Of a DNA stretch of 64,000 nt, positions 1 to 64,000 are shown piece after piece. Made by a program: the position numbers and the translations under genes. Under the pieces are notes generated by a model, which was not told the origin of the DNA, did no database searches, and saw only the letters and a list, made by a program, of their open reading frames with translations. Every line of letters starts with the position of its first letter. The stretch's first letter is position 1. The stretch covers positions 1-64,000 of the forward strand of contig JALWTD010000013.1 of NCBI GenBank assembly GCA_027082925.1. Reading direction: 5' to 3'. The stretch is from Flavobacteriaceae bacterium (GTDB lineage: Bacteria; Bacteroidota; Bacteroidia; Flavobacteriales; Flavobacteriaceae).

Positions 1-34
1 AATGGTTTTTATCAAGAGATGAAGGATTTTTTTT

Positions 35-130
35 ATCGTGCAGTCAAGGAGTCGTGCAGTCAAAGGGTCGTGCAGTCAAGGAGTCGTGCAGTCGAAGAGT
101 CGTGCAGTCAAAGGGTCGTGCAGTCGAAGA
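35..130. repeat. Tandem array, six 16-bp units
   Basis: Six head-to-tail 16-bp units lie at 35-50, 51-66, 67-82, 83-98, 99-114 and 115-130. Each carries the core GTCGTGCAGTC (the first starts ATCG) followed by a variable tail of CAAGGA, CAAAGG or CGAAGA. The tail variants are mixed along the array, so it looks like an expanded minisatellite with drift. The unit length is not a multiple of three and no ORF crosses it, so it is not a protein repeat. There are no unique spacers, so it is not CRISPR. Confidence 0.9.
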
Positions 131-165
131 GTCAAGAAGGTACGCTATTGATAAAGAATGACTGA

Positions 166-248
166 AGATAACGGACTGCAAGATAACTGACCGCAGGACT
201 GCAAGATAACCGACAGCAAGATAACTGACCGCACGATAACGGACAGCA
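166..248. repeat. Degenerate tandem array, five 15-bp units
   Basis: Units of the form (A/C)GATAAC-N-GAC-N-GCA occur at 166-180, 181-195, 204-218, 219-233 and 234-248. An 8-bp partial unit GGACTGCA sits at 196-203. The unit length and most of the sequence differ from the 16-bp array just upstream. However, the GACTGCA core is the reverse complement of TGCAGTC, which is present in every unit of the first array. Confidence 0.85.
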
Positions 249-333
249 GGACAAAAAAGCCTTAGTCTTAGTTTTAGTTTCTAAAAACGTTGACGTTGAC
301 AAAGACCTAATTACTACGCAAAAAAGGAGCTAA

Positions 334-353
334 AAAAGGAATTGTTTCCTTTT
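334..353. terminator. Possible terminator hairpin
   Basis: AAAAGGAA (334-341) and TTCCTTTT (346-353) form a perfect 8-bp stem with a 4-nt loop. It is symmetrical and could end transcription on either strand. Its T tract is short and its stem is AT-rich. No gene in the window obviously uses it, so a gene left of the window would be the candidate. Confidence 0.35.
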
Positions 354-460
354 AAAATTATACTTTTAAAAAAATAAAGCTCGGCCTTCTATAAAAATAG
401 AAATATAGTGTAACATTTTACTTACAAGAGATACTTATAACTTGAACCATTATTAATCCT

Positions 461-955
461 GTGACAAAAGAACTTGAACATAAATTTATTTCTGAATTTC
501 AAAAGCATCAGAATATAATTCATAAAGTATGTAGAATATACACTACAAATCAAGAAGCCCATAACGATTTATTTCAGGAAATAACCATTCAGCTTTGGAA
601 GGCTTATCCTAAATTTAGAGGAGACTCCAAACTAAGCACTTGGATGTATAAAATAGGGTTAAATACAGCTATTACGCTGTATAGAAAATCTAAACGAAGT
701 ATTAAAACTCAAGATTTTGATAGTGTTTTATATAAAATTGAGGCTTCCGATTATGATGAAACAGAAGAAGAACAATTAAAATTAATGTATAAAGCTATTC
801 ATCATTTATCTGATATAGAAAAGGCACTTATTTTCTTATACTTAGAAAATAAAAATTATAAAGAAATTTCTGAAACATTAGGTATTTCAGAAGTAAATGC
901 ACGAGTTAAAATGAATAGGATTAAAACTCGTTTAAAAAAAATATTAAATCCGTAA
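461..955 (+). CDS. ECF-type RNA polymerase sigma factor
   Basis: A 164-residue sigma-70 family factor of the extracytoplasmic-function class. Region 2 spans about residues 10-80 (the segment LFQEITIQLWKAYPKFRG and the following STWMYKIGLN are typical). Region 4 spans about 105-162, with a helix-turn-helix around YKEISETLGISEVNARVKMNR. The start is GTG at 461, because there is no nearby in-frame ATG and the protein begins at the usual distance from region 2. The next gene starts 2 nt after the stop codon, so the two are co-transcribed. No classical anti-sigma domain is encoded beside it. The regulon is unknown. Confidence 0.9.
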   Translation: MTKELEHKFISEFQKHQNIIHKVCRIYTTNQEAHNDLFQEITIQLWKAYPKFRGDSKLSTWMYKIGLNTAITLYRKSKRSIKTQDFDSVLYKIEASDYDETEEEQLKLMYKAIHHLSDIEKALIFLYLENKNYKEISETLGISEVNARVKMNRIKTRLKKILNP

Positions 956-957
956 TT

Positions 958-1596
958 ATGGAAGGATTAGAATTATTAAAAAAGAGCTGGAAGAAACAAG
1001 AAGATTCTTTTCAACAATTATCTTATAACGATATTTATAAGATAATTCACAAAAAATCGTCTTCTATTGTAAAATGGATATTTATTATTTCTATTGCTGA
1101 ATTTATTTTTTGGGGAGCCATTAATTTATTAATACCCGAAAGAGTTTTTGAAATGTATAATACTTTTAACTTAAAAACAGCACTATATATAAGTTATGTA
1201 TTTCACTATATTATCTCTATTGGATTTATTGTAATGTTTTATAAAAACTTTAAATCTATTTGCGTGGCCGATAGTACAAGTTTACTTATGAAAAAAATAA
1301 TTAGAACTCGCAAAACCGTTAACTATTACATGTATTACAATATCTTATCATTTGTAATTCTTTCTATTGGTTTTAATATTGTGATATTTTCACATCCCGA
1401 TATTTTAATGGAAGTAGTAAATCCAGATAATTTAAATATTGATACAGATAGATTATTTTATACAATGCTAATAGTACAACTACTAACAATAGTTATAATG
1501 TGTGGGTTATTTTGGATTTATTACCGAATTATTTATGGAATTTTACTAAAAAAACTAAGTAAAAATTATACTGAACTCGCCTCTTTAGAGTTGTAA
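958..1596 (+). CDS. Four-helix membrane protein paired with sigma factor
   Basis: A 212-residue protein with four predicted transmembrane segments at about residues 36-58, 72-95, 122-146 and 165-190. A basic, hydrophilic N-terminus of about 35 residues should face the cytoplasm. It follows the ECF gene by 2 nt. By position it could be the membrane sensor or anti-sigma partner, but I see no zinc-binding anti-sigma motif or FecR domain. That role is an inference from gene order only. The family is unnamed to me. Confidence 0.65.
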   Translation: MEGLELLKKSWKKQEDSFQQLSYNDIYKIIHKKSSSIVKWIFIISIAEFIFWGAINLLIPERVFEMYNTFNLKTALYISYVFHYIISIGFIVMFYKNFKSICVADSTSLLMKKIIRTRKTVNYYMYYNILSFVILSIGFNIVIFSHPDILMEVVNPDNLNIDTDRLFYTMLIVQLLTIVIMCGLFWIYYRIIYGILLKKLSKNYTELASLEL

Positions 1597-1603
1597 CAAA
1601 AAA

Positions 1604-1632
1604 GCCAAGATTTGTAAATCTTGGCTTTTTTT
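1604..1632. terminator. Bidirectional terminator between convergent genes
   Basis: GCCAAGATTT (1604-1613) pairs perfectly with AAATCTTGGC (1616-1625), followed by seven T. On the other strand the stem is followed by the complement of the A run at 1598-1603. It lies in the 38-bp gap between the sigma operon and the convergent AIM24-family gene and can serve both. Confidence 0.85.
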
Positions 1633-1634
1633 AG

Positions 1635-2435
1635 TTAAAAACTGTTATCTCCGTCAAGCAAATCACCTATTCCTCCTAACACACTTCCTTCGCCTCTAGT
1701 TGTGCTACCTGTTTTTGGAGCTAAAGCAAGTATTCTACCTGCAAGTCGACTAAATGGTAACGATTGTATGTAAACTGTCCCCGGACCTTTTAAAGTAGCA
1801 AAAAACAACCCTTCACCTCCAAAAATTGTATTTTTAATACCACCTACAAACTCAACATCGTAATCAATATCTTTTGTAAAGCCCACAACACATCCGGTAT
1901 CAACTTTTAAAACCTCACCTGCTTTAAGTTCCTTTTTTGACATATTACCTCCGGCATGAACAAAAGCCATACCATCTCCTTCTAATTTTTGCATTATAAA
2001 TCCTTCGCCGCCAAACAAACCTCTACCTAGTTTTCTTGAGAACTCAATTCCTACAGATACTCCTTTTGCTGCACACAAAAAAGCATCTTTTTGGCATATA
2101 AACTTACCTCCTAATTCACTTAAATCTATAGGTATTATTTTACCGGGATAAGGTGCTGCAAACGACACTTCTTTTCTGCCCACTCCTGCATTTGAAAAAA
2201 CAGTCATAAACAAGCTTTCTCCGGTAAGCAATCTTTTTCCAGCAGAAAAAAGTTTCCCTAATATTCCTTCATCTTGTTTAGAGCCATCTCCAAAGATAGT
2301 TTGCATTTGTATTCCATCACTCATCATCATAAAACTACCTGATTCGGCAACTACTCCTTCTTGAGGGTCTAGTACAATCTCTACATATTGCATTTCTTCA
2401 CCATGTATGGTGTAATCTATTTCATGCGCATTCAT
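1635..2435 (-). CDS. AIM24 / TIGR00266 family protein
   Basis: A 266-residue member of the AIM24 family (TIGR00266 type), recognised by its glycine-rich beta-fold repeats such as GEGFIMQKLEGDGMAFVHAGG and GGEGLFFATLKGPGTVYIQS. There is no signal peptide, so it is probably cytoplasmic. Mitochondrial AIM24 is linked to inner-membrane organisation. The bacterial function is not established, so none is claimed. It starts 3 bp after the stop of the DUF4442 gene, with which it forms a two-gene operon. Confidence 0.85.
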   Translation of the reverse strand: MNAHEIDYTIHGEEMQYVEIVLDPQEGVVAESGSFMMMSDGIQMQTIFGDGSKQDEGILGKLFSAGKRLLTGESLFMTVFSNAGVGRKEVSFAAPYPGKIIPIDLSELGGKFICQKDAFLCAAKGVSVGIEFSRKLGRGLFGGEGFIMQKLEGDGMAFVHAGGNMSKKELKAGEVLKVDTGCVVGFTKDIDYDVEFVGGIKNTIFGGEGLFFATLKGPGTVYIQSLPFSRLAGRILALAPKTGSTTRGEGSVLGGIGDLLDGDNSF

Positions 2436-2438
2436 AAT

Positions 2439-2900
2439 TTATTTTTTTGATTTAATTTTAATACTCCATTCAAATTCGTAGGCAGAAACTTGCTCTCCTT
2501 TTTCGTTAGTTCCAACTGCTCTCATTACTATTGTTTGTCCTTCTCCTGTCTCAATGGTATTTTTAATCGCCGTATCTATAAGGGCCCCATCATTACAAAC
2601 AAATGTAATTAGTCCGGTTGCTTTTTTCGTAAAAGTTCCGTTATGATTTATTACCAACATAGATATCTTTTTTCCGCTTTCTTGTATTTTTTTTATCACA
2701 ATTGCTCCGGTACTAAGCTCTGCTGCCATTGATTGAACTGCAAAATACATAGAATTAAAAGGATTTTGGTTAATCCATTTATGCGTTACTTTTACAACAG
2801 CTTTTTTACTATCTAATTCTTTTAACTTTACACCACACAAGTACGCTGACGGTAGTTTAAACATTAAAAACCTATTCATTTTTTTAACCGTAACCTTCAT
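2439..2900 (-). CDS. DUF4442 hotdog-fold protein
   Basis: A 153-residue protein of the DUF4442 family, related to hotdog-fold thioesterases. The conserved elements are the segment HKWINQNPFNSMYFAVQSMAAELSTG (about residues 40-66) and the beta-rich second half. A role in acyl-CoA or lipid handling is plausible for the fold, but the substrate is unknown. It is the first gene of a pair with the AIM24-family gene. The upstream 100-bp intergenic region has a TATATTTT run but no full consensus promoter. Confidence 0.8.
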   Translation of the reverse strand: MKVTVKKMNRFLMFKLPSAYLCGVKLKELDSKKAVVKVTHKWINQNPFNSMYFAVQSMAAELSTGAIVIKKIQESGKKISMLVINHNGTFTKKATGLITFVCNDGALIDTAIKNTIETGEGQTIVMRAVGTNEKGEQVSAYEFEWSIKIKSKK

Positions 2901-2997
2901 ATTTAAATATTTATTAACACATCACAATGTAGCTAAAATATAGCAAGCTCTAAAATAATTTTTTTGTTAAATTTTTGTTAAATTCTAGTACTATGTA

Positions 2998-3029
2998 TTG
3001 CATATTACTATTTTAAATATATATATTTG
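2998..3029 (+). promoter_or_regulatory. Bacteroidota-type promoter for the DUF4870 gene
   Basis: A -33 TTG (2998-3000) and a -7 box TATATTTG (3022-3029, matching TAnnTTTG) are separated by 21 bp, within the 17-23 bp known for Flavobacterium. The TTG inside the -7 box is in frame with the gene and could be mistaken for a start codon. Transcription should begin downstream of it, which supports the ATG at 3048. Confidence 0.65.
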
Positions 3030-3047
3030 CATAAGAAATTAGTAAGT

Positions 3048-3428
3048 ATGTCACACATGATAACAAAAAATGAAAAAAATTACAGTGCACTCATACATTT
3101 AAGTGGCTTTTCAGGATGGTTGTTTCCCTTCGGAAGTATTATTGTTCCATTAATATTATGGACTTCAAAAAAAGACGAAAGCACCTTTATAGATTCACAC
3201 GGAAAAGCAGCCGTAAACTTTCACTTAAGTTTTATTATTTATGAATTTTTACTAGCGTTACTTATTGTACCAATAGCCATTTTTACATTAGGAATAGGCG
3301 TTATCCTAGTTCTTTTCGCATTAATCCCTATTGCCATTTTAAAAATTATAGTTATCATTTTAGTTAGTTTAAAAGCTAATGAAGGTGAGTACTATGCATA
3401 TCCATTTACAATAGCATTGATAAAATAA
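3048..3428 (+). CDS. DUF4870 small membrane protein
   Basis: A 126-residue polytopic protein of the DUF4870 (Tic20-like) family. The typical N-terminal motif NYSALIHLSGF is followed by a first hydrophobic segment, the FIDSHGKAAVNFHLS motif (about residues 49-63) and two further membrane segments. I chose ATG 3048 over an in-frame TTG at 3027 because that TTG lies within the predicted -7 box. The gene leads a cluster with padR, pspC and a GIN lipoprotein gene. In flavobacteria this association suggests an envelope-related role, which is inference. Confidence 0.8.
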   Translation: MSHMITKNEKNYSALIHLSGFSGWLFPFGSIIVPLILWTSKKDESTFIDSHGKAAVNFHLSFIIYEFLLALLIVPIAIFTLGIGVILVLFALIPIAILKIIVIILVSLKANEGEYYAYPFTIALIK

Positions 3429-3456
3429 TTATTTATTAAAGCATAAATACTACTAT

Positions 3457-3801
3457 ATGAAGATAGAAAACACAAAAGCACAAATGCGAAAAGGGGTTTT
3501 AGAATTTTGCATACTATCCATCTTACAACATGGAGATGCCTATACTTCTGAAATTCTTTCTCAGCTTAAAGATGCTAAATTATTAGTTGTTGAAGGAACT
3601 GTATATCCTTTACTAACACGACTAAAAAATGCAGGATTGCTTAGCTATAGATGGGAAGAATCTACTTCTGGCCCACCTAGAAAATACTATGCTCTTACAG
3701 AAACCGGAAAATTATTTTTAAAAGAATTAAATAGTACTTGGGGTGCGCTCGTAGAAGCTGTAAACCTAGTAACTACCAATAAACCAAACAACAATGAATA
3801 A
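3457..3801 (+). CDS. PadR family transcriptional regulator
   Basis: A 114-residue winged-helix regulator of the PadR family. The N-terminal MRKGVLEFCILSILQHGDAYTSEI is followed by the recognition region VVEGTVYPLLTRLKNAGLL (about residues 45-63) and the wing PPRKYYALTETGK. It is a short PadR of the type lacking a long C-terminal dimerisation domain. Its 3' end overlaps the pspC-like gene by 8 bp, so the two are translationally linked. It most likely controls its own operon. Confidence 0.9.
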   Translation: MKIENTKAQMRKGVLEFCILSILQHGDAYTSEILSQLKDAKLLVVEGTVYPLLTRLKNAGLLSYRWEESTSGPPRKYYALTETGKLFLKELNSTWGALVEAVNLVTTNKPNNNE

Positions 3802-5518
3802 GACAATTAATATAAATTTAGGAGGCATCTTTTTTCATATAGATGAATTGGCATATCTAAAGTTAAAACGTTATTTGAATGCCATCAAACTTTCTTTGGG
3901 AGATGATTCACAAGGAAGAGATGAAATATTACACGATATTGAACTTAGAATTGGTGAATTACTATCAGAGCGTATTGCCAATGAAAGACAGGTTATTAAT
4001 GAAGCCGATATTGATGAAATCACCAAAATAATGGGGAAACCTGAAGATTATATGGTTGATGAAGAAATTTTTGAAGACCAACCTAAACACAAAACGGCAT
4101 CTAAAAAACTTTTTAGAGATGGCGATGATAAGTTTTTAGGTGGTGTATGTTCGGGCTTAGCACATTATTTTGGGATAGAAACCATTTGGATGCGCATTAT
4201 TTGGCTTATTTTATTATTCGGATTTGGTATCGGATTTTTAATCTATCCATTACTTTGGATTCTTATCCCTCAAGCTGAAACAACTGCCGAAAAACTGCAA
4301 ATGAAAGGTGAGCCTGTTAATATTAATAATATTGAACGAAAAATTAAAGAAGAACTTGATGATATTACATCTAGAGTTAAAGATGGAGTAAATAAAGTAA
4401 AGGATTCCGATTTCAAAAAAAACGTTGAACACAAAGCAAAATCCGGAATACAAGATCTTACAGAAACACTAGGGAATATTTTCTTAGCTATTTTTAAAGT
4501 TTTAGGTAAACTAATTGGTGCACTTTTAATTTTTATAGCTTCAGCAACACTATTGGGCCTATTCTTCGGATTATTATCATGGGGTAGTTTTGAAATTATT
4601 GGTGTAAGCAACGAGTATGTTAACTATCCTCCTTTTCTCTTCGATTCTATAATACCAACTTGGCTATTAATTGTATTTATATTTTTAGCTATTGGCATTC
4701 CTTTTATAATACTATTTATGCTAGGTGTTAAAATTTTATCAAACAATGTAAAATCATTTAGTTCAACAACAAAATTATCTCTTTTAGGTGTATGGATTAT
4801 TTCTCTTTTAGGTTTGGGGTTCTCTTTAATTAACTTCACCACTCAAACTGCATTTGATGGCGTGTACAAATATCGTGAAGAACTTCCTATTGTAGCCAAT
4901 GATACGCTTACCATTAAAATGGTTGATAGCGAAGAATTATCTACTCGAAAAGAATTGAAGAAAAGATATAGCTCTGAAATTGTATACGTTGGTGATACTC
5001 AAAAAGTATACGCTACCAAAATTAGTGTAGACATTAAACCTACCGATAAATTAAATGCTTTTGTTAAAATTAGAAAAGAATCTGAAGGAAAAAGTATAAA
5101 GCATGCTAATAAAAGCGCAGAAACCATTGAATACCAATTCAACTTAAATAATCAAAATTTATTACTAAACGGATACTTTTTAAGCGAAATTAAAAATCAG
5201 TTTAAAAACCAATATGTTGATATTACTATCTATTTACCGGTAAATGCTATTATATATCTAGATAAATCTACACGTACTTATTTATACGACGTAGAAAATA
5301 CTCAAGGAATTTTTGATAGAGATATGCCTAAACATTATTATAAAATGACCGGTGATGGTTTAGAGTGCCTAGATTGTAATCCTAATATATTTAACATTCG
5401 AAAAAAAAATAACTATTTCAAACTAAATATTGATAGTAGCGGTGTTGAAATTAAAGTAAAAGATGGTACTTCAAACGCAAAAGTAAAAATTGATGAAAAT
5501 GGTGTTATAATTAGATAA
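3794..5518 (+). CDS. PspC domain membrane protein with GIN-like C-terminus
   Basis: A 574-residue membrane protein. Residues 1-95 are a soluble region common to flavobacterial PspC proteins. A PspC domain follows at about 104-162 (KKLFRDGDDKFLGGVCSGLA, two hydrophobic stretches, then LLWILIP). A charged linker precedes about three more membrane helices (about 232-262, 280-312, 322-345), and a beta-rich soluble domain fills residues 350-574. PspC proteins act in envelope stress responses in enterobacteria. Here the partners are PadR, DUF4870 and a GIN lipoprotein, so a similar role is inferred. It overlaps padR by 8 bp. Confidence 0.85.
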   Translation: MNKTININLGGIFFHIDELAYLKLKRYLNAIKLSLGDDSQGRDEILHDIELRIGELLSERIANERQVINEADIDEITKIMGKPEDYMVDEEIFEDQPKHKTASKKLFRDGDDKFLGGVCSGLAHYFGIETIWMRIIWLILLFGFGIGFLIYPLLWILIPQAETTAEKLQMKGEPVNINNIERKIKEELDDITSRVKDGVNKVKDSDFKKNVEHKAKSGIQDLTETLGNIFLAIFKVLGKLIGALLIFIASATLLGLFFGLLSWGSFEIIGVSNEYVNYPPFLFDSIIPTWLLIVFIFLAIGIPFIILFMLGVKILSNNVKSFSSTTKLSLLGVWIISLLGLGFSLINFTTQTAFDGVYKYREELPIVANDTLTIKMVDSEELSTRKELKKRYSSEIVYVGDTQKVYATKISVDIKPTDKLNAFVKIRKESEGKSIKHANKSAETIEYQFNLNNQNLLLNGYFLSEIKNQFKNQYVDITIYLPVNAIIYLDKSTRTYLYDVENTQGIFDRDMPKHYYKMTGDGLECLDCNPNIFNIRKKNNYFKLNIDSSGVEIKVKDGTSNAKVKIDENGVIIR

Positions 5519-5611
5519 CAACAGTTCAACCTTGATATATCACAACTCATTACCTTTTTTTAGGTAAAACATTAAAAACCGAATACTTTTAATCTAATTA
5601 ATAAACTATAT

Positions 5612-6334
5612 ATGAAAACACTTACAAAACTAATGACGCTATCAATTGTATTGCTTATCACAACATCTTGTTTTATTGATGGCTTTACAGGAATAAAAGG
5701 AAACGGCCATGTTGTTTCTGAAAGTAGAACTATAAATGCCTCTTTTGAAGGTATTAAAGTACAACAAGGTATCAAAGTTTACCTAACACAAGGAAACACG
5801 TCTAGCTTAAATGTAGAAGCCGATGAAAATATTATTGATTTATTACTTACCGAAGTTAAAAACAATGAATTAAGAATATTTTTTAAGAAAAATGTGTACA
5901 AAGCCAAATCTAGAACTGTGTATTTAACAACACCTAATATTGTTAGTATTAAAGCCTCTAGTGGTGCATCTGTAAAATCAGAAAACACCCTACAAGTAGC
6001 TGATTTAACTCTTGATGCAAGTAGTGGAAGCTCCATTAAAGCAACTGTAAATGCCTCCAAAGTTGACTGTAGTACTTCTAGCGGTGCAAATATTAAACTG
6101 TACGGAAATACACAAATTCTTTTCGCTTCTTCGAGTAGTGGAAGTAGAATTGATGCGGAAGAATTAAAGGCTGTTGACGTGACTGCTAAAGTAAGTAGTG
6201 GTGCAAACATTGATGTATTTGTTACAGGAAAACTTACTGCAAGAGCAAGTAGTGGTGGCGATATAGATTATAGTGGAAATCCTGAAAACATAGATAAAGA
6301 CACCTCTTCAGGAGGAAGTGTCTCAAGAAGCTAA
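5612..6334 (+). CDS. GIN-domain (DUF2807) lipoprotein
   Basis: A 240-residue lipoprotein: signal peptide with lipobox ITTSC and acylated Cys20. A head GIN domain (DUF2807) begins near residue 38 with FEGIKVQQGIKVYLTQG. From about residue 110 a Ser-Ser-Gly motif recurs seven times (SSGASV, SSGSSI, SSGANI, SSGSRI, SSGANI, SSGGDI, SSGGSV), as expected for a right-handed beta-solenoid. No catalytic residues are known for the family. It lies 93 bp after the pspC-like gene, and the gap has only a weak TTACCT/AGGTAA hairpin, so read-through is likely. Confidence 0.85.
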   Translation: MKTLTKLMTLSIVLLITTSCFIDGFTGIKGNGHVVSESRTINASFEGIKVQQGIKVYLTQGNTSSLNVEADENIIDLLLTEVKNNELRIFFKKNVYKAKSRTVYLTTPNIVSIKASSGASVKSENTLQVADLTLDASSGSSIKATVNASKVDCSTSSGANIKLYGNTQILFASSSSGSRIDAEELKAVDVTAKVSSGANIDVFVTGKLTARASSGGDIDYSGNPENIDKDTSSGGSVSRS

Positions 6335-6360
6335 CTCCAATTTATATTTTTAAATTGTGA

Positions 6361-6396
6361 AGCCAATTCAATGTTTATTTTTGAATTGGCTTTTTT
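6361..6396 (+). terminator. Rho-independent terminator of the PspC/GIN cluster
   Basis: AGCCAATTCA (6361-6370) pairs perfectly with TGAATTGGCT (6382-6391) across an 11-nt loop and is followed by a T run to 6396. It sits 27 bp after the GIN gene and directly before the convergent Rrf2 gene end. Confidence 0.85.
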
Positions 6397-6413
6397 ATGC
6401 TAAAGTTGATTTG

Positions 6414-6839
6414 TTAAATATCTGTCCCGCCACAGTTAAAATCTGCCAACGTTTTATTTTCAAGTATTTTTAGTGTGCTATCTCTCACTTCGGTCATCAA
6501 AATATTTAAACTACACAACTCTTCATTAACACAATCATCACATCGCTCGTAGTAGTTTAAACTTACGCAAGGTAACATAGCTATAGGACCTTCAAGTACT
6601 CTTATTATTGTAGAAATTTTTATCTCTTCAGGCTTTTTTAACAAATAATAGCCTCCTCCTTTTCCTTTTTTTGAAGATAGTATTCCTCTTTTTTTTAGTG
6701 TTAGTAAAATACTTTCTAAAAATTTTTGGGAGATATTTTCTGCTGTAGAAATTTCTGAAATTAATACAGGCTCCTTAGAATTATGTTTTGCTAAATAGCT
6801 TAGTGCTTTAAGTCCGTATTTTGTTTTTTTAGAGAGCAT
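6414..6839 (-). CDS. Rrf2 family transcriptional regulator
   Basis: A 141-residue Rrf2-type regulator. The winged helix covers residues 1-80 (MLSKKTKYGLKALSYLA, ISQKFLESILLTLKKRGIL, GKGGGYYLLKKPEEI). The following Cys-rich segment LPCVSLNYYERCDDCVNEELC carries at least three spaced cysteines like those that bind an Fe-S cluster in IscR and NsrR. Redox or iron sensing is therefore plausible but not proven. It is the last gene of the arginase-CtlX unit, 22 bp after ctlX, which suggests that it regulates that unit or acts elsewhere. Confidence 0.88.
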   Translation of the reverse strand: MLSKKTKYGLKALSYLAKHNSKEPVLISEISTAENISQKFLESILLTLKKRGILSSKKGKGGGYYLLKKPEEIKISTIIRVLEGPIAMLPCVSLNYYERCDDCVNEELCSLNILMTEVRDSTLKILENKTLADFNCGGTDI

Positions 6840-6861
6840 TTTTAAAATTACTAATTTGAAT

Positions 6862-7806
6862 TTAATTTATCTCTATTTTAGGCAAAAAAACCTCAGCCAT
6901 CATACATCTAACACTTCCTCCTCCACATGCTTCAATAGTAGGTATTGGGCTAGACACTATTTCGCAATACTTACTTATTGTTTGTTTTTGTTTTTCTGTT
7001 AAACTTGTACATGCTGCTTCAGACATCACTAAAATAGCTTTTGTACTTCCTTTTAGTTGAAGCATATTACCTGCAAAATTTGCTACTTGTTCTTCTGAAA
7101 TAGATATAATCTCTTTTCCGTCACCTTTTAAATGTTGAATTACATTTTTACGTTCTTTTTTATCGCCAATGGCATCCAAACAAATAATTGCAAATTCTTC
7201 AGCTACACACATCATCACATTTGTATGGTATATTGGAAGTCTTTTATTATCAACTGTTTGGTATGCATTAAAAATAACAGGTGTATATTCAAAATCTTCA
7301 CAAAACTCAATAACTAGCTCTTCATGTGTTCTATCAGATAAAATACAATATGCTTTTTTATAAACTCTATCTAATACTAAACTTCCTGTACCTTCTAAAA
7401 AATAGCCTTCATCTTCTGCCGAAGTATAATCAATTACGTTTTGTATTTCAAAGTGATGTTTTTCTAATGTCGCTAATATATCTTCTCTGCGTTCTGCGCG
7501 TCGGTTTTCTGCAAACATTGGATACAGTGCCACATCTCCATTTTGATGAAAGGAAATCCAATTATTTGGGAAATGAGCATCGGGTGTTGAGGGTAATTTG
7601 GTGTCGTTTACTACAATTACCTGAACTCCGTGTTGTTTTAGTTTGCGTACCAAAGTATCAAATTCTTGTAGTGCTCTAAATTGTATAGATTCCGAAGTGA
7701 GGTTTAGCGATTTTTTTTGATAAAAATTATTTACCTCTGTTTGCTCGTTGCTTCTTACCCTATTTGGGCGAATCATTAAAATAGTATTTGTTGATTGTTG
7801 TGTCAC
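6862..7806 (-). CDS. ctlX: Citrulline hydrolase-like amidinotransferase-fold enzyme (CtlX type)
   Basis: An arginine deiminase-superfamily protein (pentein fold) resembling flavobacterial CtlX, also called DDAH-like. Key segments are NTILMIRPNRVR near the N-terminus, FPNNWISFH, the substrate-site EGTGSLVLDR, the His motif YHTNVMMCV and the C-terminal EACGGGSVRCMMAEVF with the catalytic Cys region. The family converts citrulline-type substrates to ornithine. I prefer a GTG start at 7806 (314 residues), 4 nt after the arginase stop codon. An ATG at 7833 would overlap arginase by 23 bp and add residues that homologues, as I remember them, lack. Confidence 0.82.
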   Translation of the reverse strand: MTQQSTNTILMIRPNRVRSNEQTEVNNFYQKKSLNLTSESIQFRALQEFDTLVRKLKQHGVQVIVVNDTKLPSTPDAHFPNNWISFHQNGDVALYPMFAENRRAERREDILATLEKHHFEIQNVIDYTSAEDEGYFLEGTGSLVLDRVYKKAYCILSDRTHEELVIEFCEDFEYTPVIFNAYQTVDNKRLPIYHTNVMMCVAEEFAIICLDAIGDKKERKNVIQHLKGDGKEIISISEEQVANFAGNMLQLKGSTKAILVMSEAACTSLTEKQKQTISKYCEIVSSPIPTIEACGGGSVRCMMAEVFLPKIEIN

Positions 7807-7810
7807 GTAA

Positions 7811-8767
7811 TTACAATCTATTAATGATAGCATTTGTTGTTACTTTTAGAACATCAAAAGCTGTTTCGGCCATTACATTCCCTTTATTATCGAGTGTTGG
7901 GTTTACTTCAACAACCTCAAAACACACTACTTTATCTGTATTTACAAAAGCTTTAATAATAGTTTCTATTTCATGTTGATCAAATCCTTTTGAAACAGGT
8001 GTTCCTGTTCCTTTTGAAATTAAATCACAATCCATACTATCAACATCAAACGAAATGTATATAATCTCGCAATTATCTAATTTTTCAATAGCTTCATTCA
8101 AACAAACATCGTAACCTCTATAACGCATTTCAGATACGGTGTAGTTTCTAATGTTATTTTGCTTAATTGCAAATTCTTCCGGAGCTTCTGTATCTCTTAC
8201 GCCAAAATAAATAACATCTTCATGCAACACTTTTGGACCTTTAATTCCTATGTTTTTCATTTTATCCCAAAACACTTCTGTTTCTGGAATTACGTTATTT
8301 ATTTTATATTCTAAATTATCGTCGTTTAAGGCTGCTGCTAAAGGCATTCCGTGTATATTTCCTGAAGGAGAAGTATATGGAGAATGAATGTCGGCATGTG
8401 CATCAATCCAAATAACGCCTAAACGTTTATTAGGGTAAGCTGCTTTAATTCCACTTATTGTTCCTAAAGCAGATGAGTGGTCTCCAGATAAAACGATAGG
8501 AAATTTATTATTTGTCAGGTTTTTGGTAATACTGTTACAAAGTCTTGTACACACTCTATATACACTTCCTATTCGCTTTGCAAAGGAGTTATTCTCTTTA
8601 TCGTAAATGGTTTCATTTTCTGTTTCAATATCTTCAAAAGGATAGCAATTAAAATAATCGTCGTTTTTATTTATTGCTGCTATTTCTATGGCGTCAACTC
8701 CCATATCAGAGCCTCTTGTTCCTGCTCCTAAATCTGATCTATTTTTTATTAGCTTTATTGTTTTCAT
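7811..8767 (-). CDS. rocF: Arginase family protein
   Basis: A 318-residue ureohydrolase-fold enzyme with all the manganese-binding signatures: SGDHSSALG, WIDAHADIHSP, the SGNIHGMPLA substrate loop and SFDVDSMD near the C-terminal third, followed by EVVEVNP. The predicted reaction is arginine to ornithine plus urea. Formimidoylglutamase is a possible alternative, but the SFDVDSMDCD region and the neighbouring CtlX gene favour arginase. It is the first gene of a minus-strand unit with ctlX and the Rrf2 gene, downstream of the gltA terminator. Confidence 0.88.
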   Translation of the reverse strand: MKTIKLIKNRSDLGAGTRGSDMGVDAIEIAAINKNDDYFNCYPFEDIETENETIYDKENNSFAKRIGSVYRVCTRLCNSITKNLTNNKFPIVLSGDHSSALGTISGIKAAYPNKRLGVIWIDAHADIHSPYTSPSGNIHGMPLAAALNDDNLEYKINNVIPETEVFWDKMKNIGIKGPKVLHEDVIYFGVRDTEAPEEFAIKQNNIRNYTVSEMRYRGYDVCLNEAIEKLDNCEIIYISFDVDSMDCDLISKGTGTPVSKGFDQHEIETIIKAFVNTDKVVCFEVVEVNPTLDNKGNVMAETAFDVLKVTTNAIINRL

Positions 8768-8781
8768 AAAGTTGATTTATA

Positions 8782-8789
8782 CAAAAATA
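8782..8789 (-). promoter_or_regulatory. -7 box TATTTTTG upstream of arginase gene
   Basis: On the minus strand TATTTTTG matches TAnnTTTG and lies 15 bp before the arginase ATG, downstream of the gltA terminator. I see no TTG at the expected -33 distance, so only the -7 half is supported. Confidence 0.4.
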
Positions 8790-8814
8790 CGTTTTGTAAT
8801 TTAATAAAGATTTA

Positions 8815-8845
8815 ATTAAAAAAGACTGTCCGTTTAGACAGTCTT
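8815..8845 (-). terminator. Terminator after gltA
   Basis: AAGACTGTC and GACAGTCTT (8822-8830 with 8837-8845) form a 9-bp stem with a 6-nt loop. On the minus strand the stem is followed by a T run (complement of 8818-8823). It separates gltA from the arginase unit. Confidence 0.88.
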
Positions 8846-8860
8846 AAATTTATATAGCTT

Positions 8861-10147
8861 TTATCTTTTTTCAAAAGGAATAAATGTGCGTAATGACTCG
8901 CCAATATATAACTGTCGAGGACGCCCAATTGGCTCTCTGTTTTCGCGCATTTCTTTCCATTGAGCAATCCAACCCGGTAAACGTCCAATGGCAAACATAA
9001 CTGTAAACATTTCAACAGGAATACCTAAAGCTCTATATATTATTCCAGAATAAAAATCTACGTTTGGATATAATTTACGTTTTGCAAAATACTCATCTTT
9101 AAGTGCTACTTCTTCTAAATGTTTTGCAATGTCTAAAACAGGATCGTTTAAATTTAAATCATCAAATAAATCGTCACACGCTTTTTTAATGATACGAGCT
9201 CTAGGGTCGAAGTTTTTATACACTCTATGTCCAAATCCCATTAATCGGAAAGGGTCATTTTTATCTTTTGCTTTTGCGATGTATCTTTCAACATCTCCTC
9301 CATCTTGTCGAATTGCTTCTAACATTTCTAGCACCGCTTGGTTTGCTCCTCCGTGAAGAGGTCCCCATAAAGCTGATACTCCAGCAGAAACAGATGCAAA
9401 TAATCCGGCTTCTGATGATCCTACAATTCTAACGGTTGATGTAGAGCAATTTTGCTCGTGGTCTTCGTGTAATATTAATAGTTCATCTAATGCTTTTACT
9501 GCTATTGGATTAATTTTATATTCTTCGGTAGGAATTCTAAACATCATTTGCATAATGTTAGAAACATAATCTAATGAGTTGTTTGCATAGTTTAAAGGAA
9601 GTCCTTTATTTCTTCTATGTGCCCAAGATGCTAAAACTGGGAATTTTCCTAATATTTTAACAATGGCATTGTACATTTCTTCTTCTGAGTGTACATTTAC
9701 AACATTAGGTTGAAATGCGGTTAAAGCACTTGTTAATGAAGAAAGCATACCCATTGGATGAGCAGACTTAGGAAAACCATCAATAATGTTTTTCATTTCT
9801 TCATTTACCATAGCGTTTGCCTTAATATCATTTTCAAACTTTTTAAACTGCGCTTTGGTTGGTAGTTCTCCAAATATTATTAAGTATGCCACTTCTAAAA
9901 AGTTAGCCTTTTTGGTAAGCTCTTCTATTGCATACCCTCTATATCTTAAAATTCCTTTTTCACCATCAAGAAATGTAATTTTACTTGTACAAGACCCCGT
10001 GTTTTTAAATCCCGGATCTAGAGTAATTGCACCTCCTGTTACTGCGCGTAATGTTTTAATATCTATGGCAATTTCATTTTCTGTTCCTCTTATCACAGGA
10101 AATTCGAAAGATTCCCCATTGATTTCTAATTTTGCTATATCTGACAT
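8861..10147 (-). CDS. gltA: Citrate synthase, bacterial hexameric type
   Basis: A 428-residue citrate synthase of the Gram-negative GltA type, first enzyme of the TCA cycle (acetyl-CoA plus oxaloacetate to citrate). The catalytic triad is visible: His265 in GPLHGGANQ, His307 in GFGHRVYKNFDPR and Asp364 in PNVDFYSGI. The N-terminal beta domain (LEINGESFEFPVIRGTE) is typical of the longer bacterial form, which in enterobacteria is NADH-regulated. It is followed by its own terminator. A second, differently built citrate synthase gene lies 154 bp upstream. Confidence 0.96.
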   Translation of the reverse strand: MSDIAKLEINGESFEFPVIRGTENEIAIDIKTLRAVTGGAITLDPGFKNTGSCTSKITFLDGEKGILRYRGYAIEELTKKANFLEVAYLIIFGELPTKAQFKKFENDIKANAMVNEEMKNIIDGFPKSAHPMGMLSSLTSALTAFQPNVVNVHSEEEMYNAIVKILGKFPVLASWAHRRNKGLPLNYANNSLDYVSNIMQMMFRIPTEEYKINPIAVKALDELLILHEDHEQNCSTSTVRIVGSSEAGLFASVSAGVSALWGPLHGGANQAVLEMLEAIRQDGGDVERYIAKAKDKNDPFRLMGFGHRVYKNFDPRARIIKKACDDLFDDLNLNDPVLDIAKHLEEVALKDEYFAKRKLYPNVDFYSGIIYRALGIPVEMFTVMFAIGRLPGWIAQWKEMRENREPIGRPRQLYIGESLRTFIPFEKR

Positions 10148-10193
10148 ATTCTAAATTTGTATTACTTCTATTAATTTTGCTTTAAAAGCAGAA

Positions 10194-10201
10194 CAAATTT
10201 A
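10194..10201 (-). promoter_or_regulatory. gltA: -7 box TAAATTTG upstream of gltA
   Basis: On the minus strand TAAATTTG, a full match to TAnnTTTG, lies 46 bp before the gltA start and after the terminator of the upstream citrate synthase. No clear TTG is seen at the -33 position. Confidence 0.4.
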
Positions 10202-10250
10202 CAAAATATAAACGTGCCTTAAAAGTTTTATTTTACAGTGGGTTTAACAA

Positions 10251-10281
10251 AAAAAACTCACAAATAAATAGTGAGTTTTTT
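10251..10281 (-). terminator. Terminator after second citrate synthase gene
   Basis: AAAAAACTCAC (10251-10261) and GTGAGTTTTTT (10271-10281) pair over 11 bp across a 9-nt loop. Read on the minus strand, it ends in a T run 20 bp after the stop codon of the 10302-11609 gene. Confidence 0.85.
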
Positions 10282-10301
10282 AAGGTATTTATATTGTTTT
10301 A

Positions 10302-11609
10302 TTATTTTATTCCTACCATTTTTTCAAGCATATCTGTGGTAATAGATTTTGGTCTTTCAAGTGAATATCCTAAAGCTCTATCCCAAATAATATTTGACAA
10401 TACTCCAAGTGATCTTCCTATTGCAAATAATACTGTGTAAAAATCGTATTGAGTTACTCCATAATGCCATTGTACTACACCTGATTGTGCATCTACATTT
10501 GGCCATGGGTTTTTAGCTTTACCATGTTCTTTTAAAATATCTGGCACTACTTTATAAAGTGCATCTACGTACTTAAATAAATCGTCATCTGGTAAGTGTT
10601 TTAAACAAAACTCTCTTTGAACAGAATATCTTGGATCTGTTTTACGAAGCACTGCGTGTCCGTAACCCGGTATTACCTGTCCGCTATTCAAGGTATCCCA
10701 CACATATTTTTTCATTTCTTCTTCTGAAGGTAATTTGCCATTCATTTGATCTCTTAAACCTTGTAACCAACGAAGAACTTCTTGATTTGCCAATCCGTGT
10801 AATGGTCCTGCCAACCCGTTAATCATTGCTGATGTTGCATAGTATACATCTGAAAGCGAACTTGCTACTAAGTGACCGGTATGTGCGCTCACATTTCCAC
10901 TCTCGTGATCGGCATGAATAATAAAGTACATTCTAGATACATCATCATAAGGTTGATTTTTTCCCATCATATAAGCAAAATTCCCACCTAAATCAAGTGT
11001 TGGATTAGGGTTTGTATGTCCTTTTTCAGGATGGTATAATTTATTATAAATGTACGCTCCTATCAAAGGCATTTTTGCTATAAGGTTTGTAGCATCTTCA
11101 TAAGTTGCATCCCAATAATCCATTTTACTCATTCCTTTTTTATACTTTATATTAAAATGAGATTCTCTTTCTAGGCTCATTACTGCAGCAGAAAGAATAG
11201 CCATTGGATGACTTCCACTAGGGAAAGAGTCTATAACATCCCAAACGTAGCGAGGTATAATACGTCTATTATTAAAATCTACCATTAAATCTTCTACTTC
11301 CGATAAGGTTGGTATTTCTCCTGTTAATAGTAAATAATATAGTCCTTCTACATAGGGCATCTCTGCTCCTTCAGGTTTTGGTAATTTTTCTAAAACCTCT
11401 GGTAATGTAAAGCCTCTATAACGAATTCCTTCCTGTGGATCTAAGTATGAAATGTCTGTTACCAAACTCTTTATTCCTCGCATTCCTCCTATAGCCTGAG
11501 ATACTGTTACATTGTCTATAACTTTATCTCCGTACTCTTTTAATAGTTTGGTAGTTCTTGGTCTGTGTTCTTGAATTTTTTTGTACAGTTTATCTTTTAA
11601 AGTGCTCAT
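10302..11609 (-). CDS. Citrate synthase, eukaryotic/mitochondrial-like type
   Basis: A 435-residue citrate synthase whose sequence resembles the mitochondrial Si-type enzyme more than GltA. It has the long N-terminus, the insert SERESHFNIKYKKGMSKMDYW region and the motif HADHESGNVSAHT. The catalytic residues are His271 in GPLHGLANQE, His318 in GYGHAVLRKTDPR and Asp373 in PNVDAQSG. It should catalyse the same reaction as GltA but lack the NADH-sensing N-terminal domain. It has its own promoter box and terminator, so it is expressed separately. Methylcitrate synthase activity cannot be excluded from sequence alone. Confidence 0.92.
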   Translation of the reverse strand: MSTLKDKLYKKIQEHRPRTTKLLKEYGDKVIDNVTVSQAIGGMRGIKSLVTDISYLDPQEGIRYRGFTLPEVLEKLPKPEGAEMPYVEGLYYLLLTGEIPTLSEVEDLMVDFNNRRIIPRYVWDVIDSFPSGSHPMAILSAAVMSLERESHFNIKYKKGMSKMDYWDATYEDATNLIAKMPLIGAYIYNKLYHPEKGHTNPNPTLDLGGNFAYMMGKNQPYDDVSRMYFIIHADHESGNVSAHTGHLVASSLSDVYYATSAMINGLAGPLHGLANQEVLRWLQGLRDQMNGKLPSEEEMKKYVWDTLNSGQVIPGYGHAVLRKTDPRYSVQREFCLKHLPDDDLFKYVDALYKVVPDILKEHGKAKNPWPNVDAQSGVVQWHYGVTQYDFYTVLFAIGRSLGVLSNIIWDRALGYSLERPKSITTDMLEKMVGIK

Positions 11610-11637
11610 TTTGTTTACCTTTTAATTTTATCACTAC

Positions 11638-11645
11638 CAAATTTA
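11638..11645 (-). promoter_or_regulatory. -7 box TAAATTTG upstream of second citrate synthase
   Basis: TAAATTTG on the minus strand matches TAnnTTTG exactly and lies 28 bp before the ATG at 11609, downstream of the eno terminator. A matching -33 TTG was not found. Confidence 0.45.
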
Positions 11646-11717
11646 CGACTGTATGAAGCGATTAAAACTGATATTTATCATACAGGTACCTATATGTAAC
11701 AAACGTTGCCTTAAAAA

Positions 11718-11749
11718 CAAAAGAGTCAACTTGTGGGTCGACTCTTTTG
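11718..11749 (-). terminator. Terminator after eno
   Basis: CAAAAGAGTC (11718-11727) and GACTCTTTTG (11740-11749) form a 10-bp stem. On the minus strand it is followed by TTTTTAA. It lies 22 bp after the eno stop codon. Confidence 0.85.
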
Positions 11750-11771
11750 TTTTTGCTTATGTAATGTTAAT

Positions 11772-13064
11772 TTATTTTTTAAACTTAAAAGCATTTAGTT
11801 GCGGAAAATATCCAACATCATTTAATTCTTCTTCTATTCTGAGTAATTGATTGTATTTTGCCATTCTATCGGAACGAGATGCTGATCCTGTTTTTATTTG
11901 CCCTGTATTAAGAGCTACTGCCAAATCAGCTATGGTATTATCTTCTGTTTCTCCTGAACGATGAGACATTACCGAAGTATATCCTGCGTTGTGTGCCATA
12001 TTAACAGCTGCAATAGTTTCAGATAAAGTACCTATTTGGTTCACTTTAATAAGTATTGAATTGGCAATTCCGTTTTCTATACCTCTTGATAAACGATTTA
12101 CATTTGTAACAAACAAATCATCTCCTACTAATTGAACTTTAGTTCCAATTTTATCTGTTAAATATTTCCAACCGTCCCAATCGTTTTCGTCCATTCCGTC
12201 TTCAACAGAAATAATAGGATAATTTTCAACTAATTTAGCCAAATAATCAGCCTGTTCTTCTGAAGTTCTAACAGTTCCCTTAGCACCTTCAAATTTGGTG
12301 TAATCGTATTTTCCATCAACATAAAACTCAGCTGCTGCGCAATCTAATGCAAGCATTACATCATCTCCTGCTTTATATCCTGCATTTGCAATAGCTTTTA
12401 TAATGGTATCTAAGGCATCTTCTGTACCTTCAAAATTTGGAGCAAATCCACCTTCATCACCAACTGCTGTACTTAAATTTCTATCGTGTAAAATCTTTTT
12501 TAAATGATGGAATATTTCTGTTCCCATTTGCATTGCCTGAGAAAAGTTTTTTGCTTTAACCGGCATAATCATAAATTCTTGGAATGCAATTGGAGCATCA
12601 GAATGAGAGCCTCCATTAATAATATTCATCATTGGAACAGGCAGTGTGTTAGCACTTACACCTCCAATATATCTATACAAAGGCATTTCAAGTTCATTTG
12701 CTGCCGCTTTGGCTACTGCAAGAGAAACACCTAAAATGGCATTGGCTCCTAGCTTAGATTTGTTTTCTGTACCATCTAATTGAATCATAGTTTCATCAAT
12801 TAAATTTTGTTCAAAAACAGAAAAGCCTATGAGTTCTTGTGCTATAATTTCGTTTACATTTTTTATTGCTGTTAAAACACCTTTCCCCATATAATCGGTA
12901 CCTCCGTCTCGTAGTTCTACTGCTTCATGTTCTCCTGTTGATGCTCCAGAAGGAACAGCTGCTCTGCCTAAAGTGCCATTATCTGTTATAACATCTACTT
13001 CTACAGTAGGGTTTCCTCTTGAATCGAATATTTGGCGTGCATGAACACTTAAAATCATACTCAT
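11772..13064 (-). CDS. eno: Enolase
   Basis: A 430-residue phosphopyruvate hydratase, the glycolytic enzyme that converts 2-phosphoglycerate to phosphoenolpyruvate. Family signatures are present in order: [34 protein letters not shown], the Mg-binding [25 protein letters not shown] and VGDDLFVTN, then [11 protein letters not shown] and [18 protein letters not shown]. Full length with no anomalies. It lies 102 bp after carA on the same strand. The gap has no strong terminator, so read-through from carA is possible in addition to its own start site. Confidence 0.98.
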
Positions 13065-13166
13065 TTTTATTTTTTTTGCGATTATTTAATAGTGCTAAGG
13101 TACGAATTAAAGGACAATTTTTTAGGTTATTACCTCCTTTTATACGATAACGTTTTCGCCTTACAG

Positions 13167-14270
13167 TTATTTATTTTCCTTTATAATTTCTATAAATTGA
13201 TCGAATAAATATGTGGTATCATGTGGTCCCGGACAAGCTTCTGGATGAAACTGAACTGAAAAACAATTTTTGTTTTTTAATCTCATTCCGGCAAGTGTAT
13301 CATCATTCAAATGAATGTGTGTAATTTCGAGTTCGGCATGCTTCTCAACTTCAGCTCTATCAACAACAAATCCGTGATTTTGAGAGGTGATTTCTCCTTT
13401 TCCTGTAACCATATTTTTTACAGGGTGGTTAATACCTCTATGTCCGTTATGCATTTTATATGTAGAAATTCCTTTAGCTAAAGCTATTACTTGATGTCCT
13501 AAGCAAATACCAAATAATGGTAAATCTCTATTTATTATTTCTTTTGCTAACTGCTGTGCCTCTTTTAGCGGATTAGGATCTCCTGGTCCATTCGATAAAA
13601 AGTATCCGTCTGGATTAAAAGATTGCATCTCTTCAAAGGTTGTATTGTATGGAAAAACTTTAATATAACAGCCTCTATCTGCCAAGTTATTTAAAATGTT
13701 TTGCTTGATACCTAAGTCTAAGGCAGCTATTTTATAAGGTGCTGCTTTTTTACCATAAAAATAAGGTGTCTTTGTTGAAACTTTAGAAGCCAATTCTAAT
13801 CCTTTCATATTAGGAACTGTCTCAAGTTTCTTTTTTAGGGTATTTATATCTGTTTCAGTAGAAATAATAGCATTCATAGCTCCTTTATTTCTAATGTACT
13901 TTACAACAGCTCTTGTGTCAATATCTGAAATAGCAACAATGTTTTGCGATTCGAAAAAATGTTGCAAAGTATCTTGTGCATTTTTTCTAGAATAGTTAAA
14001 ACTGAAGTTTTTACAAATTAAACCTGCAATTTTTATTGAAGATGATTGGTTTTCATTCACATTTACTCCATAATTACCAATATGGGCATTTGTTGTTAGC
14101 ATTAATTGACCAAAATAAGAAGGGTCTGTAAATATTTCTTGATACCCTGTTGTTCCTGTATTAAAACATATTTCGCCAAAAGCGGTACCCTCTCTACCTA
14201 TTGATTTTCCTTCAAAATAAGTGCCATCGGCCAATAGTAGAATTGCTTTTTTTTGCTGTGTATATTTCAT
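13167..14270 (-). CDS. carA: Carbamoyl-phosphate synthase small subunit
   Basis: A 367-residue glutamine amidotransferase subunit that supplies ammonia to CarB for arginine and pyrimidine synthesis. The N-terminal CarA domain (LLADGTYFEGKSIG, FNTGTTGYQEIFTDPSY) is followed by a class I glutaminase domain with SNGPGDP, the nucleophile Cys256 in GICLGHQ and the His-Glu pair in FHPEACPGPHD. carB is not in this window. The gene lies behind the rplQ terminator and has its own -7 box, so it is probably a separate unit although it is adjacent to the ribosomal cluster. Confidence 0.97.
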   Translation of the reverse strand: MKYTQQKKAILLLADGTYFEGKSIGREGTAFGEICFNTGTTGYQEIFTDPSYFGQLMLTTNAHIGNYGVNVNENQSSSIKIAGLICKNFSFNYSRKNAQDTLQHFFESQNIVAISDIDTRAVVKYIRNKGAMNAIISTETDINTLKKKLETVPNMKGLELASKVSTKTPYFYGKKAAPYKIAALDLGIKQNILNNLADRGCYIKVFPYNTTFEEMQSFNPDGYFLSNGPGDPNPLKEAQQLAKEIINRDLPLFGICLGHQVIALAKGISTYKMHNGHRGINHPVKNMVTGKGEITSQNHGFVVDRAEVEKHAELEITHIHLNDDTLAGMRLKNKNCFSVQFHPEACPGPHDTTYLFDQFIEIIKENK

Positions 14271-14301
14271 TTGTTTCTCTTAGAAATTAATACGGTGTTT
14301 T

Positions 14302-14309
14302 CAAATATA
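14302..14309 (-). promoter_or_regulatory. carA: -7 box TATATTTG upstream of carA
   Basis: On the minus strand TATATTTG follows directly on the T run of the rplQ terminator and lies 31 bp before the carA ATG. It matches TAnnTTTG. No TTG is visible at -33. Confidence 0.45.
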
Positions 14310-14312
14310 AAA

Positions 14313-14343
14313 AAAAGGATAAACTAAAATAGCTTATCCTTTT
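14313..14343 (-). terminator. Terminator of the ribosomal protein operon
   Basis: AAAAGGATAA (14313-14322) pairs with TTATCCTTTT (14334-14343). On the minus strand the stem is followed by a run of eight T. It lies 21 bp after rplQ and is the natural end of the long str-S10-spc-alpha unit. Confidence 0.9.
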
Positions 14344-14364
14344 AAAATTATTAATGTAGTATCA

Positions 14365-14853
14365 TTAATTATTGTCTTTATCTTCAGCTTTTTCAGCAGT
14401 GACTTCAGCTTTTGAATCAACAGTTTCGGTAGTCTTTTTAGACTTTCCTCTACGCGTAGATTTCTTTTTCTTCTTACCGTTAGGGTTGTATATTTCGTTG
14501 TAATCAACAAGTTCTACCATTGCCATAGGAGCGTTATCTCCTTGACGGTTTCCTAACTTGATAATACGTACATATCCTCCTGGTCTGTCAGCTACTTTTA
14601 CTGATACTTCTTTAAACAATTCTGTTACAGCATATTTACTTTTTAAATAGCTAAATATGACTCTACGGTTGTGTGTAGTATCATTTTTAGATTTTGTAAT
14701 TAGTGGCTCAACAAATTGACGCAACGCTTTAGCTTTAGCTACTGTTGTATTAATACGTTTGTGTTCAATCAAAGAGCAAGCCATGTTGGCTAACATAGCT
14801 TTTCTATGTGCTGTTTTTCTACCTAAGTGATTAAATTTCTTTCCGTGTCTCAT
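14365..14853 (-). CDS. rplQ: Ribosomal protein bL17 with charged C-terminal tail
   Basis: bL17 of the large subunit: [34 protein letters not shown] is the canonical start, and the fold ends near residue 122 ([14 protein letters not shown]). Residues 125-162 are an extra tail, first Lys/Arg-rich ([14 protein letters not shown]) and then Glu/Asp-rich, which is not part of the core fold. Tails of this kind are common in Bacteroidota L17 as I know the family. It is the last gene of the operon, 38 bp after rpoA. Confidence 0.97.
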
Positions 14854-14891
14854 TTTCTATATCTTGTCTTAATTAAAACCTAAGTTTTAAA

Positions 14892-15884
14892 TTAATCTTT
14901 ATCTAATTTATACTTACTTAAATCCATTCCAAAGCTCAAACCTTTATTGTGAACTAGTTCGTCTAGCTCTGTTAAAGATTTTTTTCCAAAGTTACGGAAC
15001 TTCATCAGGTCATTTTTATTAAATGCTACCAAATCACCTAGCGTATCAACTTCAGCAGCTTTTAAGCAGTTAAGTGCTCTAACAGATAAGTCCATATCTA
15101 CTAATTTTGTTTTAAGCAACTGTCTCATATGTAATGATTCTTCATCATATGTTTCAGTTTGAGCTATTTCATCAGCTTCAAGAGTAATTCGTTCATCAGA
15201 GAACAGCATGAAGTGGTGAATTAGAATTTTAGCAGCTTCGGTTAAAGCATCTTTAGGAGCGATAGATCCGTCTGTAGTAATATCAAAAACTAACTTTTCG
15301 TAATCTGTTTTTTGTTCTACACGAAAATTTTCAACAGCATATTTTACATTTTTGATAGGTGTAAAAATAGAGTCTGTGAAAATAGTTCCTAAAGCAACTC
15401 CTGATTTTTTATTTTCTTCAGCAGGTACAAAACCTCTTCCTTTTTCAATGGTAATTGCAAAGTCTAATGAAACTGATTTTTCCATATTACAAATTACCAA
15501 ATCGTGATTTAACACTTGGAATCCTGAGATGTATTTTTGTAAATCTCCTGCAGTAAGTTGTTCTTGATTTGAAATAGAAACGTTTACTGTTTCTTTGTCT
15601 GAATCTTCAATTTGTTTCTTAAAGCGTACTTGCTTTAAGTTTAAAATAATTTCAGTTACATCCTCAACAACTCCTTTAATTGTAGAAAATTCGTGTTCAA
15701 TACCTTCAATACGAAGTGATGTAATTGCAAAACCCTCTAACGAAGATAGTAATACTCTTCTCAAAGCATTTCCTACAGTTAAACCAAATCCTGGTTCTAA
15801 CGGTCTAAACTCGAATCTACCTTGAAAATCGGTAGAATCAATCATTATTACTTTATCGGGCTTTTGAAAGTTTAAAATTGCCAT
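14892..15884 (-). CDS. rpoA: RNA polymerase alpha subunit
   Basis: A 330-residue alpha subunit. The N-terminal dimerisation domain ([32 protein letters not shown]) spans about residues 20-235. After a linker, the C-terminal DNA-binding domain ([28 protein letters not shown], then [13 protein letters not shown]) follows. It is downstream of rpsD with 22 bp between them, the usual alpha-operon order, so polymerase and ribosome synthesis are coupled. Confidence 0.98.
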
Positions 15885-15906
15885 AATTGAATTGGTATCT
15901 TTAAAA

Positions 15907-16512
15907 TTATTTAGAGTATAACTCTACGATTAATTGTTCCTTAATGTTTTCTGGAATTTGAATTCTTTCAGGCACACTTACAAAATTTCCTTGCTTTGTT
16001 TCTGCATTCCAAGTAAGCCATTCGTAAACCTCTCTTCTTTGAGCTAAAGACTCTTCAATAGCGGCTAACGATTTTGATTTTTCTCTAACTGCAACAACAT
16101 CTCCTGCTTTTAATGAGTAAGATGGTATGTTTACCAATTCTCCGTTAACAGTTATGTGACGGTGCGAAACTAACTGACGTGCAGCTCTACGGCTAGGTGC
16201 AATACCTAATCTGTATACTACGTTGTCTAATCTAGATTCACAAAGTTGTAATAATATTTCACCTGTAATTCCTTTACTACTAGATGCTTTTTTAAATAAG
16301 TTAGAGAATTGTCTCTCTAATATACCATACGTATATTTTGCCTTTTGTTTTTCAGCTAGCTGAATTGCGTATTCAGATTTTTTTCCTCTACGTCTGTTGT
16401 TTCCGTGTTGTCCTGGAGGATAATTTCTTTTTTCAAAAGATTTATCGTCTCCAAAAATTGCTTCTCCAAATTTACGAGCAATTTTAGTTTTTGGTCCTGT
16501 ATATCTTGCCAT
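15907..16512 (-). CDS. rpsD: Ribosomal protein uS4
   Basis: A 201-residue small-subunit assembly protein. The N-terminal domain lacks the Cys cluster found in zinc-binding S4 variants. The S4 RNA-binding domain is at about residues 92-155 ([32 protein letters not shown]). S4 is a primary 16S binder and is a translational autoregulator of the alpha operon in E. coli. An 80-nt structured spacer in front of this gene is a candidate site for similar control. Confidence 0.97.
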
Positions 16513-16592
16513 CTTTAATTGTTAAGTGATAGGGATTATGAATTAAGGCTTAATCCTTCGATAATCTAACTCCTATCGGTTAAAATTTATAA
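16513..16592 (-). promoter_or_regulatory. Candidate structured leader before rpsD
   Basis: This 80-nt spacer is far longer than most gaps in the operon, which run from 1-nt overlaps to 38 nt. On the minus strand it contains two mutually exclusive pairings. One is CGATA with TATCG (plus 16574-16578 with 16559-16563). The other is GATAG with CTATC (plus 16573-16577 with 16528-16532), enclosing GGATTA with TAATCC (16551-16556 with 16533-16538). This arrangement fits an S4-responsive switch, but it is an inference from spacing and complementarity only. Confidence 0.45.
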
Positions 16593-16976
16593 TTATACTC
16601 TTCTTCTTTTTGGTGGTCTACAACCATTGTGTGGTAATGGTGTAACATCGATAATTTCAGTGATTTCAATTCCTGCATTGTGAATTGTTCTCATTGCTGA
16701 TTCTCTTCCGTTACCTGGTCCTTTAACATATACTTTTACTTTTCTCATACCAGCTTCGTGTGCTACTTTTGCACAGTCTTCTGCTGCTAATTGAGCTGCG
16801 TAAGGAGTATTCTTTTTAGAACCTCTAAATCCCATTTTTCCAGCTGATGACCAAGAAATTACATCACCTTTTTTGTTTGTTAGTGATATAATTATATTGT
16901 TGAATGAAGCTGTGATGTGTGCTTCACCAACCGCCTCAACAATAACTTTACGTTTTTTTGAACTTGATTTCGCCAT
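16593..16976 (-). CDS. rpsK: Ribosomal protein uS11
   Basis: A 127-residue platform protein of the 30S subunit, recognised by [44 protein letters not shown] and the C-terminal [17 protein letters not shown]. It is full length, lies 12 bp after rpsM in the alpha-operon order, and is followed by the long spacer before rpsD. Confidence 0.98.
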
Positions 16977-16988
16977 TATATTTAGTTA

Positions 16989-17363
16989 TTATTTAGTTGC
17001 CTTTTTCTTATTCGCTACAGTTTTTCTCTTACCTTTTCTGGTTCTAGAATTGTTTTTGGTTCTTTGACCTCTTAAAGGTAGTCCAACTCTGTGACGTATT
17101 CCTCTATAACATCCTATATCCATTAAGCGTTTAATGCTTAATTGAATTTCAGAGCGTAATTCACCTTCAATTGTAAAGTTACCTACTTGCTCTCTAATGT
17201 CATGAATTTCTTGATCTGTCCAATCTTGAACTTTTGTATTCTCGTCAACTTTCGCTGCAGCTAAAATATCTTTAGCTCTACTTTTACCGATTCCAAAAAT
17301 GTATGTTAATGCGATAACACCTCTTTTATTTTTTGGAATATCAATACCTGCTATTCTTGCCAT
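16989..17363 (-). CDS. rpsM: Ribosomal protein uS13
   Basis: A 124-residue head protein of the 30S subunit: [26 protein letters not shown] at the N-terminus, the helix-two-turn-helix region and a basic C-terminal tail ([18 protein letters not shown] and following Lys-rich residues) that contacts tRNA. It begins 2 nt after the rpmJ stop codon. Confidence 0.98.
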
Positions 17364-17365
17364 AA

Positions 17366-17482
17366 TTATCCTTGTCTTTGTTTAAATCTAGGATTCTTTT
17401 TATTGATTACATATAATCTGCCTTTTCTACGCACAATTTTGCACTCGGCACTTCTCTTCTTTAATGATGCTCGTACTTTCAT
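17366..17482 (-). CDS. rpmJ: Ribosomal protein bL36, zinc-free form
   Basis: A 38-codon gene read on the minus strand from ATG at 17482 to TAA at 17366. The protein begins [20 protein letters not shown] and ends NPRFKQRQG. Of the four zinc ligands of the Cys-rich form (Cys11, Cys14, Cys27, His33) only Cys14 is kept, and the others are Ser11, Asn27 and Phe33. This is therefore the zinc-independent variant. It fits neatly between infA (10-nt gap) and rpsM (2-nt gap), the expected place. Confidence 0.95.
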
Positions 17483-17492
17483 CCTTAACTTT

Positions 17493-17708
17493 TTAATATC
17501 TGTAAGTAATTCTTGCTTTTGTTAAATCGTATGGACTCATTTCTAACTTTACCTTATCTCCTGGTAATAATTTAATATAATGCATACGCATTTTTCCTGA
17601 GATATGGGCTGTAACAATGTGTCCATTTTCCAACTCTACACGAAACATTGCATTAGACAAAGCTTCTGTAATTGTCCCATCTTGTTGTATTGCTGGTTGT
17701 TTTGCCAT
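17493..17708 (-). CDS. infA: Translation initiation factor IF-1
   Basis: A 71-residue OB-fold protein ([30 protein letters not shown], then [37 protein letters not shown]). It binds the 30S A site during initiation. Its ATG overlaps the secY stop codon by one base (TAATG), so translation is coupled to secY. Confidence 0.97.
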
Positions 17709-19042
17709 TACGCTATTGATTTTCTTTTAGTTCCTTTTTTCATTAAACCATCATAGTGACGATTTAACAAGTGAGAGTTAATCTGTTGTATGGTATCAAT
17801 TGCAACTCCAACCATAATTAACAACGATGTTCCTCCGTAAAATAAAGCCCAAGACTGTGTCACTCCAAATTTAACAACAATAGCTGGTAATATAGCTATT
17901 AATGCTAAAAATAAAGATCCTGGGAATGTTATTAAAGATAGTATTCTATCTAACATTTCGGCTGTATCTTTTCCTGGTCTAATACCCGGAATAAATCCAC
18001 CGCTTCTTTTTAAATCGTCTGCCATTTTATTTGTAGGTATTGTAATTGCTGTATAAAAATAGCTAAATACTATAATTAAAAATGCAAACAATAAGTTGTA
18101 CCAAACTCCAAACATATCAGAAAAAGCAATACCTATTGACTTAATAGTTTCACTATCTGATCTAGTTAACAATGCCGGTGCAAACATAATAGCTTGTGCA
18201 AATATAATAGGCATTACACCCGATGAGTTTAATTTCAACGGTATATAATCTCTAGAACCTGCAACACTTTTTATATTTCCTGCCACTGTTTTTCTAGCAT
18301 ATTGAACAGCTATTCTTCGAACTGCTGTTACTAAATAAACTGAAACAAGTATTACTACAAACCACAAAATTACTTCTATCAAAATCATAATCATTCCACC
18401 ATTAGAGGCTGTAATTTTTGATACTGCTTCTTGAATAAATGCTCCTGGAAATCGAGCTATAATACCAATCATAATTAATAGTGAAATACCATTACCAATA
18501 CCTTTGTCGGTAATTTTTTCACCCAACCACATTGCGAATATAGTTCCTGCTGTTAAAACAACCATAGAAGTCAACCAAAACATACTACCACTTAAATAAA
18601 ATGCCGATGAAGGTATTAGTTGATAGATATTAGTAATATATGCCGGGCCTTGAACCATTGTAATTGCAATGGTTAGCCAACGTGTAATTTGGTTGATTTT
18701 TTTTCTACCACTTTCGCCATCTTTTTGTAGCTTTTGTAAATATGGAACTGCGATTCCCATTAACTGAACTACAATTGAAGCTGAGATATAAGGCATAATA
18801 CCTAATGCTACCACCGATGCTTTGGCAAAAGCACCTCCGGTAAACATATTTAGTAGCCCTAGAATTCCACCACCACTTGTTTGGTTTTTAAGTGCAGCTT
18901 GAGCTGCAGCAATATCAATCCCTGGAAGTGGTACTTGTGCCGCAAAACGGTAAATGACCATAAATCCAAGTGTTAATAGAATCTTATTTCTAAGTTCTTC
19001 GATACTCCAAATATCTTTAGTGGTTTGAATAAACTTTTTCAT
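17708..19042 (-). CDS. secY: Protein translocase subunit SecY
   Basis: A 444-residue inner-membrane channel subunit of the Sec translocon with ten predicted helices. Signatures include [17 protein letters not shown] near the N-terminus, [17 protein letters not shown], the [15 protein letters not shown] loop and the cytoplasmic [17 protein letters not shown] loop. It sits in the spc part of the operon between rplO and infA. adk and map, which often follow secY in other phyla, are absent here. Confidence 0.98.
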
Positions 19043-19055
19043 CTATAAATAGTTA

Positions 19056-19508
19056 TTATAAAGTTTCTGCTGTTCCTCCAGCATTTTCAATTGCAGCTTT
19101 CGCTGTTGCTGTAAACTTATGTACTGTTACGTTTAATTTAGCTTTTAACTCTCCATTACCTAATATTTTAACTAGGTCATTTTTACGAGCTAATCTATTT
19201 TCAACTAAAATATCTAACGTTACGGTATCTTTAATTTTCTTTGCATCAACCAACTCTTGAAGTTTATGTAAATTTACACCTACATATTCTTTGCGGTTAA
19301 TGTTTTTAAAACCAAATTTAGGTACACGTCTCTGTAAAGGCATTTGTCCTCCTTCAAATCCAACTTTTCTTGAATATCCTGAACGAGATTTCGCTCCTTT
19401 ATGACCTCTTGTTGCGGTACCTCCTTTACCAGATCCTTGTCCTCTACCTACACGTTTTCCTTGTGTTTTAACCGATCCTTCTGCAGGTTTTAAGTTATTT
19501 AATGTCAT
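19056..19508 (-). CDS. rplO: Ribosomal protein uL15
   Basis: A 150-residue large-subunit protein. The glycine/basic N-terminal extension (GKRVGRGQGSGKGGTATRGHKGAKSRSG) threads into 23S rRNA, and the globular domain follows (KFGFKNINRKEYVGVNLHKL). It lies 14 bp after rpmD and 13 bp before secY. Confidence 0.97.
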   Translation of the reverse strand: MTLNNLKPAEGSVKTQGKRVGRGQGSGKGGTATRGHKGAKSRSGYSRKVGFEGGQMPLQRRVPKFGFKNINRKEYVGVNLHKLQELVDAKKIKDTVTLDILVENRLARKNDLVKILGNGELKAKLNVTVHKFTATAKAAIENAGGTAETL

Positions 19509-19522
19509 TTTTTATAAAATTG

Positions 19523-19705
19523 TTATTTAACTTCTTCAACAGAAATTAAGTGTTTAACTTTATTTACCATTCCAAGGATTGCTGGTGTAGCTTCGTGTTC
19601 TACTACCTGATCAATCTTACGTAAACCCAGTGCCTCAAGAGTTCTTTTCTGATTTTGAGGACGTCTAATTTTACTTTTTACCTGTGTTACTCTAATTTTT
19701 GCCAT
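19523..19705 (-). CDS. rpmD: Ribosomal protein uL30
   Basis: A 60-residue large-subunit protein with the typical IRVTQVKSKIRRPQNQKRTLEALGLRKI core. It is full length for bacterial L30 and lies between rpsE and rplO in the usual spc order. Confidence 0.97.
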   Translation of the reverse strand: MAKIRVTQVKSKIRRPQNQKRTLEALGLRKIDQVVEHEATPAILGMVNKVKHLISVEEVK

Positions 19706-19719
19706 CGTAAATCCTTGTT

Positions 19720-20244
19720 TTATCCTTTAAATACTTTCTCTAAAGAAATTCCTCTTTCTTTAGCAACCATACTTGCACTTCTAAGTCGTAATAACGCATC
19801 TAAAGTTGCTTTTACAACATTGTGTGGGTTTGATGAACCTTGAGATTTTGAAAGTACGTCATGTACACCAACAGATTCAAGTACTGCACGTACTGCTCCA
19901 CCTGCTATAACTCCTGTACCGTGTGATGCCGGCTTTAAAAATACTCTTGCTCCACCATACTTCCCTTTTTGTTCGTGAGGTAAGGTTTGATTAATAATTG
20001 GAATTCTAACTAAATTTTTCTTTGCATCTTCAATTGCTTTTGCAATTGCAGAAGCTACATCTTTAGATTTACCTAAGCCATGTCCTACTACTCCATTTCC
20101 GTCTCCAACTACTACAATAGCTGAAAATCCAAATGCTCTACCACCTTTAGTTACTTTGGTTACTCTTTGTACACCTACTAAATGATCTTGTAGTTCTAAC
20201 CCGCTAGGTTTAACTCTTTCTACGTTGCTGTATTTTTGATACAT
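19720..20244 (-). CDS. rpsE: Ribosomal protein uS5
   Basis: A 174-residue small-subunit protein. The double-stranded RNA-binding-like domain ([37 protein letters not shown]) is followed by the S5 C-terminal domain ([38 protein letters not shown]). S5 contributes to decoding accuracy and mRNA helicase function. It starts 6 bp after rplR. Confidence 0.97.
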
Positions 20245-20250
20245 AATTTA

Positions 20251-20604
20251 TTAAAATTTTAAACCTGCTTCTCGTGCAGCGTCTGCTAGAGCTTTCACTC
20301 TACCGTGATACAAAAATCCATTTCTATCAAATGAAACTGATTCTACTCCAGATTTAACTGCTTTTTCAGCAATACTTTTACCTACTGCTTTTGCAATTTC
20401 TGATTTTGAACCTGTTGCTTCAATATCTTTATCTCTTGATGATACTGATAAAATCGTGTTACCAGAGTTATCATCTATTAATTGAGCATAAATTTCTTTG
20501 TTACTTCTAAAAACCGATAATCTTGGTCTTGAAGCAGTACCAAATACTACTTTTCTAATTCTATGCTTAATTCTACGTCTTCTTTCAAGCTTTGATAATG
20601 CCAT
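20251..20604 (-). CDS. rplR: Ribosomal protein uL18
   Basis: A 117-residue 5S rRNA-binding protein. The N-terminal basic segment ([16 protein letters not shown]) is followed by [20 protein letters not shown] and the C-terminal [24 protein letters not shown]. Standard length and position between rplF and rpsE. Confidence 0.97.
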
Positions 20605-20617
20605 AATATTCTAATTA

Positions 20618-21163
20618 TTATGCAGTTTTACCTGCTTTTCTTCTTAATTCTTCTCCTACAAATTTAACTCCTTTTCCTTTGTATGGCTCTGGCTTACGGA
20701 AAGAACGAATCTTTGCTGCAATAGCGCCTACAAGTTGTTTATCAAATGAAGTTAATTTTACAATTGGATTTTTTCCTTTTTCTGAAATAGTTTCTACTTT
20801 AACTTCAGGAGCTAAATCAAAAACTATATTATGAGAATATCCTAAAGCCAATGTTAATACTTGACCTTGGTTGCTTGCTCTATAACCTACACCCACTAGC
20901 TCTAACTCTTTGGTCCATCCTTTAGAAACTCCTATAACCATATTGTTAATTAGAGATCTGTATAAACCGTGTTGAGATTTGTGAATTTTACTATCGGTAG
21001 GGCGTTTTAAAACAACTGTTCCGTCTTCAACCTCTACAGTAATATCTCCAGCTATTTTTTGAGTTAACTCTCCCAACTTACCTTTAACAGTTATGATATT
21101 ATCATTTATTTCAAATGTAACACCGTCTGGTATTGTAACTGGGTTATTTCCTATTCTTGACAT
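20618..21163 (-). CDS. rplF: Ribosomal protein uL6
   Basis: A 181-residue large-subunit protein with two similar alpha/beta domains. The start MSRIGNNPVTIPDGV and the C-terminal PEPYKGKGVKFVGEELRRKAGKTA are diagnostic. It lies 17 bp after rpsH in the spc part of the operon. Confidence 0.97.
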   Translation of the reverse strand: MSRIGNNPVTIPDGVTFEINDNIITVKGKLGELTQKIAGDITVEVEDGTVVLKRPTDSKIHKSQHGLYRSLINNMVIGVSKGWTKELELVGVGYRASNQGQVLTLALGYSHNIVFDLAPEVKVETISEKGKNPIVKLTSFDKQLVGAIAAKIRSFRKPEPYKGKGVKFVGEELRRKAGKTA

Positions 21164-21180
21164 CTTTGTTTAGTTCTTTA

Positions 21181-21579
21181 TTAATATACGTAACATAAAA
21201 CTTCTCCACCAACGTGCTCTTTTCGAGCAGTTTTGTTAGTCATAACACCTTTTGATGTAGAAACTATTGCTATACCTAATCCGTTTAATACACGTGGCAT
21301 TTCATTTGCACCAACATACTTACGTAAACCTGGTGTACTTACACGCTGTAATTTTTTAATAACTGAAGCCTTCGTTTCTTTATCGTACTTCAAAGCTATT
21401 TTAATGGTTCCTTGAACACTGTTGTCTTCGAACTTATAGCTTAGAATATAACCTTGATCAAATAAAATCTTAGTTATTTCTTTTTTAATTTTTGAAGCCG
21501 GAATTTCAACAACTCTATGGCCTGCACTAATTGCATTTCTAACTCTTGTTAGATAATCTGCGATTGGGTCTGTAATCAT
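21181..21579 (-). CDS. rpsH: Ribosomal protein uS8
   Basis: A 132-residue 16S-binding protein starting [16 protein letters not shown], the universal S8 N-terminus, and ending [19 protein letters not shown]. The reading frame stays open upstream to a TTG at 21630. The extra 17 residues have no counterpart in S8, so I place the start at ATG 21579. This leaves a 60-nt spacer with complementary segments after rpsN. S8 represses the spc operon in E. coli. Confidence 0.95.
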
Positions 21580-21639
21580 ATTTATTATTTTGCGGTTCCG
21601 GTTTTCAAAATACATTGAACCTAAAACCAATTTAAATTT
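21580..21639 (-). promoter_or_regulatory. Candidate structured leader before rpsH
   Basis: The spacer between rpsN and rpsH is 60 nt, while neighbouring gaps are 2-17 nt. On the minus strand it reads GGTTTT-A-GGTTC-(11 nt)-AAAACC-G-GAACC. GGTTTT (21623-21628) can pair with AAAACC (21600-21605), and GGTTC (21617-21621) with GAACC (21594-21598). The pairs interleave, so they form either a pseudoknot-like fold or two alternative hairpins. Regulation by S8 would be an inference. Confidence 0.4.
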
Positions 21640-21909
21640 TTACCAACTTGCTTTTTTAACTCCTGGTATTAAGCCTTGATTTGCCATTTCACGGAATGTT
21701 ACACGTGATATACCAAATTGTCTCATATACCCTTTTGGTCTTCCTGTAAGTTTACAACGGTTGTGTAAACGAACTGGTGAAGCATTTTTTGGTAGTTTTT
21801 GTAATGCTTCATAATCTCCAGCTTCTTTCAAAGCTTTTCTTTTTTCAGCATACTTTGCTACTAATTTTTGTCTTTTAACCTCTCGGGCTTTCATTGATTC
21901 TTTAGCCAT
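21640..21909 (-). CDS. rpsN: Ribosomal protein uS14, zinc-free long form
   Basis: An 89-residue S14 of the longer type. The C-terminal signature is [39 protein letters not shown]. The CxxC pairs of the short zinc-binding S14 are absent, so it needs no zinc. It starts 2 nt after rplE and is followed by the 60-nt leader of rpsH. Confidence 0.97.
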
Positions 21910-21911
21910 TC

Positions 21912-22463
21912 CTAATTCTTTTTAAATGGTAAACCTAATTCACTTAATAATGATTTTGCCTCTTTATCTGTTTGAGCAGATGTTACAAAGGTAATATCCA
22001 TACCACTAATTTTGTTTACTTTATCAATATCAATTTCTGGGAAAATGATTTGTTCTGTAATACCTAAATTGTAGTTTCCTCTTCCGTCAAAACCATTTGC
22101 TTTTATTCCGTTAAAGTCTCTAACACGTGGTAAAGATGCGGTCACTAATCTATCTAAAAATTCGTACATTTTTTCACCTCTTAAAGTTACTTTGGCTCCA
22201 ATTGGCATTCCTTTACGTAATTTAAAAGTTGCAACGTCTTTTTTAGATATTGTAGCGATTGCTTTTTGACCAGAAATTTTGGTCAATTCATCAACGGCAT
22301 AATCTATTAATTTCTTATCGGCTACTGCAGCACCTACTCCTTTACTAATTACAATTTTTTGTAATTTAGGAACTTGCATTACATTTTTGTAGCCAAATTC
22401 ATCAGTAAGAGCTTTAATAACTCTACTTTTATACTCTTCTTTAAGTCTTGGTATATAAGCCAT
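21912..22463 (-). CDS. rplE: Ribosomal protein uL5
   Basis: A 183-residue 5S rRNA-binding protein that contacts the P-site tRNA. Diagnostic segments are [55 protein letters not shown] and the C-terminal [26 protein letters not shown]. It starts 2 nt after rplX. Confidence 0.97.
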
Positions 22464-22465
22464 AA

Positions 22466-22771
22466 CTAAATTGCTTTATCAGATTTTTTAGAAAACCTAA
22501 CTTTCTTATCACCTTCCATTCTAAATCCAACTTTTACTGCTTGACCATTTTCAAGTAGCATTAGGTTAGAAATATCTATAGAAGCTTCTCTTTTCACAAT
22601 TCCTCCTTGTGGGTTTTGTGCGCTAGGTTTTGCATGTTTTGATATCATATTGACACCTTCTACAATTGCTCTGTTTTTACTAGGAAAAATTTTAACTACT
22701 TTTCCTTCTTCTCCTTTATGGTCACCTGCCATAACTCTAACAGTATCTCCTGATTTTATCTTTAACTTCAT
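22466..22771 (-). CDS. rplX: Ribosomal protein uL24
   Basis: A 101-residue assembly-initiator protein with an N-terminal KOW motif ([35 protein letters not shown]) and the [20 protein letters not shown] region. It lies 14 bp after rplN and 2 nt before rplE. Confidence 0.97.
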
Positions 22772-22785
22772 TTTTGAATAGTTTA

Positions 22786-23154
22786 TTAAAGCACTTCAGG
22801 TGCTAATGATACAATTTTCATAAATTGTTTTTCACGAAGTTCTCTTGCTACAGGGCCGAATACACGGGTTCCTTTCATTTCTTCAGAAGCATCTAACAAT
22901 ACACAAGCATTGTCGTCAAATCGAATATACGATCCGTCTTTTCTTCTAATTTCTTTCTTCGTTCTAACAACTACTGCTCTAGAAACTTGACCTTTTTTCA
23001 CGGTTCCGTTTGGTGTAGCGTCTTTAATAGTTACAACTATTTTGTCACCAATTGAAGCATATCGTTTTTTGGTTCCTCCTAAAACGCGGATAACTAAAAC
23101 TTCTTTAGCTCCAGTATTATCTGCTACTCTTAATCTTGATTCTGTTTGTAACAT
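22786..23154 (-). CDS. rplN: Ribosomal protein uL14
   Basis: A 122-residue beta-barrel protein at the subunit interface: [27 protein letters not shown] at the start and [18 protein letters not shown] at the end. It starts 2 nt after rpsQ. Confidence 0.98.
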
Positions 23155-23156
23155 AA

Positions 23157-23414
23157 TTATTTAGCTCTTTCTAGGATTTCTACTAACCTCCAACGTTTAG
23201 ATTTACTCATTGGACGTGTTTCCATTATTTTAACAGTATCTCCAATATTGCAATCATTGTTCTCATCGTGTGCAACATATTTTTTTGTGCTCAACACGAA
23301 TTTTCCGTACATAGGGTGTTTCATTTTCTTAACTTCAGAAACAACAATAGATTTCTCCATTTTGTTACTTGAAACTACGCCTATTCTCTCTTTTCTAAGA
23401 TTTCTTTTTTCCAT
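23157..23414 (-). CDS. rpsQ: Ribosomal protein uS17
   Basis: An 85-residue OB-fold 16S-binding protein. The signature is [29 protein letters not shown], followed by the [23 protein letters not shown] end. It lies 19 bp after rpmC. Confidence 0.97.
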
Positions 23415-23433
23415 CTTTTACTTCTGAATACAA

Positions 23434-23625
23434 TTATTGTAATTCTCTTTTAGTTAATTCTGTAGCTACTCGAGCTACAGTTCTTCTAAGTGCTCTCAAT
23501 TGCATTGGAGTTTCCAATGGCGAAATTGCGTGAGCCATTTTTAGATCGGTATAACTCTTTTTTAAACTTCCAAGTTTCTCTTGTAACTCTTCAGTTGATA
23601 ATCCTATAATTTCAGATTGTTTCAT
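23434..23625 (-). CDS. rpmC: Ribosomal protein uL29
   Basis: A 63-residue helical hairpin protein at the peptide exit tunnel (MKQSEIIGLSTEELQEKLGSLKKSYTDLKMAHAISPLE, then LRALRRTVARVATEL). It lies 15 bp after rplP, in the S10-operon order. Confidence 0.96.
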   Translation of the reverse strand: MKQSEIIGLSTEELQEKLGSLKKSYTDLKMAHAISPLETPMQLRALRRTVARVATELTKRELQ

Positions 23626-23640
23626 TTTCGTAATCGGTTA

Positions 23641-24069
23641 TTAAGCGTTATCAAAATCTCTAGCTACAACAAACTTTGTTTTCACAGGAAGTTTTTGTGC
23701 TGCTAAACGTAAAGCTTCTTTTGCTATATTTAAAGGTACTCCACCAACTTCGAACATAATTCTACCTGGCTTTACTACGGCAACAAAATATTCTGGTGCC
23801 CCTTTACCTTTACCCATACGTACTTCTAATGGTTTTTTGGTAATAGGTTTATCTGGAAATATTTTAATCCATAATTGACCTTCTCTTTTCATATAACGTG
23901 TTGCAGCAATACGTGCTGCTTCTATTTGACGAGATGTAAGTAAGTTTTGTTCCAAAGCTTTGATACCAAACATTCCATTTGAAAGTTGATGTCCTCTTTG
24001 CGAATTCCCCTTCATATTCCCCTTCGCCTTCTGTACTTTACGATATTTAACTCTCTTTGGCTGTAACAT
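23641..24069 (-). CDS. rplP: Ribosomal protein uL16
   Basis: A 142-residue protein near the A-site tRNA elbow. Diagnostic features are the start [22 protein letters not shown], the central [24 protein letters not shown] and [23 protein letters not shown]. It lies 23 bp after rpsC. Confidence 0.98.
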
Positions 24070-24092
24070 TTTACCTTCTAAGTTTTAAAGAT

Positions 24093-24818
24093 TTATTTTC
24101 TTCTACGAGCTTGTGATCTTTTCGAGTTTCCTCTACCTCTATCGCCCTTTCCTTGCTTTTTAGAAAGACCAACTAGTGGTGATAATTCTCTTTTACCATA
24201 AACCTCGCCTTTCATAATCCATACTTTAACACCTAATCTTCCATAGGTTGTATGGGCTTCAACAAGTGCATAATCAATATCGGCTCTAAAGGTAGAAAGA
24301 GGGATTCTTCCTTCTTTATAGTGTTCAGAACGCGCCATTTCTGCTCCGTTTAAACGACCTGAAATTTGAACTTTGATTCCTTCAGAATTCATACGCATTG
24401 TAGCAGCAATCGCCATTTTAATTGCTCTACGGTATGATATTCTGTTTTCTATTTGGCGTGCTATACTAGCTGCCACCAAACGTGCATCAAGCTCTGGGCG
24501 TTTAATCTCAAAAATGTTGATTTGAACCTCTTTACCGGTAATTTTTTTAAGCTCTTCTTTTAACTTGTCTACCTCTTGACCTCCTTTACCAATAATAATA
24601 CCTGGTCTAGCAGTAGTGATAGTAACGGTTACAAGTTTAAGTGTACGCTCAATAATTACAGTTGAAACACTTGCTTTTGATAATCGGGCATGTACATACC
24701 TTCTTATTTTATCGTCTTCGGCAATTTTATCTCCGTAGTTTTTTCCTCCATACCAGTTAGATTCCCATCCTCTGATAATTCCTATTCGGTTTCCTATTGG
24801 ATTTGTCTTTTGTCCCAT
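24093..24818 (-). CDS. rpsC: Ribosomal protein uS3
   Basis: A 241-residue protein at the mRNA entry channel. [25 protein letters not shown] is the canonical start. The KH domain follows ([23 protein letters not shown]), then the C-terminal domain with [23 protein letters not shown]. The tail is rich in Lys, Arg and Gly. It lies 12 bp after rplV. Confidence 0.98.
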
Positions 24819-24830
24819 TTCTACTTATGA

Positions 24831-25235
24831 TTAATTGCTTGCGTTATTACTTCCTAAGATTAAGGTTACGTGATTAGAACGTTTTCTAATACGATGTGCA
24901 CGCCCTTGAGGTGCTGGTCTTAATCTTTTTAACATTCCTGCGCTGTCTACATATATTTCTTTAATATATAAACCGGCATCTTCAATGCTTGAATCTTCAT
25001 TTTTTGCTTGCCAGTTTGCAATGGCACTCAATAGTAATTTTTCAAGATTTATTGAAGCTTCTTTTGAATTAAATTTTAAGATTTGAAGTGCTTTTTCTAC
25101 CTCAACTCCTCTAACTAAATCAGCAACCAAGCGCATTTTTCTTGGTGATGTAGGACAACCTGTAAGCTTAGCGAAAGCCAGTTGCTTTTTCTCCTCTTTG
25201 ATCTGCTGTGCTCTTAATTTTTTACGAACTCCCAT
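24831..25235 (-). CDS. rplV: Ribosomal protein uL22
   Basis: A 134-residue exit-tunnel protein. After an N-terminal stretch of about 20 residues comes the family core [25 protein letters not shown], with the tunnel hairpin [24 protein letters not shown]. It lies 10 bp after rpsS. Confidence 0.97.
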
Positions 25236-25245
25236 GATTACCTAC

Positions 25246-25524
25246 TTATTTTTTTCCTTTATTTTTTGCACCTGCATGTCCTCTGTAAGAACGTGTTGGT
25301 GAAAATTCTCCTAATTTATGCCCTACCATGTTTTCTGTTACATAAACTGGTACAAACTGACGACCGTTATGAACAGCTATTGTTTGTCCAACAAAATCTG
25401 GGGTAATCATTGAGGCTCTTGACCAAGTTTTGATTACTGATTTTTTACCAGATTCTATATTTGCTTGTACTTTCTTCTCAAGTTTATGAAAAACGTAAGG
25501 TCCTTTTTTTAATGAACGTGCCAT
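25246..25524 (-). CDS. rpsS: Ribosomal protein uS19
   Basis: A 92-residue head protein of the 30S subunit, recognised by [43 protein letters not shown] and [22 protein letters not shown]. It lies 7 bp after rplB. Confidence 0.98.
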
Positions 25525-25531
25525 ATCTCAA

Positions 25532-26356
25532 TTATTTTTTTCTACGTTCTATAATATACTTGTTACTCGCTTTGGTCTTAGATCTCGTTTTGTATCCTTT
25601 AGCAGGAATACCGTTTCTAGATCTAGGATGCCCTCCTGATGAACGACCTTCTCCACCACCCATTGGATGATCTACAGGGTTCATTACAACCGGTCTTGTA
25701 CGTGGTCTTCTTCCTAACCAACGTGTTCTACCGGCTTTACCAGAAACTAATAATTGATGATCTGAGTTTGATACAACTCCTATTGTTGCCATACAGGTAA
25801 CAAGGATCATTCTTGTTTCTCCTGATGGCATTTTTACAGTTGCATATTTACCTTCTCTTGCCATTAATTGAGCAAAAGATCCTGCACTACGAGCAATAAC
25901 TGCTCCTTGACCAGGATGTAACTCTATACAAGAGATTGTAGTTCCTAAAGGAATCTCGCTTAACAACATTGTATTTCCAACATCAGGAGTAGCTCCTTTA
26001 CCAGAAATAACTGTTTGTCCAACTTTTAAACCACTTTGAGCAATGATGTATCTCTTTTCACCATCAGCATAAGATAGCAATGCTATAAATGCTGTACGGT
26101 TTGGATCATACTCTATAGATTTAACTGTTGCAGGAATACCGTTTTTATCTCTTTTAAAATCGATAATACGGTATCTTTTTTTATGACCACCACCTATATA
26201 GCGCATCGTCATTTTCCCTCGATTGTTTCGACCTCCAGATCTTTTTTTCGGAGCTAATAAGCTTTTTTCCGGCTTGTCAGTAGTAATGGTGTCGAACCCA
26301 TTTACTACTCTAAAACGCTGACCTGGTGTTATTGGTTTTAATTTTCTAACTGACAT
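25532..26356 (-). CDS. rplB: Ribosomal protein uL2
   Basis: A 274-residue primary 23S-binding protein essential for the peptidyl-transferase centre and subunit joining. The N-terminal [22 protein letters not shown] and the highly conserved C-terminal block [27 protein letters not shown] are present and include the functionally important His of DHPMGGGEG. It lies 13 bp after rplW. Confidence 0.98.
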
Positions 26357-26369
26357 TTTTTATCTTTTC

Positions 26370-26660
26370 TTAGATATTGCTATAAAAATCAATACTTTCT
26401 CCTTCTGCTAACTGGACTATTGCTTTTTTATAAGCTCCTGATTTTGCTTGAACAACACCACTTTTCGTGTATTTTGTTTTACGCTGAACAGGATAGTTCA
26501 TAGTTCGTACACTTTCAATTGCAACACCGTAAGTTTCTTCTACAGCATTTTTAATTTCAAGCTTGTTAGCTTTTTTATCTACAACAAAGGCATAGCGGTT
26601 AAATAATTCACTATCGTTTGTCGCTTTTTCCGTGATAATAGGTTTAATTAAAATACTCAT
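26370..26660 (-). CDS. rplW: Ribosomal protein uL23
   Basis: A 96-residue protein at the tunnel exit, the docking site for trigger factor and SRP. The N-terminal MSILIKPIITEKATNDSEL and the segment YAFVVDKKANKLEIKNAVEETYGV identify it. It lies 9 bp after rplD. Confidence 0.97.
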   Translation of the reverse strand: MSILIKPIITEKATNDSELFNRYAFVVDKKANKLEIKNAVEETYGVAIESVRTMNYPVQRKTKYTKSGVVQAKSGAYKKAIVQLAEGESIDFYSNI

Positions 26661-26669
26661 TTCTGTTAC

Positions 26670-27299
26670 CTATTTACTTAAATTAGATTCAATCCCTTCT
26701 AAAGTACTTTCAAAAAGGACAACTTTGTTTGCATTCAACAACTCGTAAGTACTTAAACCTGAATTAGTTACAACTTTAGAGTGTTTTAAATTGCGCGATG
26801 ACAAATATACATTTTTATTTGATTCAGCAAACACAAATAAAGATTTTTTGTTCTCAATTCCTAAAGCCTTTAAAACTTCCATAAAGTTTTTGGTTTTTGG
26901 TGTTTCGAAGCTAAAATCTTCTACAACAATGATATTATTGTCTTTTGCTTGAATACTTAATGCAGATTTTCGAGCTAATCTCTTTAAATTTTTGTTTAAT
27001 TTAAAAGAGTAATCTTTTGGTCTTGGACCAAAAATTCTACCTCCTCCTCTAAATACAGGAGATTTAATACTACCTGCACGAGCTGTACCTGTACCTTTTT
27101 GTTTTTTAATCTTACGGGTACTTCCTGATATTTCTGCTCTTTCTTTAGCTTTATGAGTTCCTTGTCTTTTATTGGCCAAAAATTGCTTTACATCTAAATA
27201 TACAGCGTGGTTGTTTGGCTCAATTCCATATACAGCATCAGAAAGGTCTACTTTTCTTCCTGTATCTTTTCCTTGTATGTCTAAAACTGATACTTTCAT
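26670..27299 (-). CDS. rplD: Ribosomal protein uL4
   Basis: A 209-residue protein lining the exit tunnel. The extended loop [43 protein letters not shown] is intact. L4 is the autogenous regulator of the S10 operon in E. coli, where it causes termination and translation block in the leader. Its ATG overlaps the rplC stop codon by one base (TAATG). The attenuator-like region two genes upstream makes L4 a natural candidate regulator here. Confidence 0.97.
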
Positions 27300-27916
27300 T
27301 ATTTCTGAATAATTACATAAGCGTTTTTATGCCCAGGAACACATCCTTTAACAACTAGTAAGTTCTTTTCTGGAACTACTTTTAAAACTCTTAAATTTTG
27401 AACTGTAACTTTTTCTCCACCCATTCTACCTGCCATTCGCATTCCTTTGAATACTCTTGCAGGATAAGATGCCGCTCCAATAGAACCTGGAGCTCTTAAA
27501 CGGTTATGCTGACCGTGTGTTGCTTGACCAACTCCGGCAAAACCGTGACGTTTTACTACACCTTGAAAACCTTTTCCTTTAGAGGTTGCTGATACATCAA
27601 CAAATTCTCCTTCTGTAAAAAGTTCTACTGTTATTTCATCTCCTAATTTATGCTCTTCTTCAAATCCTTGGAATTCGACAACTTTCTTTTTAGCAGAAGT
27701 TCCGGCCTTTTTAAAGTGACCTTGTAACGCTTTATTAGTGCGTTTTTCTGCCTTGTCATCGAAACCTAATTGAAGGGCACTATACCCGTCTACCTCTTCG
27801 GTTCTGACTTGGGTAACTACGCATGGACCTGCTTCGATTACTGTACATGGAATATTCTTCCCGTTTTCATCGAACAAACTGGTCATACCGACTTTTCTTC
27901 CTATTAACCCAGACAT
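27299..27916 (-). CDS. rplC: Ribosomal protein uL3
   Basis: A 205-residue primary 23S-binding protein: [37 protein letters not shown] at the start and [32 protein letters not shown] in the extension that reaches the peptidyl-transferase centre. It is separated from rpsJ by a 144-nt region holding a strong terminator hairpin, so expression of this gene and everything after it depends on read-through or antitermination. Confidence 0.98.
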
Positions 27917-28060
27917 GTTTATTTAATTATTATTTATTAATTGTTTTTATTTCAAAAAAACAGGGTCAAAATACTTCAACCCTGAATGTATTTTTACGTT
28001 TTTCCTTCGTCAACCGCTCCGGACATGTTATCGGAATTTTTCATCCGACATTTAAAGTAA
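27917..28060 (-). promoter_or_regulatory. Candidate attenuator/leader between rpsJ and rplC
   Basis: This 144-nt spacer inside the ribosomal operon shows, on the minus strand and in order: a tiny ORF ATG 28051 to TAA 28028 (MSDEKFR); a second tiny ORF ATG 28026 to TAA 27994 (MSGAVDEGKT), one nt after the first stop; a strong intrinsic terminator (27954-27984); and a 37-nt AT-rich stretch before rplC. TCGGA/TCCGA pairing is also possible inside the first ORF. It looks like a transcription attenuator for the S10-spc-alpha part. The ligand is unknown, and L4 is the obvious guess. Confidence 0.5.
27954..27984 (-). terminator. Internal intrinsic terminator upstream of rplC
   Basis: On the minus strand CAGGGTTGAA pairs with TTTGACCCTG (ten pairs, including two G-U pairs in RNA, loop GTAT) over 27961-27984. 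Seven T follow directly at 27960-27954. By pattern it is as good a terminator as the ones at operon ends, yet it lies in the middle of the ribosomal operon. Confidence 0.8.
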
Positions 28061-28366
28061 TTAAACTTTAATTTCTACCTCAACTCCACTAGGTAACTCT
28101 AACTTCATTAAAGCATCGATAGTTTTTGATGATGAACTATAAATGTCTAACAAGCGTTTGTAGGTACTTAATTGGAATTGTTCTCTTGATTTTTTATTTA
28201 CGTGTGGTGAACGTAATACTGTAAAAATCTTTTTATGAGTTGGTAGTGGTATTGGCCCGTTTACAACTGCGCCAGTGGTTTTTACCGCTTTTACGATTTT
28301 TTCAGCAGATTTATCTACTAAATTGTAATCGTATGATTTTAATTTTATTCTAATTTTTTGACTCAT
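28061..28366 (-). CDS. rpsJ: Ribosomal protein uS10
   Basis: A 101-residue protein of the 30S head that also serves as NusE in antitermination complexes. Signatures are [57 protein letters not shown] and the C-terminal [11 protein letters not shown]. It lies 17 bp after fusA, joining the str and S10 clusters, and is followed by the attenuator-like spacer. Confidence 0.97.
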
Positions 28367-28383
28367 CGTTTCTAATTTAGAGA

Positions 28384-30474
28384 TTAACCTTTAGCTTTTG
28401 CAATTACTTCTTCTGCGATGTTTGAAGGAGTTTCTGCATAGTGTGAAAATTCCATTGATGATGTTGCTCTACCTGAAGATAATGTTCTTAGTGTAGTTAC
28501 ATATCCAAACATTTCAGATAGTGGTACTGTTGCTTTAACAACTTTTGCACCTGCTCTATCATCCATAGAGTGTACTTGACCTCTACGTCTGTTTAAATCT
28601 CCTACAATATCTCCCATATTTTCTTCTGGAGTTACAACTTCAAGCTTCATAATAGGCTCTAGTATAACTGCTTTTGCGCTTTTGGCTGCAGCTTTAAATC
28701 CTAATTTTGCAGCTAACTCAAATGATAATTGATCTGAATCGACTGCGTGGTATGAACCATCAAATAATGTAACTTTTAAGCTATCTACTTCGTAACCGGC
28801 TAAAGGTCCATTTTTCATGGCTTCTTTAAAACCTTTTTCTACAGATGGAATGTATTCTTTAGGAATATTTCCTCCTTTAATCTCATTTATAAAAGTTAAT
28901 CCTGTTTTTCCTTCTTCTGCAGGTTCCATAATAAATTGGATATCTCCAAATTTACCACGTCCACCAGATTGCTTTTTATAAACTTCTCTATGTTTTGTTT
29001 TTGCTGTAATCGCTTCTTTGTATTCTACTTGAGGTTGACCTTCGTTTACCTCAACTTTAAATTCTCTTTTTAAACGATCTACAATAATTTCAAGGTGTAA
29101 TTCACCCATTCCTGAAATAATGGTTTGCCCTGAAGCTTCGTCTGTTTTTACTTGAAAAGTTGGATCTTCTTCAGCTAATTTACCTAAAGCCATTCCTAAC
29201 TTATCAACATCAGCTTTTGTTTTTGGCTCAACTGCAATACCTATTACTGGTTCTGGGAAAGACATAGATTCTAATACTATTGGTGCTTTTTCATCACAAA
29301 TAGTATCTCCTGTTTTTAAATCTTTAAATCCTACAGCTGCTCCAATATCTCCTGCTTCAATCTTTTTAATTGGCTCTTGCTTGTTTGAGTGCATTTGGTA
29401 AATACGAGATACACGTTCTTTTTTTCCTGAACGCGTGTTTAACACGTATGAACCGGCATCTAAAAATCCTGAATATGCACGGAAGAATGCTAAACGACCA
29501 ACAAATGGATCTGTAGCAATTTTAAATACTAAGGCTGAAAAAGGTTCTTTAACATCTGGCTTTCTATAAGCAGGTTCTCCTGAGTCAGGATCAGTACCTT
29601 CAATAGCTTCAATATCTAAAGGTGATGGTAAAAATCTCATCACTCCATCAAGCATTGCTTGAACACCTTTGTTTTTAAATGCAGAACCACACATCATTGG
29701 AATAATTGACATGTCTATGGTTGCAGCACGTAATGCAGCTATAATTTCTTCTTCAGTAATTGAATCTTCGTCTTCAAAGAATTTTTCTAATAACTCTTCA
29801 TCGTATTCAGCTACAGCTTCAACTAATTGCGTTCTGTATTTTTCAACATCTTCTTCTAATTCTTCAGGAATATCAATTTCTTCATAAGTCATTCCTTTAT
29901 CCTCTTCGTTCCAAATAATAGCTTTCTTAGAAATTAAATCAACAACTCCCTTAAAATCTATTTCGTCACCTATAGGCACTTGTAAAGGAACTGGATTTCC
30001 TCCTAACATTTCTCTAACTTGCTTACACACGTTAAAGAAGTCTGCTCCTTGTCTATCCATTTTATTTACAAACCCTAAACGAGGTACTTTGTATTTATCC
30101 GCTTGTCTCCAAACAGTTTCTGATTGAGGCTCAACACCATCAACTGCACTAAAAAGTGCAACTACTCCATCTAAAACACGTAATGAACGCTCTACCTCAA
30201 CAGTAAAGTCAACGTGACCCGGAGTATCAATAATATTTACTACATAATTTTCTCCATTATAAGGCCACTCACAGTGTGTAGCTGCCGAAGTAATAGTAAT
30301 ACCTCTTTCTTGCTCTTGTTCCATCCAGTCCATAGTTGCAGCACCATCATGTACTTCACCTATTTTATGAGAAACACCTGTATAATAAAGAATACGCTCT
30401 GTACAAGTTGTTTTTCCTGCATCAATATGAGCAGCAATCCCTATGTTTCTTGTATATTTTAAATCTCTTGCCAT
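28384..30474 (-). CDS. fusA: Elongation factor G
   Basis: A 696-residue translocation GTPase. GTPase motifs are AHIDAGKTT (G1, residues 15-23), the switch region [19 protein letters not shown] (G3) and NKMD (G4). Domains II to V follow, with [14 protein letters not shown] in domain IV and RRRGQVHSM near the end. It is full length, lies 10 bp after rpsG, and is in the normal str-operon order. No tuf gene follows it here. rpsJ comes next instead. Confidence 0.98.
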
Positions 30475-30484
30475 TTCTAACTAA

Positions 30485-30961
30485 TTAAAATCTAAGGTGA
30501 GAGAATGCTTTATTAGCATCTGCCATTTTATGAACATCTACCCTTTTCTTAACGGCTGCACCTTCTTCTTTTGATGCTGCTAAAATCTCTGCAGCTAAAC
30601 GCTGAGCCATTGATTTTTCGTTACGTTTTCTAGAAAATGTAATTAACCATTTTATAGCCATTGACACTTTTCTGTCTGGTCTAATTTGCATTGGAATTTG
30701 AAATGTAGCTCCACCTACTCGACGGCTACGAACCTCTACGTGGGGCATTACGTTTGACAACGCTTCTTTCCAAATTTCTAAAGATGTTTTTTCTTCGTCT
30801 TGTTTCTTTCGTTCTACAATATCTAAAGCATCGTAGAATACTTTAAAAGCAACTGATTTTTTACCATCCCACATCAAGTTGTTTACAAAACGCGTAACCA
30901 ATTGATCATTAAATTTTGGATCTGGTAAGAGAACTCTTTTTTTCGCTCTTCTTTTTCTCAT
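30485..30961 (-). CDS. rpsG: Ribosomal protein uS7
   Basis: A 158-residue protein that nucleates the 30S head: [46 protein letters not shown] and the beta-hairpin [23 protein letters not shown]7 is the autoregulator of the str operon in E. coli. The gap to rpsL here is only 24 nt and shows no special structure. Confidence 0.98.
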
Positions 30962-30985
30962 GTCTTTACATTAAAGTTTTTAAAA

Positions 30986-31360
30986 TTACTTTTTAGGTCT
31001 TTTTGTTCCGTACTTAGAGCGACGTTGAGTTCTTCCCTCAACACCTGCAGTATCTAATGCACCACGTACAATATGATATCTTACCCCTGGTAAATCTTTA
31101 ACCCTTCCACCTCTAACTAATACTATCGAGTGCTCTTGTAAATTATGTCCTTCACCTGGAATGTATGCATTTACCTCATTACCATTTGTCAACCTTACTC
31201 TGGCTACTTTACGCATAGCTGAATTTGGTTTTTTTGGTGTTGTGGTGTAAACACGTGTACAAACTCCACGTCTTTGTGGACAAGAATTTAAAGCAGCCGA
31301 TTTACTCTTCTTAGTTATTTTGGTTCTTCCTTTTCGTACTAATTGCGAAATTGTTGGCAT
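30986..31360 (-). CDS. rpsL: Ribosomal protein uS12
   Basis: A 124-residue decoding-centre protein and the first gene of the whole ribosomal unit. [25 protein letters not shown] and [23 protein letters not shown] keep the wild-type Lys residues at the two positions where streptomycin-resistance substitutions usually fall. It starts about 50 nt after the predicted transcription start, with no Shine-Dalgarno motif, as usual in this phylum. Confidence 0.98.
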
Positions 31361-31418
31361 ACTAATTATTGTTATTAATTACTTTATATTTGTATATAAC
31401 CTCTTTTTTAAGAGTTTG

Positions 31419-31449
31419 CAAATTTATAAATAATTTCTTGTTATTCAAA
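31419..31449 (-). promoter_or_regulatory. Consensus promoter of the rpsL-rplQ unit
   Basis: On the minus strand a -33 TTTG (31446-31449) and a -7 box TAAATTTG (31419-31426) are separated by exactly 19 bp, the textbook Bacteroidota arrangement. A small CTCTT/AAGAG hairpin (31401-31414) lies at the presumed 5' end of the transcript. I find no comparably good promoter inside the 17-kb unit, so this one probably drives all of it. Confidence 0.72.
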
Positions 31450-31519
31450 GACCTGAAGATTTTATTTTTATAAATTAAATTTACACCATATTTATAATGT
31501 ATATTCACCACATAATTTT

Positions 31520-33208
31520 ATGGTCTTGAAAACATTCTACAAATTACTGTTTTTAATATTTTTATTTATAGCTAACCTGCACAGTGTAACGGCTCAGCAA
31601 TACCACTTAACCCTTACATCTAAAGACAGTGTTAGCCGTAATTATTTAGGCACCCTAAAATACAGAGCCTTTCATAAATCTAAAAAAAGTGTTTTTAACG
31701 AAATAGATTCTATCTCATTAAAACTTGCTTATGCCGGTTTTGTAAATAACGATTATCGTGTTACTGAAATTGATTCTATTTTTAAATGTGTATTTACATT
31801 AAACAACAGAATTGACTCCATCAAAATATTTTATCACAAAAAAATACCCAACACTCTTTTAACTGAAATTTCAAATAGTTACACATCAAATTTTTTTACG
31901 ATTACTACTTCAGAAATCGAAAACACTTTAAATAATATTATTACCTACTACGAAAATAACGGATATTCATTTGTAAACGCTTCTTTAAAAAAATTACATA
32001 TTCAAAATAATACGTTAAGCGCTTCACTAGCATTAAATATTTCAAACAAAAGAAAAATTGACAATGTGGTTATTAAAGGGTATGCCGGTTTTCCTGAAAA
32101 ATACATTTCACACTATTTAGATATTAAAAAAGGAGACCTTTTTAATTTAAATACTCTTGAAAGAGTAGAAGGACTAATACGCGCTATTCCTTTTGTAACC
32201 CAAATCAAAAGTCCGGAAGTGTTATTTACTAAAGATTCTACCAGCCTATTTCTATACCTGAAAAAAAAGTCAGATAGTAAGTTTGACGGTATTATAGGTT
32301 TTTCAAATCAAGCCAATAACAACACCTTAAAATTTAACGGTTACCTAAACCTATTTTTAAACAATATTTTTAATAAGGCTGAAACTATCTCGTTTAACTG
32401 GAGAAACAACACTCAAGACAGTAATCAATCTTTGAAATTAAATTTTAGCACACCTTATATGATGAATAGCCGCTTTGGAGTAACTGCAAACTTTGCTATA
32501 TTCAAGCAAGACTCTACATACCTTAACACTTCATTAAATGTAAAAACAACATACGACATTAATCGTAAAAACAGTATTGCTGTAGTTATTAATAGCGAAA
32601 AAAGTGATCTTACAAACAATCTTGATGTTACTGACAATATCGGTCAATTCGATAAACGCTTTATAGGATTGTCTTATCGTTATAAAACTACCCCAAACTA
32701 TTTAAATTCTGAAAGTAAATTTTTTGTGAATGCTCATTATTTATTCGGAAATAAAACCTCTGTCATAGGAAAAACAAAACAACAAAAATTTTTACTACAA
32801 ACACAGCTATTAATTAACATCAATAACAACTTGTTGCGACTTAAAAATTCTACTGAACTACTAAATACAAAAAACCTACTTCAAAATGAGCTTTTTAGAA
32901 TAGGTGGTATTAACTCTATAAGAGGATTTGACGAACAAAGTGTGTTTACCTCTAAATATAATCTCACAAACATTGAGTACCACTTTAATAGTGGTAAAAC
33001 TTCACATATTTATACCATTACCGATTTTGCAATCCTTAAAAACGATTTAAAAAATACCACCGATAATTTATACGGATTTGGCGTAGGATACTACTTTACA
33101 ACAAATTACAGTCTTGTAAACATCAGTTATGTCCTTGGAAAAAACGATCGTGATCCTGTGCAATTCAATAATTCTAAAATTCACATTAAAATCACATATT
33201 TTTTGTGA
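31520..33208 (+). CDS. Omp85/BamA-like outer membrane barrel protein
   Basis: A 562-residue secreted protein. A signal peptide at residues 1-25 (cleavage near VTAQ) is followed by a periplasmic POTRA-like region to about residue 250, including LERVEGLIRAIPFVTQI. A beta-barrel half of alternating strands then ends in ITYFL, with the terminal aromatic/hydrophobic pattern of barrel proteins. The IRGF motif at about 467-470 (GGINSIRGFDEQS) matches the conserved RGF/Y element of Omp85 proteins. It is shorter than BamA, so a TamA/TpsB-like secretion or assembly role is more likely. The substrate is unknown. Confidence 0.75.
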   Translation: MVLKTFYKLLFLIFLFIANLHSVTAQQYHLTLTSKDSVSRNYLGTLKYRAFHKSKKSVFNEIDSISLKLAYAGFVNNDYRVTEIDSIFKCVFTLNNRIDSIKIFYHKKIPNTLLTEISNSYTSNFFTITTSEIENTLNNIITYYENNGYSFVNASLKKLHIQNNTLSASLALNISNKRKIDNVVIKGYAGFPEKYISHYLDIKKGDLFNLNTLERVEGLIRAIPFVTQIKSPEVLFTKDSTSLFLYLKKKSDSKFDGIIGFSNQANNNTLKFNGYLNLFLNNIFNKAETISFNWRNNTQDSNQSLKLNFSTPYMMNSRFGVTANFAIFKQDSTYLNTSLNVKTTYDINRKNSIAVVINSEKSDLTNNLDVTDNIGQFDKRFIGLSYRYKTTPNYLNSESKFFVNAHYLFGNKTSVIGKTKQQKFLLQTQLLININNNLLRLKNSTELLNTKNLLQNELFRIGGINSIRGFDEQSVFTSKYNLTNIEYHFNSGKTSHIYTITDFAILKNDLKNTTDNLYGFGVGYYFTTNYSLVNISYVLGKNDRDPVQFNNSKIHIKITYFL

Positions 33209-33212
33209 TTTT
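33188..33212 (+). terminator. Terminator overlapping the Omp85-like stop codon
   Basis: AAAATCACA (33188-33196) pairs with TGTGATTTT (33204-33212). The stop codon TGA lies inside the right arm. The stem is AT-rich and followed by a broken T run, so strength is moderate. Confidence 0.5.
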
Positions 33213-33306
33213 ATTTATAAAAATTTATTTTTTGTTAGAATTTGTTAGTTTATACTCCTTTCCTCTTCTTTTTTTTACAGAAAAAGGATAGTTTAATGTT
33301 AAAAAG

Positions 33307-33338
33307 TTTGGAATATTAACTAATTATTAAGAATTTTG
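33307..33338 (+). promoter_or_regulatory. Candidate susC promoter element, shared with second locus
   Basis: TTTG (33307-33310) and a TAAG-AATTTTG block (33328-33338) lie ahead of the first susC. The same block recurs upstream of the second susC at 38246-38286. The -7 part deviates from TAnnTTTG by a wider gap between TA and TTTG. Conservation between the two loci is the main support. Confidence 0.4.
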
Positions 33339-33364
33339 GGGCTATTAATTCAAATAATTATATA

Positions 33365-36300
33365 ATGAAAACAAAGTTTAATGGTTTTTTAACGCTTCTT
33401 CTAGCGTTACTAGTGCAAGTTACATTTGCGCAAGAGAAAACTGTTACCGGTAAAGTTTCCGACGCAAGCGGACCATTACCTGGCGTAACAGTTATTATTA
33501 AAGGTACCAAAACAGGTACTCAAACTGATTTTGATGGTAATTATTCAATTAAAGCAAACACAGGAGCTGTACTACAATTCAGCTTTATGGGAATGCAAAC
33601 AGTTGAAAAAACCGTAGGTGCTTCAAACACTATTGACGTGACGATGCAAGAAAGTGCAGAAGCATTGAAAGAAGTTGTTGTGACTGCTTTAGGTATTAAG
33701 CGTGAAGCAAAAACACTTCCTTACGCTGCTCAAGAAATAAAAGCAGAAGAATTAAACATTACTCAAGACGCCAACATTAAAACAGCGATTGCTGGTAAAG
33801 TTGCTGGTGTTCAAATACAAAGTCAAGCTGGTTCTAAATTAGGACAAGCAGGGAAAATTAGAATTAGAGGGGCTATCTCTTTAACTTCTGACTCTGATCC
33901 TCTATACATTGTAGATGGAGTTCCAACAGACCCTAATAACATTGACATGGATAATGTTGCTTCATTAAACGTTCTTAAAGGACCTAACGCAACTGCACTT
34001 TATGGACAAAGAGCAGATGCTGGTGTTGTTGTAATTACAACAAAAAAAGGTTCTAAAGGTGGTGTTGGAGTAGAATTATCTAGTTCTATTACTTTTGAAA
34101 ACGTAGCAAACTTACCAAACTACCAAAACTTATACGGTGGAGGTTATGAAGGTGAAGCTTCTTGGGGAACTTTCGGTAACGAATTACCTATTAGCTGGTA
34201 TCCTTCTGAATGGAGTGTTTTCCAAGGAAAACGTTACATTGTTTGGGATAACAACTACGCTGATGAGAGTTGGGGACCTAAATTTGACGGTCAAGAATAC
34301 ATTCCTTGGTATGCTTGGTGGCCAGACAGTCCTTATTTTGGACAAACTGCAAAATACGAAGCACAACCTAACAACATTAAAGATTTTTACGATACAGGTG
34401 TAACTCTTAAAAACTCTGTTGCTTTAAGTGGTGGTAGTGACACTTTTAGAGGAAGAATCTCATTTACAGATTTAGATCAAACAGGTATTACACCTTACAC
34501 TAAATTAGATAAACAATTTTTAAGTACTAGTTTTGACTTTGATGTTACTGATAAATTTAATGTAGCAACAACTTTAAACTTTACAACTTCTAAAGTACAA
34601 GGAGATTTTGGAGATGGTTATGGTAACCAAACTTCCGGATCTTTTAACTCTTGGTTTAGTAGAGGTATTGATGTGAATAAATTAAGAGAGTTAAAAGACT
34701 TAAAAACTCCTGACGGATATTCTGCAAGTTGGAACTGGTGGGGTCCTGACTACTACGCTTATTTTGGTGGTGGATTCAAAAAGCCAGCATTCTGGTTTAA
34801 CCCATATTTCTATATGGAACAATATGACAACATTGACAAAAACGATAACTTCGTAGGAAGTGTAAACCTTACTTACAAATTTAACGATCAGTGGGAGTTA
34901 AAAGGTGGTGTTTCTAGAAACCAAAGAGAGTACAAGAATGAGTACTACGTTCCTTATACTATCTCTTACTCTGCTGCTCCTGAGTTATACAACTCTTGGT
35001 CAAACTCTTTCGGTGTTTGGAAATCAAGCAGCATTGAAAATAACTACAATGCATTACTAACTTACAAAAATAAGTTTGGTGATTTTGATTTAGATGCATT
35101 TATTGGAGGAAACATCCGTATCAACAAATACGATAGAGTTTCTGCACAAATGGATACAGGTGCTAAAACAGGTGGTTTAATTATTCCTGATGTATTTGAT
35201 TTTGCAAATGCTGGAATTACACCAACACCTCAAACTTACAAAAGCCAAAAAGAAGTTCGTAGTATTTATACTAAAGCTTCTGTTGGATACCAAAACATGT
35301 TATACTTAGATGCTACATACCGTAGAGACTGGAGTTCTGCACTACCATCTAACCAAAACGGATATGGATATGCTTCTGTAGGTACTAGCTTCATTTTCTC
35401 TGAGTTAATGGATGACGACAGTATCTTAAACTTTGGTAAATTTAGAGCTGGTTGGGCACAAGTAGGTAACGATTTAGGTGCTTACTTAATAGATCCTTCT
35501 TACCCTCTATCTTCTAAACCATATAATGGTATTTCTATGGAGTATACTTCAACTACTATCATTGACCCTAATATCAAGCCTGCATTAAATACTTCATTTG
35601 AAGTTGGGTTTGATACTAAGTTTATTGGTAGCAGAATTGGATTAAACTTTACATACTATAAAGAAAACAGAAAAGATGATATCATCCCAATTAGTGTACC
35701 TAGAGGAACAGGATACAATAGTTTCTTAACTAACGCTGGGGAATCAGAAAGAAAAGGGGTTGAAATTACTTTAACAGGTACTCCTTTTAAGAATGATAAC
35801 TTTACTTGGGAATCAACGCTTAACTACGGTCAAAACACAACTACAGTTATTAGTTTACCTGGTGACTTACAATCTTTAGAAGCTCCAGGAGGAACTGGTG
35901 CATTCGGATTTGTTAGTGTTATTCACGAATTAGGAAACGAATGGGGACAATTAAAAGGTGCTGCAATCAAAAGAGATGCTAGCGGAAACCCAATCCTTCA
36001 ATCTAACGGTAAATACGTAGTTGAACAAGGTCAATACTTAGGAAGTGTACTCCCTGATTTCACAGGAGGTTTCATTAACACATTCAGATATAAAGACTTT
36101 AGCTTAACAGCTGCAATTGACTTCCAAAAAGGAGGTAAATTCTTCTCTTTATCTGAACAATGGGGTGAATACTCTGGATTACTAGAAGAAACTGCTGCAA
36201 TCAACGATAGAGGAGCGAACGTTCGTGATGCCCTAGCTGATGGTGGTGGTGTACACGTAACAGGTGTTGACGTTAACGGAAATCCTGTAGATACCTATAT

Positions 36301-36601
36301 TACTGCTACAGATTACTTCGGACAATTCTACGGAAACAGATTGGCTGAGCCATTTATACACGATGCAAGTTTCATTAAATTAAGAGATATAAGCTTAACT
36401 TATAATTTACCTAAAAAATTCTTAAAAAACACCTTTACAGGTGCTAGCATTAGTTTAGTTGGTAGAAACTTATGGTTAATTGCTGTGTCTGATGATAACA
36501 AGCACGGATGGGATCCATCTGAATTATCAGAAACATATGGTGAAAATGGACAATTACCAGGAACTAAAAGTTATGGTATGAATATTAAATTAACCTTCTA
36601 A
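33365..36601 (+). CDS. SusC/RagA family TonB-dependent outer membrane transporter 1
   Basis: A 1078-residue TonB-linked receptor. In order: signal peptide (1-22, cleavage after TFA); a carboxypeptidase-regulatory-like domain (about 25-95, VTGKVSDASGPLPGVTVIIKG); the EVVVTALGIKRE segment; a plug domain (about 120-230, with LYIVDGVPTD and ITTKKGSKG); and a 22-strand barrel ending YGMNIKLTF. It should import a large nutrient, such as a glycan or peptide, with the SusD-like lipoprotein 8 bp downstream. No glycosidase lies nearby, so the substrate cannot be inferred. Its first 114 residues are nearly identical to the second SusC. Confidence 0.96.
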   Translation: MKTKFNGFLTLLLALLVQVTFAQEKTVTGKVSDASGPLPGVTVIIKGTKTGTQTDFDGNYSIKANTGAVLQFSFMGMQTVEKTVGASNTIDVTMQESAEALKEVVVTALGIKREAKTLPYAAQEIKAEELNITQDANIKTAIAGKVAGVQIQSQAGSKLGQAGKIRIRGAISLTSDSDPLYIVDGVPTDPNNIDMDNVASLNVLKGPNATALYGQRADAGVVVITTKKGSKGGVGVELSSSITFENVANLPNYQNLYGGGYEGEASWGTFGNELPISWYPSEWSVFQGKRYIVWDNNYADESWGPKFDGQEYIPWYAWWPDSPYFGQTAKYEAQPNNIKDFYDTGVTLKNSVALSGGSDTFRGRISFTDLDQTGITPYTKLDKQFLSTSFDFDVTDKFNVATTLNFTTSKVQGDFGDGYGNQTSGSFNSWFSRGIDVNKLRELKDLKTPDGYSASWNWWGPDYYAYFGGGFKKPAFWFNPYFYMEQYDNIDKNDNFVGSVNLTYKFNDQWELKGGVSRNQREYKNEYYVPYTISYSAAPELYNSWSNSFGVWKSSSIENNYNALLTYKNKFGDFDLDAFIGGNIRINKYDRVSAQMDTGAKTGGLIIPDVFDFANAGITPTPQTYKSQKEVRSIYTKASVGYQNMLYLDATYRRDWSSALPSNQNGYGYASVGTSFIFSELMDDDSILNFGKFRAGWAQVGNDLGAYLIDPSYPLSSKPYNGISMEYTSTTIIDPNIKPALNTSFEVGFDTKFIGSRIGLNFTYYKENRKDDIIPISVPRGTGYNSFLTNAGESERKGVEITLTGTPFKNDNFTWESTLNYGQNTTTVISLPGDLQSLEAPGGTGAFGFVSVIHELGNEWGQLKGAAIKRDASGNPILQSNGKYVVEQGQYLGSVLPDFTGGFINTFRYKDFSLTAAIDFQKGGKFFSLSEQWGEYSGLLEETAAINDRGANVRDALADGGGVHVTGVDVNGNPVDTYITATDYFGQFYGNRLAEPFIHDASFIKLRDISLTYNLPKKFLKNTFTGASISLVGRNLWLIAVSDDNKHGWDPSELSETYGENGQLPGTKSYGMNIKLTF

Positions 36602-36609
36602 TAACAAAA

Positions 36610-38067
36610 ATGATGAAAAAATTAAAATATATAGCACTTAGTCTTTTACTTGCTCTTGGAGCTTGTGATAATATAGACTTTGGGGATACCAATGTAAACC
36701 CGAATGGAGCTGGAGATCCCAACACATCGTCATTGATGGCTGGAGCAATGTCTCGTTACTCTACACTAACAGGTAGAGACTATCTAATAAAACCAACGTT
36801 ATACGTGCAATATCAAGCACAGGTAACGTATACAGATGAAATGCGTTATAATGAAGCACCATCTAGTTGGTATAGCTACTACGTACAAACATTATCTAAC
36901 TTACAGTTAGTAATTGATATCAATTCAGATCCTGCAAACCACACTACTATTTTGTTGGCACAAGGAGCTCCTGAAAATCAAATTGGTGTAGCTAAAATCT
37001 TTAAAACTATTATTTTCAAAAGAATTACTGATACTTGGGGTGATGTACCTTACTCACAAGCTCTTCAGTCTAGTGAAAATTTAATACCTGCTTACGATTC
37101 TCAAAGTAGTATTTATGAAGCTATGATTACTGAATTAAAAGCAGCTAGAGATATGATGGATCCTTCATTAGCTGGTCCTACTGGAGATATTATCTACGGT
37201 GGAGATGTTGCGAAATGGCAAAAATTAGCAAACTCGTTAATTTTACAAATGTCACTTCAATTATCTAAAAAATACCCTTCTGCTTCTGGATATGCTGCTA
37301 CTGAGTTTAACGCAGCCGCAAGCCATAGTGCAGGACTTATTTTAAGCATTGGTGATGAAGCATGGTTTAGCTATAATGCAGACTTTGTAAATCCTTGGTC
37401 TCTTAACAGAAAACCTGATTATTTCTTATCAAGAGAATTTACAGATGCTCTTAAAGGATGGGGAACTACTTCTAACACAATGTTAGATGCTAGAATCAAT
37501 GTTTATTCTACTGACCCTAACTTAGATGGTGTTCCTTATGGATATGAAAATGAAAGTGGTGCAGGTAGAGCTCAAATGTCTGATTTAATTTGGACAGAAG
37601 AAGCGCCGTTACCATTAATGACTGCTGCTTATACTTACTTAAACCTTGCAGATGCTGCTAATTTAGGATGGTATGCGGGGTCAGTTAACAGTCTATTAAG
37701 TAGCGGTATCACAATGTCATACCAAACGTTAGATGCTCATTACGGAACAGCAATCTCAGGTAGTGCAGCTGCTTATGCTGCAGCAAGAGATACTGATGCT
37801 GGAACTTACGGCTATACTCAAGTAATTGCAGAAGAAAAGTGGGTAGCATTATTCCCTAGTGGATTTGATGCGTGGTCTGAATGGAGACGTACAGATTTCC
37901 CTACTTTAATCCCTGCTACAGATTTCTTAAACAATGGTGAAATACCTAGAAGATATGTGTACCCAACAGAAGAATCTAGTTTAAACACAACTAATTACAA
38001 TGCTGGTGTTAGCGCATTAGTTCCTGCTACTGATAATAACTCTTCAAGAGTTTGGTGGGATCAATAA
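36610..38067 (+). CDS. SusD/RagB-like surface lipoprotein 1 (SusD-like family 2)
   Basis: A 485-residue lipoprotein with lipobox LGAC and Cys19. The N-terminal NIDFGDTNVNPNGAGDPNTSSLMAGA pattern and the helical tetratricopeptide-like core (KIFKTIIFKRITDTWGDVPYSQAL) are typical of the SusD-like family 2 (PF12771 type). It should form the lid of the SusC channel on the cell surface. The start is 8 bp after susC, and the pair ends at a very strong terminator. Confidence 0.93.
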   Translation: MMKKLKYIALSLLLALGACDNIDFGDTNVNPNGAGDPNTSSLMAGAMSRYSTLTGRDYLIKPTLYVQYQAQVTYTDEMRYNEAPSSWYSYYVQTLSNLQLVIDINSDPANHTTILLAQGAPENQIGVAKIFKTIIFKRITDTWGDVPYSQALQSSENLIPAYDSQSSIYEAMITELKAARDMMDPSLAGPTGDIIYGGDVAKWQKLANSLILQMSLQLSKKYPSASGYAATEFNAAASHSAGLILSIGDEAWFSYNADFVNPWSLNRKPDYFLSREFTDALKGWGTTSNTMLDARINVYSTDPNLDGVPYGYENESGAGRAQMSDLIWTEEAPLPLMTAAYTYLNLADAANLGWYAGSVNSLLSSGITMSYQTLDAHYGTAISGSAAAYAAARDTDAGTYGYTQVIAEEKWVALFPSGFDAWSEWRRTDFPTLIPATDFLNNGEIPRRYVYPTEESSLNTTNYNAGVSALVPATDNNSSRVWWDQ

Positions 38068-38091
38068 TATAAATATTCTATAAGAATTTTT

Positions 38092-38128
38092 AAAAACCTA
38101 TGAACTTCGGTTCGTAGGTTTTTTTTTT
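38092..38128 (+). terminator. Strong UUCG-tetraloop terminator after first SusCD pair
   Basis: AAAAACCTATGAAC (38092-38105) pairs over 14 positions, with one T-G pair, with GTTCGTAGGTTTTT (38110-38123). The stem is closed by a C(TTCG)G tetraloop and followed by more T. This separates the two SusCD loci into independent transcripts. Confidence 0.93.
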
Positions 38129-38245
38129 GTAATGTATGCCAAATTGTAACGACAACATATAAGAAACAATCTAATTTTCTTTAAAGAAACATAGGAAACC
38201 ATGAATTTTCAAATATTTTTTTTAACATAATTTAAGAGTTTAACA

Positions 38246-38286
38246 GTAAAAAGTTTGGATTATTAACAAATTATTAAGATTTTTGG
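38246..38286 (+). promoter_or_regulatory. Second copy of the conserved susC upstream block
   Basis: The segment AAAAAGTTTGGATTATTAAC and the following AATTATTAAG-TTTTTGG closely match the region before the first susC, down to the ATTAATTCA motif near the start codon. It probably holds the promoter and 5' UTR of the second locus. Confidence 0.4.
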
Positions 38287-38312
38287 AAATATTAATTCAT
38301 ATAATTCATATA

Positions 38313-41300
38313 ATGAGAACAAAATTTAATGGTTTTTTAACGCTTCTATTAGCGTTACTGGTGCAAGTATCTTTTGCACAAGAGAAAACTGTTACCGGTA
38401 AAGTTTCCGATGCAAGCGGACCTCTACCTGGTGTAACGGTCGTTATTAAAGGTACCAAAACAGGTACACAAACTGATTTTGACGGGAATTATTCAATTAA
38501 AGCAAACACAGGAGCTGTATTACAATTCAGCTTTATGGGAATGCAAACAGTTGAAAAAACCGTGGGTGATTCAAACACTATTGACGTAGTGATGCAAGAA
38601 AGCGCCGAAGCCTTAAAAGAAGTTGTTGTAACTGCTTTGGGAATTAAACGTGAAAAGCAAGCTCTAGGGTATGCTGTTTCAAGTGTTGATTCTGAACAGT
38701 TGAATCAACGCGCTGAAGGTGATGTTGCCCGTGTGCTAAACGGTAAAGCTTCTGGGGTGCAAATCCAACAACAAAGTGGTATGTCTGGTTCTGGTACCAG
38801 CATTATTATTAGAGGACTTAGTTCTTTTAGTGGTAGTAACCAACCTTTATTTGTTGTTGATGGTGTTCCTTTCAGTAGTGATACAAATGCACAAGGAAAC
38901 TTTGTTGATGGGAACAACGGTTCAAGTCGTTTCTTAGATATTGATCCAAACAACATTGAAAACATAAGTGTATTAAAAGGTCTTGCTGCGGCAACCTTAT
39001 ATGGTACACAAGGACGTAATGGGGTAGTTCTTATTACTACAAAGTCTGGATCTTCTAAAGGAGGAACTAAAAAAACAGAAATTACAGTAAGTAGTTCTTT
39101 ATTCTTAAACGAAATCGCTTCATTAGCAAACTACCAAAACGAATATGGTGGTGGTTTTGATCAAGCTTTTGGATGGTTCTTCAGTAACTGGGGACCTTCA
39201 TTTGCTAAAGACGGACCAGGTGGCTGGGGTAACAGTAGTGCATTTGATGCAAACGGTACCTTAGAACATCCATATTCTACAGCTTCTTTAGCTACTGGTA
39301 TTCCTCAAGCATTTCCTGAATATGCAGGAGCTCGTTATGAGTGGAAACCTTATGATGGTGTAAAAGATTTCTTTAGACAAGGAATTATTAAAAGTACAAG
39401 TGTGAACGTTCGTGGTGCTTCTAGCGACGGACAAGTTTCATACAATGTAAACTACGGTAATTTAGATGATCAAGGATTTACTCCTGGTAACCACTTACGT
39501 AGAAATACCATAAGTATTGGTGGTAATGCTAAATTATCAAATAAATTTACCGTTAACGGTACATTAAACTTTACCAAAACAAACTTTAAATCACCTCCTG
39601 TAGCAGCAAGTTACGGTAGTAATGTAGGTGGAGAAAATGCTTCTATTTTTGGTAACTTATTTTATACACCTCGTAGTATTGATTTGATGGGTCTTCCTTA
39701 TCAAAACCCTATTACCGGTGGTTCTGTATACTATAGACAAAATAACAGTATTCAACATCCTTTATGGACCGTTCACAATGCAGGTACTTCTCAAATTACC
39801 AACAGAGCATTTGGAGGACTTTCTTTAATGTATGAAATTAACGATAACTTAAACCTTACATATAGATATGGTTTTGATGTATATAGTGAAAACAATACCA
39901 ACTTTTCTAACAAAGGTGGTGTTACAGGTAGTGTAGCTAACCGTTCTGGTATCTACCAAACTTGGAATAACACGAATACTATTGATGACCATAACATTGT
40001 GTTAAACGGTGAATACGATATTAATGAAGATTTTGATATTTCATTTAGTGTAGGTGCAACTTCAAGAAGAGACGTTTACGACCAAAATGGTGTTGCCAGT
40101 ACAGGACAACAAGTATTTGGAGTATTAAGACATTTCAACTTTGCTACTCAAGATGAAATTCAATATTTTGAAGAGCGTAACGTTTACGGTATATATGGAC
40201 AAGCAAACCTTGGATATAAAGACTATATGTTCTTAACGTTATCTGGTCGTGAAGACTGGGTATCTAACTTATCTGTAGATAATAGAACGTTATTCTATCC
40301 TTCTGCAAGTGTATCATTTATCCCTACAAAAGCAATTGATGCTTTAAGCGAAAGTACTGCTGTTAATTACCTAAAATTAAGAGCTAGTTACGGTACATCT
40401 GCAAACTTCCCTACTGGATATCCAATTTCATCAACATTATCGCTTGATACACAATATTTCCAAGATCAAGGTGGTGTTGACGTAGTAGTAAACTCTACAG
40501 GTTCTTTATTAGGAAATCCTAACTTAAAACCTGAAAGATTAGACGAAATCGAATTTGGTATTGAGTCTAGATTGTTTAACAATCGTCTTTCTTTAGATTT
40601 ATCTATTTACAAGAGAATTACAAAAGATTTAATTGTTGACAGGCCTTTAGATCCAAGTACAGGATTTACACTAACACAAACTAATATTGGAGAAATCCAA
40701 AATGATGGTGTTGAAATAGATGTAAACTATGACATCTTTAAAAGTGAAGACAATGGATTTAACTGGAATACCGGAATTAACTGGTCTACTAGTGAAGCTA
40801 TTGTAACTGACTTAGGAAACGATACAGACATTGTTGTATATGCTGGTTTCTCTAGCCGTGGTAACGCTGCTATTGAAGGTGAACCATTAGGAACTATGAT
40901 TGGTACTTCTATTGCACGTGATGCAAACGGTAACTTTATGGTAAACTCATCTGGTAGTTATGTTGAACAAAACGGTAATAACATTATTGGTAATGCAAAC
41001 CCAGACTTTACAATGAATATGTCTAACAGCTTATCATACAAAAACTTCTCTCTGGATTTCTTATTTAGTTGGACACAAGGTGGAGATATGTATTCTCAAA
41101 CCATCCAAACATTACTAGGTAGAGGGGTTGTAAATGATGACGGTGTTGATCGTGAAAATTCATTTATCCTTCCAGGTGTAAACCCTGCAGGACAACCAAA
41201 TACAACTCAAATTAACAACTCTACTTATTATTTCTCTAATGTTCTTTACGGACCAGACGAATTAGGAGTTTATGATGCTACTGTATTTAGATTACAAGAA

Positions 41301-41531
41301 GTTTCTTTAAGTTATAAATTACCAAGTAAAGTACTTGACAAAACTCCTTTTGGAGCTGTAAGTATCACATTTACAGGTAACAACTTATGGTTCTATACAC
41401 CTAATATGCCTAAAAACACAAACTTTGACCCTAACGTAGCTGGTCTTGGTATTGGTAATGGTGCAGGTTTCGAATATTTAAATGGACCTAGTTCAAGAAG
41501 ATATGGTATGAGTATCAAAGCTTCTTTTTAA
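38313..41531 (+). CDS. SusC/RagA family TonB-dependent outer membrane transporter 2
   Basis: A 1072-residue SusC homologue with the same domain order as the first: signal peptide, carboxypeptidase-regulatory domain, EVVVTALGIKRE, plug (PLFVVDGVPFSSD, LITTKSGSSKG) and barrel ending YGMSIKASF. I place the start at ATG 38313, matching the MRTKFNG start of its paralogue. An in-frame TTG at 38283 would add ten residues before the signal peptide. After residue 114 the sequence diverges strongly from SusC 1, so the two should transport different substrates. A SusD partner follows 22 bp downstream. Confidence 0.95.
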   Translation: MRTKFNGFLTLLLALLVQVSFAQEKTVTGKVSDASGPLPGVTVVIKGTKTGTQTDFDGNYSIKANTGAVLQFSFMGMQTVEKTVGDSNTIDVVMQESAEALKEVVVTALGIKREKQALGYAVSSVDSEQLNQRAEGDVARVLNGKASGVQIQQQSGMSGSGTSIIIRGLSSFSGSNQPLFVVDGVPFSSDTNAQGNFVDGNNGSSRFLDIDPNNIENISVLKGLAAATLYGTQGRNGVVLITTKSGSSKGGTKKTEITVSSSLFLNEIASLANYQNEYGGGFDQAFGWFFSNWGPSFAKDGPGGWGNSSAFDANGTLEHPYSTASLATGIPQAFPEYAGARYEWKPYDGVKDFFRQGIIKSTSVNVRGASSDGQVSYNVNYGNLDDQGFTPGNHLRRNTISIGGNAKLSNKFTVNGTLNFTKTNFKSPPVAASYGSNVGGENASIFGNLFYTPRSIDLMGLPYQNPITGGSVYYRQNNSIQHPLWTVHNAGTSQITNRAFGGLSLMYEINDNLNLTYRYGFDVYSENNTNFSNKGGVTGSVANRSGIYQTWNNTNTIDDHNIVLNGEYDINEDFDISFSVGATSRRDVYDQNGVASTGQQVFGVLRHFNFATQDEIQYFEERNVYGIYGQANLGYKDYMFLTLSGREDWVSNLSVDNRTLFYPSASVSFIPTKAIDALSESTAVNYLKLRASYGTSANFPTGYPISSTLSLDTQYFQDQGGVDVVVNSTGSLLGNPNLKPERLDEIEFGIESRLFNNRLSLDLSIYKRITKDLIVDRPLDPSTGFTLTQTNIGEIQNDGVEIDVNYDIFKSEDNGFNWNTGINWSTSEAIVTDLGNDTDIVVYAGFSSRGNAAIEGEPLGTMIGTSIARDANGNFMVNSSGSYVEQNGNNIIGNANPDFTMNMSNSLSYKNFSLDFLFSWTQGGDMYSQTIQTLLGRGVVNDDGVDRENSFILPGVNPAGQPNTTQINNSTYYFSNVLYGPDELGVYDATVFRLQEVSLSYKLPSKVLDKTPFGAVSITFTGNNLWFYTPNMPKNTNFDPNVAGLGIGNGAGFEYLNGPSSRRYGMSIKASF

Positions 41532-41553
41532 ACAAAAATAAAGATTTTATATT

Positions 41554-43230
41554 ATGAGAAAATTAAATAAACTAATAAAATTAATGGTGTTTTGCGGAGC
41601 CTTATTTATGGTCTCGTGTGAAACCACTGATTTGGATTTGGCACAGAATCCGAACGCGCTATCACCTGAGCAAGCCAATCCGGACTTCTTCTTGAATGCA
41701 ATTCAGGTAAACTTCGCCTATTTTGTGGAGAGTATGGGGTCAGTTGGAGCTCAAGTTACCCGTATAGATTATATGTACGGTAGAGATTATACCAATGCCT
41801 TCTCTCCTACCGGATTTGATGGTATTTGGAGATCAGCTTACCAAAGTATGATGATGGATATAAAAACCATGAATACTTTAGCTGACGAAGGAAATTTAGT
41901 TCACCACAAAGCGGTTGGAGAAGTTATCCAAGCATATGTGATGATGACTTTAGTAGATTTCTTCGGAGATGTTCCTTATACAGAAGCGTTGATGGGTGCA
42001 GATAACTTAAACCCAGTTGCTGATTCTGGAGCTAGTATTTATGCTGCTGCAATTGCTTTATTAGACGATGCAATCGCAAACTTTAATGCGACTGCAACTG
42101 CTGATCCTGCACTAGATTTCTATTATGATGGAGATTGGGCACAATGGATAAAAGCAGCCAATACTTTAAAAATGAAAGCATATATAGCAACTAGATTGGT
42201 TGATGGAAGTGCTGTTGCGAACTTTAACGCAATTGTAGCTTCAGGAAACTATATCAGTTCAAATGCTGACGATTTCCAATTCCGTTGGGGAACAAATGAA
42301 ATTCAACCAGACACACGTCACCCTAGATATAGCGCAAGTTATACAACTACTGGTGGTACTGACTATATGTCAAACTGGTTAATGGATACTATGAGAGGTG
42401 ACTATCCTGATGCTTGGTTAGATTGGGATCCACGTATTTTCTACTATTTCTACAGACAAGTTAGTGAAACTCCAGGTATTGATGGACCAGCTGACGAAGA
42501 AGTATTAGAATGTGGTCTTTACAGCCCTCCAGCTCATTACGCAGGATTTGTATATTGTGGTAACCCTTACGGATGGTGGGGTAGAGACCACGGTAATGAC
42601 AACGGTATTCCACCTGATGGATTCTTAAGAACACTTTCTGGTGTATATCCTGCAGGAGGAGCTATGGATGATTGGTCTTTCAGCTCTAAAGTAAATGGAG
42701 ACGGAAATGGTGGTAATGGAGTTACTCCTATTATGCTAGCGTCTTGGACTGATTTCATGATTGCTGAGCTTAGATTAGCTTCTGGAGACGTTGCTGGTGC
42801 TAAAACAGCTACATTTGATGGAATTAACAAGTCTCTTGATAAAGTAACAAGTTTTGCTGTACCTACAGATAGATTTACAGCTATCACTGACTTTTATTAT
42901 GGTGGTATAGACACAATGATTTACTGGTTCTTATCTGATACTAGTGATAAATGGGATGCTGCTGCTGATAAAATGGATGTATTAGGTGAACAATATTTCG
43001 TTGCTTCTTTTGGTAATGGTATTGATGCTTATAACTTCTATAGAAGAACAGGATACCCAACAACATTACAACCTAATATTGAACCTAACCCAGGTGGATT
43101 TATACGTTCATTCTTTTACCCTGCAAGTTACGCAAATACCAATGCGAATGCAACTCAAAAGAGTGGTGTAGACGTTCAAGTTTTCTGGGATACGAACCCT
43201 GCTTCACCAGGTTTCCCTTCGTCTAACTAA
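41554..43230 (+). CDS. SusD/RagB-like surface lipoprotein 2 (SusD-like family 2)
   Basis: A 558-residue lipoprotein with signal peptide and lipobox MVSC (Cys22), followed by TTDLDLAQNPNALSPEQANPDFFLNAIQ, the characteristic opening of SusD-like family 2 proteins. The helical core contains VDFFGDVPYTEALMGADNLNP. It is about 70 residues longer than the first SusD, with an insert rich in Gly, Pro and Asp around residues 310-390. It is the partner of SusC 2 and is co-transcribed with the lipoprotein gene 15 bp downstream. Confidence 0.93.
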   Translation: MRKLNKLIKLMVFCGALFMVSCETTDLDLAQNPNALSPEQANPDFFLNAIQVNFAYFVESMGSVGAQVTRIDYMYGRDYTNAFSPTGFDGIWRSAYQSMMMDIKTMNTLADEGNLVHHKAVGEVIQAYVMMTLVDFFGDVPYTEALMGADNLNPVADSGASIYAAAIALLDDAIANFNATATADPALDFYYDGDWAQWIKAANTLKMKAYIATRLVDGSAVANFNAIVASGNYISSNADDFQFRWGTNEIQPDTRHPRYSASYTTTGGTDYMSNWLMDTMRGDYPDAWLDWDPRIFYYFYRQVSETPGIDGPADEEVLECGLYSPPAHYAGFVYCGNPYGWWGRDHGNDNGIPPDGFLRTLSGVYPAGGAMDDWSFSSKVNGDGNGGNGVTPIMLASWTDFMIAELRLASGDVAGAKTATFDGINKSLDKVTSFAVPTDRFTAITDFYYGGIDTMIYWFLSDTSDKWDAAADKMDVLGEQYFVASFGNGIDAYNFYRRTGYPTTLQPNIEPNPGGFIRSFFYPASYANTNANATQKSGVDVQVFWDTNPASPGFPSSN

Positions 43231-43245
43231 TAAATTAAATAAAAA

Positions 43246-44136
43246 ATGAAGAAATTTATAAACAAAATTATTGTAACTATTGCACTAGCGGTTTCAGTGT
43301 TTAGCTGTAACGACCCTAACAATGCAATATATGACGTTTTTGATGGCGTTACTAATGGTGCAGTGCTTAGAACGCTAGAATATGTAAGTCTTAACTATAA
43401 CATTTTTGATTTAAACTCAACATTTGAGATAGTTATAGAAGAACAAGATGAAGAAAAAGGTGGTTTATTATCAAGAGTTGACGTTTTTGTGAGCTATACT
43501 GATAATAATAATAATGGTCTTAATAACAGAGCTGAAGTATTATTATCTTCAATCAACGCTTCAGAATTCACCCTAAGTGCTAATGGTTTACCTAGCACTC
43601 GAGTATCAGTAACATTTCAGGAAGCTTTAAATGCTTTAGGATTAGTTGCTGGACAATACAATGGTGGTGATACTTTCAACTACAGATTGGAAGTAGTACT
43701 TACCGATGGTAGAACTTTTAGTGCCGATGATGCTTCTGGAAGTTTACAAGGTTCTTATTTCCAATCACCTTACGCATACAGTGCAGGTATTCTTTGTATT
43801 CCTTCTTCTCCTATCACTGGAGACTATGTAGTGAATATGCAAGATTCTTATGGTGATGGATGGCAAGGATCTAAAGTAATATGTACTATTGATGGTGTTG
43901 CTAATGAAGCATTCTTACCTGATTACTGGTCTACAGGATTAGGCCCATTCTCTTCAGGAACACAAACAATTACTGTACCTGCTAACGCATCTACAGTTGT
44001 GTGGTCGTTCGTTGCCGGAGATTGGCCGAGTGAAGTTACATTCCAAATTATTGGCCCTAACAGTGGGAACGTAATTGGAGACTTCGGACCTAGCCCACTT
44101 GAAGGTGAGCTCGCTCTTAACCTTTGTAACGAATAG
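43246..44136 (+). CDS. SusCD-associated surface lipoprotein with DSYGDGW domain
   Basis: A 296-residue lipoprotein (lipobox VFSC, Cys21) at the position where SusE/SusF-like accessory lipoproteins occur. Residues about 25-180 form a beta-rich region with an Asn/Asp-rich loop (TDNNNNGLNNRA). The C-terminal part holds NMQDSYGDGWQGSKV, a motif I know from secreted Bacteroidota proteins and plausible for a calcium-stabilised beta-sandwich. A role in ligand binding for SusC 2 is inferred from position. Its specific family is not known to me. It is followed by a strong terminator. Confidence 0.7.
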   Translation: MKKFINKIIVTIALAVSVFSCNDPNNAIYDVFDGVTNGAVLRTLEYVSLNYNIFDLNSTFEIVIEEQDEEKGGLLSRVDVFVSYTDNNNNGLNNRAEVLLSSINASEFTLSANGLPSTRVSVTFQEALNALGLVAGQYNGGDTFNYRLEVVLTDGRTFSADDASGSLQGSYFQSPYAYSAGILCIPSSPITGDYVVNMQDSYGDGWQGSKVICTIDGVANEAFLPDYWSTGLGPFSSGTQTITVPANASTVVWSFVAGDWPSEVTFQIIGPNSGNVIGDFGPSPLEGELALNLCNE

Positions 44137-44160
44137 TAACCTATTTACAATTGATATTTT

Positions 44161-44190
44161 AAAAGAGACTGCAATGCAGTCTCTTTTTTT
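44161..44190 (+). terminator. Terminator after second SusCD locus
   Basis: AAAAGAGACTGCA (44161-44173) and TGCAGTCTCTTTT (44175-44187) form an almost perfect palindrome with at most a few loop bases, followed by more T. It ends the susC2-susD2-lipoprotein transcript. Confidence 0.9.
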
Positions 44191-44224
44191 TGTACATTTA
44201 TAGAAGAATAAATTTTTTACTATT

Positions 44225-44992
44225 ATGAAGACCATTCACATTTTTTTAGCCCTTTTTATATTTCCTTTTCTTTTAAGTTCACAAATCGTATTTACAACAC
44301 CATCTCGTTCGCAAGCATATGATGGTTATTCTAATGCTTCAGAATGGGATTACAGAAAAAGAGACGCTTTAACAGACTTAAGGTACAAAGCAAATAAAAC
44401 AGCTATTGAACAAGCCGAATATGAAAAAGTGATGGGTGATGCTTACTTTAACAAAGCGTTTTTAAACGGAACTATTTTTTACGATAATAAAGTTACTACA
44501 AAAAAATATACATTAAGATACAATGCTCTTAGTGATGATATTGAAATAAATTCTAACGGAACCATCGTGTATCTAGTAAAAGATAAGAAAATAAGTTGTC
44601 TCATTGGAAATCAAAAATATGTGTACAGACCTTTTATTAAAAATGAAAATGAAGGTGTTAGAATGGGATTTTTAAAAGTGTTGTACGAAGGAAATAACTT
44701 CACATTATACCAACGAAATATAAAAAAATACAAACCTGCTAAAAAGGCTAAAAACTCATTTGATAGTGCTCGCCCTGCAAAACTAGTAGATTTTACTTCT
44801 TATTATTTTGCAGAGAATGAAGGAATTGCTACGCTTTTAAAACAAAAAAAGAAAGCCATTATGAGTAAAATTGCTTCTGACAAAAAATCTAAAATGGCCC
44901 AATTTATAAAAAACAACAATATTGATTTAAAGTCGCAAACAGGACTCGTATTATTTTTTAAACACTACGACTCGTTAACTAAAAAACAATAA
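44225..44992 (+). CDS. Secreted conserved hypothetical protein
   Basis: A 255-residue protein with a clear signal peptide (1-19, MKTIHIFLALFIFPFLLSSQ). The mature part has a beta-rich middle (GTIFYDNKVTTKKYTLRYNALSDDIEI, reminiscent of flavobacterial proteins whose expression product is periplasmic) and a Lys-rich helical C-terminus. I do not recognise a named family or catalytic motif. It is a single gene after the SusCD terminator and before rlmB. Confidence 0.6.
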   Translation: MKTIHIFLALFIFPFLLSSQIVFTTPSRSQAYDGYSNASEWDYRKRDALTDLRYKANKTAIEQAEYEKVMGDAYFNKAFLNGTIFYDNKVTTKKYTLRYNALSDDIEINSNGTIVYLVKDKKISCLIGNQKYVYRPFIKNENEGVRMGFLKVLYEGNNFTLYQRNIKKYKPAKKAKNSFDSARPAKLVDFTSYYFAENEGIATLLKQKKKAIMSKIASDKKSKMAQFIKNNNIDLKSQTGLVLFFKHYDSLTKKQ

Positions 44993-45059
44993 ACCATATC
45001 AAACATCATAAAAATAAACGATTTGAAAATTTCATTTCAAATAATCCTTAAAATTTATG

Positions 45060-45067
45060 TAGGTTTG
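45060..45067 (+). promoter_or_regulatory. rlmB: -7 box TAGGTTTG immediately before rlmB
   Basis: TAGGTTTG matches TAnnTTTG and ends only 4 bp before the rlmB ATG at 45072. If it is used, transcription would begin at or within a few bases of the start codon and give a leaderless mRNA. No TTG lies at the ideal -33 distance. Confidence 0.45.
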
Positions 45068-45071
45068 CACC

Positions 45072-45815
45072 ATGGAAAACAATATTTCAAAAATATTTGG
45101 TATTAGAGCCGTTATTGAAGCTATTCAATCAAAAAAAACAATCAGTAAAATTTTCTTACAAAAAAACTTGAATAGCAGTTTATTTTCTGAATTAAATTCA
45201 CTTATAAAACAATATCACATAGCTACCAGCTATGTTCCTATTGAAAAACTTAACAGGCTTTCAAAAAACGGAAATCACCAAGGTGTGGTTGCTCAAATTT
45301 CACCTATTAAATTTGCCGAATTAGATGACCTTATTTCAAATGTTCTTGAAAACACAACTACTCCATTATTTTTACTACTTGATAAAATTTCTGATGTTAG
45401 AAATTTTGGTGCTATTATAAGAACTGCTGAATGTACCGGTGTACACGGTATTATAATTCAAAACCAAGGCAATGCGCCTGTGTCAGCAGACACCATTAAA
45501 ACCTCAGCCGGTGCTGCTTTTAAAGTGCCTATTTGCAAAGTAGATCATATAAAAGATGCTATTTTTCAATTTCAGGCTGCTGAAATTCAATTGGTAGCTG
45601 CTACAGAAAAAACAAACGACTTGATTTACAATGTAGATTTAACAAAGCCTACAGCTATTATTATGGGAGCCGAAGACAAAGGTATAAGTCCTTCTATTTT
45701 AAAATTAGTTGATTATAAAGCTAAACTACCTTTACTTGGTGAAATTGAATCTTTAAATGTTTCTGTTGCTTGCGGTGCTTTTTTATACGAAGTGGTTAGA
45801 CAACGATTACAATAG
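45072..45815 (+). CDS. rlmB: 23S rRNA (guanosine-2'-O-)-methyltransferase RlmB-like
   Basis: A 247-residue SPOUT-class (TrmH/SpoU family) RNA ribose methyltransferase. An N-terminal substrate-binding domain (IFGIRAVIEAIQSKKTISKIFLQK) is followed by the knotted domain with its three motifs: DKISDVRNFGAIIRTAECTG, TAIIMGAEDKGIS and EIESLNVSVACGAFLYEVVRQR. In E. coli RlmB methylates G2251 of 23S rRNA in the P loop. Other TrmH-family targets cannot be excluded. It ends directly against the convergent rhomboid gene with no gap. Confidence 0.88.
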   Translation: MENNISKIFGIRAVIEAIQSKKTISKIFLQKNLNSSLFSELNSLIKQYHIATSYVPIEKLNRLSKNGNHQGVVAQISPIKFAELDDLISNVLENTTTPLFLLLDKISDVRNFGAIIRTAECTGVHGIIIQNQGNAPVSADTIKTSAGAAFKVPICKVDHIKDAIFQFQAAEIQLVAATEKTNDLIYNVDLTKPTAIIMGAEDKGISPSILKLVDYKAKLPLLGEIESLNVSVACGAFLYEVVRQRLQ

Positions 45816-46505
45816 CTATTTCGTATTTTCTGAATGCATATCTGTATCCGTATCCTCTGGAACCACAGGTAGTATAAAGTTTCCGTTTTCGTCAAACATT
45901 TTTTCAAACTCCTCATTTTTTTGAAAAATATACGTTTCGTTTTGAGGACCAACATTCTTAAAAATAAAAGCAAACAATAAACCAATTAAAAAACCTGATA
46001 AATGACCTTCCCAAGAAATACTTTCTTCTGTTGGGAAAATATACCAAACCAAACTACCATATAAAAACACCACAATTAATGATACTGCTATAAGCCGGTA
46101 ATATTTTCTAAAAACGCCACTAAAAAACACAAAACTAACCAACAAATAAATAATCCCACTTGCGCCAATATGGTATGATGGACGCCCAATTAACCACGTT
46201 GCCATTCCCGAAAGTAAAATACCCAACAAAAGTACTTTTGTGGCAATTTTTTGATAAAAAAAGTACAAACAGGCAAGTAATACAGCTAAGGGAATTGTAT
46301 TATTAAATAAATGTTTTAGACTACCGTGAATAAATGGTGAAAAAATAATTCCTCGTAAGCCTCTAATTGTATGGGGATAAATACCAAAACTATTAAAATT
46401 AAGCTTGAATTGAATCTCAATAAAGTACACAATCCATATACTTAACACCGAGAAAAGAGGCACTAAAACAACGCTAGATTTAAACTGAAAGTTTGGATTA
46501 TCCAT
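45816..46505 (-). CDS. Rhomboid family intramembrane serine protease
   Basis: A 229-residue polytopic protein with six or seven membrane helices. The catalytic Ser is in GASG (YHIGASGIIYL) and the His in WEGHLSGFLIG. The conserved HGSLKHLFNNTIPL corresponds to the oxyanion-side HxxxN motif. It cleaves transmembrane substrates within the membrane. I place the start at ATG 46505 because a -7 box lies at 46533-46540, downstream of the alternative start at 46547. A soluble acidic C-terminal tail follows the last helix. Confidence 0.9.
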   Translation of the reverse strand: MDNPNFQFKSSVVLVPLFSVLSIWIVYFIEIQFKLNFNSFGIYPHTIRGLRGIIFSPFIHGSLKHLFNNTIPLAVLLACLYFFYQKIATKVLLLGILLSGMATWLIGRPSYHIGASGIIYLLVSFVFFSGVFRKYYRLIAVSLIVVFLYGSLVWYIFPTEESISWEGHLSGFLIGLLFAFIFKNVGPQNETYIFQKNEEFEKMFDENGNFILPVVPEDTDTDMHSENTK

Positions 46506-46532
46506 TTTGAACTTGTATTGCAAGATATATGT

Positions 46533-46540
46533 CAAATATA
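46533..46540 (-). promoter_or_regulatory. -7 box TATATTTG upstream of rhomboid gene
   Basis: TATATTTG on the minus strand lies 27 bp before ATG 46505 and matches TAnnTTTG. It falls inside the longer reading frame, which argues against the upstream start codon. Confidence 0.45.
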
Positions 46541-46613
46541 AGTCCAAATAACAAGATTCTGAAATATTGTCAGTAACAATACTTCTAAATTATTAATTTG
46601 CTATTTTTACAGT

Positions 46614-47888
46614 ATGAATGAACCTTTAGCCGAACGAATTCGACCAAAAACGCTAGAAGACTACATTAGCCAACAACATTTAGTAGGAAAAAACGGTACC
46701 TTAACACAGCATATAAAACGAGGTATTATTCCCTCTCTTATTTTTTGGGGACCACCGGGCATTGGAAAAACAACATTAGCAAATATTATTGCTCAAGAGT
46801 CAAATCGTCCGTTTTATACATTAAGTGCTATCAGTTCAGGTGTTAAAGATGTTAGAGATGTTATTGCTAAAGCAAAACAAAGTGGCGGATTATTTACAAC
46901 TAAAAACCCTATTTTATTTATAGATGAAATTCACCGGTTTAGCAAATCGCAACAAGATTCGCTACTTGCTGCCGTAGAAAAAGGTTGGGTAACCTTAATT
47001 GGTGCAACTACTGAAAATCCAAGTTTTGAGGTAATACCTGCTCTTTTATCAAGGTGTCAAGTATATATTTTAAATTCATTTGATAAAAATGATTTAGAAA
47101 AGCTGTTACACCGAGCTCTAAAAGAAGACCGTATTATTTCTGCAAAAAATATTACATTAAAGGAAACCGACGCATTAATTAGAGTATCTGGAGGAGATGC
47201 TCGTAAATTGTTGAATATTTTTGAGTTGGTTGTTAACTCTGAAAACGAGCCTATAGAAATAACAAACGAGCTGGTTTTAAGTAAAATTCAAAAAAATATT
47301 GTTAGGTACGATAAAACCGGCGAGCAACATTACGATATTATTTCTGCATTTATAAAATCCATTCGGGGTAGCGATCCTAATGCTGCTGTATACTGGTTGG
47401 CAAGAATGATTGAAGGTGGTGAAGATGCTAAATTTATTGCGCGTAGGCTACTTATTCTTGCTTCTGAAGACATAGGAAATGCAAACCCTACTGCGTTAAT
47501 ATTAGCCAACAATACATTTCAAGCTGTGAACACGATTGGCTTTCCTGAATCTCGAATTATTTTAAGTCAGTGTGCCATTTACTTGGCAAATTCACCAAAA
47601 AGTAATGCTTCGTATGAAGCTATTGGCAATGCACAAAAATTGGTAAAAGAAACCGGTGATTTATCGGTACCTCTTCACCTCAGAAATGCACCCACAAAAC
47701 TTATGAAGGAATTAGATTACGGTAAAGATTATAAATATGCTCATAGCTATGAAGGAAACTTTGCCGAACAAGAATTTTTACCTGACGAGATAAAAAATAC
47801 CAAACTTTACGAACCTGGTTCAAACACTCGTGAAAATCAGTTTAGAGAACTCTTAAAAAAACGATGGAAAGGAAAATACAACTATTAA
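46614..47888 (+). CDS. rarA: Replication-associated recombination protein RarA (MgsA)
   Basis: A 424-residue AAA+ ATPase of the RarA/MgsA/WRNIP1 family, acting at stalled replication forks. Signatures are PLAERIRPKTLEDYISQQHLVG, Walker A GPPGIGKTT, Walker B LFIDEIHRF, sensor 1 GATTENPSFEV and the C-terminal tetramerisation region (KSIRGSDPNAAVYWLARMIEGGED). It is full length. Its last 4 bp overlap the end of the convergent downstream gene. Confidence 0.96.
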   Translation: MNEPLAERIRPKTLEDYISQQHLVGKNGTLTQHIKRGIIPSLIFWGPPGIGKTTLANIIAQESNRPFYTLSAISSGVKDVRDVIAKAKQSGGLFTTKNPILFIDEIHRFSKSQQDSLLAAVEKGWVTLIGATTENPSFEVIPALLSRCQVYILNSFDKNDLEKLLHRALKEDRIISAKNITLKETDALIRVSGGDARKLLNIFELVVNSENEPIEITNELVLSKIQKNIVRYDKTGEQHYDIISAFIKSIRGSDPNAAVYWLARMIEGGEDAKFIARRLLILASEDIGNANPTALILANNTFQAVNTIGFPESRIILSQCAIYLANSPKSNASYEAIGNAQKLVKETGDLSVPLHLRNAPTKLMKELDYGKDYKYAHSYEGNFAEQEFLPDEIKNTKLYEPGSNTRENQFRELLKKRWKGKYNY

Positions 47889-48736
47889 CGAATGCGTTTG
47901 TACGTCTCTACCCCTGTAGCTGTATCAACCTGTAAATTCCCTTGGTTGTCTAATTTCACTAAAAATGGTTGCTTATAAGCTTTCCATTTAATAATAAATA
48001 TATTTTTTACTGATGTGTTATAAATTGTAGCAAACACAAAATTTTCATCACCTCCTACTACATCAAATCCGTTTTTAGTAGCTGTAATAGAGCAAACACC
48101 CCATTTTCCCATATCAAACGTTCCGTTTACTGTTGGTTTGGCTGTTTTTAATAAAGGTTTTTCTTGAACAGGTGAAGAAAAAGATACTTCTTTTTTAGTG
48201 GTTGTTTTTTGAATGTTTTTTTTAACCATCGGCATTTCTTTTTTTACCGTTACCTCTACTGTTGCGGTCTCTGACGGCTGAACGTGTTTTTTTGATTTAA
48301 CAGGCTGGTAGGTATAATTAAGAGCTTCCAAATCTTTAAAAGCAGCTCGTAAGGCTTCATAATAACTTTTTTTGTAATCTTTTTCTTTAGACTTTCCATC
48401 AGAAGTAGAAAACACTTTTTCGCCATTACAATCAATCAAATCTACATTTAACTTTGTTGTAAATAAACTTGAGTTTTTATTAACAGCAGCTTTTAAAGCT
48501 AAGCACTTATCATTCATCAAATCTTTTGGATATTCACTTCCTATAAAAATAGCTGTAAACCCTGCCTTTTTAAACAAAAATTTTGTGAGTGAATTTAACT
48601 GATATTTATCTGGAGAATTTAAAAATTCGTACTGTGTTGGAACTAAAATATATTTATAGTTATTTATATGTTTTTGTGCAAAAGTAAGTGCCGAAAAGCA
48701 TAGCAAAAAAGCAAGTGTTAAAATTTTACGCATCAT
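47885..48736 (-). CDS. Secreted conserved hypothetical protein
   Basis: A 283-residue protein with a signal peptide (1-20, cleavage after TFA). Its N-terminal domain (NNYKYILVPTQYEFLNSPDKYQLNSLTKFLFKKAGF) resembles hypothetical proteins widespread in Flavobacteriaceae. A low-complexity Lys/Thr/Val linker spans about 150-200. A small C-terminal beta domain (GKWGVCSITATKNGFDVV to VETYKRIR) closes the protein. No enzyme motif is seen. It is co-oriented with and 19 bp after the yjjG-like gene. Confidence 0.6.
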   Translation of the reverse strand: MMRKILTLAFLLCFSALTFAQKHINNYKYILVPTQYEFLNSPDKYQLNSLTKFLFKKAGFTAIFIGSEYPKDLMNDKCLALKAAVNKNSSLFTTKLNVDLIDCNGEKVFSTSDGKSKEKDYKKSYYEALRAAFKDLEALNYTYQPVKSKKHVQPSETATVEVTVKKEMPMVKKNIQKTTTKKEVSFSSPVQEKPLLKTAKPTVNGTFDMGKWGVCSITATKNGFDVVGGDENFVFATIYNTSVKNIFIIKWKAYKQPFLVKLDNQGNLQVDTATGVETYKRIR

Positions 48737-48755
48737 TATTTATTGTTTTATTATT

Positions 48756-49439
48756 CTAAAGATATTGTTTTATTGCCAATAAGTTACTCACCGATTTTAT
48801 ATTTTGTGAAACCAAACTATTGTTAAAATTACAAAATATCACGTCAAATCCTATTTCCTTTGCTCCCATAATATCTGCTTCCCAGTTATCACCTATCATT
48901 ACAGACTCTTGTACCTTTGCATTGGCTTTTTTAAGCGCATAGTTAAAAATAATAGGATTTGGTTTTTTTACGCCGGCTTCTTCTGAAGTAATAACTTTAT
49001 CAAAATAGCCACTTAAACCAGAATTGACTAATTTTTTATACTGCACCTCATTAAATCCGTTGGTGATAATATGCAATTCGTATTTAGGTTTTAAGTAGTT
49101 TAAAATTTCTATAGCGCCTTCAAACAATTTATTATTATTAGGCAATACATCAATATATGATTTTGATAAATTATGAATTAAACTTGGGGTTACCGTATAC
49201 TTAATTGTTTTAAAAGTATCGTTTAACCTTCCAAAACTAAGTTCTGCCTTTGTTACTTTATCTTCTCTGTATAACTTCCAATACTTATTGTTTATAATTC
49301 TATAATTCTTCAGAAATTTATGAATATCAACCGTTACATTGTGCATTTTAAAAATGGTTTCAAATGCAACATCAGAATTGGCTTCAAAATCCCATAATGT
49401 ATGGTCTAAATCAAAAAATACGTGTTTTATATATTTCAT
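48756..49439 (-). CDS. YjjG-type HAD-superfamily nucleotidase
   Basis: A 227-residue haloacid dehalogenase-fold phosphatase. Motif I is FFDLDHTLWDF (Asp nucleophile and Asp+2), motif II is ITNGF, the motif III Lys lies in GVKKPNP, and motif IV is MIGDNWEADIMGA. The WDFEANS extension of motif I is typical of YjjG (TIGR02254), which removes phosphate from non-canonical pyrimidine nucleotides. Exact substrate specificity is not certain. Confidence 0.85.
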   Translation of the reverse strand: MKYIKHVFFDLDHTLWDFEANSDVAFETIFKMHNVTVDIHKFLKNYRIINNKYWKLYREDKVTKAELSFGRLNDTFKTIKYTVTPSLIHNLSKSYIDVLPNNNKLFEGAIEILNYLKPKYELHIITNGFNEVQYKKLVNSGLSGYFDKVITSEEAGVKKPNPIIFNYALKKANAKVQESVMIGDNWEADIMGAKEIGFDVIFCNFNNSLVSQNIKSVSNLLAIKQYL

Positions 49440-49485
49440 TGTATAAAAATAGAAATATATTAATCTGAAAAAAATAATAATTAAT

Positions 49486-49493
49486 TATATTTG
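49486..49493 (+). promoter_or_regulatory. -7 box TATATTTG before the glycan cluster
   Basis: TATATTTG matches TAnnTTTG and ends 17 bp before the TTG start of the glycosyltransferase gene. A -33 TTG at the usual distance is not visible. Confidence 0.45.
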
Positions 49494-49510
49494 TTATAAA
49501 TCTTACTTTT

Positions 49511-50656
49511 TTGATTAAAAACCTTCATATTCTTTTTATAAGTAGTTGGTATCCTTCAAAAATTCACCCTACCAACGGTAATTTTGTAAAGGATTTGGCA
49601 ACTTGTATAGCAACAAAACACGATGTTTCTGTTTTATTTGCTATTGGAGATTTTAAACAACCTGAAAAATATGTTGTTGACCTGTTTGAAGAAAACAATG
49701 TAAAAACTGTTATTGTGTATTTTAGAAAACACGCTTCAAAAACAATTAACTTTTATCGAAAACTTAGAGCACTTACGATAGGATTATCGCATATTAATAC
49801 GTTTGATTTAATACATTGTAATGTGGTAAATCCTATGGGTATAGTTGCATACCTGCTTTCTGTTTTAAAAAGAAAACCTTTTATTATAACTGCACACTGG
49901 AGTGGCTTTTTGAGTGAATCAAATTATGAAAATTCCTTTTTTCAAAAACTTTTTTCCAAAATCAGTATCAAAAAAGCGCAGTATGTTATTCCTGTTTCTA
50001 AACGATTAAAAAACGCAATGATTTATAAGGGATATAAGGGCAATTATAATGTTATTGGTAATGTGGTAGCTACACAACTATTTACACCCCAAAAAAACTC
50101 AAATCCTCTTTTTGAAATTGTACATGTTTCTAATTTCTCAAACGAACAAAAAAACATAAATGGCATTTTAAATGTTGTAAAAAAATTATCTGAAGAAAGT
50201 ACTGGTTTTATTTTTAAAATTGTAGGGGATGGAGATTTAAATAGCCTTAAAAAACAAGTTAGCTTTTTCAAAATTCCTTCTAAAAACATAAAAATAATAG
50301 GAACACAAACTCCAAAAGGTATTGCTAAAGTACTTCAAAATGCACATTTGTATATTTCTTTTAGTAATTTTGAAACCTTTGGTATTGTAATGGCCGAAGC
50401 TTTAGCCTCAGGAACACCTGTTATAACAACAAATACCGGTATTTTAACGGAATTGAAACAAGAGAAATACATTACAATAATTCCAGTAAACGACGAAAAA
50501 AGACTCTTAAAAGAAATTGTATTTCATATAAATCATAGGCCAATTTTTAACGGTGTTGAAATGCATAAAAAGATAACAGAAAATTTTAGTTGCAACACTA
50601 TTTCAAATGCGTATTCTAATGTTTATCGTAAATCAATTATCAACTACAGCTCTTGA
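49511..50656 (+). CDS. Glycosyltransferase family 4
   Basis: A 381-residue GT-B fold glycosyltransferase. The N-terminal domain opens with LHILFISSWYPSKIHPTNGNFVKDLA. The C-terminal donor-binding domain has EIVHVSNFSNEQKN and the acidic motif SNFETFGIVMAEALASGTPVI. The start codon is TTG 49511, which gives the standard N-terminus. It overlaps the flippase gene by 4 bp (TTGA), so the two are coupled. It probably adds a sugar to a cell-surface glycan or O-antigen-type repeat. Donor and acceptor are unknown. Confidence 0.9.
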   Translation: MIKNLHILFISSWYPSKIHPTNGNFVKDLATCIATKHDVSVLFAIGDFKQPEKYVVDLFEENNVKTVIVYFRKHASKTINFYRKLRALTIGLSHINTFDLIHCNVVNPMGIVAYLLSVLKRKPFIITAHWSGFLSESNYENSFFQKLFSKISIKKAQYVIPVSKRLKNAMIYKGYKGNYNVIGNVVATQLFTPQKNSNPLFEIVHVSNFSNEQKNINGILNVVKKLSEESTGFIFKIVGDGDLNSLKKQVSFFKIPSKNIKIIGTQTPKGIAKVLQNAHLYISFSNFETFGIVMAEALASGTPVITTNTGILTELKQEKYITIIPVNDEKRLLKEIVFHINHRPIFNGVEMHKKITENFSCNTISNAYSNVYRKSIINYSS

Positions 50657-51897
50657 ATTCTATTCTTAATTACATACAAAATTTTATAAATAGGGCAGGT
50701 GCTTTTGTATTTGCAGCAACTTTCAGCTCAAGACTGTTCGCTTTTATGAGTTCTTTAGTTGCTATTAAGTTAATTGATAACAAAGAGCTTGGGGTTGTTT
50801 TATTTGCTTATAATATTATTGTTTTTTTAATTCCCTTTTCAGGCCTAGGATTACAGCAAGGATTTCTAAGGTTTGGCGCACTACTAAAATCTGAAGAAGA
50901 AAAAAGGAATTTATTTTTTGAGGTGTTAAAAAAAGGAATTAAAGGAACTGTTTTTTTTATACTTAGCATTATTGTTGTTACTAATTTTATCTCTTTTAAA
51001 TACGAACATACAAATACCTACATTGTAATACTCTCTTTTCTTCTTATTCCATCTTATATACTAGAGCTCTTTAAAATATTCTTTAGAATTAATCACGACA
51101 ATAAAACGTTTTCAAAAATTGAAATATTAAATAGCATCCTCTTGTTTATTTTAATTTTTGCATTCAGTTATTTTTTTCAAGAAAACGGTTACATTACCGC
51201 ACTTGTTATTTCACCTGTTGTAACAATTCTTTTTACTGTTCCAAAATTCAATTTCAAAATTTCAAAAAACGCTAAAACAATTAGTACTTCTTTTTGGAAA
51301 TATGGTTTTTTTGCAACCTTATCTAATGTAGTAACTCAGTTACTTTTTACCATAGATATTATAATTATTGGGTTTTTACTATCTAATTCTGAGATGGTTA
51401 CGTTTTATAAATACATAACTCTTATCCCCTTCAGTTTACTTTTTATTCCCAGAATATTTATGAGTACTGATTTTGTAGCTTTTACTGAAAACATACACGA
51501 CAAAGCGTATATTAAAAAATACATTAAAAATTATGTGCAACTTTTTTCATTAATAGCTATTGTTATACTACCACTATTAGCCTTACTAGGAAAACTAATT
51601 TTAAACTTATTTGACAAACAACTACCAAGCTTTTTAACAGCTTATTATATTCTTCTTATAGGTGTTGCAGGTGCTTTAATTTTAAGAGGTCTTTTTGGCA
51701 ACTTACTATCATCTATTGGGAAGGCACACGTAAATTTTTATGTTGGAAGTGGTGCTTTATTGATAAATATTGTAGGTAATTTTTATTTAATTCCAAAGTA
51801 TGGTATTACGGGTGCTGCCATAACCTCTTCGCTAATTATGTGGTTAACAAGCTTAACAACATATTTTATTTTTAAATTATACTATTCCAAATTTTAA
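50653..51897 (+). CDS. Wzx-like oligosaccharide flippase
   Basis: A 414-residue polytopic protein with about twelve hydrophobic helices, of the MOP/MATE-like polysaccharide export superfamily. The N-terminal AGAFVFAATFSSRLFAFMSSLVAIKLI and the later YYILLIGVAGALILRGLFGNLLSSIGKAHVNF are typical. It should translocate a lipid-linked glycan across the inner membrane. The TTG start at 50653 lies within the stop codon overlap of the glycosyltransferase gene. Its 3' end overlaps the convergent GNAT-like gene by 26 bp. Confidence 0.85.
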   Translation: MNSILNYIQNFINRAGAFVFAATFSSRLFAFMSSLVAIKLIDNKELGVVLFAYNIIVFLIPFSGLGLQQGFLRFGALLKSEEEKRNLFFEVLKKGIKGTVFFILSIIVVTNFISFKYEHTNTYIVILSFLLIPSYILELFKIFFRINHDNKTFSKIEILNSILLFILIFAFSYFFQENGYITALVISPVVTILFTVPKFNFKISKNAKTISTSFWKYGFFATLSNVVTQLLFTIDIIIIGFLLSNSEMVTFYKYITLIPFSLLFIPRIFMSTDFVAFTENIHDKAYIKKYIKNYVQLFSLIAIVILPLLALLGKLILNLFDKQLPSFLTAYYILLIGVAGALILRGLFGNLLSSIGKAHVNFYVGSGALLINIVGNFYLIPKYGITGAAITSSLIMWLTSLTTYFIFKLYYSKF

Positions 51898-52750
51898 AAA
51901 ACGATACATAAGAGTATGCTTCTTTTAATGCGCCAAAACTCTTGTAAAAATTTGACACACCTGGCAACATAGAACCTTCAAAATCAAGTATTAAATTTGA
52001 TTCACTATAATCGTTAATCAATTCAAAAATTAACAATGTGGGCAAGCCTTGCTTTTTTGCAAAGTGTGTAGCTTCAGGCAATAAATACGTTAACCTATTA
52101 TCGTCTTTTAACCACACAAGCCCTGCTATAAGCTTATGTTCTTTTCTAATTCCCCAAATATTTACGTTGTTATCTAATGTTGTTATTATTTTTTTCAAAA
52201 CACTCATATTATTTGGTGTTACTGAATACGAATGTTCTAGTTGATAGAATTTTAAAAATTCGGAAGCTGCAACAGATTTGTCAATTTTATATCCAAGTTT
52301 AATTCCTTTTGATAAAACTCTTTTTCTGTTTGTGTTAAATTTATTTGTTAACTCTTCAGTCGACTTTTTTAACTCTAGTACGTAATTTTCTAGTTTTGTA
52401 ACCGGCAAAAAATCTACCTCATTTCCTGAATTAAATTGTACGGTAACTTTTACAAACTTTTTAGGAATTTTTGCTATAAACTCTTTTAGTAAAGAGGTTT
52501 CTATTTCCAATTTAGAAAAAACACCCAATTGCTGTGTCCAAGCAGGAGGGTAAATATATTTTAAGAATACTTTTTTTCGCCAAGGCAGTGGCATAACAGC
52601 TTCGTAGTCATTTAAAACCAATACGTCCCAACAATCTGCAACAACATCTAAATACCAACTATAAGCATAAATACGCGTATTAACTGACTGTTGTATACAA
52701 GTATTGTACTTGGTCACATTTAACTCGTGTCTTTTTAAATAAAAAATCAC
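51872..52750 (-). CDS. GNAT/FemAB-like acyltransferase
   Basis: A 292-residue protein with the two-part GNAT-like layout of the FemAB/BioF2-like family. An N-terminal half (YSWYLDVVADCWDVLVLNDYEAVMPLPWRKK) is followed by the C-terminal ELTNKFNTNRKRVLSKGIKLG and GVWLKDDNRLTYLLPEAT-type core (here AGLVWLKDD). Family members transfer acyl or aminoacyl groups onto cell-wall or surface-sugar precursors. The gene starts 2 bp after the deacetylase gene and overlaps the flippase gene tail to tail, which fits a role in the same glycan pathway. Confidence 0.7.
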   Translation of the reverse strand: MIFYLKRHELNVTKYNTCIQQSVNTRIYAYSWYLDVVADCWDVLVLNDYEAVMPLPWRKKVFLKYIYPPAWTQQLGVFSKLEIETSLLKEFIAKIPKKFVKVTVQFNSGNEVDFLPVTKLENYVLELKKSTEELTNKFNTNRKRVLSKGIKLGYKIDKSVAASEFLKFYQLEHSYSVTPNNMSVLKKIITTLDNNVNIWGIRKEHKLIAGLVWLKDDNRLTYLLPEATHFAKKQGLPTLLIFELINDYSESNLILDFEGSMLPGVSNFYKSFGALKEAYSYVSFFKIWNSII

Positions 52751-52752
52751 AA

Positions 52753-54045
52753 TTACATTACCGTTTTTTTATAGATATCTAGCCACCCTTTCCATTCTTT
52801 GTTTTCACTCAAAGTTTCATTATGAAAAAGTGAAACAAACGTACCTTCTACTTTTTTTACCTCGTTTTTAAGTTCGAGTATTTTTTCTAAACTTTTCTTT
52901 TTAGAAAGCTGCATATAATTTTTAAGCGTAACGTCCATTACCATAAACGGAACTATTTTTAGTGGTGTCTGAATTTCAAAATCTAAATCGTAAAAATAAA
53001 AAGGTGTACAGGTACTTGCTCTAAATCCAACTTGCTTAGCATATCCCATTGTATAATCTTCTTTTAAATCTAAATCTATTAGATTTTGATATGTTTCAGG
53101 CATACTTAAACGCAAAAAGTGCTGTCTTGAAAATGTGATAGGAGTATTAGTAATGCGCTCTAGTCGTAACTTTTCTTTTTTGAGCTTTTCTGCACTTTTA
53201 AAAGTAAAATATGATGGGTGAAGCCCTATTTTAGCATAATCTGCTACCGACTTAATCAGCGATTTAAATTTGTTATTTGAAAACGATATATTTTTATCAT
53301 ACGTTGTATAATCTCCTATTAAAAAGAAAAATAACGTTGGTACTTTATACTTTTCTTTTATATTTAATATTTTAGAAAATGTATTGAACGGATCTTCTCT
53401 AAAATTAAAAATGGTAAGCAACCGATGCCAAAAGTTAACAAATCTAAAATGAAGGATATCGTTAACAAAACCTCCAAAAGTTCTAACCACTCCTTTGTGT
53501 TTGTATGCAAATGCCGAATCTACATCAATGGTAGATATTAAATTAAATTTTCTGCTTTTGTAATCGTAGTTTGGAAATTTTTTCTTCAATAATTCTAAAA
53601 ATTTATATGCCCAAATATCAATTACAGGTCGCTCTAAAAAATCATTTTTAAAAGCAATACTTTCTTCAGCCGGAAAGCGGTCATGCTCATCTTGCACATG
53701 TGGTAAATATTCTTCGTACCTACTAATCAAATAAAAACTTGCTGCAAAAATATCAAACGGAATACTTGACAATTCACCTGTTGGAAAAAAACAAGGCGTT
53801 TCGTCCCATTTTAACACTTTTATATCTATATCATTAATACCTTGTTCAAAAAGCAAATCGTGACTTCTTATAAAAAATTCTGTTCCTAGAGGTGCTTTTG
53901 CATAAGTAATTTTAGGTCCGTTATGTGCAACAAACTCATCTACTTTTGTTGTAAAAGTTACCGGTATATTTAAAACTCTAACAAAAAACTGTTTAAATAT
54001 ATAGTTGAGCCTTGGCGTTATTTTATGAGTATAAACAAGTAACAT
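52753..54045 (-). CDS. Polysaccharide deacetylase family protein (DUF7033 plus NodB-like)
   Basis: A 430-residue protein. The N-terminal domain (about 1-150, ending EEYLPHVQDEHDRFPAEESIAF) is the DUF7033-type module found in Bacteroidota. The second half is NodB-like, with the metal-binding STIDVDSAF and GLHPSYF motifs standing in for the usual DD and HxxxH elements. De-N-acetylation of a surface sugar is plausible but unproven. It is the first gene of a two-gene unit with the GNAT-like gene. Confidence 0.8.
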   Translation of the reverse strand: MLLVYTHKITPRLNYIFKQFFVRVLNIPVTFTTKVDEFVAHNGPKITYAKAPLGTEFFIRSHDLLFEQGINDIDIKVLKWDETPCFFPTGELSSIPFDIFAASFYLISRYEEYLPHVQDEHDRFPAEESIAFKNDFLERPVIDIWAYKFLELLKKKFPNYDYKSRKFNLISTIDVDSAFAYKHKGVVRTFGGFVNDILHFRFVNFWHRLLTIFNFREDPFNTFSKILNIKEKYKVPTLFFFLIGDYTTYDKNISFSNNKFKSLIKSVADYAKIGLHPSYFTFKSAEKLKKEKLRLERITNTPITFSRQHFLRLSMPETYQNLIDLDLKEDYTMGYAKQVGFRASTCTPFYFYDLDFEIQTPLKIVPFMVMDVTLKNYMQLSKKKSLEKILELKNEVKKVEGTFVSLFHNETLSENKEWKGWLDIYKKTVM

Positions 54046-54072
54046 TTACAATTGATAAGGTTTGTACACCAA

Positions 54073-54771
54073 TTACATTAAGTTTTCATCGGCAAAGCTA
54101 AAGTACGCATTTTCTGTAATTATTAAATGGTCTAGCACATGAATGTCTAAGGTTATTCCTGATTGAATTATTTTTTTTGTCAGCTGTTTGTCTGCATGAC
54201 TAGGTGATAGCTTTCCTGAAGGGTGATTGTGACATAAAATAATAGAGGTTGCATACAATTCAATTGCCTTTTTAAATATTAGCCTAATATCAACTAAAGT
54301 ACCTGTTAAACCCCCTTTGCTTACTAATTTTTTATTTAAAATTTTGTTTGAGTTATTTAAATAAATAACCCAAAACTCCTCGTACTGCAATTCACCAATT
54401 AGAGGTTGCATAACTTCAAAAACAGCTTTACTACTTGCTATTTTAGGTAATTGTAACACCTTTTCAAAACGCACTCTCCTACTCAATTCTAAAGCTGTTA
54501 TAATTGTTATTGCCTTTGCTTCACCAATACCTTTAAACGCTGTTAAATCGGCTACCGTTAACTTTCCCAGTGCGCTTAAACTATTATTTAGAGAAGATAA
54601 AATACGTTTTGATAAATCTACTGCGGTTTCTTCTTTGTTTCCTGAACCTATTAGAATAGCAATTAATTCGGCATCTGATAAAGCTTTATTTCCTTTTAAA
54701 AGCAATTTTTCTCTAGGCCTATCATCTTCGGCCCAAGACTTTATCGTCAAAGACTTATTTTTATATCTCAT
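54073..54771 (-). CDS. radC: RadC / JAB-domain protein
   Basis: A 232-residue RadC family protein. An N-terminal helix-hairpin-helix region (LSALGKLTVADLTAFKGIGEAKAITI) is followed by an MPN/JAMM metalloprotease-like domain with HNHPSGKLSPSHAD as the zinc-binding motif. The historic DNA-repair assignment is doubtful, so the function is open. I use ATG 54771. The TTG two codons upstream is less likely. It is divergent from trkA with a 56-bp intergenic region. Confidence 0.92.
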   Translation of the reverse strand: MRYKNKSLTIKSWAEDDRPREKLLLKGNKALSDAELIAILIGSGNKEETAVDLSKRILSSLNNSLSALGKLTVADLTAFKGIGEAKAITIITALELSRRVRFEKVLQLPKIASSKAVFEVMQPLIGELQYEEFWVIYLNNSNKILNKKLVSKGGLTGTLVDIRLIFKKAIELYATSIILCHNHPSGKLSPSHADKQLTKKIIQSGITLDIHVLDHLIITENAYFSFADENLM

Positions 54772-54802
54772 AAGCAAATTTTTTTATCAAAGATAAGAGT
54801 AA

Positions 54803-54810
54803 TATCTTTG
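54803..54810 (+). promoter_or_regulatory. trkA: -7 box TATCTTTG upstream of trkA
   Basis: TATCTTTG matches TAnnTTTG and ends 17 bp before the trkA ATG, inside the short divergent spacer with radC. No TTG is present at -33. Confidence 0.45.
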
Positions 54811-54827
54811 CTTTAAATATTTTAAGT

Positions 54828-56174
54828 ATGAAAATTATTATTGCTGGTGCAGGTGATGTTGGATTTCATTTGGCTAAATTATTGTCTTATGAATCAAAAG
54901 ATATTTTTTTAATTGATACCGACTCTGAAAGATTGGAGTACGCCAGCAACCATATTGATGTAATTACCATAAAAGGTGACACCACTTCTATTAAGCTTTT
55001 AAAAGAAATTAACATTGAGGAAGCATATATCTTTTTAGCTGTAACAGAGTCTCAAAACACTAATTTTACAGCATCGGTCCTAGCAAAAAAGCTAGGTGCT
55101 AGAAAAACCATTGCACGAATCTCCAGCCACGAATTTACTTCTAATACCGATATTGATTTTAAAGAATTAGGCATAGATACTATGATTTCTCCGGGAGAAT
55201 TAGCTGCCAATGAAATTAAAATGCTTTTACATCAATCTGCTTTTAACGATACTATTGAGTTTGAAAACGGTACACTAAACATTTTAGGAAGCACTTTAGA
55301 ATACAATTCTCCTCTTATAAATTTAACGGTTGAAGAGTCTATTAAAAAGTTTCCTGAAGTTGATTTTATTACCATTGCCATAAAACCCGAAAATACCGAT
55401 AAAACAATTATACCTAGGGGTAACACGGTTTATCATGCCAATGATCAAGTGTATTTTTCAACACCAAAAGAATGTATTAACGACCTATATAAGTTGGTTG
55501 GAAAACAGCAGTTTGGAGTAAAAGATGTTATGATTTTAGGAGCTAGTAAAATTGGTATTAAAACAGCTAGAAGCTTATGCGAAAGTGGTTACAACATAAA
55601 AGTTATTGAAATTGATAAAAAAAGAGCTTTAGAAATTGCTGAAAAAGTACCCAATGCACTGGTTATTAAAGGAGATGGAAGAAATGTTGAGATTTTAGAA
55701 GAAGAGCATATTTCTGAAATGGACGCTTTTGTAGCCGTAACAGGAAATTCTGAAACCAATATCATGTCTTGCTTGGTTGCAAAATCAAAAGGTGTTAAAA
55801 AAACAATTGCTTTGGTTGAAAACATGGATTACATAAACATTTCGCAAACCATTGGTATTGACACACTTATTAATAAAAAATTATTAGCCGCAAGTGCCAT
55901 TTTTAAATATGTTAGAAAAGGTGAAATTTTAAAACTTGCCAACCTTCACAATGTAGATGCTGAGGTGTTAGAATTTAGAGTTCAAGAAAATTCTGCAGTT
56001 ACCAAAAAACAGGTGAAAGACCTAAAAATTACCAAAAAAGCAGTTTTTGGCGGTGTTATTAGAGATGGTAAAGCACTAATGACTTTTGGCGATTTTCAAA
56101 TTATGGCAGGAGATAAAGCCGTCGTTTTTTGTTTACCTGAAGCCATTCATAAAGTTGAAAAATTATTTAATTAA
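54828..56174 (+). CDS. trkA: Trk potassium uptake regulatory subunit TrkA
   Basis: A 448-residue peripheral membrane protein with two RCK units. The first Rossmann fold starts at residue 1 (KIIIAGAGDVGFHLAKLLSYE) and the second near residue 232 (VMILGASKIGIKTARSLCESG). Each is followed by an RCK-C domain, and the last ends at FNLIN-type residues (HKVEKLFN). It binds nucleotides and gates TrkH. Its stop codon is 6 bp before trkH, a classic two-gene operon. Confidence 0.96.
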   Translation: MKIIIAGAGDVGFHLAKLLSYESKDIFLIDTDSERLEYASNHIDVITIKGDTTSIKLLKEINIEEAYIFLAVTESQNTNFTASVLAKKLGARKTIARISSHEFTSNTDIDFKELGIDTMISPGELAANEIKMLLHQSAFNDTIEFENGTLNILGSTLEYNSPLINLTVEESIKKFPEVDFITIAIKPENTDKTIIPRGNTVYHANDQVYFSTPKECINDLYKLVGKQQFGVKDVMILGASKIGIKTARSLCESGYNIKVIEIDKKRALEIAEKVPNALVIKGDGRNVEILEEEHISEMDAFVAVTGNSETNIMSCLVAKSKGVKKTIALVENMDYINISQTIGIDTLINKKLLAASAIFKYVRKGEILKLANLHNVDAEVLEFRVQENSAVTKKQVKDLKITKKAVFGGVIRDGKALMTFGDFQIMAGDKAVVFCLPEAIHKVEKLFN

Positions 56175-56180
56175 TCCTTT

Positions 56181-57680
56181 ATGAAACATCTTAATATTAA
56201 AATTGTTATTAGCTTTTTAGGGCTTACATCTATACTAAACGGGTTGTTTATGCTACTTGCTGTTCCTTTTAGCATTTACCATAACGAACCCGAAAAATGG
56301 GATATTTTATTTGCAGGTATTACTACTATTTCTCTAGGGTTTTTACTGTGGTTTTTTAATAGAAATGCTCCCAAAAACATACAAAAAAAAGAAGGTTACC
56401 TTATTGTAACACTAGGTTGGGTAATGCTTACTTTAACAGGTTCTCTCCCCTATCTTTTTACCGGAACCATTCCTAATTTCACCAATGCTGTATTTGAAAC
56501 CATCTCCGGATATTCTACTACAGGATCTTCTATTTTGACCGATATAGAAGCTATGCCAAAAGGTATTTTGTTTTGGCGAAGCGCTACACATTGGATTGGA
56601 GGTATGGGAATTATCGTTTTAACAGTTGCTATATTACCTCTTTTAGGTATTGGTGGTATGCAGTTATTTATGGCTGAAGCTCCGGGTCCTTCGGCCGATA
56701 AGTTACATCCAAGAATTACAGAAACTGCAAAAAGGTTGTGGATTATTTATTTTTCGCTAACCATTACCGAATTTCTATTGTTAAAAATTGCGGGGATGTC
56801 TTGGTTTGATGCTATAAATCATGCCATGGCAACAATGAGTACCGGTGGTTTTTCAACTAAAAATGCAAGTGTAGCTCATTGGAATAGAGCTCCTATAATC
56901 CAGTATATTATTACTGCTTTTATGGTTATTGCAGGTTCTAATTTTGTACTTACCTATTTTGCTTTAAAAGGAAGAATACGAAAAGTTTTTTCTAATGAAG
57001 AGTTTAAATATTACTTTTTTGGGCTTTTAGGCTTAACCGTTATCATGACTGTACTTATTGTGAATTTTCAAGATCCACAATTAGCAACCTCTATTAATCA
57101 TCCTAAACCTTGGGGTGAAACTGAAAGTGCTTTTAGACATGCTGCTTTTCAAATTACATCGGTACTAACAACTACCGGATTTGTAAGTGCCGATTTTACG
57201 ATGTGGAACTCCTTTGCAACTATGATTATGTTTTCATTGTTCTTTATTGGAGGTTCTGCAGGTTCAACAAGTGGAGGTGTAAAAGTGGTGCGACACATTG
57301 TTATGATTAAAAACAGCTTTTTAGAATTTAAAAAATTACTACACCCAAATGCTATTATTCCGGTTCGATACGACGGAAACAGTGTTTCTAGAAATATTGT
57401 ATTTAATATCCTTTCATTTTTTGTATTGTACATGCTTATTTTTATTGTAGGCTCTGTAATTCTTACCTTTTTTGGACTCGATTTTAAATCGGCTATTGGT
57501 GCTGCCGCATCTTCATTAGGTAATATTGGACCCGCCATAGGAAGTGTAAGTCCTGTAAATAATTTTGCACATTTATCGGCTTCAGCTAAATGGTTTTGCT
57601 CTTTTTTAATGCTTATTGGTAGACTTGAACTGTTTACAGTTCTCGTATTATTTTCACCTTTTTTCTGGAAAAAAAATTAG
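56181..57680 (+). CDS. trkH: Trk potassium transporter membrane subunit TrkH
   Basis: A 499-residue channel-like K+ transporter with four M1-P-M2 repeats. The four selectivity-filter segments are recognisable: SGYSTTGSSI, ATMSTGGFST, TSVLTTTGFVS and ASSLGNIGPAI. The filter glycines are intact, so it should be functional. It pairs with TrkA. Its end is 8 bp from the end of the convergent Mpl-like gene. Confidence 0.96.
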   Translation: MKHLNIKIVISFLGLTSILNGLFMLLAVPFSIYHNEPEKWDILFAGITTISLGFLLWFFNRNAPKNIQKKEGYLIVTLGWVMLTLTGSLPYLFTGTIPNFTNAVFETISGYSTTGSSILTDIEAMPKGILFWRSATHWIGGMGIIVLTVAILPLLGIGGMQLFMAEAPGPSADKLHPRITETAKRLWIIYFSLTITEFLLLKIAGMSWFDAINHAMATMSTGGFSTKNASVAHWNRAPIIQYIITAFMVIAGSNFVLTYFALKGRIRKVFSNEEFKYYFFGLLGLTVIMTVLIVNFQDPQLATSINHPKPWGETESAFRHAAFQITSVLTTTGFVSADFTMWNSFATMIMFSLFFIGGSAGSTSGGVKVVRHIVMIKNSFLEFKKLLHPNAIIPVRYDGNSVSRNIVFNILSFFVLYMLIFIVGSVILTFFGLDFKSAIGAAASSLGNIGPAIGSVSPVNNFAHLSASAKWFCSFLMLIGRLELFTVLVLFSPFFWKKN

Positions 57681-57688
57681 TTTTTTTC

Positions 57689-59041
57689 TTAAATATAATT
57701 TTTAACATCGTTAAAATTAAGGCCTCCATAGTTTCCTGAACTCATTAGTAGTAATACTGAATTTTCAAAATTTTGATGTTTCAAGAAATCTCTAAAAGCT
57801 TCTGCATTGGTATAAATTATAAGATCTTCTTCCTCAAAAGCATCTTTAATCTGCTGTATTGAAATAGCATCTAATTTTTTTATTTCAAGCGACTTAGGTG
57901 AATAAAAAACAACTTTTATATCGGCACTTTTTAAAGCATCTTTGTACTCTTTTAAAAAATCTGCATTTAAACTACTATAGGTATGTAGCTCTAAACAGGC
58001 TATAATATTTCTATTTGTATACTGTTCTTTAACAGCTTCTGTTGTTGCTTTTACTTTGCTTGGTGAGTGTGCAAAATCTTTAAATACTGTTGTTGTTTTA
58101 GATTCAGCAATTTTCTCTAATCGCTTACTCGCTCCTTTAAAACTGGCTATTGCTTCATAAAATCCTTCTTCAACAATTCCCATATGTTGACAAATCCATT
58201 TTGCACCTGCTAAATTTTGCAGGTTGTGCTTCCCAAAAATCTCCAAAGGGACTTCTCCTTCAGGAGTATCAATATAAGTTATGCCATCTCTAATTTCAAA
58301 ATCGGGAGTACGGTACGGATATTTTTTAATTGCATTTTCTCTTTGAGTAACTACTTTTTTAACTTCAGCATCTTCCTCGTTATAAACAATAATTCCTCCT
58401 GTAGTAAGTGAGTCTACAAATATGGAAAACTGTTCAACATATATTTCATACGTTGGAAAAACATTGATATGATCCCAAGCAATACCACTTAACAGGGCTA
58501 TGTTAGGTTTGTATAAATGAAATTTAGGTCTTCTATCTATTGGTGATGATAAGTATTCATCTCCTTCTAAAACAATAAATTCATTCTCAGTTGTTAAGTG
58601 CACCATTGTATCAAACCCTTCTAGCTGAGCACCTACCATATAATCTACCGAAATAGCATGGTAATTTAAAACGTGCAATACCATAGAAGTAATTGTGGTT
58701 TTTCCATGAGAACCACCAATAACAACACGGGTTTTATCTTTAGATTGCTCGTACAAAAACTCCGGATACGAATATATTTTTAAACCTATTTCTTGGGCTT
58801 TTAATAACTCCAGATTATCAGGTTTTGCGTGCATTCCCAAAATAATAGCATCTATACTACTTGTAATTTTATGAGGAAACCAGCCAAACTCCTTAGGTAA
58901 CAAACCTCTTTTTTCCAATCTGGATTTTGAAGGTTCAAAAATGATATCATCACTACCAGTAATATGGTATCCTTTTTGCTGTAGAGCTATTGCGAGGTTA
59001 TGCATTGCGCTTCCTCCAATAGCTATAAAGTGAATATTCAT
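57689..59041 (-). CDS. mpl: Mpl-like Mur ligase (peptidoglycan recycling)
   Basis: A 450-residue Mur ligase. The N-terminal Rossmann domain (MNIHFIAIGGSAMHNLAIALQQKGYHITGSD) is followed by the ATP loop GGSHGKTTITSMV, the GDEYLSSPIDRRPKFHLYKPNIALLSGIAWDH segment and the C-terminal domain DFAHSPSKVKATTEAV. The SxxDRRPKF pattern fits UDP-N-acetylmuramate:L-alanyl-gamma-D-glutamyl-meso-diaminopimelate ligase (Mpl), which reuses cell-wall tripeptide, rather than MurC. It has a -7 box at 59059-59066. Confidence 0.88.
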   Translation of the reverse strand: MNIHFIAIGGSAMHNLAIALQQKGYHITGSDDIIFEPSKSRLEKRGLLPKEFGWFPHKITSSIDAIILGMHAKPDNLELLKAQEIGLKIYSYPEFLYEQSKDKTRVVIGGSHGKTTITSMVLHVLNYHAISVDYMVGAQLEGFDTMVHLTTENEFIVLEGDEYLSSPIDRRPKFHLYKPNIALLSGIAWDHINVFPTYEIYVEQFSIFVDSLTTGGIIVYNEEDAEVKKVVTQRENAIKKYPYRTPDFEIRDGITYIDTPEGEVPLEIFGKHNLQNLAGAKWICQHMGIVEEGFYEAIASFKGASKRLEKIAESKTTTVFKDFAHSPSKVKATTEAVKEQYTNRNIIACLELHTYSSLNADFLKEYKDALKSADIKVVFYSPKSLEIKKLDAISIQQIKDAFEEEDLIIYTNAEAFRDFLKHQNFENSVLLLMSSGNYGGLNFNDVKNYI

Positions 59042-59058
59042 AAATATTGATTATTGCA

Positions 59059-59066
59059 CAAAAATA
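59059..59066 (-). promoter_or_regulatory. mpl: -7 box TATTTTTG upstream of mpl-like gene
   Basis: TATTTTTG on the minus strand matches TAnnTTTG and lies 17 bp before the ATG at 59041, in the 125-bp divergent spacer with the macroglobulin gene. No -33 TTG is seen. Confidence 0.4.
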
Positions 59067-59166
59067 CAAAACTTGTATTATAAAAATTCATAAATTTAAG
59101 GACACTTAAAATTGCTTTTAAATAACAAGTCTTTATTATCTAGTTCTAATTCTTAAAATTTGCATT

Positions 59167-62100
59167 TTGAAAAATTATTTACCTAAAACAAAAACTATAA
59201 ACTTCATTCTTCTTGCTTTTACATGTTTTACACTGTCTGTACTACAATCTCAAAACACGAGTAATTATCCTGAGTTATGGCAAAAAGTACAACGCTTTGA
59301 AATTAAAAAACTACCTAAATCTGCTTCAGAAATTGTTGATAGCATATATCATAAAGCCAGTCTAGAAAACAATTCGCCTCAGCTTATAAAATCGCTTATT
59401 TATCAATCTAAATTTGCTTTAATTTTAAAAGAAAATGCGCATTTACAAGTTATTCAGCATCTAAAAAATGAGATTTCAAGGGCTTCTGCTCCTACAAAAA
59501 ATATATTGGAAAGTATTTTAGGTGATTTGTATTGGCAATATTACCAACAAAACAGATGGAAGTTTTATAAAAGAACAACAAGTTCTGAAAAAATGGATTC
59601 TCTAGATTTTAGAACATGGGATTTACAAACGCTATTTATAACCGTTCACAACCACTACCAAAACTCATTAAAAAATAGTGATTTATTAAAAAAAACAACA
59701 CTTAAATTATTTAATAACATTCTTGTTCTTAGTAAAAACTCTAAACAATTTAGACCTACACTCTACGATTTTTTAGCATATAGAGCCATTGATTTTTATA
59801 AAAATAAAGAAAATTACTTAACGCGTCCTTCTTATAAATTTGAAATAAACGATACGCGTCTTTTAGGAAGTATTCAAGAATTTATCGCCGCTACTATACC
59901 CACAAAAGACAGTTTATCGCAACACTTACATGCCGTAAAGTTATATCAAGATTTATCTGTTTTTCATTTAAACGATAAAAATCCTGCAGCATTCATAAAT
60001 TTAACACTCAACCGACTTCGTTTTATAAAAAATAATGCCGTTTTTGAAAATAAAGACAGTGTGTATTTAAATACCCTTTTAAACTTAAAAAATAAGTACA
60101 AAAAACACGAAGCATCTAGTAACATAAACTTTGAAATTGCGCAAATATATTATGAGCTATCTAGTAAATATGTTCCTAAAACCAACACTAAAAATCAATT
60201 TAAACGACAAGATGCCCTTAAAGAATGTGAACAAGCAATTGCTTTATTTCCTAAAGCTACCGGTACAAAGAAATGCAAGGTTTTAAAAAATAAAATACTA
60301 CAACTGCATTTAGCCATTACTGCTGAAAAATACATTCCTATAAACACACCTTCACGGTTATTAGTGGCGTATAAAAACATTAACAATCTTTATTTTTATG
60401 CCGTAAAAATAAACAACAAACAACAAGAAGTTTATTCTAAAATATACAACGATTCTGCCAGAGTTGCCTTTATAAAAAAGCTCATCGTAACAAAAAAGTG
60501 GGACGCTCATTTAAAAAATGAACACGATTACCAAATTCATAAAACTGAAATTTTAGTTCCTGAATTACCTCAAGGCAGATATCTCATATTGGCCACTCCA
60601 AATAACCCCAAAATACTTCCTAATAAAACCATTGCTTTTAGCATACTACAAGTTACAAATTTGGCTTTAGTTGAGAATCATAACAATGGTGAATATCACT
60701 ATCAAATTGTTGATAGAAATACGGGAAACCCTATTAAAAAAGCAAGCGTAAATCTAAAAAATTACAATACAGGCAGGTATAACAAACCCTTAAATAAAAA
60801 TTTTAAAACAAACGAATTTGGTCAATTTTCATATAAAAGTAGAAAAGATTACAGCAATATTATAATTACGGCAAATCACGGAAATGATACAGCCACTTTT
60901 GGTGATTATTATTTTTACAAACATCAAAAAAGAGATTATCAAGATGACGATGAGGAGATTATAATTAAATCTTTTTTATTTACAGATAGAAGCATTTATC
61001 GTCCCGGACAAACGGTGTACTTTAAAGGAATTTTTATTAAAAAAATAGGCGATAAAACAAGTTTATTTACCAATGAATATGTCGAAATTATTCTAGAAGA
61101 TCCCAATGGCGAAGATGTAAAGCAATTAGACTTAAAAATTAATGAATATGGAAGTGTTTCTGGTGAATTTAAACTTCCTTCATCTGGTTTAACGGGCCAG
61201 TACACTATTTACATAGATGAAAGCTATGAATACGATAGTAAATTTTACGACAATGAAGATTTTTATTTTGAAGATGAATACGATTTTACCATTGCTGTTG
61301 AAGAATACAAACGTCCAAAATTTGAAGCCATATTTAACCCTGTAAAGGAGACATATCAATTAAACGACAGTATAACTGTAAAAGGAACTGCAGAAGCTTT
61401 TTCCGGAAGTAAAATTAGCCACGCAAAAGTAGCTTACCGCGTAGTTAGAACTGCCAATTTCCCTATTTGGTACAACTGGTATGCTTCTAATTATTTTGAC
61501 TCTCCAAAACTAGAAATAACTCACGGAGAAACTGAAACAGATGAAAACGGTTTATATAACATCACTTTTAAAGCCATTCCAGATTTAGAAATACCAAAGG
61601 AAAACATGCCTACCTTTAACTATAAGGTATATGCCGATATTACCGATATTAATGGGGAAACTCACAGCGCTGAAACTATTGTTAAAGTTGGATATCACTC
61701 GCTTACCATTTCTGCAAACATAGCTGCAAAAGTTGACCAATTAAAAACAGATAATGTACTTACTATTTCATCTAATAATTTAAATGGCGAATTTGTTCCT
61801 ACAAAGGGAACTCTAAAAATATACAAATTAAAATCTCCTCAAAACCCTCTTAGAGAAAGACCTTGGAGTGAACCAGATTATCAATTATTTACCGAAAATG
61901 AATTTCGAAACTATTTCCCTCACGATCCTTTTACCGAAGATGAAAATGTAGAAAAAAATTGGAAAAAAGGACCGTTAGTTGCTGAATATAACTTTGACAC
62001 CGGAAAATCTAAAAAAATAATTTTAGAAAATATGAAAGAATGGGTTACCGGAAAATATCTCCTTATTGCTGAAGGAAATGATAAATTTGGGCAACAGATT

Positions 62101-64000
62101 ATAGCTAAAAAACGATTCTCTGTTTTTAATAGCAAAAATACGCATGTATCTGATAACAAGTTGTTTGAAATTAATACTGATAAGTTTGTTTACCATGCAA
62201 ACGAAATGGTTCAACTTCAAATAGGCTCAGCATCAAAAGACATTTCTGTGACTCTTGAAATTGAAAAACAACACCGTATTGTTACCCGTTATATTATTCA
62301 TTTAAACAACGAAATAAAAACAATAAGTATTCCTGTTTACAAAGAAGACGAAGGTGGATTTGCAATTAAATACCACTACGTAAACTACAATAGTTTTAAA
62401 AGCGGAAGCATCCTTGTTAACGTTCCGTATACCCAAAATAACTTGCAAATAGAAACACTCACTTTTAGAGATAAAATACAACCCGGAAGTAAACAAACTT
62501 GGAGCTTTAAAATTAAAGGAAGCAATAGCACTAAAGTTGCAGCAGAAGTATTGGCATCTATGTATGACGCTTCTTTAGATAAATTTAAGAGTCACGATTG
62601 GAATTTTAACCCTATAACCAGATACGGCTATTATTCAAACATACAAATCAATGCTAGTAAAAGTTTTGGAACTAAAAATTTTGCGATAAGAAACAAACCT
62701 TCTGTATACTATTCCTTTTTTCAGCAACAATACGATGCCTTAAATTGGTTTGGTTTTAGTTTTAGAAATAACTCTTACACAAATCGGTATTACTTAACAA
62801 AAACAAAAAAAGCAATTAAAAGTGAACGTGCGAAATACGACAAAATAATTAGCGGAACCGTGACCGATGAGAGTGGACCTTTACCAGGTGTAAACATAAC
62901 TATTCGTGGAACCAACTTTGGCACACAAACCGACTTTGATGGACATTATAGCATTAAAGTAAAAAGTGGCGATCAACTGGTTTTTAGTTTTATAGGAATG
63001 ATAACCGCTTCAAAAGTTATAGGAAATCAGTCTAAAATAGACGTACAACTTGAAGCGTCTGAAGAGCATTTAGATGAAGTGGTAGTTACTGCATTGGGCA
63101 TTAAAAGGAATAATAAAGCACTCGGATATTCAGTTTCAACGGTTTTTTCAGATAAAATTGCTGCAACCGACGACATTGCAACTATTTTAGCCGGAAAAGT
63201 TTCCGGTGTTCAAATTACAGGTGCCGCAGGTGCTTCAGACAAAATTACAATACGAGGAATGAGCAGTGCTTCTACTAAAAATAAACTTCTTTTTATTGTT
63301 GATGGCGTTCCTGTAGAAGATTTTGATATTGAAGCTAATGAACTTGCCGGTTTAAGCATTTTAAAAGGAACCGAAGCTGTTGCTTTATACGGTGCTAAAG
63401 CCGCTAATGGTGTAATTATTATTAGTACCAAAAAAGGACAAGAAACACTTGATTTACAACTATCTAAAGTAAATGCTCGAAAAAACTTTAATGAAACTGC
63501 TTTCTTTTATCCGCATCTAAAAACCGATAAAAATGGGGAAATACAATTTTCGTTTAACACACCTGAATCTTTAACTCGATGGAAATTACAATTATTAGCA
63601 CATACTAAAAACTTAGAAATCGCCATTAAAAGTTTATCAACCATTACTCAAAAAGAGCTTATGGTTACACCCAATGCACCTCGATTTTTACGAGAAGGAG
63701 ATCAAATTGTGTTTTCTAGTAAAATAAGTAATTTAACCAAAAATAGTATGCAAGGATTGGCTGTCTTACTATTAACAAATGTAATTACAGGTGCAAAAAT
63801 AAATACCATCACAAAAGAAACGCCAAAACAACATTTTTCAATTGCTAAAAATGGAAATACCACAGTAAACTGGACATTAAAAATACCTGATAGTATTCAG
63901 GCCATTCAGTACAAAGTTATTGCCACAGCAGGCAATTTTTCTGATGGAGAACAAAATATATTACCTGTACTATCAAACAGAATGCTTATTACAGAAACAT
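59167..64000 (+). CDS. Alpha-2-macroglobulin-like secreted giant with inserted SusC-type plug cassette (3' truncated)
   Basis: An uninterrupted frame of more than 1600 codons that runs off the right edge. The start is TTG 59167, giving signal peptide MKNYLPKTKTINFILLAFTC and onward to about residue 30. There is no lipobox, so it is not an obvious lipoprotein. The N-terminal part is helical. The MG2 hallmark TDRSIYRPGQTVYFKG is at 606-621, and beta-sandwich domains continue to about 1215. Residues 1227-1310 are a carboxypeptidase-regulatory-like domain, followed by EVVVTALGIKR and a TonB-plug domain to about 1425. The macroglobulin A2M domain then begins (RKNFNETAFFYPHL from 1438, RWKLQLLAHT from 1471). 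No barrel follows the plug. The thioester region, if any, is beyond the window. Confidence 0.88.
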   Translation, partial: MKNYLPKTKTINFILLAFTCFTLSVLQSQNTSNYPELWQKVQRFEIKKLPKSASEIVDSIYHKASLENNSPQLIKSLIYQSKFALILKENAHLQVIQHLKNEISRASAPTKNILESILGDLYWQYYQQNRWKFYKRTTSSEKMDSLDFRTWDLQTLFITVHNHYQNSLKNSDLLKKTTLKLFNNILVLSKNSKQFRPTLYDFLAYRAIDFYKNKENYLTRPSYKFEINDTRLLGSIQEFIAATIPTKDSLSQHLHAVKLYQDLSVFHLNDKNPAAFINLTLNRLRFIKNNAVFENKDSVYLNTLLNLKNKYKKHEASSNINFEIAQIYYELSSKYVPKTNTKNQFKRQDALKECEQAIALFPKATGTKKCKVLKNKILQLHLAITAEKYIPINTPSRLLVAYKNINNLYFYAVKINNKQQEVYSKIYNDSARVAFIKKLIVTKKWDAHLKNEHDYQIHKTEILVPELPQGRYLILATPNNPKILPNKTIAFSILQVTNLALVENHNNGEYHYQIVDRNTGNPIKKASVNLKNYNTGRYNKPLNKNFKTNEFGQFSYKSRKDYSNIIITANHGNDTATFGDYYFYKHQKRDYQDDDEEIIIKSFLFTDRSIYRPGQTVYFKGIFIKKIGDKTSLFTNEYVEIILEDPNGEDVKQLDLKINEYGSVSGEFKLPSSGLTGQYTIYIDESYEYDSKFYDNEDFYFEDEYDFTIAVEEYKRPKFEAIFNPVKETYQLNDSITVKGTAEAFSGSKISHAKVAYRVVRTANFPIWYNWYASNYFDSPKLEITHGETETDENGLYNITFKAIPDLEIPKENMPTFNYKVYADITDINGETHSAETIVKVGYHSLTISANIAAKVDQLKTDNVLTISSNNLNGEFVPTKGTLKIYKLKSPQNPLRERPWSEPDYQLFTENEFRNYFPHDPFTEDENVEKNWKKGPLVAEYNFDTGKSKKIILENMKEWVTGKYLLIAEGNDKFGQQIIAKKRFSVFNSKNTHVSDNKLFEINTDKFVYHANEMVQLQIGSASKDISVTLEIEKQHRIVTRYIIHLNNEIKTISIPVYKEDEGGFAIKYHYVNYNSFKSGSILVNVPYTQNNLQIETLTFRDKIQPGSKQTWSFKIKGSNSTKVAAEVLASMYDASLDKFKSHDWNFNPITRYGYYSNIQINASKSFGTKNFAIRNKPSVYYSFFQQQYDALNWFGFSFRNNSYTNRYYLTKTKKAIKSERAKYDKIISGTVTDESGPLPGVNITIRGTNFGTQTDFDGHYSIKVKSGDQLVFSFIGMITASKVIGNQSKIDVQLEASEEHLDEVVVTALGIKRNNKALGYSVSTVFSDKIAATDDIATILAGKVSGVQITGAAGASDKITIRGMSSASTKNKLLFIVDGVPVEDFDIEANELAGLSILKGTEAVALYGAKAANGVIIISTKKGQETLDLQLSKVNARKNFNETAFFYPHLKTDKNGEIQFSFNTPESLTRWKLQLLAHTKNLEIAIKSLSTITQKELMVTPNAPRFLREGDQIVFSSKISNLTKNSMQGLAVLLLTNVITGAKINTITKETPKQHFSIAKNGNTTVNWTLKIPDSIQAIQYKVIATAGNFSDGEQNILPVLSNRMLITET

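Follow-up and report, generated by a model that had tools for sequence, protein, structure and literature searches.

A conserved element between rpsJ and rplC in Flavobacteriaceae is a candidate transcription attenuator

The S10 leader of Escherichia coli, the operon of which is regulated by L4, is an attenuator of the S10 genes located in the 5'UTR before rpsJ, with an intrinsic terminator in the leader (PMC10931766). In the Bacillus subtilis L10(L12)4 (rplJ) and L20 leaders, the same source describes a terminator, an antiterminator and a protein-bound structure favouring termination, similar to the model proposed below. A 2020 survey of ribosomal leaders (Eckert and Weinberg, PMC7247131) lists S4, S15, S16 and further L19 leaders for Flavobacteria and L4 for Archaeoglobi, the latter being a candidate leader before rplC-rplD; the available text of that survey names none for rplC in Bacteroidota.

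The locus described here lies in a 64,000-nt stretch of DNA from a Flavobacteriaceae bacterium, the whole of which is called the window. Comparison with relatives makes it fairly probable that the gap between rpsJ and rplC acts in cis as a transcription attenuator of the rplC operon and represents a type of ribosomal-protein leader absent from Rfam, which probably adjusts the output of a long ribosomal-protein operon.

The rpsJ-rplC gap and its predicted parts

According to Pfam, the minus-strand gene order in the window is rpsL-rpsG-fusA-rpsJ, the 144-nt gap and rplC-rplD-rplW-rplB-rpsS-rplV, with secY, infA, rpsM, rpsK, rpsD, rpoA and rplQ further downstream of rplV. Thirteen Pfam-named genes are found downstream of the gap (rplC to rplQ) and four upstream. 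Among named relatives, the proteins closest to that of rplC come from Lutibacter (92% and 91% identity), which places the window probably in or near Lutibacter. Elsewhere in the window, a very long open frame on the plus strand (59167-63999, 1611 codons read) runs off the end.

The element is composed, as judged from aligned sequences, of three parts: an upstream hairpin (P0), the block ACAUGUCC-P1-GGAAAAACGG, and a putative switch consisting of A5, T5, A3, T3 and a T run. The features are, in the direction of transcription:

28061..28366, minus strand: rpsJ (S10), the gene preceding the element (Pfam PF00338, 2.3e-37)
27917-28060, minus strand: rpsJ-rplC gap, 144 nt (window sequence)
28051-28028, minus strand: mini-ORF 1, MSDEKFR, starting 9 nt past the rpsJ stop (window ORFs)
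28029..28050, minus strand: P0, upstream hairpin of variable sequence inside the first mini-ORF (centroid fold prediction)
28024..28028, minus strand: ACAUG, near-invariant 5' flank of P1, holding the AUG of the second mini-ORF (relatives' sequences)
28026-27994, minus strand: mini-ORF 2, MSGAVDEGKT, with its stop 9 nt before the terminator hairpin (window ORFs)
28003..28023, minus strand: P1 hairpin (UCC, purine-rich middle, GC, loop, GC, GAA, GGA), the presumed binding site
27996..28005, minus strand: GGAAAAACGG, near-invariant 3' side and flank of P1, in the window GGAAAAACGT (relatives' sequences)
27988..27994, minus strand: A5, 5' arm of the competing, antiterminator-like helix, AAAATAC (arm-swap tests)
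27975..27984, minus strand: T5, 5' arm of the terminator, CAGGGTTGAA (scan and alignments)
27968..27974, minus strand: A3, 3' arm of the competing helix, GTATTTT, in the terminator loop and upper 3' arm (arm-swap tests)
27961..27970, minus strand: T3, 3' arm of the terminator, TTTGACCCTG (scan and alignments)
27960-27954, minus strand: T run of the terminator, T7 (window sequence, terminator scan)
27299..27916, minus strand: rplC (L3), the first gene past the element (Pfam PF00297, 5.4e-17)

The terminator (27984-27961, minus strand) has a 10-bp stem and a GTAT loop followed by T7. The preliminary description had placed such a 10-bp terminator with T7, together with two small ORFs, in this gap, and the sequence, coordinates and ORFs agree with it. 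Taken alone, the hairpin of the window is weak evidence: the scanned 20 kb contained 15 terminator-like sites against 9.9 (sd 3.1) in shuffles, and the fold of the whole gap was barely better than shuffles (z -1.70, 12/200 shuffles equally good). The longest terminator-like stem in the scanned 20 kb is found at 38092-38123 on the plus strand, with 14 pairs, a TTCG loop and a T run.

Occurrence in relatives and linkage to rplC

Loci of rplC were collected from 60 relatives, 199 family genomes and named genomes, with up to 30 loci per genome search. The motif pattern was present in 94 of 138 gaps, including those of Lutibacter, Polaribacter, Tenacibaculum, Winogradskyella, Maribacter, Aquimarina and Gramella. 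The 44 gaps without it, one of which ends at a contig end (L020), include 12 loci named Flavobacterium; within the same 138 gaps, no motif pattern was seen in Chryseobacterium, Sphingobacterium, Pedobacter and Bacteroidales loci. The 94 cores were reduced to 87 distinct ones and then to 61 under 93% identity (alignment A1, the training alignment), from which a covariance model was built.

This model gave one match each in 172/199 Flavobacteriaceae genomes (171/198 genera) at E 1e-5 or better and none in the remaining 27. That the terminator is more than a chance hairpin follows from this conservation and from the pair changes on both sides described below. In tool-drawn samples of the order and the phylum, for which the search filters miss some weak matches, 37/296 genomes matched at E 2.8e-10 or better and 13/296 at 1e-4, respectively, every one of them in the family. 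Seventeen non-family genomes of the order sample matched weakly (E 2.2e-5 to 0.0097), and neither rpsJ nor rplC was found at the best 4 of these 17 matches (L195-L198). A second, weak match was given by each of two family genomes (G060 and G104) in the order search. The element is thus conserved just ahead of rplC, as far as sequence comparison goes, across most of the Flavobacteriaceae genomes examined.

The placements show that the element belongs to rplC and not to rpsJ. It was located within the rpsJ-rplC gap in 54/54 of the L140-L194 loci holding both genes, some of these genomes having already given loci. Among 80 further stretches, rplC starts behind the element on the same strand in all 80 and rpsJ ends before it in 78, while the remaining two, 500-nt stretches, show no rpsJ. 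In one case a change of gene order left the element with the presumed target gene: in the one-contig genome G459 (L158), rpsJ (1485234-1485536) is about 6.5 kb away from the element (1478703-1478779) with at least one long unrelated ORF between them, and the element stays by rplC, preceded by promoter-like TACATTTGC.

Promoter-like sequence also precedes two Polaribacter leaders (L116 and L120). Overall, a TTTG/TANNTTTG promoter-like pattern was found in 21/59 distinct gaps lacking the motif (8 of the 21 being 250-nt stretches preceding rplC without an adjacent rpsJ) versus 4/127 gaps with it, where the -7 matches seem to fall mostly inside the terminator itself. The pair is present in the rpsJ-rplC gap of 9/12 Flavobacterium-named loci without the leader (L082, L100, L106, L108, L109, L110, L112, L114 and L115), and loss of the leader seems, from the sequences, to accompany an own promoter in Flavobacterium-named loci.

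Conserved structures of the element

The hairpin, for which the preliminary description had looked to conservation in relatives, is kept in them. Standard pairs make up 97.5% of the terminator cells in the 61 training sequences and 98.4% in 80 held-out sequences, with both-side changes in 8/10 terminator pairs in training and held-out alignments alike and exchanges including GC, CG, AU and UA. The held-out loci are the better-scoring among the matches listed, their alignment (A2) was fitted to the model, and 5/80 held-out cores are identical to training cores. The whole-structure covariation score was equalled by 0/500 shuffles in each alignment, and one among five shuffle measures by 1/500 in the training alignment; shuffles and permutations keep shared ancestry, which inflates such tests. 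Sliding by 1-3 columns lowered the standard pairs of the whole structure from 79.0% to 32-50% (training) and from 96.3% to 28-54% (held-out).

Along the RNA the arms follow one another as A5, T5, A3, T3 and T run, T5:T3 being the terminator and A5:A3 the competing helix. The register of A5:A3 shifts between sequences (in fixed columns, just 52.5% of cells in the three upper pairs are standard in the training alignment), and arms were therefore exchanged between genomes. Own arms scored 15.25 against 12.69 (sd 0.28) for swapped arms in the 61 training sequences and 15.90 against 13.72 (sd 0.23) in the held-out ones, where 0/5000 permutations were as high; in both sets own arms are ahead by a z of about 9. 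A helix of at least 6 bp can be drawn in 73/75 held-out sequences. Arm pairs such as AAAATAC/GTATTTT, GAAAATAA/TTATTTTC, AAACAT/ATGTTT, AAAACAAA/TTTGTTTT, AAAGAAAA/TTTTCTTT and CAAAATAA/TTATTTTG display a variety of pair types, which argues for several independent changes.

In transcripts ending at A3, the mean predicted pairing probability of A5:A3 is 0.88 (59 sequences; at least 0.3 in 58/59). L063 and L072, in which the A helix was mistaken for the terminator, were left out of the energies and kept in the swap test. Alone, A5:A3 reaches a mean of -1.7 kcal/mol versus -13.6 for the terminator; being this weak, it would act only via timing or a bound factor. Folds of full-length leaders give a mean P(terminator) of 0.71 and P(A) of 0.25, with P(terminator) falling to 0.4 in L042 and to 0.0 in L116, a Polaribacter leader. 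Two helices, each backed by comparison, thus share bases, and they should exclude each other because of these shared bases and the short A3-T3 joint. A pseudoknot combining both was rejected by reasoning, as the 0-1 nt A3-T3 joint of short-terminator leaders cannot span a helix of 7-8 bp.

Upstream, P0 varies freely in sequence, and the region folds well in relatives. Across 112 distinct stretches its mean z relative to single-base shuffles is -3.29, and 107/112 reach -4 kcal/mol or lower versus 31 expected; 11 further leaders (11/123 distinct leaders) have no room for the hairpin. The block ACAUGUCC-P1-GGAAAAACGG is near-invariant among relatives, which for ACAUG is partly built in, as the sequence-picking pattern asked for part of the motif. 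Its AUG is present in 79/80 model-found leaders and is UUG in the other (L262).

In P1, the outer three pairs (UCC:GGA) are standard in 182/183 cells of the training and 240/240 of the held-out alignment, and an inner G-C becomes A-U in 20/80 held-out sequences. The purine-rich middle (GGA/GAA, UAA/GAG) lacks standard pairing in most of the 61 sequences, its pairs being non-standard in 27, 55 and 53 of them and the loop-closing pair in 28; in some it is fully Watson-Crick, e.g., UCCUUAAC:GUUAAGGA. In the genus of the window, and in the window itself, the inner stem is shifted out of register (GCGGUUGACG). The conserved GGAAAAACGG ends a few bases short of A5. In the window, the conserved AAAAACGG could also pair with the CUGUUUUU tail; this pairing was set aside since many relatives have other tails, as seen in the alignment. 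The start of the conserved block, ACATGTCCGG (28019-28028, minus strand), resembles the start of rplC in the window, ACATGTCTGG (27909-27918, minus strand); the bases preceding the rplC start differ in many relatives and the likeness is probably chance.

In 125 distinct leaders, the length of the second small ORF varies between 2 and about 50 codons, and the ORF over P1 is often only AUG-UCC-stop (44/125); it is two codons long in 38/80 further leaders. Three of the 125 rows are without ATG at the matched place, two (L077 and L191) through a misplaced pattern hit and one (L168) having TTG. No conserved frame, length or stop was found for the second ORF in the 125 and 80 leaders, and the first ORF lies in the freely varying hairpin, with no room for it in 11/123 distinct leaders. 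Both were therefore rejected as coding sequence. By this comparison, the peptide of the second ORF is not what is conserved, and the near-invariant AUG may owe its conservation to a role as RNA contact or initiation site.

Proposed regulation and comparison with known leaders

The preliminary description had read the site, ahead of rplC-rplD, as an attenuator in the position of an S10-type leader, and the conserved terminator and competing helix agree with that reading. T3 is made only after A5:A3 is complete; once T3 is out, the terminator taken alone is by far the stronger helix. During transcription, A5:A3 would form first and delay the terminator, giving read-through. Surplus ribosomal protein made downstream would bind P1 and GGAAAAACGG beside A5 and stop A5 from pairing, upon which the terminator could form. 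Termination would then lower rplC and later genes and leave rpsL-rpsG-fusA-rpsJ alone. We infer the protein step as well as the sign of control, which is repression in this scheme with activation as the alternative. L4 would be the likeliest ligand, a guess from comparison with E. coli alone, and L3, L23 and L2 are candidates too. A leader inside a gene run has precedent in the S4 leader within the same run of genes (16534-16566).

A special case of this scheme is strict L4 control as in the E. coli S10 leader, with L4 stabilising the paused polymerase at the terminator hairpin. The position of rplD as the second gene past the element and the role of L4 in the E. coli operon (PMC10931766) speak for it, but the E. 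coli type is described in that source as not found in Pseudomonas and of late origin within the gamma-proteobacteria, and the element has neither an Rfam match nor significant similarity to E. coli 23S rRNA, so we hold this form of control possible and rather doubtful. The rRNA references were E. coli 23S and 16S and a partial Phocaeicola 23S. A covariance model search of E. coli 23S with flanks gave best matches of just 6 bits (E 2.6), including one weak match of 4.7 bits (E 5.2) at about 1356-1406 of 23S. With a P1 weight matrix (73 gapless blocks), 0.445 of 200 shuffles were as good for E. coli 23S and 0.795 for E. coli 16S. One site in the Phocaeicola 23S stood at 0.025, and apparently the same place, position 2405, tops the E. 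coli 23S list; because the comparison covered three sequences and used shuffles that preserve base composition only, this site is left uncounted as evidence and taken as a lead.

A constitutive partial terminator would hold the str genes and the rplC operon at a fixed ratio to each other and need no ligand. The strength and conservation of the terminator would suit it, yet such a device could do without both the near-invariant upstream block (ACAUGUCC, GGAAAAACGG) and a competing helix whose arms match, and in G459 the element persists with rpsJ far off and seemingly its own promoter, which makes this explanation improbable.

The start codon might work without a peptide. A ribosome at the AUG or UUG of ACAUGUCC would cover P1, and initiation would compete with the ribosomal protein for P1, so that the leader would balance free ribosomal protein against ribosomes free to initiate and, via transcription termination, set the rplC operon; we regard this as a speculative and unlikely idea. 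Very unlikely is leader-peptide attenuation, in which ribosomes translating both small ORFs choose between terminator and antiterminator, a role for ribosome position that the preliminary description had suggested and that the near-invariant AUG would fit but the variable or absent first ORF and the unconserved frame, length and stop of the second, so often of two codons, speak against.

The ligand-responsive attenuator, our preferred reading, was compared with several described systems. Neither the window gap nor any of eight relatives matched Rfam 15 at the gathering score, and a permissive Rfam search gave just a chance match (E 4.9). No report of this element was found among the papers listed in the literature searches. 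In comparison with the E. coli S10 leader, the element lies after rpsJ and before rplC, has no model match and possesses a conserved competing helix. The B. subtilis L10(L12)4 and L20 leaders belong to different operons and gave no Rfam match here, and protein binding is only proposed for the present element. The L4-Archaeoglobi leader is archaeal (Table 1 of PMC7247131), and the element here has no Rfam match. The GUCCY-hairpin motif (Weinberg 2010, PMC2864571) recalls, by its name and its Bacteroidetes range, the GUCC opening P1; according to the table of that paper, it also occurs in Proteobacteria, is classed as ambiguous and has no Rfam number, and it may overlap with the present element. 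The S4-Flavobacteria leader (Rfam RF03141, 53.2 bits, 16534-16566, minus strand), located between rpsK and rpsD, is likewise a ribosomal-protein leader within this run of genes; it is a 33-position model before rpsD to which the rplC element has no match.

From the compared sequences, the element is best read as a ribosomal-protein leader, so far undescribed, that belongs to the rplC operon, the GUCCY-hairpin having been compared by description only. The RNA is compact and contains a clear candidate switch. If the reading is true, a large share of the ribosomal-protein genes of Flavobacteriaceae would have a control point inside the gene run rather than at its start, and the element would add to the cases of S10-spc gene control having arisen anew in a different phylum.
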